Shown: positions 1 to 42,470, counted from the first letter of the stretch. The stretch: DNA of 42,470 bases from Myxococcales bacterium (GCA_020846875.1 JADLDB010000193.1:1-42470), one strand, 5' to 3'. Made by a program: numbers and translations. Notes: a model not told the origin generated them from the sequence alone.

Positions 1-517
1 CGTGCATGGCGACCCACCCCGGCAGATGGAGCGCCGCGAACGCCGCAGCGGAAAGCGTCCACACGTGGACCGGGCGCATCCCGGTCCGCTCGAGCGCGGA
101 CCAGAACAGACCACGAAACAGCACCTCCTCCAGGACAGGCGCGAGCAAGAGTACGTTCACCCACGCGCTCCAGTTGCCGAGCATCGCGCTGACGGTCGGC
201 GGAACGACAGGTCCCTTCAGCCCCAGCTGAACGGCCGCGACGTCGAGCCCCACCCAGGCGACAGCGAGCAGCAAGACGACGGAAATCCGCTCTCGGTACG
301 AGCCGAACCACATGCGGCGTCCGTCGGGTCGAAAGAGGAGCGCGCCGAGCGCGAACCAGACGACCCCCTTCATCACCGTCCACCACGCGAAGCTCACCCA
401 CGGGGTGTCGAGGATCGCCTGCGGTGTGAGACTCCAGACCAACGCCCACGCGGCGAGGAGCACGCCCATGCGCACGAGCACCTGGGTGGACGGCCTTGGC
501 GCAGTGTGGGCGGTCAC
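1..517 (-). CDS. CPBP family intramembrane metalloprotease (partial, C-terminus outside window)
   Basis: Translated from a GTG at 517, preceded by a CAGGAG ribosome site, the frame stays open to the window edge (about 172 codons). It contains several hydrophobic helices and then LLLAPVLEEVLFRGLFW followed by FAALHLPGW. The EExxxR and FxxxH signatures are the zinc-ligand motifs of the CPBP (CAAX-protease/bacteriocin-processing, Abi) family. Members are membrane-embedded metalloproteases; in bacteria the substrate is usually unknown and is unknown here. The third conserved motif and the C-terminus lie beyond position 1. It points away from the VWA lipoprotein gene and nothing suggests a shared operon. 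The long plus-strand frame over the same bases is a shadow: it lacks family motifs and is rich in Arg, Pro and Gly. Confidence 0.85.
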   Translation of the reverse strand, partial: MTAHTAPRPSTQVLVRMGVLLAAWALVWSLTPQAILDTPWVSFAWWTVMKGVVWFALGALLFRPDGRRMWFGSYRERISVVLLLAVAWVGLDVAAVQLGLKGPVVPPTVSAMLGNWSAWVNVLLLAPVLEEVLFRGLFWSALERTGMRPVHVWTLSAAAFAALHLPGWVAMH

Positions 518-669
518 GATGCGGCTCCTGCAGGAGGGGGCCGGGTAGCCTGAGTCGAACCGCTCTCGCGCGCAAGCGAGCGCGCGGCGGGCCACGGAGA
601 GGTCGGCGGCGTGCCCGTCCCGTCGGGTCGCGGCTCGAGTAGCTGGACGACGGGCGGAGAGGACGAATC

Positions 670-2241
670 TCAGCGCCCCGACGCCGCGGCGCCCTCGGCC
701 ACCTCCTGCAGCACGGTGGTGAAGTCCTCGGGCTTCACCTCCACCCGCAGCGTGCGCCCGTCGTCCACCACCACCTTCCGCGCGAGGTGGAAGGTGCGCT
801 CCTTCCACGGCTCGTCCTCGGGCGACTGGCCGAAGTACACCTCGATGACGTTCTCCTGCGCGGCGTGGCCGTCCGTCTTCAGGGTGGGCAACAGCTTCAC
901 GTTCTCCACCGTGAAGTCCACGCACCGCGGCTGGGCGCGGTCGGCCACGAAGCGGGTGTAGCGGTAGGCGTGCTTCTCGTGCAGCGGCACGTCGGCGGTG
1001 GTGACGGCGGTGTGGGTGCGCGCCTCGTGCAGGTCGCCCACCCCGTCGATGTCCTTGTCCGTCGTCTCGTTGGGCCCGCCCGGGTCCGCCAGCAGGTCCG
1101 AGTCCACCAGGTCGTACAGCCAGTCGCCCGCGGCGGCGCGCTCCGGCCCCAGGTCCGAGTCCGGCGACAGCTTCGAGGTGCCCAGCCAGCGCTCCTCGCA
1201 GTCGGACAGGCCGTCTCTGTCCGTGTCCCTCAGCTCGTTGGGGCCGCACACGCACTCCCCGTTGAGCTGCCCGGGCACGTTGGCCTTCCAGCCCACCCGC
1301 GCCTCCATCGCGTCGCTGCAGCCGTCCTCGTCGGTGTCGCGCGTGGTGGCGTCGGTGCCCAGCTGCGCCTCGCGCTCGTCGGACAGCCCGTCCTCGTCCG
1401 AGTCCACCTTCGGGCCGTCGCCCGACGCCAGCACGGTGCGGTTGGACACGAGGAAGAAGCGCTGCGCGTAGCTGCGCCGCAGGCCGGACAAGTCGAAGCC
1501 GTCCAGTGACAGGGCGTCGCCGTTGGGGAAGGACTTGAAGACGCCGCCGCCCTCGCCCGCCATCGTCTCCAACAGCGACTGGGTGGGGCCGGTGGGCCCA
1601 CCGAGGAAGACGGTGTTCAAGGTGATGGCGCCCACGTCGTCTTTGAGCGTCATCAGCGTCTTCACCGCGTCCAGCACCTGCGCCTCGGTGCTGTCGGTGG
1701 GCGCGCCGTCGGAGAGGAAGAGGACGACGTAGCGGCTGCGGCGGGCCGTCACCGGGTTCTCCCGCACGTCGGCGGACAGCTCCCCGAAGGCGAAGTTGAG
1801 CGCGGCGAGGTACGGCGTGCCGCCGTTGCCGGGGTTGGCCACCGCGTCGACGTTGGCGGAGAAGGTGGCGACCGAGTCGGTGAAGCGCTGCGGGTTGGTG
1901 AAGCGGCGCGCGCCGTCGGCGTTGCCGGCGAACGTCTCGCCCCCGAAGAAGAAGACGCCGGGCTGCTCCAGGCGCTGGGCCAGCGCCTTCACCTGGGCGT
2001 AGCGCTGCTGGTTGGGGTCGTTCTGCTGCATCGAGCCCGAGTCGTCGATGATGAACCACACCTTCACCGGGAAGACGATGGTGTCCGGGTCGTCGGTGCA
2101 GAAGCGCCCTTCCACCGTGGCGATGCCCTGCTGCACCTCGCCGGTGCGGGGCTTCAACAGGTCCACGTCGGTGCAGCCCGCGGCCGCCGCGGCGACGGCG
2201 AGCGCCAGGAGTCGGGAAGACATGCGCGGGCCCCACTTCAC
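670..2241 (-). CDS. VWA-domain lipoprotein with thrombospondin type 3 calcium repeats
   Basis: The product of about 520 residues has a short lipoprotein signal (MSSRLLALAVAAAAAGC, lipobox AAGC). A von Willebrand A domain with the MIDAS motif DDSGSM near residue 68 follows, containing a Cys-free central region with FLSDGAPT. From about residue 280 there are aspartate-rich thrombospondin type 3 motifs (DSDEDGLSDE, DTDEDGCSD, DTDRDGLSDCE) that typically bind calcium. It is therefore probably an outer-membrane-anchored, metal-dependent adhesion or binding protein. The GTG at 2241 gives the longest form, but the ATG at 2223 puts the signal peptide right at the N-terminus and is the more natural start. 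The C-terminal 120 residues are unrecognised. The gene is divergent from ptsI across a 268-bp gap. Confidence 0.85.
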   Translation of the reverse strand: MKWGPRMSSRLLALAVAAAAAGCTDVDLLKPRTGEVQQGIATVEGRFCTDDPDTIVFPVKVWFIIDDSGSMQQNDPNQQRYAQVKALAQRLEQPGVFFFGGETFAGNADGARRFTNPQRFTDSVATFSANVDAVANPGNGGTPYLAALNFAFGELSADVRENPVTARRSRYVVLFLSDGAPTDSTEAQVLDAVKTLMTLKDDVGAITLNTVFLGGPTGPTQSLLETMAGEGGGVFKSFPNGDALSLDGFDLSGLRRSYAQRFFLVSNRTVLASGDGPKVDSDEDGLSDEREAQLGTDATTRDTDEDGCSDAMEARVGWKANVPGQLNGECVCGPNELRDTDRDGLSDCEERWLGTSKLSPDSDLGPERAAAGDWLYDLVDSDLLADPGGPNETTDKDIDGVGDLHEARTHTAVTTADVPLHEKHAYRYTRFVADRAQPRCVDFTVENVKLLPTLKTDGHAAQENVIEVYFGQSPEDEPWKERTFHLARKVVVDDGRTLRVEVKPEDFTTVLQEVAEGAAASGR

Positions 2242-2278
2242 GCCGCGTGCCGAGGGTGGATCAGCCCACTTCCGTGGG

Positions 2279-2303
2279 GTTGACTGTCCACCCCACTGTC
2301 AAC
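2279..2303. promoter_or_regulatory. inverted repeat GTTGAC-N13-GTCAAC in a divergent intergenic region
   Basis: GTTGAC at 2279-2284 is mirrored by GTCAAC at 2298-2303, 38 bp upstream of the VWA lipoprotein start. The position would suit an operator. The arms are only six bases, so chance occurrence is possible. Nothing else in the 2242-2509 gap is recognisable except TTAGAGT at 2491-2497, which could be a -10 element just before ptsI. Confidence 0.25.
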
Positions 2304-2509
2304 GGCAGGTGGCAGTGGTACGCGGAAGGTGGTGCAGGGCTGCGCCCGAGCCGTCCGTGGCTGCCGGTGCACTCGGGCCTGCCTGTCGCTACCCCGCCTC
2401 GCCGGTGTCCCTCCGCGGCTGGCGACGCGCACCGTCCGTCCTGCGCCCGGCACCCGACGTGGTGAACCGGCGCACCTCGCGGCCTTTCGGTTAGAGTGTC
2501 GCGTCCCTT

Positions 2510-4276
2510 GTGAGCGCCACCGTCTCGCTGCACGGAATTGGAGCCAGCCCCGGCGTCGCCGTGGGCCACGCCTTCCTTCTGGACTCGCGGCGGGTGCGCA
2601 CGCCGAAGGTGAAGCTGACGCGGGACGAGGTGGACGCGGAGGTGATGCGCTTCAAGACGGCCATCGACCTCTCGGACCGGCAGCTGGGGGACATCAAGGG
2701 CAAGCTGACGGGCCTGGGCACGGACGGGGGCGAGCACGGGCTCATCCTCGAGGCGCACCGGCTGATGCTGCACGACCCGATGTTCCTGGTGGAGGTGACG
2801 CGCCTCATCAAGGAGGACGGCATCAACGCGGAGTGGGCGGTGCGGCGGGTGGGCCGGCGGCTGCGCCACCAGTTCGACAACCTCGACGACGAGTACTTCC
2901 GCGAGCGCCGCAGCGACATCGAGTTCGTCGCCGACCGGCTGGTGCGCAACCTGATGGGTGAGCTGGTGGACGCGGAGCTGCAGGTGCCGCCCAACTCCGT
3001 CATCGTGGCCCACGACGTCTCGCCCGCCGACGCGGCCATGCTGCTCAAGGACGGGAAGGTGTCGGCCTTCGTCACCGACCTGGGCGGCCACACCAGCCAC
3101 ACCGCCATCGTGGCGCGCGCGCGGGAGGTGCCGGCGGTGGTGGGCCTCACCAGGGCGTCGGACTCGATTCGCACCGGCGACGTGGTGGCGGTGGACGGGC
3201 GGCGCGGCCTGGTGCTGGTCAACCCCACCGACGAGCAGCTGGCGCTCTTCCGCGAGACGATGCGCCGCCAGTTGGCCAGCGAGCAGTTGGCGCTCAAGAC
3301 GGCCGAGCTGCCGGCGGTGACGCAGGACGGGGTGCGGGTGCGCCTCAACGGGAACATGGAGTTCCCCGAGGAAATCCCTTCGCTGCTGGCGCACGGCGCG
3401 GAAGGCATCGGCCTGTACCGCACCGAGTTCCTCTTCTTGAATCGCCCCACCGCGCCCACGGAAGAGGAGCACTTCGAGTCGTACAAGCAGGTGCTGGTGG
3501 CGATGGGGGACCGGCCCGTCACCATCCGCACGCTGGACCTCGGCGGGGACAAGGTGCCCGGGAAGAAGCCGGAGAAGGAGAACAACCCGGCGATGGGCCT
3601 GCGGGCCATTCGCTACTGCCTGCAGCACCGGGACCTGTTCCGCGCGCAGCTGCGGGCGCTGCTCCGCGCGTCCGTGTACGGCAACCTGCGGGTGATGTTT
3701 CCCCTCGTCTCCAGCATCTCGGAGCTGCGGGAGGCGCGCAGCGAATTGGAGCGCTGCCGCAGCGAGCTGTCCCGGCAGGGCGTGCCGATGGGCAAGCGCT
3801 TCCCCCTCGGCATCATGGTGGAGACGCCGTCAGCGGCGCTCATCGCGGACCGCCTGGCGCAGGAAGCCGACTTCTTCAGCGTCGGCACCAACGACTTGAT
3901 TCAGTACACCATCGCCATCGACCGGCAGAACCGGGACGTGGCGTACCTGTACCGGCCGCTGCACCTGGCCATCCTCCGCAGCCTGTCCTACGTGGTGGGG
4001 GCGGCGAAGAAGGCGAACATCCCCGTGGCGATGTGCGGCGAGATGGCGGGCGACCCGGGGCTCACCATGGTGCTGCTGGCCCTCGGGCTGGAGGAGCTGT
4101 CGATGACCAGCGGGCAGATTCCCCTGGTGAAGAACGTCATCCGCTCGGTGTCCAGAGCCGACGCGGCGGCGCTGCTGGAGCAGGCGATGCAGTTCTCCAG
4201 CGCGGAAGAAATCGAGCGCTTCATCAAGACGCAGATGGACCAGCGCTTCGCCCGCCTGGACGGCAACGCCCAGTAG
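2510..4276 (+). CDS. ptsI: Phosphoenolpyruvate-protein phosphotransferase (PTS enzyme I)
   Basis: At 588 residues it matches the usual length of enzyme I. The protein transfers phosphate from PEP to HPr in the cytoplasm. The N-terminal HPr-binding/phosphohistidine domain carries GGHTSHTAIVAR, with His197 as the expected phosphorylation site. The C-terminal PEP-binding TIM barrel carries GIGLYRTEFLF, TIRTLDLGGDK, MGLRAIR, GIMVETPSA, FFSIGTNDL-like FFSVGTNDLIQY, and the catalytic cysteine in MCGEMAGD (Cys509). The start is GTG at 2510 and the N-terminus SLHGIGASPGVAVG aligns with the family start. No HPr, HprK or EII gene is adjacent, so it may serve a regulatory PTS encoded elsewhere, as is common in myxobacteria; that part is inference. 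There is no N-terminal GAF domain, so it is ptsI rather than ptsP. Confidence 0.95.
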   Translation: MSATVSLHGIGASPGVAVGHAFLLDSRRVRTPKVKLTRDEVDAEVMRFKTAIDLSDRQLGDIKGKLTGLGTDGGEHGLILEAHRLMLHDPMFLVEVTRLIKEDGINAEWAVRRVGRRLRHQFDNLDDEYFRERRSDIEFVADRLVRNLMGELVDAELQVPPNSVIVAHDVSPADAAMLLKDGKVSAFVTDLGGHTSHTAIVARAREVPAVVGLTRASDSIRTGDVVAVDGRRGLVLVNPTDEQLALFRETMRRQLASEQLALKTAELPAVTQDGVRVRLNGNMEFPEEIPSLLAHGAEGIGLYRTEFLFLNRPTAPTEEEHFESYKQVLVAMGDRPVTIRTLDLGGDKVPGKKPEKENNPAMGLRAIRYCLQHRDLFRAQLRALLRASVYGNLRVMFPLVSSISELREARSELERCRSELSRQGVPMGKRFPLGIMVETPSAALIADRLAQEADFFSVGTNDLIQYTIAIDRQNRDVAYLYRPLHLAILRSLSYVVGAAKKANIPVAMCGEMAGDPGLTMVLLALGLEELSMTSGQIPLVKNVIRSVSRADAAALLEQAMQFSSAEEIERFIKTQMDQRFARLDGNAQ

Positions 4277-4305
4277 TGGGCGGCACGGCCGGCCGGGGGT
4301 CCTTC

Positions 4306-4734
4306 TCAGTCGAGGGGATGCCGGGTGCGCAGCCCCGGAAAGCGCGCGAAGTCGCGGTCGGTGGTGATCCACTCATGGCCGCCCTCGATGGCCAGCGCGG
4401 CGTGCCACGCGTCGCTGACGAGGTTGCCGGTGAGCTTCAAGCGGCTGCAGAGCCCCTCGAAGATCCTCCAGTGCTCGGGCCCCGGCGTCACCAGCACGCA
4501 GCCAGGCGCGTTGCGAATCACGTCCACGAACTCGAGAGCGTCGGTGAGCTTCGAAGGTGTCTTGTTCACCTTCGGGTGGGTGACGAGGCGCACGACCGAA
4601 CTCAGAATCTGGTCGCTCACCGCGAAGCGCGCCGGGCCATTCACCAGCCCGTCGAGCCACGCCAGGTAGCGCTCATGGTCGGCGGCGTCCTCGCGAAACG
4701 CGTAGACGAGAACACTGGCGTCACTGAGGAGCAT
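4306..4734 (-). CDS. vapC: PIN-domain ribonuclease toxin (VapC-type)
   Basis: The 142-residue protein fits a PIN-domain toxin. It starts MLLSDASVLVYAF with Asp5, and has Asp41 in VSDQ, Asp108 in VSDAWHAALA and the TTDRDF acidic pair at 126/128 near the C-terminus. These acidic residues are where PIN nucleases hold their metal ions. The Glu usually found in the second helix appears as Ser (SDQILSSVVRLVTHP), as in the sub-group with the VTHP motif. The gene overlaps its antitoxin by 14 bases, so translation is likely coupled. VapC toxins cleave tRNA or rRNA; the target here is unknown. It is convergent with ptsI, 29 bp away. Confidence 0.88.
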   Translation of the reverse strand: MLLSDASVLVYAFREDAADHERYLAWLDGLVNGPARFAVSDQILSSVVRLVTHPKVNKTPSKLTDALEFVDVIRNAPGCVLVTPGPEHWRIFEGLCSRLKLTGNLVSDAWHAALAIEGGHEWITTDRDFARFPGLRTRHPLD

Positions 4735-4969
4735 CGAGCCCGTCCATGAAGTCGAGGAGCTCAGACGTGCGATCGAGGTTCACGCTGTCCCGGAAGCGCC
4801 CGCGGCTCGTCGGCAACCGGATGGGCCTGTGCGCCCTGGCCTCCCGGGCCTGCCGCAACGTGTCCCGGAGCGCGGACTCGACGATCGCGGTGAACGTCGT
4901 CCCCCGGGCGGCCGCGAGCTTCTTCGCCTCGCGCATCAGGGCGGAATCGAGCCGGATTGTGGTTCTCAT
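4721..4969 (-). CDS. vapB: Ribbon-helix-helix antitoxin (VapB-type)
   Basis: The 82-residue protein begins MRTTIRLDSALMREAKKLAA, the classic ribbon-helix-helix pattern: a beta strand of alternating residues (TTIRL) and then two helices (LMREAKKLAAARG, TFTAIVESALRDTLR). The C-terminal 35 residues are polar and probably wrap the toxin (DRTSELLDFMDGL). The ATG sits inside a perfect palindrome, so the RHH dimer most likely represses its own promoter. The start codon lies directly where transcription would begin, suggesting a leaderless or nearly leaderless mRNA, and no Shine-Dalgarno sequence is visible. Antitoxin first, toxin second with overlap is the standard order of such pairs. Confidence 0.88.
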   Translation of the reverse strand: MRTTIRLDSALMREAKKLAAARGTTFTAIVESALRDTLRQAREARAHRPIRLPTSRGRFRDSVNLDRTSELLDFMDGLDAPQ

Positions 4970-5006
4970 ATGTCAAGACATATCGGCGCTAGTGCGGGTA
5001 TGTCAA
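4968..5006 (-). promoter_or_regulatory. Promoter and palindromic operator of the vapBC pair
   Basis: A perfect palindrome, ATATGTC-AA-GACATAT, covers 4968-4983 and includes the antitoxin start codon. A second copy of the half-site TATGTCAA lies exactly 30 bp away (4969-4976 and 4999-5006). On the minus strand the outer copy gives TTGACA (5001-5006), followed after 17 bp by ATATGT (4978-4983), a good -35/-10 pair. Transcription would then begin at or within a few bases of the antitoxin ATG. Binding of the RHH protein to both sites would block RNA polymerase. Confidence 0.7.
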
Positions 5007-5143
5007 CGCACGCCCCCAGCGACGGTCTTGGCTTCGCTGGGCGGCCGACCCATGGGCGCCGGCGGGCCAGGGCCTACCGCCGTTCCAGGTTGTGGCGCGG
5101 CGAAGAGTCCTCCTCGCTGAAGCGCTGCTAGGGTGGCCGCACC

Positions 5144-5887
5144 ATGACCTCAACCCTCGTCGTCGTCCGCCACGGAGAGAGCACCTGGAACGCGAAGAAC
5201 CTCTTCACCGGCTGGGTGGACGTGGACCTGTCGGAGAAGGGGGAAGCCGAGGCGAGGAACGCCGGCGCCCTCTTGAAGAAGGAAGGCCTCTTCTTCGACA
5301 TCCTCCACACCTCACTGCTGACGCGGGCGGTGCGGACGGCGCACCTGGCGCTGGAGGTATCCGGGCAGACGTGGCTGCCGGTGCACCGCACCTGGCGGCT
5401 CAACGAGCGGCACTACGGCGCCCTGCAGGGGAAGGACAAGAAGCAGACGGTGGAACAGTTCGGCAAGGAGCAGGTGCAGTCGTGGCGGCGCAGCTACGAC
5501 GTGCCGCCGCCGGCGGTGACGGCGGACCACGAGCACCACCCCTCCCACGACGCGCGCTACCGCCTCATCGCGCCGGACGCCCTGCCCGCCTCCGAGTGCC
5601 TCAAGGACGTGGTGGCCCGCGTGCTGCCGTGGTGGCACGACGTGGCGGTGCCGCAGCTGCGGCAGGGCCTGACGGTGCTGGTGGTGGCGCACGGCAACAG
5701 CCTGCGAGCCCTCATCAAGCACCTGGAGAAAATCAGCGACGCGGACATCCCGGCGCTGAACGTGCCGACGGGAATGCCGCGCCTGTACCGCTTCAAGGAC
5801 GACATGTCCTTTGCGCAGGCGCCCAGGTACCTCGACGAGGCGGCGGCGAAGGCGGGCGCGGACGCGGTGAAGAAGCAGACTGGGTGA
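5144..5887 (+). CDS. gpmA: 2,3-bisphosphoglycerate-dependent phosphoglycerate mutase
   Basis: The 247-residue cytosolic enzyme interconverts 3- and 2-phosphoglycerate in glycolysis and gluconeogenesis. The phosphohistidine motif is VVRHGESTWN (His10). NLFTGWVDVDLSEKG, LLTRAVRTA, RLNERHYGALQG and the second catalytic histidine in VVVAHGNSLRAL are all present, and are diagnostic for the dPGM (GpmA) branch rather than generic histidine phosphatases. The length is typical. A TAGGGT hexamer at 5129-5134 lies nine bases before the ATG and may be the -10 box, implying a very short leader. The gene stands alone between vapBC (divergent) and the cytochrome lipoprotein gene. Confidence 0.95.
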   Translation: MTSTLVVVRHGESTWNAKNLFTGWVDVDLSEKGEAEARNAGALLKKEGLFFDILHTSLLTRAVRTAHLALEVSGQTWLPVHRTWRLNERHYGALQGKDKKQTVEQFGKEQVQSWRRSYDVPPPAVTADHEHHPSHDARYRLIAPDALPASECLKDVVARVLPWWHDVAVPQLRQGLTVLVVAHGNSLRALIKHLEKISDADIPALNVPTGMPRLYRFKDDMSFAQAPRYLDEAAAKAGADAVKKQTG

Positions 5888-6003
5888 CGGCTTCACCCAG
5901 CGAGCGACAGCTAGCCGTCGGGCAGCAACCGCTGCACCAGGTGAATCACCTGCGGAGGAGCCCCGCCCCCAGGGGGGGTTGCGCGGCGGGCCCGGCCGCT
6001 GCA

Positions 6004-6017
6004 TTGATCCACATCAA
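6004..6017. promoter_or_regulatory. FNR/ANR-type box TTGAT-CCAC-ATCAA
   Basis: The 14-bp sequence TTGATCCACATCAA matches the FNR/ANR/DNR consensus TTGAT-N4-ATCAA in every fixed position. It lies 67 bp before the ATG of the cytochrome lipoprotein gene, a sensible place for an activator site. Redox-linked control of a heme protein by a CRP/FNR-family regulator fits well, but no regulator gene is in the window and no clear -10 box was identified. Confidence 0.6.
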
Positions 6018-6049
6018 GCTCCGAAGGCCCTCAAGAAATCCGGAGCTTG
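6015..6049 (+). other. 9-bp inverted repeat in the leader of the cytochrome gene
   Basis: CAAGCTCCG (6015-6023) and CGGAGCTTG (6041-6049) are perfect mirror arms around a 17-base spacer, overlapping the end of the FNR-type box. The arms could form an mRNA hairpin if transcription starts upstream, or be a second protein-binding site. It ends 34 bases before the ATG. Confidence 0.4.
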
Positions 6050-6083
6050 CGACGTTTCCGCATCAGTTTTCCAAGGACGAGCC

Positions 6084-8135
6084 ATGAACAAGCCTCTGCT
6101 GGGAGCTGCGCTCGCTGTGTGCCTCGCCGGTGGCCTCACCGGTTGCTCGAATGCCCCCGCGGGGGGAGGGAGCTCGTCGGGCGGTTCGCTCGGCCTGTCG
6201 CGAGACGACGCGCTGCTCTACGCGGCGGACCCGGACCTCGACGCCGTCTTCGTGATGAACACCTCTACCCTCGAGGTGACGAAGGTGGCCGTGGGGCGCA
6301 CGCCCGAGAAGCTGCTGGTGGCGCCCGACGGCACCGTCTTCGTGGCCAACCGCTTCGGCCGCAGCGTGTCCGTGCTGCGCCCGGGAGAGGCGACCGAGGC
6401 CGCGCGCTTCGCGGTGGGCGTGGAGCCGGTGGGCCTGGCCGTCTCCTCCGACGCGAAGACGCTGTACGTCGTCAACGCCACGTCCCTCACCAGCGCGGAG
6501 ACGGGCACGCTGATGGCCCTCGACGCCGCCACCGGCCAGGTGCGCTTCGAGACGGCGGTGGGCCGCGAGCCGCGCGGCATCACCTTGCTGGGTGACGGCA
6601 AGGCGGCGGTGTCGCTCTTCAAGGACGGCGACGTGGTGCTGGTGGACACCGCCTCCGGCCAGGTGGTGAAGGCCGGCACGAAGGTGTTCGAGCAGCTCAA
6701 CCGGGTGACGCTGGGCATCGACACGCCTTCCTTCGACGACAAGCCCTTGCCCGGGCCCTTCCCGGGCAGCATGTCCGGCACCTCGCGCCCGCGCGGCATG
6801 GAGGCGCTCCTCACCAGCCACGACGGCTCGCAGGTGTTCGCCGCGTCCCTCATCTCCACCGATGGCATCCTCGACACCGGGAAGCCGGATGATCCGCTGG
6901 GCGGGCCGGGCGAGCCGTCCGCGGCGGGCTACGGCGGAGGCAGCTGCGGCTCCACGGCGGTGGCGTCGCCCGCCATCCTCACCTTCTCCGCCGACGGCGA
7001 GGCGCTGGTGGACGACCTGGCCACCTGTGGCGGCGAGAGCCCCGGCGAGCAAGGCGAGCGCCCACCCACACTGCTCACCTCCAACATCCCGGGCATGCCG
7101 GTGCAGGGGCCGCGCGCGTTGGCGCTCGACCCGACGGGCAGCTTCCTCTTCATCGCCAACTTCGACTCCAACAACGTGGCCATCGTGCCCACCACGCAGA
7201 AGGGCTCGCCGTCGGCCTTCGGGGTGAGCACCGCGCCCTCTGCCGTCCCGCGCTCGGAGTTCGGCGTGGGCGGCTCGGTGCGGCAGTTGGTGAACGTAGG
7301 CGCCGGCCCCAGCGGCATCGCGGTGACGCGCGACGGCACCAGGGCCTACGTCTTCAACGCCTTCGACCACTCGGTGTCGGTGCTGGAGCAGCTCAACGGC
7401 CGCGTGGCCAACGTGGGCACTACGGTGCTGGGCGCCGACGTGCTGCCGCCCGACGCGGTGGCCGGCCGGAAGCTCTTCTTCAGCGCGGTGGACTCGCGGA
7501 TGAACAACCCCGCCACCGGCATCAGCTGCGGCACCTGCCACCTCGAGGGGCGCGAGGACGGCCACGTGTGGAACTTCCCCGAGGGGCCGCGCCAGACGCC
7601 GTCGCTGTCGGGGCGCATGCTGTCGAAGACGGCGCCCTTCCACTGGAACGGCGAGTTCAGTGACTTGCTGGCCTTCATGTCGCACACCGTGCAGCGGCGC
7701 ATGGGCGGCTCAGGCGTGACGCCGGCCATGGAGCAGCAGGTGGCGGCCTTCATCGAGTCCATGCCCACGCCGGACAACCCGTACCGGGACACGGTGGCGA
7801 CGGCCCAGGTGGCCCGCGGCGTGGCCCTCTACGAGCGCGCGCAGTGCGCCACCTGCCACGTGGGGGTGGCGCTCACCAACAACACCTTCGCGGACGTGGG
7901 CACCTACGTCACCGCCGGCCGGGTGGTGGACCAGCCGTCGCTGCTGCCGCACGGCGGCCTCAACACCCCGTCGCTGCTGGGGCTCGCGCGCACCGCGCCC
8001 TACCTCCACGACGGCAGCGCGCAGACGCTCAAGGCCCGCCTCCTCCAGGGCAAGGACACCAACCGGCACGGCCTCACCGCCGGCCTCACCGAGGCCGAGG
8101 TGGATGATTTGGTGGCCTACCTGCAGACGCTCTGA
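6084..8135 (+). CDS. Beta-propeller / di-heme cytochrome c peroxidase-like lipoprotein
   Basis: The 683-residue protein starts at the ATG after AAGGACGAG. Its lipoprotein signal ends in LAGGLTGC. Residues 45-450 form a YVTN-type seven-bladed propeller with repeated blades such as LLVAPDGTVFVANRFG, LAVSSDAKTLYVVN, and LALDPTGSFLFIANFDSNNV. The C-terminal 220 residues hold two c-type heme sites, CGTCH near residue 482 and CATCH near residue 588. Around them are motifs typical of bacterial cytochrome c peroxidases/MauG (QTPSLSGR, LNTPSLLGLARTAPYLHDGS, DDLVAYLQTL). It is probably a periplasm-facing lipid-anchored electron-transfer or peroxidase protein. The longer frame from 5979 includes no signal and is not used. 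A strong terminator follows the stop. Confidence 0.88.
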   Translation: MNKPLLGAALAVCLAGGLTGCSNAPAGGGSSSGGSLGLSRDDALLYAADPDLDAVFVMNTSTLEVTKVAVGRTPEKLLVAPDGTVFVANRFGRSVSVLRPGEATEAARFAVGVEPVGLAVSSDAKTLYVVNATSLTSAETGTLMALDAATGQVRFETAVGREPRGITLLGDGKAAVSLFKDGDVVLVDTASGQVVKAGTKVFEQLNRVTLGIDTPSFDDKPLPGPFPGSMSGTSRPRGMEALLTSHDGSQVFAASLISTDGILDTGKPDDPLGGPGEPSAAGYGGGSCGSTAVASPAILTFSADGEALVDDLATCGGESPGEQGERPPTLLTSNIPGMPVQGPRALALDPTGSFLFIANFDSNNVAIVPTTQKGSPSAFGVSTAPSAVPRSEFGVGGSVRQLVNVGAGPSGIAVTRDGTRAYVFNAFDHSVSVLEQLNGRVANVGTTVLGADVLPPDAVAGRKLFFSAVDSRMNNPATGISCGTCHLEGREDGHVWNFPEGPRQTPSLSGRMLSKTAPFHWNGEFSDLLAFMSHTVQRRMGGSGVTPAMEQQVAAFIESMPTPDNPYRDTVATAQVARGVALYERAQCATCHVGVALTNNTFADVGTYVTAGRVVDQPSLLPHGGLNTPSLLGLARTAPYLHDGSAQTLKARLLQGKDTNRHGLTAGLTEAEVDDLVAYLQTL

Positions 8136-8182
8136 CATCTCCTTGGGGGAGGGGGCACAGGGAGGGCAGCAAAGGGAGGGGA

Positions 8183-8226
8183 GGCGGGCGGTGGCTTCAG
8201 GACGAGGGAGCCGCCCCCGCCTTTTT
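8183..8226 (+). terminator. Rho-independent terminator after the cytochrome lipoprotein gene
   Basis: The left arm GGCGGGCGGTGGCT (8183-8196) pairs with AGCCGCCCCCGCC (8209-8221), with one bulged base and a 12-base loop. Five T residues follow directly. This is the only GC stem plus T-run terminator I found in the window. Confidence 0.8.
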
Positions 8227-8278
8227 CCTGCCCTCAGTACGAAGCCACAGGCCGCTCCTTCCTGCTGCGCGCTCGGCT

Positions 8279-8932
8279 TTACGAGGTGCGCAGGCCCAGC
8301 GACTCGGCCACCCGAAACAAGTCGAGGTCGGGGAAGTGCAGCACCTCACCCGCCTGGAGTCGCTTGCCCGGCTCGAACAACGCGACCCGATGCCCGTCGA
8401 CGGTCACGCCGTTCATCAACGCCGCCGCGAGCTGCAGCACCTTGTCTTGAGTCCACCCCAGCCGGAAGTCGGCTGCGAAGGTGCTGGCGATGTCCTGGGC
8501 GATGCTGGCCACGCTCTCGCCCGCACGGACCTGGTAGTCTCGCACGCCCCGCACGTACTGCCGACCCGCGCTGGGCCGACCGCCGTACAAGTCACGCTCG
8601 ACGCCCCACCCAATGTCAAAGGAGCTGACGCCTCGGGCCACTTCCGCCTGGACTCTCGTCAGCACCGGCGCGAGGTCCGCCGCGCTGATGGTGACGGTCC
8701 GCCCTGGCTCGACCCGCTGAACCGACGTGCGCTCGAGCAACTGCGCGCACAGCGTCAACTCAAGCGGACTCAGCTCGCGGCCGGTGATGGCCCTTCCTTC
8801 CCGCTGCAACAGGGAGAAGAACGAGTCGCCCGGCCGCACCGTGACGGTGACGCCTTCGGACCGCGGTGGGCGGGGCTGCGACGGCGACTGCTGAACCAGG
8901 GGCCTCGTGGGGGCGACGTTTTTGACGTTCAT
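8279..8932 (-). CDS. LysM-like domain protein with Pro/Arg-rich N-terminus
   Basis: The 217-residue protein has no signal peptide. The N-terminus (MNVKNVAPTRPLVQQSPSQP) is proline-rich. Two LysM-like segments follow: VTVRPGDSFFSLLQREGR near residue 29 and YQVRAGESVASIAQDIAS near residue 128, each in the usual form of strand, G-[DE]-[ST], then helix. LysM modules bind peptidoglycan or chitin, so it may act at a cell wall despite having no Sec signal. A Gly/Arg-rich stretch (RDLYGGRPSAGRQYVRG) links the two. The N-terminus resembles those of several neighbours up to 21.9 kb. It is transcribed toward the cytochrome gene's terminator. Specific function unknown. Confidence 0.7.
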   Translation of the reverse strand: MNVKNVAPTRPLVQQSPSQPRPPRSEGVTVTVRPGDSFFSLLQREGRAITGRELSPLELTLCAQLLERTSVQRVEPGRTVTISAADLAPVLTRVQAEVARGVSSFDIGWGVERDLYGGRPSAGRQYVRGVRDYQVRAGESVASIAQDIASTFAADFRLGWTQDKVLQLAAALMNGVTVDGHRVALFEPGKRLQAGEVLHFPDLDLFRVAESLGLRTS

Positions 8933-9651
8933 GCCCCGGTATTGACCGTTCGCCCCCCGGCTTCGGACGCCCGTTTGTCACCGCTCGATACAGGCGCGCA
9001 CCCCAAACGCACCCGGCTGCCATGTCCCTCAGGGTTGGCAGTCGACAGGGCGCTGCGCGGAGCTGCGTTGGGTGCCCCGCAACCTCCGGCCGCTTCGCCG
9101 TCCGCGCAGTGCGCGTACGTGGTGCAGCCCGGTGACAGCTAACTGCCGAATCGGGCAGCGGCAGGCCGCGGGCGCGCATGCCACCTCCGTCCCCTTCACC
9201 CGGGGCACCGACAAGCCCGCCGCGAGGCGAGACCTGGGCGCCAGCTTCGACGACTGGACGTCCACGTCGGCTCGCTCGAGAAGCGAGCACGTCCCGTGCT
9301 CCTGCCCGCTGTCACACGATGGTCTCGAGATTACCGGCCTGGACCGTCGGGCTACCGGAACCTCCTGCGCCGCGCGGCCCCCGCGCTACAAAGTGGTCCT
9401 CGGGCACCAACGTCGTGGCCACCCGCTCACCTCGCGCAGCCCTGCGCGCCAGCACGTCCAGGCTCAGCCCGGCCGTCAGACCCGGCGTAGGCCGGCAAAC
9501 GGGAGGACTGTCCGGCCGCGGAGTCACGGGCTCACGACGACGGTTGGGTTGGATGGGTCGCATGCTGGATTCTCGACGTCGGTCGATTGCCCGTAGAAGC
9601 CCCGGTTGTCAGGTGCGCTTACAGCTGCTCGGCTCCGAAGAGGCGCCAAGC
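8933..9651. other. 719-bp gene-poor stretch with possible gene remnants
   Basis: No convincing long gene lies here. On the plus strand a frame ends with YVVQPGDS and TAA at 9140-9142, which looks like the start of a LysM motif cut by a stop. On the minus strand a short frame at 9312-9563 could be a small gene. Composition stays GC-rich, but the frames are Arg/Pro/Ser-rich in all directions, as expected from decayed or non-coding myxobacterial DNA. Confidence 0.4.
9312..9563 (-). CDS. Possible small hypothetical protein
   Basis: The 83-codon frame starts at an ATG with GAGA about eight bases upstream. The N-terminus (MRPIQPNRRREPVTPRPDSP) follows the same I-x-P, Arg/Pro-rich pattern as neighbouring proteins, and the C-terminal half (LDVLARRAARGERVATTLVP) is plausible as protein. 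It matches no family that I recognise and could also be a remnant of a longer gene. Confidence 0.35.
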   Translation of the reverse strand: MRPIQPNRRREPVTPRPDSPPVCRPTPGLTAGLSLDVLARRAARGERVATTLVPEDHFVARGPRGAGGSGSPTVQAGNLETIV

Positions 9652-12552
<2,901 letters not shown>

Positions 12553-12591
12553 GCAGGACGGCTCCTGAAGTGAATTCTGCCCCACGCGATC

Positions 12592-12637
12592 GGTCAGCGG
12601 CGAAGCAAATGCGAAGGCCCCTTACGATTCGCTGACC
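12592..12637. promoter_or_regulatory. 8-bp inverted repeat between divergent genes
   Basis: GGTCAGCG (12592-12599) is mirrored by CGCTGACC (12630-12637). It sits in the short divergent gap between the kinase gene and the gene starting at 12694, so it could be an operator for one or both, or a hairpin. Only the symmetry supports this. Confidence 0.35.
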
Positions 12638-12693
12638 CACGTCGTGGGCGGGCGCGCCAAGACAGGGAAGACCTTCTCTTCGGAGCTGCTTCC

Positions 12694-13488
12694 ATGCCCA
12701 CCATCGCACCGCGCCCCCTTCTCTCCGTGACTTCCGCAACGCCACGCCGCGTCGGCCCCCACTCGACGAGCCGCGCGACTCCGTCTTCTGCGCGGAAGTC
12801 CGGAGCGGCGCCGGCAGACGCGTGGGGCGTCACTACCTCGTCGTCGTCCGTGCTCCTGTCGGCGGTGCTGTCCCAACGGCCCGAAGCGCTTCCGCGCGGG
12901 CTGCTGCAGAGCACCTCGGAGGCGGGCTACCTGGTGGCGGTCAGCCAGGCCGACCCGGTGAAGATGGCGGAAATCCTCTCGCGCTTCGACGCGGGCCTCT
13001 CGACAAGCGGCGCCTGCAGCGCTCTCGGCTCGGTGCTGGGCGACTCCAACCTCGGCGCCTACGCGGTGGCGCTGCACGACGTCGTCAACTCGGCCATCCG
13101 GGCGGCGCCGCCTTTCGACGCAGGCCGGGTAGCGCGTGACTTCGAGGCGGCGCTGGCCGGCGGAGGCCTGGGAAGGATTCTTGACCTCCTCGACGCGGCG
13201 CGGCCTCAGCGCCGGGCGGCGGCTGTCCTCGAGAAGCTGTCTGCCGCGCAGTTCTTCAGCCTCATGGGCGGCTGGCTGAAGGACGAGAGCCGGCGCGCGC
13301 TGATGCTGGCCCCCGGGCCGCTAAGGGCCGTCTTCGAGCGCCAGGCCAACAGCCTGGCCGCGCTCGAGTTCCACCGGCTGGCGCATGGGCAGGTGGTGTC
13401 AGGTGCGGGAGAAGTCGTGAAGGCGGACCTCGCGCTTCACCTGCTGCGCGTCTGGCCCCTGGCTGTCAGCCTGACGACCGTGAGCTGA
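12694..13488 (+). CDS. Hypothetical protein with Pro/Arg/Ser-rich N-terminus
   Basis: The 264-residue protein is preceded by CGGAGC a few bases before the ATG. Residues 1-45 are low complexity and begin MPTIAPRPLLSV, like other proteins in this segment. Residues 50-255 are predicted mainly helical, with Ala/Leu-rich segments such as FSLMGGWLKDESRRALML. There is no signal peptide, no membrane helix and no recognised motif. It is divergent from the kinase gene. The following DNA contains a broken coding sequence that might once have continued this gene or belonged to a neighbour; the last 15 residues (LLRVWPLAVSLTTVS) are therefore not certain to be the native C-terminus. Confidence 0.6.
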   Translation: MPTIAPRPLLSVTSATPRRVGPHSTSRATPSSARKSGAAPADAWGVTTSSSSVLLSAVLSQRPEALPRGLLQSTSEAGYLVAVSQADPVKMAEILSRFDAGLSTSGACSALGSVLGDSNLGAYAVALHDVVNSAIRAAPPFDAGRVARDFEAALAGGGLGRILDLLDAARPQRRAAAVLEKLSAAQFFSLMGGWLKDESRRALMLAPGPLRAVFERQANSLAALEFHRLAHGQVVSGAGEVVKADLALHLLRVWPLAVSLTTVS

Positions 13489-13990
13489 CCTGAGTCGCGC
13501 CGGCACCGCGCTGAGGGCGACTCGGGACGAACTCCTCCTCGAGACCGTCCGCCAGGCGTGCGGCAGGTGGTGACGAATTCGTACGAAGTCAGCCCGCGCC
13601 AGGCCGTGTCGCGGGCGCGCTCCCGTCACCAGACGGCGAGGTTGCGCTGTCGGCCACGGACCTCTTCTGCCGGGCAGACGACGTGCCGGGCGTGGCCCGC
13701 GTGGCGCACCCTGTGGAAGCGGTGGGCGGTACTGCCGCCTTCCTCGCTGGGCGCACCGAAGGTCCACGGCGAGTGGCTGGCCGGGGCGCTGCGCATCCGC
13801 GTCGCGCTCGAGGCCGAGGCGGCGTCGTCGTCGCTGGCCGGCCTCCTCGAGAGGTCCGCGACGCTGCGACGCTTCGTCGAAGCCGGCGGTGGCGTCGCCC
13901 TCGAGGTCGTCTCAGGGGAGGCCCTGCCCCGCCGACGCTCAAGTCGTAGCGAGGGCGGCCGTGTCATCTTTCGCTACAGACACGGCAGCC
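13484..13990 (+). pseudogene. Broken coding sequence spread over three frames
   Basis: Protein-like stretches follow one another in different frames. One frame gives LRATRDELLLETVRQACG and ends in TGA near 13570. A second, from about 13600, gives GRVAGALPSPDGEVALSATD and FCRADDVPGVARVAHPVEAV. A third, from about 13770, gives HGEWLAGALRIRVALEAEA and LERSATLRRFVEAGGGVALE. Each has the acidic/hydrophobic balance of a real protein while the alternatives are Arg/Pro/Trp-rich. The simplest reading is a gene inactivated by at least two frameshifts, although assembly errors could do the same. Family unknown. No intact gene fits 13489-14045. Confidence 0.45.
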
Positions 13991-14045
13991 CGGGGCCCGA
14001 GGGCTGTGACCAACACTCCTCGGAAACGCTTCAAGGAGGGTCTTC

Positions 14046-15281
14046 ATGGGCAACACCATCAAACCAGCGCCGCGTCCGGGGCAGCGGACGCCGGGAAAGC
14101 CACCCCGGGGCGGGCAGCCGCTGCCGCCCAAGACGACGGGCACCACCAAGCCGACCGCGCGTCGGCCCCAGGCGACGTCGACGTTTGAGCGCAGGCCGGC
14201 GGCCGCGCCCGGGAATCGACAGGTCATCGGCTCGCCGCCGGGGCGCAGGCCCTCGCCGGCGGCGGGCGCACCAACCCCCAACCCTGCGCCTGCCGGCCGG
14301 CAGGTCGTCATCGGCTCGCTGCTGCCTGGACTCAAGGTGCTGACGCCGGAGGAGGTGCAGCGGCTGACGGACCCGCCGTGCCCGGCTCCACCGACGGCGG
14401 CGGACAACTCGCGCGAGGTCCCGCGCCTGTGGTCCGCGCTGCATGTCGAGGAGGCGCATCGCCTCCTGGCGGACCGGGGCGTCGACTGTTGGACGGTCGG
14501 CAGCCAATTCACCGTGGCCATCGTCGACGCAGACCCGACGGGGCACGGGGCATACACCGCCACGCTGGCCACCGGAGACGTCGACGCTCCGTGGGGCCAG
14601 GGGACGCTGACTGGCATCGCGCCGGGGGCGTCCGCGGCCGGCATGACCTTCGTCCGGCAGCCCGGCCTCTTCCTCGAGCCTGCCTTGTGGGCACTGACGC
14701 AGCCGCAGTCTTACGTCGACAACGAGGTGTCGCGTGGCTTCACGACGACGTTCGCCAACGCGGCGGCAGCGGCCGGGTCAACCGGAGTCGTCGCCTTCAC
14801 CAACCCGGCGCCCCGGACGATGAGCGAAGCAGAGGCGCTGGACTTCCTCGCGCAGGTGCGCGGCTACGTCGCACAGGGTGGGGTGGTGGTGCTGCCCGGC
14901 AACCTGTTCGGCGCAGTGGGGGCGGCGGAGGCCGTGCGTCGCGCGCTGGCGGAGAGCGGCGCGCTGGTGGCCCAGCCCGTCATCGACGGCGCGGTGCCCG
15001 ACGCGGCCCATGGTCAGCCCCCCAGCAGCACCGTCAACGTGGCCGTCCCGACGACGAATGGGAACAACTCGGTCGCCGTCCCAGCCATCGCCGCCGTCGC
15101 CGTCCTGGTGCGCGAAGCCAACCCGTCTCTGTCGAGCGCGCAGGTGACTCAGTTGCTGACTGACCCGGCGAACTTCGACACCGTCGTGGTCGACGCGCGC
15201 GTCGTGCCGGTACTGGACGCCGCGCGCGCCGTCGAAGAGGCCACTGCGCCGTCCCAGACCGGGGGGAACGGCAGGCCATGA
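14046..15281 (+). CDS. Compact subtilase-like (S8 family) protein with Pro/Arg-rich N-terminus
   Basis: A strong AAGGAGGG site precedes the ATG. The 411-residue protein has a 115-residue Pro/Arg/Gly-rich head (MGNTIKPAPRPGQRTPGKPP) and no Sec signal. The rest reads like a shortened subtilisin: VAIVDADPTGHGAYTATLA has the Asp (161) and His (167) of the triad, GIAPGASAAGM matches the usual G-[VI]-APGA, VVVLPGNLFG has the oxyanion Asn (286), and NNSVAVPAIAAVAVLVREAN has the Ser (342) in place of GTSMAAPHVAG. DARVVPVLDAARAV matches the family's end. Asp and His are only six residues apart instead of about thirty, so activity is uncertain. It may be a self-processing protease or a non-enzymatic derivative. 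Confidence 0.65.
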   Translation: MGNTIKPAPRPGQRTPGKPPRGGQPLPPKTTGTTKPTARRPQATSTFERRPAAAPGNRQVIGSPPGRRPSPAAGAPTPNPAPAGRQVVIGSLLPGLKVLTPEEVQRLTDPPCPAPPTAADNSREVPRLWSALHVEEAHRLLADRGVDCWTVGSQFTVAIVDADPTGHGAYTATLATGDVDAPWGQGTLTGIAPGASAAGMTFVRQPGLFLEPALWALTQPQSYVDNEVSRGFTTTFANAAAAAGSTGVVAFTNPAPRTMSEAEALDFLAQVRGYVAQGGVVVLPGNLFGAVGAAEAVRRALAESGALVAQPVIDGAVPDAAHGQPPSSTVNVAVPTTNGNNSVAVPAIAAVAVLVREANPSLSSAQVTQLLTDPANFDTVVVDARVVPVLDAARAVEEATAPSQTGGNGRP

Positions 15282-15295
15282 ACGACACGCCATGA

Positions 15296-16064
15296 ACTGG
15301 TCATTCAACGTACGGCCTTGCTCGCCGCCCCCGTCCACGCCGCTCATCGAGGCGTGCGCGCAAGGCCCCCGCGACGCCATGGAGCAACTGCTGCACAGGG
15401 GGGGACCTCCAACGCGGGCCTGGGCTGGCGTGCTGTCGTCCGCGCAGGTGGAACGCGTAGGCGAAAAGGCCCACAGACAGAGGCAGAACGCCATCGCGCC
15501 GAGGACCACGAAGAGTCGAGTCTCGTCGAGCCGCCGGGCGTGTGGCTCTGGGCCGCGACCTCTCTGTGTGAGACGACCCCGGTCGCGGCGCAGCCCTGCG
15601 GCGGGACACGCACCGAAGAGACGGTCTCTGTGTCTCGGCGCTGCGAAGGCTCGTCGCGTGGCTCGCGGCGGCGATCAACACGTTGTCGGGCTTGATGTCG
15701 CGGTGCACGACGCCCGCTGCGTGTGACGCCGCCAGCGCGTCGGCCAGTTGCGTGAGCCACGAGACGCGCAACGCGACCGAGGCCCGCGCCATGCGCGTGC
15801 GCAGCGACGAGCCTTTCACCAACTCCATCACCAGCCGGGTGACCTCGCCATCGTCCTCGACGTCGAAGACCTGCACCACGTTGGGGTGCGTGATGGACGC
15901 CAGGGCGGGCGCCTCGGCCACGATGCGGGCGTGCTCGGCGCCGACGCTCTTGAGCACCTCGAGCGCCACCGTGCGTCCGAGTTGGGTGTCGAAGGCAAGG
16001 TAGACACTGCCGAAGCCGCCTGAGCCCACCTTCTCGTCGAGGCAGAAGTGACGCGCCCGACGCC
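15296..16064 (-). pseudogene. Degraded Ser/Thr protein kinase gene
   Basis: From about 16062 to 15673 one frame encodes kinase subdomains I-VI: VGSGGFGSVYLAFD, HPNVVQVFDVEDDGEV, LVMELVKGSSL and HRDIKPDNVLI. The invariant ATP-binding lysine is changed (VALEVLK instead of VALKVLK; GAG at 15958-15960). After NVLI the kinase fold ends with no DFG motif. In another frame at about 15440-15515 a membrane helix (LGAMAFCLCLWAF) appears, as found after the kinase domain in such proteins. There is no start codon: the reading begins right at the stop of the EGF-repeat gene. Loss of the N-terminus, an internal deletion and a frameshift mark it as dead. Confidence 0.75.
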
Positions 16065-17906
16065 TCAGTGAGCTACGCGCACCGAGTAGCTCGCGAGCGC
16101 GGCGCGGCTGACGCGCACGAAGTAGGTGCCCGGCGCGGGTACGTCCAAGGTGAGCGTGGCGGGACTCGAGCCCCACGTCAGCGCGGTGCCGCTCGCACTC
16201 TCGACGCGCACGTCGACGCCCCCCGTCGTCACCACCTGCAGCGACAGCGCGCCGGCCACCGTCGTGAACGAGAAGTAGTCGACGTCGCCGACAAACTGTA
16301 GCGCTCCGGGCGTCGCCGGGGCTCCCACCGCCAACGACGTCGCGCCGGAGTTCGTGTCGGAGTGGTCGTCGACGCCGACGTCCGCCACGAGGGCGCCCCA
16401 GGAGCCGGTTGCACTGGAGTTGGCGTGCCGCAGCCCGAGGAAGAGCGAGCCGCTCGCCGCCGCGCGCCACTGGAAGAACTCCGGCGCGTCCTGGGTGGGG
16501 ACGAGCGCGGTGCCAGCGCCGGAGGTCAACCTGACGTAGGTGTCCGTCCCCGACGTCTCCTCGAAGCGGTACACGCGGCCCGCCTGGACCGGGACGGCCA
16601 GCACGTCCCAGTCGCCGCCGTACTCGAAACTCCCGCTCAGCGCCGTGCCTGCCGTCGTGGGCACCAGCGTGTTCGCGCCCGCTTCACTGTCCGCCTGGTC
16701 GTCGACGCCCACGTGGGTGAAGGAGATGGTCGTCGAGCTCGCCCCCGCGGGCGAAGCCGCGCGCACGCCCAGGTAATAGGTGCCCGCCACGGCCAGCCGG
16801 GCGGCGATGCGGTCCGGGTTGCTCGCCGTGTGCAGCACCGTCACGCCGTCCGGGGCGTAGAGCGTCAGGGCGGTGGACACCCCGCCGGTCTCCTCGAGGA
16901 CGACCCTGGCACCGGCGTCCACCGAGAAGCGCACGAAGTCGACGTCACCCACCGGGTCCACGGTGTGTGACTGGGGTACGCCCGCGAGCATGTCCCTCGC
17001 CAGCGCCGGGCACTCGTCGGGCTCATATGCGTCACCGGCGATGTGCTGGCCCACGCACGTCGGAGGCGGAATGAGCTCGCACCCGGTGACGCCGAGTTCG
17101 TAGCCCATGTCGCACCCGCAGGCGACGCCCGCGTCCCCGCCACTGGTGCACACGCTCCGGTGCGGCTGGGTGCAAGGATTCGAGCTGCACGGGTCCACCG
17201 GGACACACGCGCTCCCGCGGTCCTCGAAGCCCACGTCGCAGCCGCACACCGCGGCGCCGCCCACGTCGCTGCACTGCCCACGATGGGGCTGCGTACAGGG
17301 GTTGGGCGTGCACGCCTCGACCTTCACACACTGCCCTGCGCGGTCGACAAAGTCGCTGTCACACTGGCAGAAGGCCGTGGTTCCCGACGCGACACACACG
17401 GTGCGATGGGGCTGGGTGCAGGGATTGGTCGCGCAGGGGTTGGCGCTGACGCAGCCGCCACGGCCGTCATCACGAAAGCCGACGTCGCAGCTACACGTCG
17501 TCGCACCCTGGGTCTCGATGCACTGCGTCTTGTTCGGCTGCTGACAGGGGTTGGGCAGGCACCGCTGCGCCGCGACGCAGGTGCCAGCGCCGTCGTCGCG
17601 GAAGCTGTCGTCACACAGGCACACGGCCGCCGCGCCCTGCTCGATACAGACGCCGCGGTGCGCCTCGGTGCAGGGGTTGGCCGCGCAAGGGCCCAGCCGC
17701 ACGCAGGCGCCAGCTTCGTCGGAGAGGCCTTCCCCACAACTGCATACCGCCGCTCCATCGACATCGGTGCACACCGTCCGCGCGCCGCCGGCGCAAGGGT
17801 TGGGGCTGCAGACGGATGGCGCTGGACTTCCCGGGCAGGCGAATGACACCGTGCCCAGGGCAACGGCCGCGAGGACGCGCGAAAGACAGCTGGTTCGGTT
17901 GTGCAT
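16065..17906 (-). CDS. EGF-like repeat lipoprotein with three pre-peptidase-type beta domains
   Basis: The 613-residue protein starts at the ATG at 17906; upstream codons in frame are Arg-rich and lack a signal. The lipoprotein signal ends VSFACPGS. Six Cys-rich EGF-like units follow (residues 33-270), each beginning C-x-x-NPC and continuing C-x-C, for example CAANPCTEAHRGVC and CTPNPCTQPHRGQC. Residues 290-613 form three beta-sandwich units of the PPC type, with features such as YEPDECPALA, GDVDFVRFSVDAG and AGTYYLGVRAAS, GDWDVLAVPV and GDVDYFSFTTVAG, APGTYFVRVS. It is probably an outer-surface binding or adhesion protein. It is followed immediately by a dead kinase gene and preceded by a 228-residue unknown. 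Confidence 0.88.
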   Translation of the reverse strand: MHNRTSCLSRVLAAVALGTVSFACPGSPAPSVCSPNPCAGGARTVCTDVDGAAVCSCGEGLSDEAGACVRLGPCAANPCTEAHRGVCIEQGAAAVCLCDDSFRDDGAGTCVAAQRCLPNPCQQPNKTQCIETQGATTCSCDVGFRDDGRGGCVSANPCATNPCTQPHRTVCVASGTTAFCQCDSDFVDRAGQCVKVEACTPNPCTQPHRGQCSDVGGAAVCGCDVGFEDRGSACVPVDPCSSNPCTQPHRSVCTSGGDAGVACGCDMGYELGVTGCELIPPPTCVGQHIAGDAYEPDECPALARDMLAGVPQSHTVDPVGDVDFVRFSVDAGARVVLEETGGVSTALTLYAPDGVTVLHTASNPDRIAARLAVAGTYYLGVRAASPAGASSTTISFTHVGVDDQADSEAGANTLVPTTAGTALSGSFEYGGDWDVLAVPVQAGRVYRFEETSGTDTYVRLTSGAGTALVPTQDAPEFFQWRAAASGSLFLGLRHANSSATGSWGALVADVGVDDHSDTNSGATSLAVGAPATPGALQFVGDVDYFSFTTVAGALSLQVVTTGGVDVRVESASGTALTWGSSPATLTLDVPAPGTYFVRVSRAALASYSVRVAH

Positions 17907-17968
17907 GACCGAAGGTATTGGTTCGAGCGCGCCCTTCGTCAGCCCGCGGACCGTAAACCGCCTGGACG

Positions 17969-18655
17969 TCACGACCGTGGTGCCGCCATGGCACGGAACC
18001 AGCGCACAGCCTCGCGCGTGGCGACCTCCATCGCCCTCCTCGCTTCGCCGCGCCCGAGTTGCTTGAGAGCGTAGGCCGCGCAGTTGAGCCGTTCGACGGC
18101 TTCTGCGACGCGTCGGCTCTGCTGCTTCGCACCACCATCGAGCAGCCTGACTTCGGCGAGGAAGCGTGCGGTCGCCTGCTGCGCAAGCAGCTTCCGCAGC
18201 TTCCACTCCGCGTAGGGAAGACGGAGTTCCATCGCCAGCGTCTCGACGAGACGGTCCTCGGTGCGAGGAGCCGCCGGCGCCGTGGCGAGGCCAGCCAGCA
18301 CCGACAGCCTCTTGAGCGCAGACTCCAGCATCAGTTGGTACTGGTCGTCTGTCTTGTCGCCGCGCAGCGCTTCGCGCTCAAGCAGGCGATCGGCCACGCG
18401 CGCCTCGAGCGCGGCACATTGCTCTTCCCGGCTGTCTCCCCAGCCAAGCGCCCCAATGACGCGGTCCACCAGCGAAGGCGCCTTCGCCTTCCGAGCGGCC
18501 GGTAAGACGCTCAAGGTCTTCGCCGACTCCGGGAGCGCCGGGGCTCCGCTGGCAGCCCTGCGCACCTCCCGAGGACGGCGAGCTAACACGGTGTTGACCT
18601 CGACCCTGGGTCGAGTGGCGGGCGGGAAAGGCGGCTGGCGGGGGTTGATGTGCAT
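17969..18655 (-). CDS. Hypothetical helical protein with Pro-rich N-terminus
   Basis: The 228-residue protein starts at an ATG with GGCAGGAG upstream. The first 25 residues (MHINPRQPPFPPATRPRVEV) are Pro/Arg-rich and lack a Sec signal. From residue 60 it is strongly helical with many charged residues (EEQCAALEARVADRLLERE, SALKRLSVLAGLATAP, YAEWKLRKLLAQQATARFLA). No family is recognised. It lies 62 bp upstream of the EGF-repeat lipoprotein on the same strand and may share its transcript. A role as a cytoplasmic partner or secreted helical protein cannot be decided from the sequence. Confidence 0.65.
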   Translation of the reverse strand: MHINPRQPPFPPATRPRVEVNTVLARRPREVRRAASGAPALPESAKTLSVLPAARKAKAPSLVDRVIGALGWGDSREEQCAALEARVADRLLEREALRGDKTDDQYQLMLESALKRLSVLAGLATAPAAPRTEDRLVETLAMELRLPYAEWKLRKLLAQQATARFLAEVRLLDGGAKQQSRRVAEAVERLNCAAYALKQLGRGEARRAMEVATREAVRWFRAMAAPRS

Positions 18656-18886
18656 GGCGTTCTCCTGCCAAGTGATTGTGCGCCAACGACCCAGCCTCGG
18701 CGTCAGTGTCTGTAAGTTCGTGTGACATTGGCGGCTCTACGACGCCGGTGGCAGCGACCAATGCTTGGGGGGGCCAACCCGGGTCCATTACCTTCGTGAA
18801 GTGAAGGTCCCACCGATGGAGCGGGTGTCGGCCCTGGGCTCACCTTGATGGTCGGAAATTGTGCCGATTAGCGTTCAGGAGAATCC

Positions 18887-20929
18887 ATGACGACGCGCAT
18901 CCCTCCAAAGCCGAGCTCGCCCCGTCCCGCAAACGTCCGTCACGCGCCTCCGCCGAAGGCCGCAGCTCCGACGGCGCCCTCCGTGCGCACCCGCTTCGGC
19001 GATGACTTCAGCCGTGGCCGGGGTAGCGCGCTGCGGGCGAGAGCGAGCGCGGTGGCGGGCTCGCAGGCGTCGTCGCTCAGCACCGAGCGGCTCAACGACG
19101 GCAAAGAGAACTGTCTCGAGCGCGCGGCCGAGCTGGCGCGCCCTGGCGACACGGTCATCCTGCTGCGTGACAGGCGCGACGGCGTCGGGCACGCACTCGT
19201 TCGCCGCGCCGACGGCACCATCGTCGACCCGAACTTCCCGAAGGTGAGCTACCAGTCGCTCGGGCAGTGGCAAGCGCTCAACAACTCGTACACGGATCCA
19301 CGCCCGATTCCGGCGACGAGCCTCTCCTCGGTGCTCAACACGCCGCCGGGCCCGGAGCGCGAGGCGTTGATAGCCCGGCTGGGGCTGCAGGACGCCGCCG
19401 GACGACGGGTGGCCGACGAAACGACGGTGACGCTCACCGCTGGGCCTTTGTCGGTGAACACCAGCGGCGAGGTCACCCATACCGTGGCCAGCACGACGCA
19501 GGGGGTGAGCGGTGGCGGCGACGTCGACCTCGGCCCGGTGAGCCTGGGCATCTCGGCCGGGACGACGGTCTCGAGTGAGCTTGAAATCTCGTTCAATCCG
19601 ACGCAGCCGCTGCCGAACGGGACGTTCGCCGTGACCATTTCTTCGACGTCCACCGCGGCGGCGGTGGTCGAGGGGACCGTGGGGTTGGGCGCCTTCGGCC
19701 TGGCTGGTGGCAACAGCACGGGCGTGAGCAGCCAACAGGAGTACCAGCTCAACCTCACCGCGAGCCAGATCGCCGCGTTCGAGGCTGGCGCGTTACCGCT
19801 TCCGTCCGTCGCCGATCCGCTCACGTTGCCCATCGGGGGCTCGCTGACGATGTCGACGGGCAGCTTCCACACCTCGACGGGCGCCATCTCATACGGCGGG
19901 CTGTCCTTGAGCTCGTCTTCGGAACAGACCAACACGCACACGCTCGCGGTGGAACACACCGGCGAGACGACGGTGCGGGTCACCGTGGGCCCGACCAGCA
20001 CGTTGGCGCAGAACACCTCGCTCGGCCTCGAAGTGGGCGCCGTGAGCGCCAGCGTCGGCCGCGACAGCACGCTCAGCGACAGCTCGGTGGTCTCGGTCGA
20101 GTTCGACCTGGCCACGCCCGAGGGCGCGGCGGCCTACGAGGCGTTCGTGGCGACAGGGCAGCTGCCGGAAACGACCGGCCCCGGGGTGCTGTCGTCGTAC
20201 CGCGAAGAGACGCTCGGCTATGAAGGTGGGCTCGCCGGCCAGCTCGAGCTGGGCGACATACTCACGGTCGAGCACCAGTTCTGGACCGAAGACATGACGT
20301 GGACGAGGCACACCGAAAACGGGGTGACGTCACTGACGGCCACGGGGCACACCGTGACGGGCGGCGAGTTCGAAATCGCCTTCAGTGGAGAACCTGCGAC
20401 GGTGCAGTCCTTCAGCCTCACCCTTGGCTCAGGCGAGACGATTTCGGTGAACGGCCCCGAAGGCCTACAGCAGCTCCAGGAACTCGCGCTCGCGCAGGGC
20501 CAGGCGGTCGTGCTCAATCGCTTGCGGCAGACGCCGGAGCTGGCAGGAAAGACTGACGCTGAGATACGCGAGTACATCGCCGGCCAGCTGCCAGGCTCGG
20601 TGTGGGAGCAGCTGCTGGCGCGGCCGGGTGACGCGAGCTTCTCGAGCTTCTCGGACTGGCTGACGACCTACCAAGCGCCCTGGGCGGTTGACCCCAACTG
20701 GACCATGGACCCACTGGCCGCCCTCCCCTCCCTGTCCAACTACCTGCTGCAGGTGGACGCGCAAGACACCTCCGCGGCGACCGCCCTCTTTCAGGGGCTC
20801 CAGGGCCAGGGCAGCGTTGACGACTTCTTCAAGCCCGCTTTCCAGGGCGGCGCAGACGGCCACCTGCCGTCCTTCGCCGAGCTGGGCCTGGGTTCCCTGT
20901 CTCAGGTGACCCTGACGCCGGCCGGATAG
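18887..20929 (+). CDS. Large protein with putative papain-like Cys-His-Asp head and beta-rich body
   Basis: The ATG follows CAGGAGA. The 680-residue protein has no Sec signal and opens with a Pro/Arg-rich tail (MTTRIPPKPSSPRPANVRHA). Residues 68-120 resemble a papain-like catalytic core: Cys76 in DGKENCLERA, His102 in GVGHALVRRADG and Asp114 in IVDPNF, the order and spacing seen in papain-fold toxin and glutaminase domains. Residues 170-510 are Thr/Ser/Gly-rich with alternating hydrophobic residues, in two related blocks ending in YQLNLTASQIAAFEAG and VEFDLATPEGAAAYEAF. This suggests long beta sheets. The C-terminal 150 residues are helical. It may be a secreted effector or surface protein; the enzyme assignment is inference. 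Confidence 0.7.
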   Translation: MTTRIPPKPSSPRPANVRHAPPPKAAAPTAPSVRTRFGDDFSRGRGSALRARASAVAGSQASSLSTERLNDGKENCLERAAELARPGDTVILLRDRRDGVGHALVRRADGTIVDPNFPKVSYQSLGQWQALNNSYTDPRPIPATSLSSVLNTPPGPEREALIARLGLQDAAGRRVADETTVTLTAGPLSVNTSGEVTHTVASTTQGVSGGGDVDLGPVSLGISAGTTVSSELEISFNPTQPLPNGTFAVTISSTSTAAAVVEGTVGLGAFGLAGGNSTGVSSQQEYQLNLTASQIAAFEAGALPLPSVADPLTLPIGGSLTMSTGSFHTSTGAISYGGLSLSSSSEQTNTHTLAVEHTGETTVRVTVGPTSTLAQNTSLGLEVGAVSASVGRDSTLSDSSVVSVEFDLATPEGAAAYEAFVATGQLPETTGPGVLSSYREETLGYEGGLAGQLELGDILTVEHQFWTEDMTWTRHTENGVTSLTATGHTVTGGEFEIAFSGEPATVQSFSLTLGSGETISVNGPEGLQQLQELALAQGQAVVLNRLRQTPELAGKTDAEIREYIAGQLPGSVWEQLLARPGDASFSSFSDWLTTYQAPWAVDPNWTMDPLAALPSLSNYLLQVDAQDTSAATALFQGLQGQGSVDDFFKPAFQGGADGHLPSFAELGLGSLSQVTLTPAG

Positions 20930-21064
20930 CTCAACTAAATCAAGGCCTTCGACTTGAGGTCTCAGAACCCGAGAGCGGTGTGTCCTGCCGTTGACACTTC
21001 GCCCGAAAGACCTCCCCACGGGCGGCGCGAGAACTTCTGTGTAACCCGGCACGGGAGGTCGATC

Positions 21065-21619
21065 ATGACGCAGTCGCCCGAACAACGAGACGAAACGGCC
21101 GACACGATGCTCTCGAGGTCGTACCGCATCGAGGCACCGGTGGTGCGTGCATACCTGAGGAAGCTGGGCGTGAGCGCGGCTTCGGTGGAGGACCTGGCGC
21201 ACGACGTGTTCCAGGTCGCGCTGCGCCGGTTCGCCGAGTACGACCAGCAGCGTCCGCTGCGGCCGTGGCTGCTGGGCATCGCCTTCCGGACCGCGTCGGA
21301 TCATCTGCGTCGCCCGCAGCACCACGTCGAAGTGGCCGGAGAAGTGCCGGAGTACACCGCGCTGCAGAGCGCTCCGCCCAGTGCCCACCGGCACGCGGTG
21401 AAGAAGCAGCGCAACGCGTTGCTGCAACGCGCGCTGAAGACGTTGTCTCCGGACCACCGCGCCGTCCTCGAGCTTCACGAGCTGGAGGGGCTGTCGATGC
21501 GCTCCGTCGCCGAGCGGCTCGGCACGACGCTGCACTTTGCGCAGCGTAGGCTGGCCGACGCGAAAGCCGAACTGCTGTGCGCAGTGCAGTCGCTGGCCAT
21601 CACGTCCATCAGTACCTGA
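21065..21619 (+). CDS. ECF-type RNA polymerase sigma factor
   Basis: The 184-residue protein starts at the ATG after GGGAGGTC. It has the sigma region 2 signature (SVEDLAHDVFQVALRRFAEYDQ, then RPWLLGIAFRTASDHLRR, where ECF factors recognise the -10 element). It also has region 4 (LLQRALKTLSPDHRAVLELHELEG and LSMRSVAERLGTTLHFAQRRL, the helix-turn-helix for -35 recognition). The linker between them is short, as in ECF factors. No anti-sigma gene is next to it. The nearest zinc-finger protein is the kinase at 9.7-12.6 kb. Its targets are unknown; other genes of this segment are natural candidates. Confidence 0.9.
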   Translation: MTQSPEQRDETADTMLSRSYRIEAPVVRAYLRKLGVSAASVEDLAHDVFQVALRRFAEYDQQRPLRPWLLGIAFRTASDHLRRPQHHVEVAGEVPEYTALQSAPPSAHRHAVKKQRNALLQRALKTLSPDHRAVLELHELEGLSMRSVAERLGTTLHFAQRRLADAKAELLCAVQSLAITSIST

Positions 21620-21654
21620 AACCGGACGGTTCGACTCGCGGGTGGGCTCTGACT

Positions 21655-21906
21655 TCACTCCAGGTCAGGCTTCGTCTGCTTGATGACTGTCGTCGCCCCG
21701 CCGCCGGAGCCCGCGGCCCCGCCTCTGGTGCGGTGACGAGGATTGTCGTCGAAACTGCTCTTCTCGAAGGAGCGCCTCGCCTTGGACGCCTTGGCCTTCT
21801 TGGGCACGCTCTCCCGATGCGGAGGCTTGATGCACGCGCCACCCGAGCGGGGGCCCTTGGTGGGGCGTTCGTTTATCCGGTGGATGCCTGTCGCCATGGC
21901 CGTCAT
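21655..21906 (-). CDS. Small basic hypothetical protein
   Basis: Read from the ATG at 21906, the product has 83 residues. It is highly basic and polar, rich in Lys, Arg and Gly (KKAKASKARRSFEKSSFDDN, GGAAGSGGGATTVIKQTKP). A second ATG at 21897 gives MATGIHRINERPTKGPRSG, similar to the I-x-R/P-rich N-termini of nearby proteins. The frame continues upstream to a TTG at 21993, but that part is less convincing. No domain is recognised. It is convergent with the sigma factor gene. Confidence 0.45.
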   Translation of the reverse strand: MTAMATGIHRINERPTKGPRSGGACIKPPHRESVPKKAKASKARRSFEKSSFDDNPRHRTRGGAAGSGGGATTVIKQTKPDLE

Positions 21907-22083
21907 GGTCTCACACAGAGCTCCGCTGCTCAATAGGGCGTCAAGCTCTCGGCGTCCGGTGTCTCTGCCGTTCGACACCGACTTCGCCGTCAAAGCACTT
22001 GCCGGTTGGTGGCGCAGAAGTCCACGCGGGCGGCCTTCCAGTCGAAGCAGCCGGCGGCGAGGCGGCAGACGTCCCGCTGCGCT

Positions 22084-23205
22084 TCACTCCGCCAGCACCT
22101 GCAGCTCGGTGAGGCGGGCCAACTCGTCCTCGGGGATGTGGGTGCCCGAGGAGCCGGTGTAGCCCAGGTACACCCGGTCGGAGAGCTGCTGGAAGCAGCG
22201 GCGGGCCAGCTTCGACTTCGGGTTCTCCCGCACGCAGGCCTCGAAGAAGAGCAGGTCCACGTCCCACAACAGCGGCGACTTGAGGGCGCCGGCGCAGACG
22301 CCCAGCAGGTAGAGGGCCTCGCCGCGCGCCTTGAGCTTCGGGTGCTTCCCCAGCGCGAGATTCAAATAGCCAGAGGCGCGCAGGTACGGCACGTCGCGGC
22401 GCTCGTCGGAGAGGAAGGTGCGCCCGCCGTCGGCCTTCTGCACCAGCTCCTGCGCACGGCGGTAGAGGGCGTCGGGGCTGGCCTTGAGGGCGTCGAACTT
22501 CTCCTTCTCCCAGGCGGCGACGTCGGCGCGCCAGGCGGCCAGGGTGCCGCGCAGGAAGGGCGGGAGGTCGCTGCGCTTGCCGAGGGTGTCGAGCAGCTCG
22601 GCGGTGGCCTTCGCGTCGTCTTTGACGCGCACCAGGAGCGCCATGGTGTCCTGGAGGGCGCGGGCGTACTCCAGCAGGGCGCGCTCGTTCTTCGGCCTGG
22701 CGTCCAGCAACGCGCGGTACGCGGCCAGCGCGGCGTCGAACTGCCGGGTGGCGGCCAGCACCTGGGCCTTCTCCAGCGGCGCGAGGGCGAGGGCGTCGAG
22801 GCGCTTCTGCACGTCGGCGAAGTCGGCGGGGGCGCGCTCGCGGCTGTGGCAGGTGAAGCACAGGCTGGTCAAGGTGCGCACCCGGAGGCTGACGGCTTCG
22901 TACTCGCCGGAGTCGAAGCGGCGGCGGGTGTCGCCGGCGTAGCGGGCGAAGAGGGTGGAGAGGGCGGCGGTGGCGGGCTCCTGGGCCTTCGGGTCCTCGG
23001 GGAAGGCGTGGCGGAGCGAGGCCAGGGTGTCGAGGCCCTGGGCGATGGCCTGCGCGTTCTTCGGGTCCCGCAAGGCCTCGCGGCTCGCGGTGAGGGGCAA
23101 CAGCCCGGTGAGGGAGAGGAAGGCGTCGCGCATGGTGGCGCGGGTGGGCGCGCCGGCGTCGGGCGAAGCGGCCAGCAGCGCCAGGGGCAGGAAGGCAGAG
23201 AGCAT
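22084..23205 (-). CDS. Secreted c-type cytochrome-like protein with TPR-like helices
   Basis: The ATG at 23205 puts a clear signal peptide first (MLSAFLPLALLAASPDAG); the GTG at 23217 adds four residues. The product has about 373 residues. A single heme-attachment motif sits in SLCFTCHSRERAP near residue 120 in an otherwise helical protein. The helical pairs after it (QFDAALAAYRALLDARPKNE, LLEYARALQDTM) look TPR-like. A periplasmic mono-heme protein is likely. The conserved-looking C-terminus (DRVYLGYTGSSGTHIPEDEL) is unassigned. It is divergent from the first ATP-grasp gene with only 71 bp between starts, but there is no sign that it takes part in peptide biosynthesis. Confidence 0.75.
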   Translation of the reverse strand: MLSAFLPLALLAASPDAGAPTRATMRDAFLSLTGLLPLTASREALRDPKNAQAIAQGLDTLASLRHAFPEDPKAQEPATAALSTLFARYAGDTRRRFDSGEYEAVSLRVRTLTSLCFTCHSRERAPADFADVQKRLDALALAPLEKAQVLAATRQFDAALAAYRALLDARPKNERALLEYARALQDTMALLVRVKDDAKATAELLDTLGKRSDLPPFLRGTLAAWRADVAAWEKEKFDALKASPDALYRRAQELVQKADGGRTFLSDERRDVPYLRASGYLNLALGKHPKLKARGEALYLLGVCAGALKSPLLWDVDLLFFEACVRENPKSKLARRCFQQLSDRVYLGYTGSSGTHIPEDELARLTELQVLAE

Positions 23206-23276
23206 GCGGAGCGCCACCCTACTAGGGCTTCACGGGCGTGCTGTGCCAGATTCTCGGGTGGCCGCGAGGCCGTCGC

Positions 23277-24221
23277 ATGCGCGTGGGCATCTTCGGCTCG
23301 GATGACGACTTGCAGGTGCACGCGGTGGCCCGCGAGGTGCGCGCGCTGGGCTTCGACGACGTGCTGCTGCGCAACGACGCGCTGGACGAGGGCTTCCCGC
23401 TGACGCTGGTGGACGGACGCGTCGTCTACCGGGGGGTGGACACCTCCGGCTTCGCGGGCTTCTACCTGCGCAACATCCCCGCGGCGTACGCGCCGTACCT
23501 GGAAGCCGACGACGGCGAGCTGGTGCTGCCCGGCGACTGGCACGCGAAGTACGAGCGCGCGCGGCAGCAGTCGGCCTTCTACGTCTCCTGGCTGGTGGCG
23601 CTGAAGGCCGCGGGAGCGCGGCTGGTCAACCCGCCGCAGGCCGCCAGCGTGCTGCAGTACAAGCCCTTCCAGTTGGACGTGCTGCGACGGGTGGGGGCGC
23701 GGGTGCCGCGGACGCTCATCAGCAACGACCCCGACGCGGTGCGCGCCTTCCACGCCGAGGTGAAGGACGTCGTCTTCAAGCCGGTGATGGGCGGCGCGTT
23801 GACGCAGCGGCTGGACGAGGACGTGCTGCCGGCGCTCCACCACGTCACGAAGGCGCCCGTCATCTTCCAGGAGCGCATCGAAGGGGACGACCTGCGGGTG
23901 ATGCTGGCCGGCGACGACGTCGTCTCGGCAGTGGCCATTCGCACGCCCGAGCAGCACCTCGACTTCCGCGGTGACCCCAGCTACCGGGACGGTGAGTCGG
24001 CGTACGAGGAAGTGCAGCTGCCCGACGAAGTGGTGCGCTCTTGCCGGGAGGCGGCCCGCGGCTTGGGCCTGCGCTTCGCCGGCATCGACATCAAGCGGAC
24101 CCGCGCCGGGGAGTGGGTGTTCCTGGAATTGAACAGCAGCCCCATCTACCTGGACGTGGAACTCAAGCTGGGGCACCCCATCAGCCGTGGGCTGGCGGAG
24201 GTGGTGGTGGGACGGCGCTGA
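23277..24221 (+). CDS. ATP-grasp ligase, predicted graspetide (plesiocin-type) maturase
   Basis: The 314-residue protein starts at MRVGIFGSDDD; the longer upstream frame is not needed. The fold is RimK/graspetide-like. ATP-binding lysines are in QYKPFQLDVL (Lys129) and VVFKPVMGG (Lys168), followed by FQERIEGDDLRVM (Glu199) and the metal ligands in AGIDIKRT (Asp271) and VFLELNSSP (Glu284, Asn286). ATP-grasp maturases activate Glu/Asp side chains with ATP and join them to Thr/Ser (esters) or Lys (amides). The neighbouring convergent gene encodes 17 TTxxxxEE cores, the known substrate motif of this enzyme class, so ester formation is the expected reaction. It is paralogous to the gene at 25406. 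Confidence 0.9.
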   Translation: MRVGIFGSDDDLQVHAVAREVRALGFDDVLLRNDALDEGFPLTLVDGRVVYRGVDTSGFAGFYLRNIPAAYAPYLEADDGELVLPGDWHAKYERARQQSAFYVSWLVALKAAGARLVNPPQAASVLQYKPFQLDVLRRVGARVPRTLISNDPDAVRAFHAEVKDVVFKPVMGGALTQRLDEDVLPALHHVTKAPVIFQERIEGDDLRVMLAGDDVVSAVAIRTPEQHLDFRGDPSYRDGESAYEEVQLPDEVVRSCREAARGLGLRFAGIDIKRTRAGEWVFLELNSSPIYLDVELKLGHPISRGLAEVVVGRR

Positions 24222-24333
24222 GCTCCACTCCTGAAGCCGCTGGAGGGGTGTGAGGGCGAGGTTTGCCCCAGGCAGCGAGACGTCGATGCCCGCCCCAGGC
24301 CTCGCGCGGACCCTCGGGATGCGACTGCTGGAG

Positions 24334-24360
24334 CCCCCTCCCCGTCGAGCGGGGAGAGGG
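24334..24360. terminator. Hairpin between convergent ATP-grasp and precursor genes
   Basis: CTCCCCG (24338-24344) pairs with CGGGGAG (24350-24356) around TCGAG, and CCC/GGG pairs extend it outward past one mismatch. It lies between two convergent stops, where a bidirectional terminator is expected. There is no T-run, so the efficiency is uncertain. Confidence 0.5.
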
Positions 24361-24374
24361 ACGGGGCGCTCATG

Positions 24375-25310
24375 TCAGCGCTTGCTGCCGCCTTCTTCGC
24401 CGACGGCCTGGGTGGTGGCGCCGCCCCGGGTGCCGCCCTCTTCGCCCACCGCCAGGGTGGTGAAGAGGTCCGGCGGCAGCTTCGTTCCGCCCTCCTCGCC
24501 CACCGCCATCGTGGTGACGTCCGGCGGAGGACGCGTGCCGCCCTCCTCGCCCACCGCCATGGAGGTGACGTCCGGCGGAGGACGCGTGCTGCCCTCTTCG
24601 CCCACCGCCGCGCTAGTGACGTCCGGCGGAGGCTTCGTTCCGCCTTCTTCACCCACCGCCATCGTGGTGTACGTCGGAGGCTTCGCCCCGCCTTCTTCAC
24701 CCACCGCCATCGTGGTGTACGTCGGAGGCTTCGTCCCGCCCTCCTCGCCCACCGCCATGGTGGTGACGTCCGGCGGAGGACGCGTGCTGCCCTCTTCGCC
24801 CACCGCCGCGGAAGTGACGTCCGGCGGAGGCTTCGTTCCGCCCTCTTCACCCACCGCCATCGTGGTGTACGTCGGAGGCTTCGTCCCGCCCTCTTCGCCC
24901 ACCGCCATCGTGGTGTGCGTCGGAGGCTTCGTCCCGCCTTCTTCGCCCACCGCCATCGTGGTGTGCGTCGGAGGCTTCGTCCCGCCTTCTTCGCCCAGGG
25001 CCATGGTGGTGCGCGGCGGCGGCTTGGAGCCACCCTCTTCGCCCACCGCCTTGGTGGTGGCGCCGCCCGGCTTCGTCGGCTTGGCCCCGCCCTCTTCGCC
25101 CACCGCCTTGGTGGTGGCGCCGCCCGGCTTCGTCGGCTTGGTCCCGCCCTCTTCGCCCACCGCCTTGGTCGTCTTGCCGCCTGGCTTGCCCGGCTTCTTC
25201 CCGCCCTCTTCGCCGACGGCCAGCGTGGTGGCGCGGCCCTCCTTCTTCTTCTTGGGCAGCTCGTAGCGGGTAAATGGATTCTTGGGACCTCCGGGACCTC
25301 GGACAGCCAT
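24375..25310 (-). CDS. Multi-core graspetide precursor (plesiocin-like, 17 cores)
   Basis: The ATG follows GGGAGGA. The 311-residue product has a 27-residue leader (containing NPFTRYELPKKKKEGRA) and then 17 tandem units of 13-19 residues. Every unit has the form T[T/S]xA[V/L]GEEG[G/S], followed by a Lys/Arg-Pro linker such as TKPPTY, TRPPPDV or TKPTKPGGA. TTxxxxEE is the core signature of group 2 graspetides such as plesiocin, from another myxobacterium. In those, two Thr-to-Glu ester bonds per core make a hairpin that inhibits serine proteases. Plesiocin's precursor has four cores; this one has 17. Flanking ATP-grasp genes support the assignment. No protease or exporter gene is adjacent. The plus-strand frames across the array are shadows of the repeat. 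Confidence 0.93.
   Translation of the reverse strand: MAVRGPGGPKNPFTRYELPKKKKEGRATTLAVGEEGGKKPGKPGGKTTKAVGEEGGTKPTKPGGATTKAVGEEGGAKPTKPGGATTKAVGEEGGSKPPPRTTMALGEEGGTKPPTHTTMAVGEEGGTKPPTHTTMAVGEEGGTKPPTYTTMAVGEEGGTKPPPDVTSAAVGEEGSTRPPPDVTTMAVGEEGGTKPPTYTTMAVGEEGGAKPPTYTTMAVGEEGGTKPPPDVTSAAVGEEGSTRPPPDVTSMAVGEEGGTRPPPDVTTMAVGEEGGTKLPPDLFTTLAVGEEGGTRGGATTQAVGEEGGSKR
24378..25229 (-). repeat. 17-unit tandem repeat (45-57 bp units) encoding graspetide cores
   Basis: Units of mostly 48-51 bp recur through the precursor gene; the shortest, at the 3' end, is 39 bp. On the plus strand each contains CCCTCTTCGCCCACCGCC or a close variant, which encodes the invariant GGEEGVA in reverse. A 150-bp block of three units at 24567-24716 is repeated at 24765-24914 with only about six differences, so the array has grown by recent block duplication. 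Confidence 0.95.
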
Positions 25311-25405
25311 GGCGTTCCTCCCTGAGTGAATGTGAGGCAGTCGAGATTATCGGTCCCCGACCGCGGCGGTTGCAGAGTATGCCCCCGGTGTCTCCCGGAG
25401 GCGAC

Positions 25406-26251
25406 ATGCGCGTCGGACTCTTCGGCCCCGAGCAGGACGTGCAGGTGCGGGCGCTCGCCGCGGAGCTCGAAGCCCTGGGCGCCGAGCCGGTGCTGATCAA
25501 CGACGACGCGCTCACCCGCGAGGTCCCCACCTCGAGCCTCGACGGGCACTTCCGCCAGCGGGGCGTGGCTTGGGACACGCTGTCGGCGATGTACCTGCGC
25601 CGGCTGGACGCGCCTTTCCTGACGCCCCTCGCGCCGGCCTCCTTCGAGAGCTACGAGGCCTGGTTCATCCACTCCATGCAGGTGCGTGAGCGCTCGTCCT
25701 TCCTGCTGGCGTGGCTGTTGTCGCTGGAGGCGCGCGGCGTGAGGCTCATCAACCCGCCCACCGCGATGAGCGAGTTGATGCTCCCGCCGGCGCAGGAAGC
25801 GGCGCTCCGTCGGGCGGGGGCGCCGGTGGTGCGCGCGGTGGTGAGCAACGACGCCGTGCAGGTGCGCGCGCTGGCGAGGGCCGGCCCTGTGGAGCGCCGT
25901 CCCCTCCTCGACGGCGGGCGGTGGGAGCAGTGGCGCGAGGACGGGCTCGACTCCACCACGCCGCTGTACGTGCGCGAGCGCCTCGAGGAGCCGGTGCGCC
26001 TCGTCCTCGCCGGGGAGGTCGCGGTGGTGGCTCCGCCGGAGCGCGGACCACTGCCGGAGGAGGTGGTGCAGCAGGCGCGCGCGGCGGCGCGGGCGTGCGG
26101 GCTGACTGTCGCCGCCTTCACCGTGGCGCGCCGGGAGGACGCGTGGGTGTTTCTGGAGGTGGACGCGGCCCCGGCCTGGGCGGAGCTGGAGGTGCCCGCG
26201 GTGAAGGCCCTCGCCCGGGCCCTGGCGAGGGAGTTGGTGCGCGCTGCGTGA
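25406..26251 (+). CDS. Degenerate ATP-grasp paralogue of the graspetide ligase
   Basis: The ATG has GGAGG four bases upstream; the longer frame from 25274 would overlap the precursor gene. The 281-residue product aligns end to end with the ATP-grasp at 23277: same start MRVG[IL]FG, same LVNPP/LINPP, RVGA/RAGA and WVFLE segments. Catalytic positions are lost, however: Lys129 is Pro, Lys168 is Arg (VERRPLLDGG), the DLR loop is reduced to PVRLVLAG, Asp271 is Thr (AAFTVARR) and Asn286 is Asp (FLEVDAAP). It is therefore predicted not to catalyse ligation. It might bind the leader, pair with the active ligase, or act as an immunity or regulatory protein. It is divergent from the precursor across 95 bp, probably with shared control. 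Confidence 0.85.
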   Translation: MRVGLFGPEQDVQVRALAAELEALGAEPVLINDDALTREVPTSSLDGHFRQRGVAWDTLSAMYLRRLDAPFLTPLAPASFESYEAWFIHSMQVRERSSFLLAWLLSLEARGVRLINPPTAMSELMLPPAQEAALRRAGAPVVRAVVSNDAVQVRALARAGPVERRPLLDGGRWEQWREDGLDSTTPLYVRERLEEPVRLVLAGEVAVVAPPERGPLPEEVVQQARAAARACGLTVAAFTVARREDAWVFLEVDAAPAWAELEVPAVKALARALARELVRAA

Positions 26252-26380
26252 GGGAGCGCCGTCTTGGGGCGACGAGACGTTCCACCACCATCGCTGCGCG
26301 GGTCGGCCGCGGCTACTCATTCCACGACGACGCGCCCCGCCCGGTGGGACGAGCTTCAACGAGTCGCCGCTGGAGTTTCA

Positions 26381-27337
26381 TCACCGCAGCAGCCGCGACG
26401 CGCCCCACAGCGCCGCCCGCACCGCCTGCGTGGCCACCCGCGGCAGCCGGGGCGCCACCTCCACCGGCGCGTCCCACTCGAAGTCCACGAGGCGCGCCAG
26501 GAAGCCCTGCGCCACGCAGCCCTCCAGGCTGAAGACGGTGAGGTCGCCGCAGTGCCGCGCCGCCACCCGGAGGTCTCTGGCCAGCGCCTCCCACGTCAGC
26601 TTGGGCCAGGGGTCGATGCCGCCGCCGGTGCTGCCCAGCCCGAGGGCGCGGCAGCGCGGCGCCCACGCCTCCACCACGCCCGGCCCCAGGGGGCCCAGCA
26701 GCGAGGAGTACAGCATCACCACCTCGCGGTCCGCCTCCACGTCCAGCGCCCCGGCGAAGCGCTGCCAGAGCGTGCCCCGCGCCCCGCGCTCCTCCAGCAG
26801 CAGCGGGAACTGGTACGTCTCCACGTGGTGCCCGTCGGCGCGGATGCGCTGAATGAGGCCCCGGTACTCCGCCCGCGCGCGCAGGAGCCGCCCCTTGTCC
26901 GCCGCGCGCCACGCCCACCGCCCCAGGGTGCGCGCCGGGCGCTGCAGCAGCGAGGACAGCTCGCGCAGGTCCGGCTCGAAGTCCAGGCCCACCGACTCGA
27001 AGGGCAGCCTCTCGTGTCTCACCCAGGCGTGGAGCTCTGTGTACCGGCGCGCCACCGCGGCGGCGTTGTCGAGGGTGGCGAAGTAGCCCTCCTCGCGGGG
27101 CAGGAGGAGCCACGCGCCCACGGGGATGCCTTCGTCCGCCAGGTGCTTCACGACCCGCGCCCGGCCCGAGGAGAGGTCGCGCACGCCCATCGTCACCCCC
27201 GCGCCCAGCGCCTTCAGGTGCCGCACCACGCCCGCGTCGGCGAAGAGGGCCTCCAGCTCCGGCGGGTCCTGCTCGTTGAAGAAGGAGAGCCGCGTCGGGC
27301 GCATCGCCCGCGCACCGTACAGCATCGCGTTCGACAT
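26381..27337 (-). CDS. Hypothetical TIM-barrel-like (glycosidase-like) protein
   Basis: The 318-residue product has no signal peptide. The repeated strand-helix pattern and the motif VGLDFEPDLREL near residue 125 recall the DxE-type active-site strand of glycoside hydrolase TIM barrels. VTMGVRDLSS, IPVGAWLLLP, HVETYQFPLLLEERG and GSTGGGIDPWP are compatible with other barrel strands. No family can be named with confidence. The start may be the ATG at 27337, or MRPTRLSFF at 27304; neither has a strong ribosome site. It is convergent with the second ATP-grasp gene, so it need not be part of the graspetide locus, and divergent from a lipoprotein gene. Confidence 0.7.
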   Translation of the reverse strand: MSNAMLYGARAMRPTRLSFFNEQDPPELEALFADAGVVRHLKALGAGVTMGVRDLSSGRARVVKHLADEGIPVGAWLLLPREEGYFATLDNAAAVARRYTELHAWVRHERLPFESVGLDFEPDLRELSSLLQRPARTLGRWAWRAADKGRLLRARAEYRGLIQRIRADGHHVETYQFPLLLEERGARGTLWQRFAGALDVEADREVVMLYSSLLGPLGPGVVEAWAPRCRALGLGSTGGGIDPWPKLTWEALARDLRVAARHCGDLTVFSLEGCVAQGFLARLVDFEWDAPVEVAPRLPRVATQAVRAALWGASRLLR

Positions 27338-27405
27338 CGAAGCCCGACGCGCGCAGCATGCGCCTCACCCGCCGCCTGGCCCTCGCCCCCAGGCCGCGGG
27401 AGGTG

Positions 27406-28269
27406 ATGCCCCCTGCGCGGTGGAAGCTGGCGGTGCTGCTCGTCCTGGCCGGCTGCGCCACCATGCGCCCGCTGTCCGAGGACACCGCGCGCGCCCGCGG
27501 CGTCCACCGCTTCGAGGCGGGCAGCGACGAGGCCTTCGACGCGGTGTGGCTCACCCTGGCAGCCCAGGGCTACGCCGTCACCGAGAGCGCGCGCTCCTCC
27601 GGCACCCTCACCGCGGCCCGGCCGGACGGACATGGCTACGACGTCACCGTGTCGGCGGAGGACGCGTGGGCGGTGGTGTCCGCGCTCCCGCGCACCCTCT
27701 GGCTCGGCGGCCCGGACGACGAGGACGCGAAGTGGCAGGCCCTGTGGAAGGGCGCGGCCCACCTCCTCGACGCGTGGAGGGAGCCGCCCGAGTGGCGCTA
27801 CCTCACCCGCACCAACACCCTCGCCCTCGAGGGCTTCAGCTTCCAGCCGCCCCAGGCCTGGGCGTACCTGGACTACGACATCCACCGGCGGCGGGCCCGC
27901 GTGCTGCGGCGGCGGGGAGCGCCGGCCGGGACACTCAACCCCGCGCTGCTGGCGGTGGTGCAGCGGCGGCGGCCCGAGTCGTCCCTCCCGGCGCTGGTGC
28001 GGGAAGCGGCCGGCCTGGCGCTCACCGCGCGCAGCCGCCTCACCCTGCCGGACGAGCTGGAGGCGAGAAGGGAAGGCGAAGGGACCGTGGGCGGCGTGGC
28101 GCGGGTGCTGGACGGCGCGGTGGTGCGCCCGCTGGCCTGGCACGCCCACCGCCACCGCACCGCCGAGTGGGAGGTGTGGGTGGTGGCCGTGTGCGGCGCG
28201 GGCGCGGAGGCGTGCGACGCGGAGTGGAGCGCGCTCCTCGCGTCGGTGAAGCGCGGGGGCGGCCGCTGA
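27406..28269 (+). CDS. Hypothetical lipoprotein
   Basis: The ATG at 27406 follows CGGGAGGTG and puts a lipoprotein signal first (MPPARWKLAVLLVLAGC). The mature part of about 270 residues begins ATMRPLSEDTARARG. It contains an alpha/beta region with FDAVWLTLAAQGYAVTESA, of the form seen in small lipoprotein domains that contact the cell envelope, then an Arg-rich centre (YDIHRRRARVLRRRG) and a C-terminal segment AEWEVWVVAVCGAG. I do not recognise a family. It shares a 68-bp divergent gap with the TIM-barrel-like gene and is followed 53 bp later by a VWA lipoprotein, possibly co-transcribed. Confidence 0.75.
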   Translation: MPPARWKLAVLLVLAGCATMRPLSEDTARARGVHRFEAGSDEAFDAVWLTLAAQGYAVTESARSSGTLTAARPDGHGYDVTVSAEDAWAVVSALPRTLWLGGPDDEDAKWQALWKGAAHLLDAWREPPEWRYLTRTNTLALEGFSFQPPQAWAYLDYDIHRRRARVLRRRGAPAGTLNPALLAVVQRRRPESSLPALVREAAGLALTARSRLTLPDELEARREGEGTVGGVARVLDGAVVRPLAWHAHRHRTAEWEVWVVAVCGAGAEACDAEWSALLASVKRGGGR

Positions 28270-28322
28270 CCGCCAGCGAGGGGCTCTCCCCTGTGGAGCG
28301 CCGAGGGAATACAGTGCCCCTC

Positions 28323-29351
28323 ATGCGTTGGGCGCTGGCCTCAGTCCTTCTCCTCCTCGCTGCCTGCGGGCGCAGCACGCCGGTGCGCTACCCCGACGTG
28401 CCCGGCGAGGAGCAGCCACCGGAAGAGAACCCCACCAACCCCACCCCGGCCCAGCCGTGGAACCTGCCGCTGCCGCCGCCGCCGCCGCCGCCCATCTGCG
28501 AGGAGGTGGACGGGGACCACCTGCCCCTGCCGCCGCGAAACCAGCGGCCCATCGACGTGCTGTTCGTCATCGACGACTCCTGCAGCATGGAGAACGACCA
28601 GCGCGCGCTGGCGGAGAACTTCGACGCCTTCTTCGACGCCTTCCGGCAGAACAACGTCGACTTTCACCTGGGCGCCGTCACCACCGACATGAACGACCCG
28701 CTGCGCTCGGGCCGGCTGGTGGCGCCCTTCCTCACCCCGGCCACGCCCAACGTCAACCAGCGCTTCGCCGAGATGGTGCGGGTGGGCATTCTGGGCAGCG
28801 CCATCGAGCGCGGGCTGTTGGCCGCCTGGAGCGCCCTGCGGGAGCCCAACCGCTCGGGGGCCAACCGGGGCTTCTGGCGGGCGCAGGCCGACTTCGCCCT
28901 CGTCTTCCTCGGCGACGAGGACGACCAGTCCGGCATCGACATCACCGACTTCGGCAACTTCCTCGAGGTGGAGAAGCAGGGCACCGACATCACCGTGGGC
29001 AGCATCATCGTCGGGCGGTGCAACCCGGCCATCGTCAACAACTGGCGGCTGGTGCAGTTCGCCCGGCGCTTCGCCAGGCGGGGCGTCACCCGGCTGTGCA
29101 CCACGGAGTACGCGGACACGCTGCGCAGCATCGCCGGGCGCATCGTCGACGCGCGCTGCACCGTGGCCTTGAAGCGCGAGGTGGGCGACATGAGCCGCGT
29201 CACCGTCACCGTCAACGGCCAGCCGGCGACGTACCGGCGCGACCCGCCCGACGAGGCCTTCCCCTTCGGCAGCCTGGAGGTGTCCCCCTGCCCGCCGGAA
29301 GGCGGCTTCGTGGACCTGCTCTACGAGGACTGCCACCTGCCCGACGAGTGA
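28323..29351 (+). CDS. VWA-domain lipoprotein
   Basis: The ATG at 28323 begins a lipoprotein signal (MRWALASVLLLLAACGRS). The 342-residue protein has a Pro-rich spacer with eight consecutive prolines. A von Willebrand A domain follows, with the MIDAS motif VLFVIDDSCSMENDQ near residue 82 and VTTDMND downstream. LVFLGDEDDQSGID holds further acidic residues. The C-terminus has four spaced cysteines (RCNP, RLCTTE, RCTV, CPPEGG). Such lipoproteins are usually outer-membrane binding proteins in myxobacteria. The gene is convergent with the delta-60 protein gene at 29370. The much longer frame starting at 27126 includes shadow sequence. Confidence 0.88.
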   Translation: MRWALASVLLLLAACGRSTPVRYPDVPGEEQPPEENPTNPTPAQPWNLPLPPPPPPPICEEVDGDHLPLPPRNQRPIDVLFVIDDSCSMENDQRALAENFDAFFDAFRQNNVDFHLGAVTTDMNDPLRSGRLVAPFLTPATPNVNQRFAEMVRVGILGSAIERGLLAAWSALREPNRSGANRGFWRAQADFALVFLGDEDDQSGIDITDFGNFLEVEKQGTDITVGSIIVGRCNPAIVNNWRLVQFARRFARRGVTRLCTTEYADTLRSIAGRIVDARCTVALKREVGDMSRVTVTVNGQPATYRRDPPDEAFPFGSLEVSPCPPEGGFVDLLYEDCHLPDE

Positions 29352-29369
29352 GGCTGCCGGCCCCTCACC

Positions 29370-30746
29370 TCAAGGGGTGACTTCCTTCAGCACGAAGGTC
29401 TGCACCGTCCGCGAGGGGGACACCTGCAGCACGGTGAAGTCGGTGAGGAAGGCGCGGCCTGCGTGCAGGGTGAGGCGGTTGGCGGGCCCCCGCACCGGCT
29501 CCGACAGCAACGGCAGCGTGAGGCCCGCGTCCAGCGTGCCGCCGTGGCCCCAGGAGGTGTCCAGCGTGCCGTCGGCGTTGAGGCGCGCCAGCTTCCCCGG
29601 GAAGCCCCCGGTGTAGACGAGCGCCTTGTCGCCAGGCTCCACCACCGCGCCGCGCACCTGGGTGAGGGGCAGAGGAATCAACCGGGTGCCGCCGGCGCCG
29701 AAGCTCGAGTCGAGCGCGCCGTCGGCGGACAGCACCTGCTGCTTGAGCATGGTGGCCTCGGTGCTGCCGCCGTCTGGGTTGGGCACCGCGTCGAAGCCCA
29801 GAAGCCAGAGGCGGCCGTCGCTGCGCTCGAGGACGGTGTCCAGCTTGCCTTCGCCGCCGCGGTACAGGCCGGCGTCGGCGAACGAGGTGTCGACGGCGCC
29901 GGTGGGCAGGAAGCGGGTGACACCGAAGCCGCCGCCGCCCACCACGTACTTGCCCGACGCCTGCACCACCAGCCCCACGCCCTGCTCGTCTGAGAAGCCC
30001 AGGTGGGCGATGTGGCCGAAGCCGGTGCTGCCGGGCTGGACGAAGCCGGTGTCGGGCGTGCCGTCGGCGTTGTAGACGGCCACCACGTAGTCGTCACCGG
30101 GGCCGATGCCGTTGTAGATGGTGCCCGCCACCACGTACTTCCCGCTGGACAGGCGCTTCACCTGGAACCAGTGGGCGCTGGTGTTGCCCAACTGCAGCAG
30201 CACCACCCCGTCGCCGGAGAAGCTGGAGTCGAGGCTGCCGTCGGCGTTGAAGCGCGCCAGCGCGAAGCCTCCACTGCTGAGGGCCAGGGCCGCGCGCGCG
30301 GTGCCCGCGGCCACCAGCTTGTCGCCGTCCACCTCCAGGGCCCAGGCGTTGTCGAGGTTGAAGGGCAGCGAGGAGACGAAGCCGCCGTCGTAGTCCACCC
30401 ACGCCACGCCCTGGTCGCCGAAGGTCTCGTCGCGCGTCGCGTCCAGCTCGAAGCGGGCCGCCAGGAGGTCGGCGTTGGTGCCGCTGCCCTCGCGAAGGAC
30501 GCCGCCCGCCACGCACAGCTTCGCGCCACAGGGCCGCACCGCGCTGCCCGCGCCCTCGTAGCCCGCGCCGAGTTGAGAGATGAAGCCGGCGTCGTCCCCA
30601 CCGCCGCCCCCTCCGCCGCCGCTGCCTCCCCCCGAGCCGCCGCCCGCGTCACCGGTGCCGCCGTCCGTGTCGGTGCCGGAAGGACAGGCCATGAAGGACA
30701 GCGCCGACACCGCCAGCACCGCGAGCGCCGCCGGGTTGATTCGCAT
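29370..30746 (-). CDS. Delta-60 repeat beta-propeller lipoprotein
   Basis: The 458-residue protein has a lipoprotein signal (MRINPAALAVLAVSALSFMAC) and a Gly/Asp-rich linker. Repeated units of about 55 residues follow, with the delta-60 signature ARFNADGSLDSSFSGDGV, AVYNADGTPDTGF, RFLPTGAVDTSFADAG, QVLSADGALDSSFGAGG and RLNADGTLDTSWGHGG. These units build a beta propeller. The protein is outer-membrane anchored and probably binds a ligand or other surface protein; no enzymatic motif is seen. TACAAG eight bases before the start could be a -10 box with a very short leader. The downstream neighbour is convergent. Confidence 0.9.
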   Translation of the reverse strand: MRINPAALAVLAVSALSFMACPSGTDTDGGTGDAGGGSGGGSGGGGGGGGDDAGFISQLGAGYEGAGSAVRPCGAKLCVAGGVLREGSGTNADLLAARFELDATRDETFGDQGVAWVDYDGGFVSSLPFNLDNAWALEVDGDKLVAAGTARAALALSSGGFALARFNADGSLDSSFSGDGVVLLQLGNTSAHWFQVKRLSSGKYVVAGTIYNGIGPGDDYVVAVYNADGTPDTGFVQPGSTGFGHIAHLGFSDEQGVGLVVQASGKYVVGGGGFGVTRFLPTGAVDTSFADAGLYRGGEGKLDTVLERSDGRLWLLGFDAVPNPDGGSTEATMLKQQVLSADGALDSSFGAGGTRLIPLPLTQVRGAVVEPGDKALVYTGGFPGKLARLNADGTLDTSWGHGGTLDAGLTLPLLSEPVRGPANRLTLHAGRAFLTDFTVLQVSPSRTVQTFVLKEVTP

Positions 30747-30770
30747 GCGCGGCTTGTACCGCGCGCGCCG

Positions 30771-31166
30771 TCACTCCGTCGAGCGGTCGAACAACCACAC
30801 CAGCCACGCGAAGCCCAGCAGGCGCAGCCAGGCGCCCTTCACCGGCGGCGGCGCGGCCCGCAGAGCCGCCATGGGGTACAGCTGGAAGATGTTCCTCACC
30901 CGCTGGGCCTCGAAGTCGCTCATGCCCGACACGTCCACCCGCGCCCGGCCGTCGTCGCGCCGCGCCGTCACCGTGCAGCGCTTCACCCGCATCTGGGTGG
31001 CCGCCTCGGTGAGGTCGCCCTTCAGCATCCCCGGAATGCGCCCCCGCACCAGCCGCGCCTTCCCGTCGCGGATGGAGAGGACGAACAGCTCCTGGCTCCG
31101 CCGGTGGACGAGCAGCGCCACGCCCAGCACCGCCGTCACCACCAGCAAGACTTCCATGTCCGGCAT
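30771..31166 (-). CDS. DUF3634-like membrane protein
   Basis: The ATG at 31166 follows GGGAG and gives MPDMEVLLVVTAVLGVALLVH, a membrane anchor at the very N-terminus. ELFVLSIRDGKARLVRGRIPG and RVDVSGMSDFEAQRVRNIFQ follow, the pattern of the DUF3634 family seen in proteobacteria and myxobacteria. A second hydrophobic helix (WLRLLGFAWLVWLF) closes the 131-residue protein. Function is unknown. It lies between the delta-60 gene on the same strand, 24 bp downstream, and the divergent kinase-fold-like gene. Confidence 0.78.
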   Translation of the reverse strand: MPDMEVLLVVTAVLGVALLVHRRSQELFVLSIRDGKARLVRGRIPGMLKGDLTEAATQMRVKRCTVTARRDDGRARVDVSGMSDFEAQRVRNIFQLYPMAALRAAPPPVKGAWLRLLGFAWLVWLFDRSTE

Positions 31167-31269
31167 GACCCACTCCCACCCCCGCGGGTGCAGGGTTTTC
31201 AGCGGGACGGAAAGTTCCACCCCTCACCGCGCCCGCGCTAGCGTGGTGGAGAGTCGGGGGAGACGCCGC

Positions 31270-32772
31270 ATGAGCGTGCCATTCGCGATGCGCTGGGAGG
31301 TGCTGGGCCTTCCGTGGCAGCACGGGAGCTTCACCGAGGCGGCGAAGGTGCGCGCGCTGGGCCGGGACGAGCCGGGGGAGTGGTGGGTGGAGCGGCTGCA
31401 CCCCGACTTGAAGCCGGAGCACAAGGAGCGCGTGCTGCGCCGCTGGTGGCTGGGCGCGCGGCTGCGGCAGCCGGCGTGGCCCAAGGTGGTGGACTGTGGC
31501 GACGACGGGGACCGGCCGTGGGTGGTGGTGGAGGCCCCCGGGAGGCGCGCCGACGGGGCCTTCCGGTACCCGGACCCAAAGCACGCCCTCTCCGAGGTGC
31601 GCGGGCTGGCCCTGGCGATGGCGGAAGCCGAGGCGCTGCTGGCCCAGCACTGCGCCAACCCGCGCCTCGGGGTGCGGCCCGCGGTGGTGGCGCGCGACGG
31701 GCGCGGGCACCTCCGGCTGCAGTTGGCGGCGCTGGACTCGTCGCCGGACGAAGGCTTCCCCGGCCTGGTGGAGGCGTCCCTCTTCACGCCGGAGGAGCTG
31801 TGGGGGCACCCGGCCTCCGCGCGCACCAACGTCTTCGTGCTGGGCTGGCTGGCGGCCCTCGCCGTCACCGGGCAGTGGCCGTACGAGGTGACGCTGAGGC
31901 CGGGCGCGCAGCAGACGGCGGCGCGCGACCTGCTGGCGCCGCTGGTGGTGGCGGGCCAGGTGGGGCTGGCGCTGCCCGAGGAGGTGAAGGGCGCGGAGGC
32001 GGTGCTGAGGCGCGCCCTCTCGCCTCAGGCCCAGGCCCGCCAGCAGGACTCGGCCGCCTTCGCCGAAGCCTTGAAGCCCTTCACGGTGGCGCCCCTGCCC
32101 CGGCGCGAGGCCGCGGTGGGCAAGGTGAGCCTGGCGATGCCTTCCTTCGACGTCGCCGACGAGGCGATTCCTGCCGGCGTGGAGGTGAAGCTGCTGGCGG
32201 GCATCGACTCGGCGCCGGCGTGGGCGGTGCTGGCGGACTCGCTGGCCGAGGCGAAGAGCCAGCGCGCGAAGCTCATCCGCGCGCAGTTGCTGTCCACCGA
32301 CGAGAGGGCCAGCGCCGAAGTGAAGGCGCGGGCCGCCGAAGACGCGCAGGCGGTGCAGGCGCTGGCGGGGGTGACGCCGGCTTCCAGCCTCGAGGCGCTG
32401 CGCTGCGAGTGGAAGTGGGGCTACGTGCGGGTGCTGGAAGTCACACCCACCGGCAAGGACGTCGCGGCGGCCGAGCAGGAGGCGCGCACCACCCACGCGG
32501 TGGGCGTGCTGGCGCACCCGTCCTTGCGCTTCATGCAGGAGCTGCGCCTGGCAGGCAAGCCGGGCCACGCCAGGGCCTGGGTAGAGGCGCTGCAGCGCGC
32601 CCCGCCGCCGGCCTTGAAGCGCGTGGTGGTGCCGGGGGTGGACGCGCGCGACGCCTGGGCCCTCGAGGCGGGCTTCCGCTTCCCAAAGTGGACGTTCCGC
32701 TTCGGCGGCGGCAGCGGGGAAGCGGAGGGCAGGGGCCTGGGGCAGAAGCTGAAGAGGCTGTTCGGCCGGTAG
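31270..32772 (+). CDS. Kinase-fold-like protein with TIGR02996-type motif
   Basis: The ATG follows GGGGGAGA. The 500-residue soluble protein begins with about 240 residues laid out like a Ser/Thr kinase (WEVLGLPWQHGSFTEAAKVR, LGVRPAVVARDGRGHLRLQL in the position of the catalytic loop, TNVFVLGWLAALAVTGQWPY as in helix F). It lacks HRD and DFG, so catalysis is not expected. Near residue 305 it has EVKLLAGIDSAPAWAVLADS and SQRAKLIRAQL, matching the TIGR02996 pattern, a motif known chiefly from Myxococcus and planctomycetes. The C-terminus repeats leucine-rich-like units (HPSLRFMQELRLAG). It is probably a regulatory pseudokinase-like protein; this is inference. Confidence 0.6.
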   Translation: MSVPFAMRWEVLGLPWQHGSFTEAAKVRALGRDEPGEWWVERLHPDLKPEHKERVLRRWWLGARLRQPAWPKVVDCGDDGDRPWVVVEAPGRRADGAFRYPDPKHALSEVRGLALAMAEAEALLAQHCANPRLGVRPAVVARDGRGHLRLQLAALDSSPDEGFPGLVEASLFTPEELWGHPASARTNVFVLGWLAALAVTGQWPYEVTLRPGAQQTAARDLLAPLVVAGQVGLALPEEVKGAEAVLRRALSPQAQARQQDSAAFAEALKPFTVAPLPRREAAVGKVSLAMPSFDVADEAIPAGVEVKLLAGIDSAPAWAVLADSLAEAKSQRAKLIRAQLLSTDERASAEVKARAAEDAQAVQALAGVTPASSLEALRCEWKWGYVRVLEVTPTGKDVAAAEQEARTTHAVGVLAHPSLRFMQELRLAGKPGHARAWVEALQRAPPPALKRVVVPGVDARDAWALEAGFRFPKWTFRFGGGSGEAEGRGLGQKLKRLFGR

Positions 32773-32845
32773 CGGGCGGCCGGTGGAGAGCCGCCGCGCC
32801 CTGTGCTAGCGGCGGGCTGCACTTTGGCCGCAGGGGGACTTCCTC

Positions 32846-34075
32846 GTGTCGACGTACCAGTCTTCACCGTCGTCGCCAGGCGCAGGGGGAGGAGGCCTCT
32901 CGCCGCCGCGCTACTACCGCCGCGTCTTCGCCCTCGTGGCCTTCGCGGTGCTGGGCTACTTCCTCTTCCGCATCCTCGCGCCCTTCACCTCGGCCATCCT
33001 CTGGGCGGCGCTGCTCACCTTCATGTTGATGCCGCTGCAGAGGCGGCTGGACGCGCGCTGGAAGCGGCCCATGTTGTCGGCGGGGCTGCTCACCGCGCTC
33101 ACCTTCCTGGTGGTGGCGGGGCCCGTCACCATCTTCGGCTTCGCCTTCACCCGGCAGGCCTCCGAGCTCATCGCGCGGATGCAGAGTGAGGCCCACAACC
33201 GCAACCTGCCCGCGCTGCAGTTGGTGCTGGAGTTCAAGCCGGTGCACGCGCTCATCTCTTCGGTGGGGGCGTACACCTCGTTGAGCGAGGAGGAGATTCT
33301 CAACCAGGCGGCCGACGCCCTGCGGGAAGCAGCCAACAAGCTGGCCTCGCTGGGCGGGACGGTGGTCATCGGCGCCTTCGGGGCAGTGTCCCAGTTCCTG
33401 ATGATGCTCTTCCTGCTCTTCTTCCTCCTGCGGGACGGGCGCGGCATGGTGGAGCGCTTCGTGCGCCTGGTGCCCTTGTCGCCGGAGCGCAAGGCTGAGC
33501 TGCAGACGACGCTGGGCGGGGTGGCCAGCGCGGTGGTGCTGGGGGCGCTGGCCACCTCCGTGGTGCAGGGGACGCTCCTGGGCATCGGCTTCGCCATCGC
33601 CGGGCTGCCTTCCCCGTTGGTGTTCGGCGCGGTGGGGGCGGTGGCGTCCCTCATCCCCATCGTGGGGACGGCGCTGGTGTGGATTCCGGCGGTCATCACC
33701 CTGGTGGCGCAGGGCCGCACCGGGTGGGCCGTCTTCCTCGCCATCTGGTGCGTGGTGCTGGTGGCCGGCAGCGACAACGTCATCAAGCCGCTGGTCATCT
33801 CCGGGCGGAGCAAGGCGTCCACGCTGCTGGTGTTGGTGGGCCTGCTGGGCGGCGTGGCCACCTTCGGCTTCGCCGGCCTCTTCATGGGCCCGCTGGTGCT
33901 GACGTTGGGCGCGGCGCTCCTGCAGTTCGCGGACGAGGCGGCCACGGGGGTGGGCCTGGGGATGAGTCCGGCCGTGGCCCTGACGCCGGCGCCAGCCTCG
34001 GCGCCGCTGAAGGAGAAGCCGGCGGACCCGCCGGCCCCCGCGAAGGCCGCGGAGGAGCCGCAGAAGCCGAAGTGA
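32846..34075 (+). CDS. AI-2E family transporter (PerM-like permease)
   Basis: The 409-residue inner-membrane protein has about eight transmembrane helices, including VFALVAFAVLGYFLFRILAP, ILWAALLTFMLMPLQRRLD, LMMLFLLFFLLRDG and FAGLFMGPLVLTLGAALLQF. The conserved core ILAPFTSAILWAALLTFML, GLPSPLVFGAVGAVASLIPI and the late motif VIKPLVISGR identify the AI-2E/UPF0118 family. Members export autoinducer-like or other small molecules or ions; substrate unknown. It starts at GTG, with a Pro/Ser/Gly-rich cytoplasmic lead. The C-terminal 35 residues are Pro/Ala/Lys-rich, probably a cytoplasmic tail. Confidence 0.92.
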   Translation: MSTYQSSPSSPGAGGGGLSPPRYYRRVFALVAFAVLGYFLFRILAPFTSAILWAALLTFMLMPLQRRLDARWKRPMLSAGLLTALTFLVVAGPVTIFGFAFTRQASELIARMQSEAHNRNLPALQLVLEFKPVHALISSVGAYTSLSEEEILNQAADALREAANKLASLGGTVVIGAFGAVSQFLMMLFLLFFLLRDGRGMVERFVRLVPLSPERKAELQTTLGGVASAVVLGALATSVVQGTLLGIGFAIAGLPSPLVFGAVGAVASLIPIVGTALVWIPAVITLVAQGRTGWAVFLAIWCVVLVAGSDNVIKPLVISGRSKASTLLVLVGLLGGVATFGFAGLFMGPLVLTLGAALLQFADEAATGVGLGMSPAVALTPAPASAPLKEKPADPPAPAKAAEEPQKPK

Positions 34076-34350
34076 CCTCCTCGGGCCCGGCGGCGCCACC
34101 AGGCGAAGGTGACGCGCCGGCCGGGCTCCACCAGCAGCACCGTGCCCCACAGGGCCTCCCCGCCCGAGGCGCTGCGCTCGCAGATGCGCCCTCCGGCGAA
34201 GGCCTCGAAGAGGCAGGAGTCGGCCTCGGCCCCGAAGACGGACTGCGCGTCCAGCGGCCACCAGTCCGCGAGGCCGGCGGTGAAGTGGGCCCAGGCCTCG
34301 AAGGGCCCGCAGGAGACAGCCACCGACTTGCGCAGAGGAGGCAGCGGCAT
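34076..34350 (-). pseudogene. Truncated SRPBCC (AHSA1-like) gene
   Basis: Starting from the ATG at 34350, the frame gives MPLPPLRKSVAVSCGPFEAW, then FTAGLADWWPLDAQSVFG, FAGGRICERSASGGEALWG and VLLVEPGRRVTFAWW. This is the first half of an SRPBCC/activator of Hsp90 ATPase-like protein. The match stops at about residue 85, where the reading runs into the 3' end of the permease gene and becomes Arg/Gly-rich. The second half of the fold is missing, so the gene has lost its 3' end, most likely by deletion or rearrangement against the permease gene. Confidence 0.65.
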
Positions 34351-34490
34351 GGACCCCGCGACGCGAGAGCGCCGATCAGGTTGGCGGACCGGGTGACGTC
34401 GGTGAGTTGCGAGCAGACCAAGGCACGACGAGGGAGTCACGACGGGAGCTAACCTGTTCGGCGCTCTCGCAGGCCTCTGACGCCAGTCGG

Positions 34491-35093
34491 CTACTGGCTG
34501 GCCGCGGCGGCCAGCGCGCCGGTGACGGTGTCCTTCGCGGCGCTGCGCTGGGGCCCGTGCACGATGAAGGTGGGCACCGAGCCGGCCGGGTCGGAGAAGA
34601 GGGTGAAGACGACGCGCGTCTTGTCGCCCACCGGCTCCAGCGTCCAACTGCTCCACATCGACTCCAGGCGCACCAGGTCGGCCGAGGCAGGCGGCGCCAA
34701 TTCGTTGGTCGTCTTCGCCCGGACGTAGCTGGTGCCGGTGGGGCTGCAGCGCTTGACGACGGTGACGGCGTAGTCGCGCGCGGAGACGATGGAGCTGTCC
34801 GTCTGCATGTAGAGGACGCGCACGTCGCCGCTGTCCTGGAGCAGCTTGGCGCTCTTCACGTTCTTCACCCCGCTGAGGCGGGTGACGTAGTCGAAGGCCG
34901 CGCGGCAGACGCGCTCGGCCGGCAGCGCCACCTCCGTCGTCACCCGGTACTCGTAGCACTTCGAGCCCTTCACCGGCCGCGTCTCCAGCTTCAGCGGCGT
35001 GGCCTCGAGCTCCTTCCACGGCTCCGGGTTGGAGAAGACGTCGGCGTCGAAGACGGCCGTCTGCGCCAACACCATCACGACAATCAAGTGCAT
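34491..35093 (-). CDS. START-domain protein with signal peptide
   Basis: The ATG at 35093 follows GGTGGAGC. The 200-residue product begins MHLIVVMVLAQTAVFDADVF, a short export signal. The rest matches a START/lipid-transfer fold: EVALPAERVCRAAFDYVTRL, YMQTDSSIVSARDYAVTVVK, TTNELAPPASADLVRLESMW, SWTLEPVGDKTRVVFTLFSD and a final helix. The SARDY and W-x-L-x-P motifs are usual in bacterial START proteins. It probably binds a lipid or other hydrophobic ligand in the periplasm. It is divergent from the esterase gene. Confidence 0.88.
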   Translation of the reverse strand: MHLIVVMVLAQTAVFDADVFSNPEPWKELEATPLKLETRPVKGSKCYEYRVTTEVALPAERVCRAAFDYVTRLSGVKNVKSAKLLQDSGDVRVLYMQTDSSIVSARDYAVTVVKRCSPTGTSYVRAKTTNELAPPASADLVRLESMWSSWTLEPVGDKTRVVFTLFSDPAGSVPTFIVHGPQRSAAKDTVTGALAAAASQ

Positions 35094-35216
35094 GGGAGCT
35101 CCACCGGTCAGCCTCTTCGACAGCATCCTTTGGGGGCGCACCCGAACTCAACCCCTCGCGGGCTCGGGCTCCCTGACTATTTGCGTAATCAAGGCAAATA
35201 CATCTATGACGCGCCC

Positions 35217-36353
35217 ATGGAGTCGCTGCAGCCGCGCCGCCCCTCCGGCGCTGAGAGAGAGGGGGGAGGAGGAAGGAGCCCCGGGTGGCTCGCCTGGGGG
35301 TTGCTGGCCCTGGGGGTGGCATGTGGGGTGTCCGGGGAGGGCCTCGGGGCTGGGCCGCTGGCTGGCCTCGACGCGGGCTGGGGCGGCGCGGACGCGGGCT
35401 TCTCTGGCGCGGGGGAGGGCTCTGGCGCCCCAGGGGACTCTGACGGCGGGCGAGACTCCGACGGTGGCCGGGGCGCGGACGCCGGGCAGGAGGCGGACGC
35501 GGGCGAGGGTGGCCCCCTGGACTCCGGCGCGGGCCTGTGGGGCGACGCCGGGGCGCGGTGGTGCGGCGGCCCCTTCGACGGCGAGGTGACGCTGCTGCAC
35601 CAGGGGCGCAGTCGCCGGGCCCTCTTGTACGTGCCGGCCTCGGCCGCGGGCCACCCGGCGCCCCTCGTCGTCTCGCTGCACGGCTTCTCCAGTGGGCCCG
35701 AGGAGCACCGGGACACCACCCACTATCGGGAGTTGGCCCAGGCGCGCGGCTTCCTCGTCGCCTTCCCCTCGGGCGTGGCGCACAGCTGGAATGGCGGGGC
35801 GTGCTGTGGGCCGGCCAACGTCACCGGGGTGGACGACGTGGGCTTCCTGCGGGCCCTCATCGCGCAGGTGTCCGCGGAGTACTGCGTGGACGAGAGGCGC
35901 GTCCACGTCTCGGGCTTCAGCAACGGCGGCTTCCTGGCGCACCGCGCGGCCTGCGAGGCGGCGGACGTGGTGGCGTCGGTGGGCGTGGTGGCCGGGCAGC
36001 TGGCGGTGGCGACGTGTGCACCGGCGCGGCCGGTGCCGGTGGCGCAGCTGCACGGCACGGCGGACCCGGTGGTGCCCTTCCCCGGCAACCCCTTCCTCGG
36101 CTTCCCGGCCACCCTGACGACGCTGGGCGGCTGGGCGGCGCGCGACGGCTGCCAGGCGGCCTTCCGCGAGGACGACGCGGGGGTGCCGGTGCACCGGTGG
36201 ACGCAGTGCGCGGACCTGGCGCAGGTGCAGCTCACCGCGGTGGAGGGCGCGGGCCACGAGTGGTTCGGCGGCGGCGCGAAGTGGGACGGCGGCGGGCCGG
36301 TGAATGCCACCTTGACGCTGCTGGACTTCTTCGCCGCGCACCCAAGGCCGTAG
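35217..36353 (+). CDS. LpqC / PHB-depolymerase-like esterase lipoprotein
   Basis: The 378-residue product has a lipoprotein-like signal (WLAWGLLALGVAC, Cys36) behind a charged lead, then 75 residues rich in Asp, Gly and Ala (DAG and DGG repeats). The alpha/beta-hydrolase domain carries VVSLHGFSSG, the nucleophile in HVSGFSNGG (Ser236), the acid in HGTADPVVPF (Asp283) and the base in EGAGHEWFGG (His347). This set matches the PHB depolymerase/feruloyl esterase (LpqC) family, which hydrolyse polyesters or plant-wall esters outside the cell. Six spaced cysteines, for example GGACCGP and EYCVDE, suggest disulfides. Substrate unknown. Confidence 0.88.
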   Translation: MESLQPRRPSGAEREGGGGRSPGWLAWGLLALGVACGVSGEGLGAGPLAGLDAGWGGADAGFSGAGEGSGAPGDSDGGRDSDGGRGADAGQEADAGEGGPLDSGAGLWGDAGARWCGGPFDGEVTLLHQGRSRRALLYVPASAAGHPAPLVVSLHGFSSGPEEHRDTTHYRELAQARGFLVAFPSGVAHSWNGGACCGPANVTGVDDVGFLRALIAQVSAEYCVDERRVHVSGFSNGGFLAHRAACEAADVVASVGVVAGQLAVATCAPARPVPVAQLHGTADPVVPFPGNPFLGFPATLTTLGGWAARDGCQAAFREDDAGVPVHRWTQCADLAQVQLTAVEGAGHEWFGGGAKWDGGGPVNATLTLLDFFAAHPRP

Positions 36354-36447
36354 CAGGGTGCGCGCTGCCGGGCGCAGCGCCTCCTCCTCGCCGAGTGGGG
36401 TGCGGGCGCCAGTCCCGGGGCGGGTGGGAGGTCCGCCGCCGTGGCTT

Positions 36448-38583
36448 TCAGCGAGGGACGACGTAGGCCTGGGGGGCGCTTTCGTTGCGCAGGAGCGGCC
36501 GGGCCGGCTCGCCGGCCCGGGACAGCACCTCGCCCGTGAGGGACTGCCCGGCGAAGCGCGCGCGCACGTCGGGCGGCAGCGTGAAGGCGAAGCGGTGGCT
36601 GGCGCCGGTGCCTTCCGTGCCGCAGGCGACGCGCACGGCCTCCTCGGACCACGCGTCGGCGACGACGTCGGCCACGGCTTGTCCCGCCGCGGTGCGCAGG
36701 CGGACGGACACCGGCGCGACGTGGCCCTGCGCGCAGGCCCAGCCCACCGCCACGCCGTCGGGGCGGACGAAGTCGAAGTACCCGGCGTAGGTGGGCGGCG
36801 GCGGCACGACGTACGAGGCGCCCGCGCCCTCGGGCAGGGGGAAGCCGGAGTCGACGCCTTCGGCGCGCAGGCGGTGGCCCGCGAAGCGGCGGCGCTGGGC
36901 GTCCGAGAGCTGCACCCTGAAGCGGTGCCGGGCCGCGGTGGCCTGGGTGCCGCACGCGGCGCGCACCGCCGCCTCGTCGGTGGACGCGGCATCGGCGAGG
37001 GCGGAGGCCACCACCTCTCCCGTCCGGGCGGAGACGAGGCGCACGGCGACGGGCGCGGGGCTCGAGCGCGCGCAGGCCCAGCCCACCGCGAGGCCGTCGG
37101 CGTCGACGAAGTCGAAGTACCCGGCGTACGGGCTGCCTCTGGGGACGACGTAGGAGGCGCCGGGGCTCTTGCGCAGGACGAGGGCGGTGTGGCCCGCGGC
37201 GTCGACGACCTCGGCCTCGAGCAGTTGCCCCTGGAAGGCGGCGCGCTGCTGCGGCGTCAAGGCGACGGCGAAGCGGTGCCGGGCCCATGTCGCGCCGGTG
37301 CCGCAGGCGGCGCGCACGCCGGGCTCCGTTGCGGCATCGGCCAGGGCGGTGGTGACGACGGCCCCGCCGGCGGCGCGCAGGCGCACGGTGACGGGCGCGG
37401 GGCTGCCGGCCCTGCACGCCCACCCCACGGCCACCCCGTCGGCGTTGACGTAGTCGAAGTAGCCGCGGGCCTCGGGCTCGGGCGGGACAATCTCCGCGGT
37501 GAAGCGGCGCAGGCTCAGGCCCACGGCGGCGCTGGTGTTGGAGTCGAAGTCCGGCAGGCAGTCGTTTGCGTCGGCGTAGAGGAAGTTGAGCTCGTTGAGC
37601 AGGCCCACGGACTCGAGGCGGTAGCGGGTGACGTCGTCGGACAGGCCCTGGGACGGGAAGCGGGCAATCAACGCGCGCAGCTGCGCCGCGGAGATGCTGA
37701 CGCGGAAGGTGCGGTAGCCCGTCCATGGGCCGGCCTCGTGCGCGCCGCGCTCCACGGTGAAGAGCTGGGTCAGGTCGACACCGGCCGGCGAGCGCTGGCC
37801 GATGGACGCGGTGAAGAAGGAGACTGAGTGGTCATCGCCGATGCCGAGCTCGTACGGGCCGCGAGGGTCGTACAGGTTGAAGAGGACGGCGATGACCTTC
37901 GTCGGCGTCGCGCTGGTGTCCTGCAGGTACACGAAGAAGGACGACTGGAAGATGGGCGCGCGCTGGTCCGCGTCGAGGCGGTCGCGCGCGACGAGGGCGC
38001 CGGCCCGCGTGCGCACGACGAGGCGCGAGGTGGGTAGCTCGAGGTCGGCCGCGAGGGCCAGCTTCGCGCCTGGCTCCCGCCAGGGGAAGAACTGGCGGCT
38101 GGTGACCTCGGCGGCGAGCGTGAATTGTGGGCCGCCGAGGCCCACCTGCCGGCAGTACGCCTGGCTGAAGGGGAACAGGCCCTGCGCCGCGAGCGGCGCG
38201 CTGTCCAGCCACACCCCGAAGGTGTCGTCCTGCCAGGTGGCGAAGCTGCCGAGGCTCGACGGGGTGCCGGTGGCGCCGATGAGCGGCAGCGACGACGCCG
38301 CGCCCACCTGGGCCAACACGGGCGACGGCAGGGCTGGGCGCTGGAGAAGGAAGTCGAGGCCGAGGTGCCGGATGAACAGGGTGAGGCCCGGGGGGGCCGG
38401 CTGGGTGGTGCCCTGGGGCCCGCCCTGGAAGACGTAGAGGTTCGGCCTGTCGGAAGGCGACACGACGGAGCGCAAGGCCTGGCCGGCGCTCGTCTGCTGG
38501 GTGTCCGAGTCCCCGCTGACGAGGGCGTCACTCTCGCAACCTGCGAAAATGACGAGGAACAGGAGAGTCACATATGGACGCAT
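36448..38583 (-). CDS. Lipoprotein with three tandem 110-residue GWAC repeats
   Basis: The 711-residue protein starts with a lipoprotein signal (MRPYVTLLFLVIFAGCES). Residues 40-360 form an unrecognised domain (NLYVFQGGPQGTTQPAPPGL, TLFIRHLGLDFLLQRPA). Three similar units follow, starting near residues 374, 490 and 600. Each begins GYFD[FY]V-x-x-DG-x-AVGWAC, continues APV-x-VRLR and has a second cysteine in R[AV]ACGT before HRF. The two cysteines of each unit probably form a disulfide. Between units the linker ends ASYVVP. Likely extracellular binding modules. GGAACC-N17-GATAGT lies five bases before the ATG and could be a promoter giving an almost leaderless mRNA. Confidence 0.82.
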   Translation of the reverse strand: MRPYVTLLFLVIFAGCESDALVSGDSDTQQTSAGQALRSVVSPSDRPNLYVFQGGPQGTTQPAPPGLTLFIRHLGLDFLLQRPALPSPVLAQVGAASSLPLIGATGTPSSLGSFATWQDDTFGVWLDSAPLAAQGLFPFSQAYCRQVGLGGPQFTLAAEVTSRQFFPWREPGAKLALAADLELPTSRLVVRTRAGALVARDRLDADQRAPIFQSSFFVYLQDTSATPTKVIAVLFNLYDPRGPYELGIGDDHSVSFFTASIGQRSPAGVDLTQLFTVERGAHEAGPWTGYRTFRVSISAAQLRALIARFPSQGLSDDVTRYRLESVGLLNELNFLYADANDCLPDFDSNTSAAVGLSLRRFTAEIVPPEPEARGYFDYVNADGVAVGWACRAGSPAPVTVRLRAAGGAVVTTALADAATEPGVRAACGTGATWARHRFAVALTPQQRAAFQGQLLEAEVVDAAGHTALVLRKSPGASYVVPRGSPYAGYFDFVDADGLAVGWACARSSPAPVAVRLVSARTGEVVASALADAASTDEAAVRAACGTQATAARHRFRVQLSDAQRRRFAGHRLRAEGVDSGFPLPEGAGASYVVPPPPTYAGYFDFVRPDGVAVGWACAQGHVAPVSVRLRTAAGQAVADVVADAWSEEAVRVACGTEGTGASHRFAFTLPPDVRARFAGQSLTGEVLSRAGEPARPLLRNESAPQAYVVPR

Positions 38584-38748
38584 ACGGAACTATCGGCGCC
38601 CGGCGCGAGGTGGTTCCGGGCTCTCGGCCGGTGAGATGACGGCTGGCGAGTCGAAGTGACAGGCGCAGACGGCTCTCTGGTGAAATGCCGTGACCAAAGA
38701 GTCAGGAGGTGTTGCGCGCGCGCCGGAAACGCGTGATGACTGGCGCCC

Positions 38749-39357
38749 GTGACTCCGGTGCCACCGCCCGCACCTCCGCCTGAACTGCTCCAGCCGGGCC
38801 TCACGCGCCGCCGGCTGCTGAGAATCGCCGGGGTGGGGGGCGCGCTCTTGGCGGGGGGCGGGGCGGTGCTGCACGCGCTGCGCGGCTTCGGGGCGCCGAA
38901 GGAAGGCCTGCGCGTCTTCGACTTCATCGAGGCCAGCGTGGTGGAGGCCTTGTGCGAGGCGCGCTTCCCCGGCCCGCCCGACTGCCCCTACACCTCCGCC
39001 GAGGTGAAGCTGCCCGAGTTCGTCGACCTCTACGTGTCGGGCCTCTACGAGGACACGCAGCAGTTGTTCCGGATGCTCATCCGCACGCTGAACGTCTCCA
39101 CCGTGCTGTCGCATGGGCGCACCTTCCGCTACCTCTCGGTGGCGCAGCGCCGCGAGGCCCTTGGGGAGTGGGCCACCAGCGAGCTGCGGGTGCGCCGCGC
39201 CGGGTACCAGTCGCTCTCCTTCGCGGTGAACATGGGCTACTACGAAGACGAGCGCGTCCGGGCCGCCCTGGGCCTCACCACCGGCTGTGACTTGTCGGCG
39301 TCCCCGGGCCGCCCCACGCTGTGGACGCAGGCGCCGCCGCTGAAGGAGGAGGCCTGA
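38749..39357 (+). CDS. Tat-exported gluconate 2-dehydrogenase subunit 3-like protein
   Basis: The 202-residue protein begins with a Pro-rich lead and a twin-arginine signal (LTRRRLLRIAGVGGALLAGG). The mature part (FDFIEASVVEALCEARFPG, LPEFVDLYVSGLYEDTQQLF, LSVAQRREALGEWATSE) resembles the small subunit 3 of gluconate 2-dehydrogenase-type complexes. Such subunits usually escort a GMC flavoprotein through the Tat system. The next gene is exactly such a flavoprotein, starting one base after this stop, so they form an operon and probably a complex. The start is GTG; a better start was not found because an in-frame stop lies at 38737. Confidence 0.78.
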   Translation: MTPVPPPAPPPELLQPGLTRRRLLRIAGVGGALLAGGGAVLHALRGFGAPKEGLRVFDFIEASVVEALCEARFPGPPDCPYTSAEVKLPEFVDLYVSGLYEDTQQLFRMLIRTLNVSTVLSHGRTFRYLSVAQRREALGEWATSELRVRRAGYQSLSFAVNMGYYEDERVRAALGLTTGCDLSASPGRPTLWTQAPPLKEEA

Positions 39358-39358
39358 G

Positions 39359-40867
39359 GTGGACTTCCCGTCCGGCCAGCACGTCCGCGGCGACACCCTC
39401 ACGCGCGACGAGGCGCTGGACTGCGACGTCGTCATCATCGGCTCCGGCGCGGGCGGCGCGGCCTCGGCCTGGCGCCTGGCGGAGGCGGGCCTCAGGGTGC
39501 TGGTGCTGGAAGAGGGCCGCAAGTGGGAGCCCCACGAGGTGTCCACCCGGCAGTCCTGGGCGCTGCGCAACCTCTACGCCGAGCGCGGCACCTCGGTGGC
39601 CACCGGCAACATCTACCTGCCCATGCCCCGCGGGCGTGCGGTGGGTGGCTCCACCTTGCTCAACTCGGCCATCTGCTTCCGCACGCCCAGGCGCGTCCTG
39701 GACCGCTGGCAGCGGGACTTCGGCGTCCCCTGGGCCAGCGAAGCTGAGCTCAACCCCGTCTTCGAGGAGGTCGAGCGCGCCCTCGCGGTGAGGAAGGTGC
39801 CGGAGGTGTTCGCCCGCGAGCACAACCTCATCTTCCGCAAGGGGGTGGACGCGCTGGGCCTCGCCGGGGACTTCATCAGCCGCAACGCGCCGGGCTGCAT
39901 CGGCTGCGGGCTGTGCCAGTTGAGCTGCCCGGTGGGCGGCAAGGGCAGCGTCGACCGCACGCTGCTGCCCCTGGCGCTGGGCAAGGGCGCGGCCCTCTTC
40001 TCGTCCACCCGGGTGGAGAAGGTGCTGGTGGAGAACGGCGCCGCGGTGGGCGTGGAGGCCTCTGGCCTCGAGCCGGTGACGGAGGCCCCGCAGCGCAAGC
40101 TCACCGTCAAGGCGAGGAAGGTCTTCCTGTGCGGCGGCGCCATCAACTCGCCCATGTTCCTGTTGCGGCAGGGCCTGGCGAACAAGGCGGGGCACGTGGG
40201 CAACCACCTGCACGTGCACTCCGCCTCGGGGGTGTGCGCGCGCTTCGAGCAGGTCATCGACGCCTGGCACGGCGTGACGCAGGGCTACTACGTCGACCTG
40301 CCCGGCCGGCCCGCGGTGCTGGAGACCTTCAGCGCCACGCCGGAAATCTACGCCATTCAGTACGAGGCCTACGCGAAGCCGATGGAGACGCTGCGGCACC
40401 TCGCGTCCTGCGGCTGCATGCTGGGCGACGAAGCGGAAGGCACGGTGCGGCCCGGGCCAAGCCCGTCGCGCAGCGCGATGACGTACTCCGTCACCGACTC
40501 GGACCTCGCCATCATCAAGGAAGGGATGCGGGAGACGGCGCGCATCTACTTCGCCGCGGGCGCGCTGGACGTGCACGCGGGCCTCGTCGGGCAGGGGCCG
40601 GTGAAGTCGCTGGACGAATTGGACAAGCAGCTGGCCGCCGTCCCGCTGGACAAGCTGTCCATCTACGCCTCGCACCCCATGTCCACCAACCGGATGAGCG
40701 CCAGGCGCGAGGACGGCGTCACCAGGCCCGACGGCGAGACGTGGGACGTGCAGAACCTCGTCATCGCCGACGCCAGCGTCTTCCCCACCTCCCTGGGGGT
40801 GAATCCGCAAATCACGGTGATGACGTGCGCCAGCGTCATCGCCAGGCAGCAGGTGGCGAAGGGATGA
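39359..40867 (+). CDS. GMC family FAD-dependent oxidoreductase
   Basis: The 502-residue enzyme starts at GTG immediately after its partner gene. The FAD-binding motif is VVIIGSGAGGAASAWRLAEA (residues 25-44), with the second conserved glycine-rich stretch PRGRAVGGSTLLNSAICF. The C-terminal GMC domain ends SHPMSTNRMSARREDG and IADASVFPTSLGVNPQITVM. Between them lies a four-cysteine cluster, CIGCGLCQLSCPVG (Cys180, 183, 186, 190), present in one GMC branch. It oxidises an alcohol or sugar; the substrate is unknown. It has no signal of its own, so export would depend on the Tat subunit. It overlaps the next gene by four bases (ATGA). Confidence 0.9.
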   Translation: MDFPSGQHVRGDTLTRDEALDCDVVIIGSGAGGAASAWRLAEAGLRVLVLEEGRKWEPHEVSTRQSWALRNLYAERGTSVATGNIYLPMPRGRAVGGSTLLNSAICFRTPRRVLDRWQRDFGVPWASEAELNPVFEEVERALAVRKVPEVFAREHNLIFRKGVDALGLAGDFISRNAPGCIGCGLCQLSCPVGGKGSVDRTLLPLALGKGAALFSSTRVEKVLVENGAAVGVEASGLEPVTEAPQRKLTVKARKVFLCGGAINSPMFLLRQGLANKAGHVGNHLHVHSASGVCARFEQVIDAWHGVTQGYYVDLPGRPAVLETFSATPEIYAIQYEAYAKPMETLRHLASCGCMLGDEAEGTVRPGPSPSRSAMTYSVTDSDLAIIKEGMRETARIYFAAGALDVHAGLVGQGPVKSLDELDKQLAAVPLDKLSIYASHPMSTNRMSARREDGVTRPDGETWDVQNLVIADASVFPTSLGVNPQITVMTCASVIARQQVAKG

Positions 40868-41286
40868 AGGCGCTTCGGGTGCTGCGCGGAGCGGCCGTGC
40901 GCGCGCTTCCCCTCGCCCTGCTCTGCTGCGCCCTCGCCGCGCCCGCCCTCGCCGGCCCGAAGAAGCAGCGGCCACCGAAGCCGGCGCCGGTGCCCGCGGA
41001 GAAGCTCATCTCCCAGGCGTTGGACGGCGCCGAGGAGAAGGTGGGGGGCTGTCTGTTGGAGTCCGCCCCGCCGGGCGCGTGGACGAGGGTGGTGAAGGTG
41101 AAGGTGTCCCTCAACGGCGGCGGGCAGGTGATGAGTGCCGTGGTGACGCTGAAGCCGGAAGGCGGGGACGCGGCGAAGACGAAGGCCTGCGTGGAGGCGG
41201 TGCTGCAGGCGGTGGCCTGGCCGAAGCCCGGCGGGCCGTTGGCCACCGCCGAGCGCGAGTGGACCTTCGGCACCGAGGCGCGCTGA
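40864..41286 (+). CDS. Small secreted protein with TonB-C-like domain
   Basis: The ATG overlaps the stop of the oxidoreductase gene (ATGA), indicating translational coupling. The 140-residue product has a signal peptide (RALPLALLCCALAAPALAG). After a Lys/Pro-rich spacer come KVGGCLLESAPPGAWTRVV, VKVSLNGGGQVMSAVVTLKP and CVEAVLQAVAWPKPGG. The C....G-x-V-x-V-x-L-x-x-x-G-x-V pattern ending in a CV helix is that of TonB-C/AgmX-type C-terminal domains. A periplasmic accessory role is possible. The next gene follows four bases later. Confidence 0.75.
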   Translation: MKALRVLRGAAVRALPLALLCCALAAPALAGPKKQRPPKPAPVPAEKLISQALDGAEEKVGGCLLESAPPGAWTRVVKVKVSLNGGGQVMSAVVTLKPEGGDAAKTKACVEAVLQAVAWPKPGGPLATAEREWTFGTEAR

Positions 41287-41289
41287 CGC

Positions 41290-42470
41290 ATGCGCCTGCC
41301 TCCCCTGCGACTCGTCCGCGCCCTCGTCGCCCTCGTCGCCTGCGGCTGTACCGCTGGCTGCAAGCACTTCGAGTGCACCGCCCACGGCGGCCACGAGGTG
41401 CGCAGCTTCACCACCGAGCACTTCGTCGTCACCAGCGACCTCCCGCGCGAGGAGCACCGCGCCGAGGCGGAGCGCCTCGAGCTGCTGTGGGACACCCTGG
41501 CCGCCTTCTTCCAGGCCGACGTGCCCGAGGCCTCCCTTCCGGTGGTGGTGCTGCGCGACACCTCGGACGTGGCCACCTTCGCGCCCGGCTACTCCGGCTT
41601 CGTCACCCGCAGCGACCCGGAGGCCCTGGTGGTGAGCGCCCCCGCCGGGGAAGGACAACCCAACGTCAACGCCCACGAGTTGACGCACCTGGTGAGCGCC
41701 TACCTCCTGCCGCGGCAGCCGCGCTGGGTGGCCGAAGGCCTCGCCGCCTACTTCGAAGACGCCACCTTCAAGGACGCGCGCACGGTGAAGATGGGCCGGT
41801 GGAACCAGGGCCGGGCGGAAGAGGCCTTCGTCATCGGCGTGGCCAGCCTGGAGGAGCTCAACGCCTGGGGCGGGCTCACCTTCGACGACAGCGAGGCCAA
41901 CCTCTACGCGTCGGCCTGGGCCTGGGTGCACTACCTCGCCAACCACGACGAGGCGCGCCTGGCCCGCCTCTTCACCGCCCTCAAGGGCCCCGCGCCCCTC
42001 CCCGAGGTGATGAAGAGCGTCTTCCCGCCGGCGGACGCGGCGCGGCTGCGCGAAGAGGTGACGGCGTACATGAAGGAGGCCCGCTTCCGCGGCTACGAGA
42101 CGTCGCTGCGCCGCACGCCCACCGTGAAGGACGAGCGCCTGCTGGAGCCCTGGGAAGTGCATCGGCTGCGCAGCCGGCTGTGGTTGGCCGACGAAGCCGC
42201 CGAGCGCGCCGAGCTGGGGCAGGTGGTGGCGCTGGCGCCCTCTCCCCGTCCACCCGCGGTGGAGGTGGTGGCCGCCCTCCTGGAGCACCGCGCGCTGGGG
42301 CCGCTGGTGGCCGCGCATCCCCAGTCGCCCGACGTGCTGGTGACCGCCCACGCCGAAGGGGTGAAGCTGGAGCCGGCCGTCCTGGCGAAAGCGGTAGAGC
42401 AACACCCCACCGACGCGCGGCTGCTGCTGGCCGCCGCCGAAGTGGCCCTGCAGGACGGCCGCGCCGAAGA
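41290..42470 (+). CDS. Gluzincin-type metallopeptidase lipoprotein (partial, runs off the window)
   Basis: The frame is open from the ATG at 41290 to the window end (393 codons and two bases). A signal peptide or lipobox lies in LVALVACGCTAGC. Residues 36-110 are the family's pre-catalytic alpha/beta unit. The zinc motif is NVNAHELTHLVSAYL (His129, His133) with Glu149 in WVAEGLAAYFEDA as the likely third ligand, typical of the gluzincin/peptidase MA-like group. YASAWAWVHYLANHDEARL follows. From residue 300 helical pairs (ARLLLAAAEVALQDGRAE) suggest TPR repeats that continue beyond the window. It is probably the fourth gene of the GMC operon. Confidence 0.85.
   Translation, partial: MRLPPLRLVRALVALVACGCTAGCKHFECTAHGGHEVRSFTTEHFVVTSDLPREEHRAEAERLELLWDTLAAFFQADVPEASLPVVVLRDTSDVATFAPGYSGFVTRSDPEALVVSAPAGEGQPNVNAHELTHLVSAYLLPRQPRWVAEGLAAYFEDATFKDARTVKMGRWNQGRAEEAFVIGVASLEELNAWGGLTFDDSEANLYASAWAWVHYLANHDEARLARLFTALKGPAPLPEVMKSVFPPADAARLREEVTAYMKEARFRGYETSLRRTPTVKDERLLEPWEVHRLRSRLWLADEAAERAELGQVVALAPSPRPPAVEVVAALLEHRALGPLVAAHPQSPDVLVTAHAEGVKLEPAVLAKAVEQHPTDARLLLAAAEVALQDGRAE

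What the first reader, a model, noticed from the sequence alone, without database searches (positions are those of the whole stretch)
23277..26251. Plesiocin-like graspetide locus with a very large multi-core precursor
A precursor with 17 TTxxxxEE cores lies between two ATP-grasp genes, the arrangement of group 2 (plesiocin-type) graspetides, in which Thr side chains are esterified to Glu. The known plesiocin precursor has four cores; 17 in one chain would be an exceptional multi-headed product with up to 34 ester bonds. Gene order is ligase forward, precursor reverse, second ATP-grasp forward.
Basis: partly seen in the sequence, partly recalled or inferred. Interest (0 to 1): 0.95.

Follow-up and report, generated by a model that had tools for sequence, protein, structure and literature searches.

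The report
Seventeen-headed graspetide tied to predation genes
A soil myxobacterium encodes one long peptide chain carrying 17 copies of a protease-inhibitor-like motif, next to the enzyme expected to staple each copy into rings; relatives carry 1 to 18 copies, and the many-copy versions share a rare genetic switch with the secretion machine these predators use to lyse prey.

Summary
A 311-aa reverse-strand ORF (24375-25310) carries a leader and 17 cores, 14 TTxxxxEE and 3 TSxxxxEE. It lies between an intact ATP-grasp ligase (G1) and a second ATP-grasp protein (G2).

G1 is a graspetide synthetase whose nearest solved relative is the plesiocin ligase PsnB, but it belongs to a separate Myxococcaceae clade with its own leader motif and would not join group 2 at the published network cut-off. 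Seventeen cores is not unique: orthologous loci carry 1 to 18. Ring residues are nearly fixed; the presumed P1 position varies. G2 is not a second ligase: it keeps the PsnB fold but has lost both ATP lysines and metal ligands, yet keeps coding bias. No ortholog of G2 was found.

New here: arrays of five or more cores carry a sigma-28-like promoter (12 of 14 loci); 1-2-core loci do not (0 of 10). In relatives the motif tracks a FliA/WhiG-type sigma gene inside a type III secretion cluster, and precedes T3SS-cluster and cell-wall-lysis genes. I propose a multi-headed protease inhibitor made as part of a predation regulon. Ester formation, inhibition, secretion and sigma dependence are untested.

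The parts
23277..24221 (+). G1: graspetide synthetase (ATP-grasp ligase), 314 aa, catalytic residues intact
   Evidence: PsnB 7drm E 1.8e-44; TIGR04187 ATP-grasp ribosomal peptide maturase 1.4e-34; 58-71% identical to most orthologs that sit beside related precursors
24375..25310 (-). Multicore graspetide precursor, 311 aa, leader plus 17 cores
25230..25310 (-). Leader, residues 1-27, with family motif [PS]F[TIV][KR]YE[LV]P (here PFTRYELP)
   Evidence: alignment of 11 leaders, F13 and P19 invariant, Y16/E17 nearly so
24393..25229 (-). Array of 17 cores T[TS]xA(V/L)GEE with Pro/Lys-rich linkers; position-3 residues in order L K K K M M M M A M M M A M M L Q
24479..24963 (-). 198-bp higher-order repeat (a block of four cores) in 2.4 copies, 91% matches: recent array growth
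25345..25373 (-). Sigma-28-like promoter GCAAC-N16-CGATAATC, 34 nt upstream of the precursor ATG
25315..25323 (-). Shine-Dalgarno sequence of the precursor (AGGGAGGAA)
   Evidence: read directly
25406..26251 (+). G2: degenerate ATP-grasp paralog (predicted pseudoenzyme), 281 aa, in the divergent slot held by the active ligase in related loci

Best explanation
The locus makes a multi-headed graspetide. G1 binds the leader and cyclizes each core into a plesiocin-like bicyclic hairpin by joining two hydroxyl side chains (Thr/Thr or Thr/Ser) to two Glu side chains; up to 34 esters are predicted. The rings should present loop residue 3 (L, M, K, A or Q here) as a protease P1 residue, giving one chain with heads for different serine-protease classes, joined by linkers in which Lys/Arg is mostly followed by Pro. 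Arrays grow and shrink by tandem duplication. G2 is an old duplicate of the ligase that has lost ATP binding but is kept as a protein, most likely a leader-binding or scaffold partner of G1. The many-core version is transcribed from a sigma-28-like promoter shared with type III secretion cluster genes and candidate prey-lysis enzymes, so it probably acts at prey contact, blocking proteases of prey or protecting the predator's secreted enzymes. Shown by sequence: the parts, their conservation, the promoter and its association with the sigma gene. Inferred: chemistry, inhibition, sigma specificity, role of G2, role in predation.
For: G1 matches PsnB at 1.8e-44 and TIGR04187. Across 175 cores in 24 loci, ring positions are T1 172, T2 168 (plus 7 S), E7 174, E8 174, while position 3 is the most variable (2.07 bits; next is position 5 at 1.32). 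K/R is followed by P in 176 of 217 linker sites in the family, and in 17 of 22 in the window, where Pro is 25% of linker residues. Promoter: 12 of 14 loci with at least 5 cores against 0 of 10 with 1-2 cores (Fisher 7e-5). In 79 genomes the motif is present in 33 of 41 with the T3SS-cluster FliA/WhiG-type sigma and 2 of 38 without (3e-12; within the family 7e-4); the reversed-motif control had one match. The sigma gene lies among SctJ, SctN, SctR, SctU and SctV genes. Genes behind the motif include an Amidase_2, an SLT transglycosylase, CHAP/LysM proteins and T3SS-cluster genes. G2 fold matches PsnB (Z 24.6) with GC3 0.94 kept.
Against: No mass, activity or expression data. The sigma-28 assignment rests on motif resemblance and co-occurrence, and genomes in the test are related. 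Two multicore loci (L038, L046) lack the motif. The precursor lacks the DTFE/SSFE motif seen in several other motif-driven proteins, so it may be co-regulated without being a secretion substrate. The P1 role of position 3 comes from remembered work on plesiocin, not tested here. G2 is known from one genome only.
Confidence: 0.62

Rival explanations
1. The array is a pro-peptide cut into 17 separate small bicyclic inhibitors; array length sets dose rather than valency.
For: Nearly every core is followed by GG or GS, a common RiPP cleavage motif, and core number varies from 1 to 18 between loci; single-core relatives must work as single units.
Against: No protease gene is conserved at these loci. 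Lys/Arg in linkers is mostly followed by Pro, which resists trypsin-like enzymes.
Confidence: 0.25
2. It is a plain group 2 plesiocin locus with an unusually long precursor and two working ligases, as first proposed.
For: Same TTxxxxEE core; PsnB is the best solved match of G1.
Against: Alignment score to the PsnB clade is at most 46.5 against a cut-off of 70; different leader; true PsnB orthologs exist separately in the family with single-core precursors; G2 lacks ATP and metal residues.
Confidence: 0.1
3. G2 is only a decaying duplicate with no function.
For: Found in one genome only; long branch; a stretch of about 24 residues is missing.
Against: No stops; GC3 0.94 against at most 0.91 in simulated neutral decay, where 0.25% of runs stayed open; good ribosome site; 19 of 25 clade-invariant residues kept in the N-terminal domain; confident model of the whole fold. 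Recent loss of function after long constraint cannot be excluded.
Confidence: 0.35
4. The chain is a structural or adhesive matrix protein stiffened by ester hairpins, not an inhibitor.
For: Pro/Gly-rich linkers and tandem repeats resemble structural proteins.
Against: The loop residue that would be P1 is the most variable position while rings are fixed, the pattern expected of inhibitors; single-core orthologs exist.
Confidence: 0.12

Closest known systems
Plesiocin / PsnB (group 2 graspetides)
   Same: TTxxxxEE core, tandem hairpin repeats, ATP-grasp ligase with the same fold and residues; G1 is about 38% identical to PsnB
   Different: 17 cores instead of 4; distinct ligase clade; leader PFTRYELP-type rather than the LFVQDLARIEG-type seen beside PsnB orthologs; no NHLM-type transporter seen nearby; degenerate second ATP-grasp; sigma-28-like promoter
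Graspetide groups 34 and 35 of Carter et al. 2026 (PMC13097080)
   Same: Long precursors with repeating motifs; group 35 has only synthetase and precursor, as in the related loci here
   Different: Cannot tell whether this clade is one of them: the supplement could not be read. A T3SS-linked promoter or a pseudoenzyme is not mentioned in the passages read
Corallotide (group 15, Corallococcus, PMC13097080)
   Same: Myxobacterial, unusually large repeated graspetide
   Different: KxxxD lactam repeats, five copies, with oxygenase and beta-lactamase-like partner
AMdnA/AMdnC multicore microviridin (PMC5934393)
   Same: One ligase modifies several cores in one precursor, distributively
   Different: Three microviridin cores, different ring pattern
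Needleless T3SS* of Myxococcus xanthus (PMC12075869, PMC10433427)
   Same: The sigma gene and promoter motif lie in the same type of cluster (SctJ, N, R, U, V present); T3SS* is needed for prey lysis and its effectors are unknown
   Different: No graspetide has been linked to it in the papers found here

Membership tests
Graspetide class | ATP-grasp ligase of the RiPP-modifying family | tested here: met
   PsnB, 9bou ligase, MdnC and MdnB are the best solved matches; TIGR04187 is the best family model, although below its curated cut-off
Graspetide class | Adjacent precursor with leader and conserved donor/acceptor side chains | tested here: met
   175 cores in 24 loci with T/S and E near-invariant; conserved leader motif
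Graspetide class | Side-chain ester or amide links in the product | not testable with these tools
   needs mass spectrometry
Group 2 (plesiocin) | TTxxxxEE core | tested here: met
   14 TTxxxxEE and 3 TSxxxxEE
Group 2 (plesiocin) | Ligase joins PsnB in the network at alignment score 70 | tested here: not met
   best score to PsnB or its orthologs 46.5; G1 to its own clade 84-131; cut-off from PMC13097080. Only sequences fetched here were used
Group 2 (plesiocin) | Leader like those of PsnB orthologs | tested here: not met
   LF[VI]QDLARIEG-like leaders beside PsnB orthologs against [PS]F[TIV][KR]YE[LV]P here; PsnA2 itself was not available
Group 2 (plesiocin) | Single ATP-grasp enzyme | tested here: not met
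   two ATP-grasp genes, one degenerate
Group 2 (plesiocin) | Frequent NHLM-type transporter neighbour | tested here: inconclusive
   none among 13 other window ORFs scanned with Pfam and no conserved neighbour in 18 other loci; not every ORF was scanned
Non-RiPP RimK ligases | Closer to RimK than to graspetide ligases | tested here: not met
   PsnB 1.8e-44 against RimK 8.7e-8
Groups 34/35 (PMC13097080) | Same network cluster | not testable with these tools
   cluster members are in supplements that could not be read
T3SS-linked sigma regulon | Promoter motif upstream of the gene | tested here: met
   exact match 34 nt upstream; 3 exact matches of the wider motif in 7.06 Mb, reversed control 0
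T3SS-linked sigma regulon | Transcription depends on the sigma factor | not testable with these tools
   needs deletion and RNA measurement

The most novel reading that the evidence does not exclude
The multicore graspetide is a predation factor: a chain of up to 18 macrocyclic serine-protease inhibitor heads, expressed by the sigma factor of the type III secretion cluster together with prey-lysis effectors and delivered or released at prey contact, its modification helped by a catalytically dead ligase paralog in this species.
Probability: 0.35. Interest if true: 0.9.

Novelty: new variant of a known kind. Interest (0 to 1): 0.74.

Why it matters
Characterized plesiocin has four heads; here orthologous loci run from 1 to 18 heads with mixed loop residues in one chain, so the effects of valency and mixed specificity of macrocyclic inhibitors can be studied directly. 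The promoter link would connect a RiPP family to the predation secretion machine of myxobacteria, whose effectors are unknown (PMC10433427), and the motif gives a short list of candidate effectors to test. A ligase turned pseudoenzyme in the ancestral slot would be a new type of partner protein for graspetides.

Tried and rejected
Looked for the leader in the PDB: no match. Looked for conserved neighbours such as transporter, protease or immunity gene: none recurs across 18 other loci; only ligase plus precursor travel together. Tested whether window flanks are an old shared neighbourhood: the two flanking genes are unlinked in relatives, though one (26381-27337) lies near the graspetide locus in one other genome too. 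Searched Rfam: nothing. Considered G2 as an active second ligase: rejected on residues. Considered plain decay of G2: less likely after simulation. Considered the plus-strand repeat ORF as the gene: rejected, as codon pattern and orthologs support the minus strand. A scan with one mismatch in the own genome is noisy (27 hits against 8 control) and was used only to spot candidates.

Full report
OBSERVATION. The minus-strand ORF 24375-25310 encodes 311 aa: a 27-residue leader (MAVRGPGGPKNPFTRYELPKKKKEGRA) and 17 cores. Fourteen are TTxxxxEE and three TSxxxxEE. Among the 8-codon cores, pS is 0.40 and pN 0.084, so the minus-strand protein has been under selection. Tandem Repeats Finder sees a 48-bp unit and a 198-bp four-core block repeated 2.4 times at 91%, a sign of recent growth.

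LIGASE G1. The 23277-24221 protein matches PsnB (7drm) at 1.8e-44 over nearly its whole length and RimK only at 8.7e-8; its best NCBIfam model is TIGR04187, below that model's curated cut-off. ATP lysines, the glycine loop, the arginine aligned with Arg233 of the PsnB chain (native Arg213 if, as I take it, the chain carries a 20-residue tag) and the metal ligands are present.

G2. The 25406-26251 protein has no Pfam ATP-grasp match and weak PsnB similarity (1.4e-8). It keeps 48 of 89 residues invariant in the clade: 19 of 25 in the N-terminal domain, 13 of 29 and 16 of 35 in the rest (counted). KPFQ is PPAQ, FKPVMGGA is RRPLLDGG, GIDIK is AFTVA, ELN is EVD, and about 24 residues are missing. 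AlphaFold2 gives mean pLDDT 84 and the fold is PsnB's (Z 24.6, 2.7 A, 268 residues). GC3 is 0.94, like G1. In simulated neutral decay from G1 to 45% identity, 0.25% of runs stayed open and GC3 never passed 0.91. No ortholog of G2 was found in 96 family genomes; its best hits are the active ligases. The tree puts it inside this Myxococcaceae clade on a very long branch, exact place unresolved. In related loci the active ligase is divergent from the precursor; here G2 holds that slot, with the conserved intergenic promoter, and G1 lies beyond the precursor's 3' end.

FAMILY. Orthologous loci occur in Archangium, Hyalangium, Pyxidicoccus, Myxococcus and unnamed Myxococcaceae. Core counts: 18 (L062), 17 (window), 15 (P. 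caerfyrddinensis and a second species), 14, 14, 13, 12, 11, 10; one or two in Archangium and Hyalangium-type loci; three arrays are cut by contig ends. One locus (L064) has about 14 variant cores with a single Thr and Pro before EE. Position 3 holds L 61, M 55, K 41, Q 8, A 4, R 3, E 3; in P. caerfyrddinensis L and K nearly alternate. From memory, not checked here, the corresponding loop residue of plesiocin sets protease specificity and engineered Lys versions inhibit trypsin; if so these arrays are natural mixed-specificity inhibitors.

NOT GROUP 2 IN THE STRICT SENSE. Myxococcaceae also carry true PsnB orthologs (51-54% identical to PsnB), some seen beside single-core precursors with LFVQDLARIEG-like leaders. 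The window clade scores at most 46.5 against them, under the published cut-off of 70. It may be group 34 or 35 of PMC13097080, described as having long repeating precursors; I could not check. An earlier survey began from candidates of 150 aa or less (PMC8939145), which would miss these.

PROMOTER AND REGULON. Aligning the ligase-precursor intergenic regions showed a block with fixed spacing, [AG]CAAC-N16-[AC]GANAATC reading towards the precursor. It starts 78-121 nt before the leader motif in 12 of 14 loci with five or more cores (nine exact, two with one mismatch, one with two) and is absent from all 10 loci with one or two cores (best 4-5 mismatches) (Fisher 7e-5; loci are not independent). 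Its -10 part and its spacing resemble FliA/sigma-28 promoters (own knowledge). In the window's genome the wider motif has three exact matches, reversed control none: the precursor, a gene directly after the FliA/WhiG-type sigma gene inside a T3SS cluster (L112/L169), and a large protein of unknown family (L113). The cluster has SctJ, SctN, SctR, SctU and SctV; a secretin was not specifically searched for, so its identity with the needleless T3SS* is likely but not proven. In 79 genomes, motif and sigma gene go together: 33 both, 8 sigma only, 2 motif only, 36 neither (p 3e-12; within the family p 7e-4), reversed control one match in all. Both motif-only genomes are drafts (86-90% complete). 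In six relatives a motif lies within 0.6-1.7 kb of the sigma gene. Proteins behind the motif include an N-acetylmuramoyl-alanine amidase, an SLT transglycosylase, CHAP and LysM proteins, an endonuclease-family protein and several with a DTFE/SSFE motif after a low-complexity N-terminus. In M. xanthus the T3SS* is needed for prey lysis and its effectors are unknown (PMC12075869, PMC10433427). This fits a predation regulon.

CONCLUSION. The new elements are the mixed loop residues, the pseudoenzyme, and the link to a T3SS-associated sigma regulon. Chemistry, inhibition, sigma dependence and delivery remain to be tested.

Noticed in passing
G000:C65 about 78-98 kb (L169, L170): T3SS cluster with an embedded FliA/WhiG-type sigma gene; the motif GCAACT-N15-CGANAATC marks a candidate regulon of prey-lysis effectors across Myxococcaceae, useful on its own.
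   Followed up: partly
L064 6961-8037 (+): Variant precursor of about 14 cores of the form xTxAxPEE: first Thr lost and Pro before EE, predicting single rings.
   Followed up: no
L082-L107: Separate PsnB orthologs (51-54%) in many Myxococcaceae; seven of the 26 fetched loci showed a single-core precursor with an LF-type leader, the others none by the simple motif search.
   Followed up: partly
G000:C60:111497-111577 (L005): A 27-residue stretch 70% identical to G1 in a 157-aa frame; possibly a ligase remnant.
   Followed up: no
window 26381-27337 (-): Protein of unknown family conserved in many Myxococcaceae (42-59%), near the graspetide locus here and in G001.
   Followed up: partly
window 22084-23217 (-): TPR protein with a CxxCH motif, 60 nt from G1, divergent; conserved in relatives but not linked to graspetide loci there.
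   Followed up: partly
L035, L036/L065, L039: Contigs end inside the core arrays, so repeat arrays break assemblies and multicore precursors are probably under-counted.
   Followed up: no
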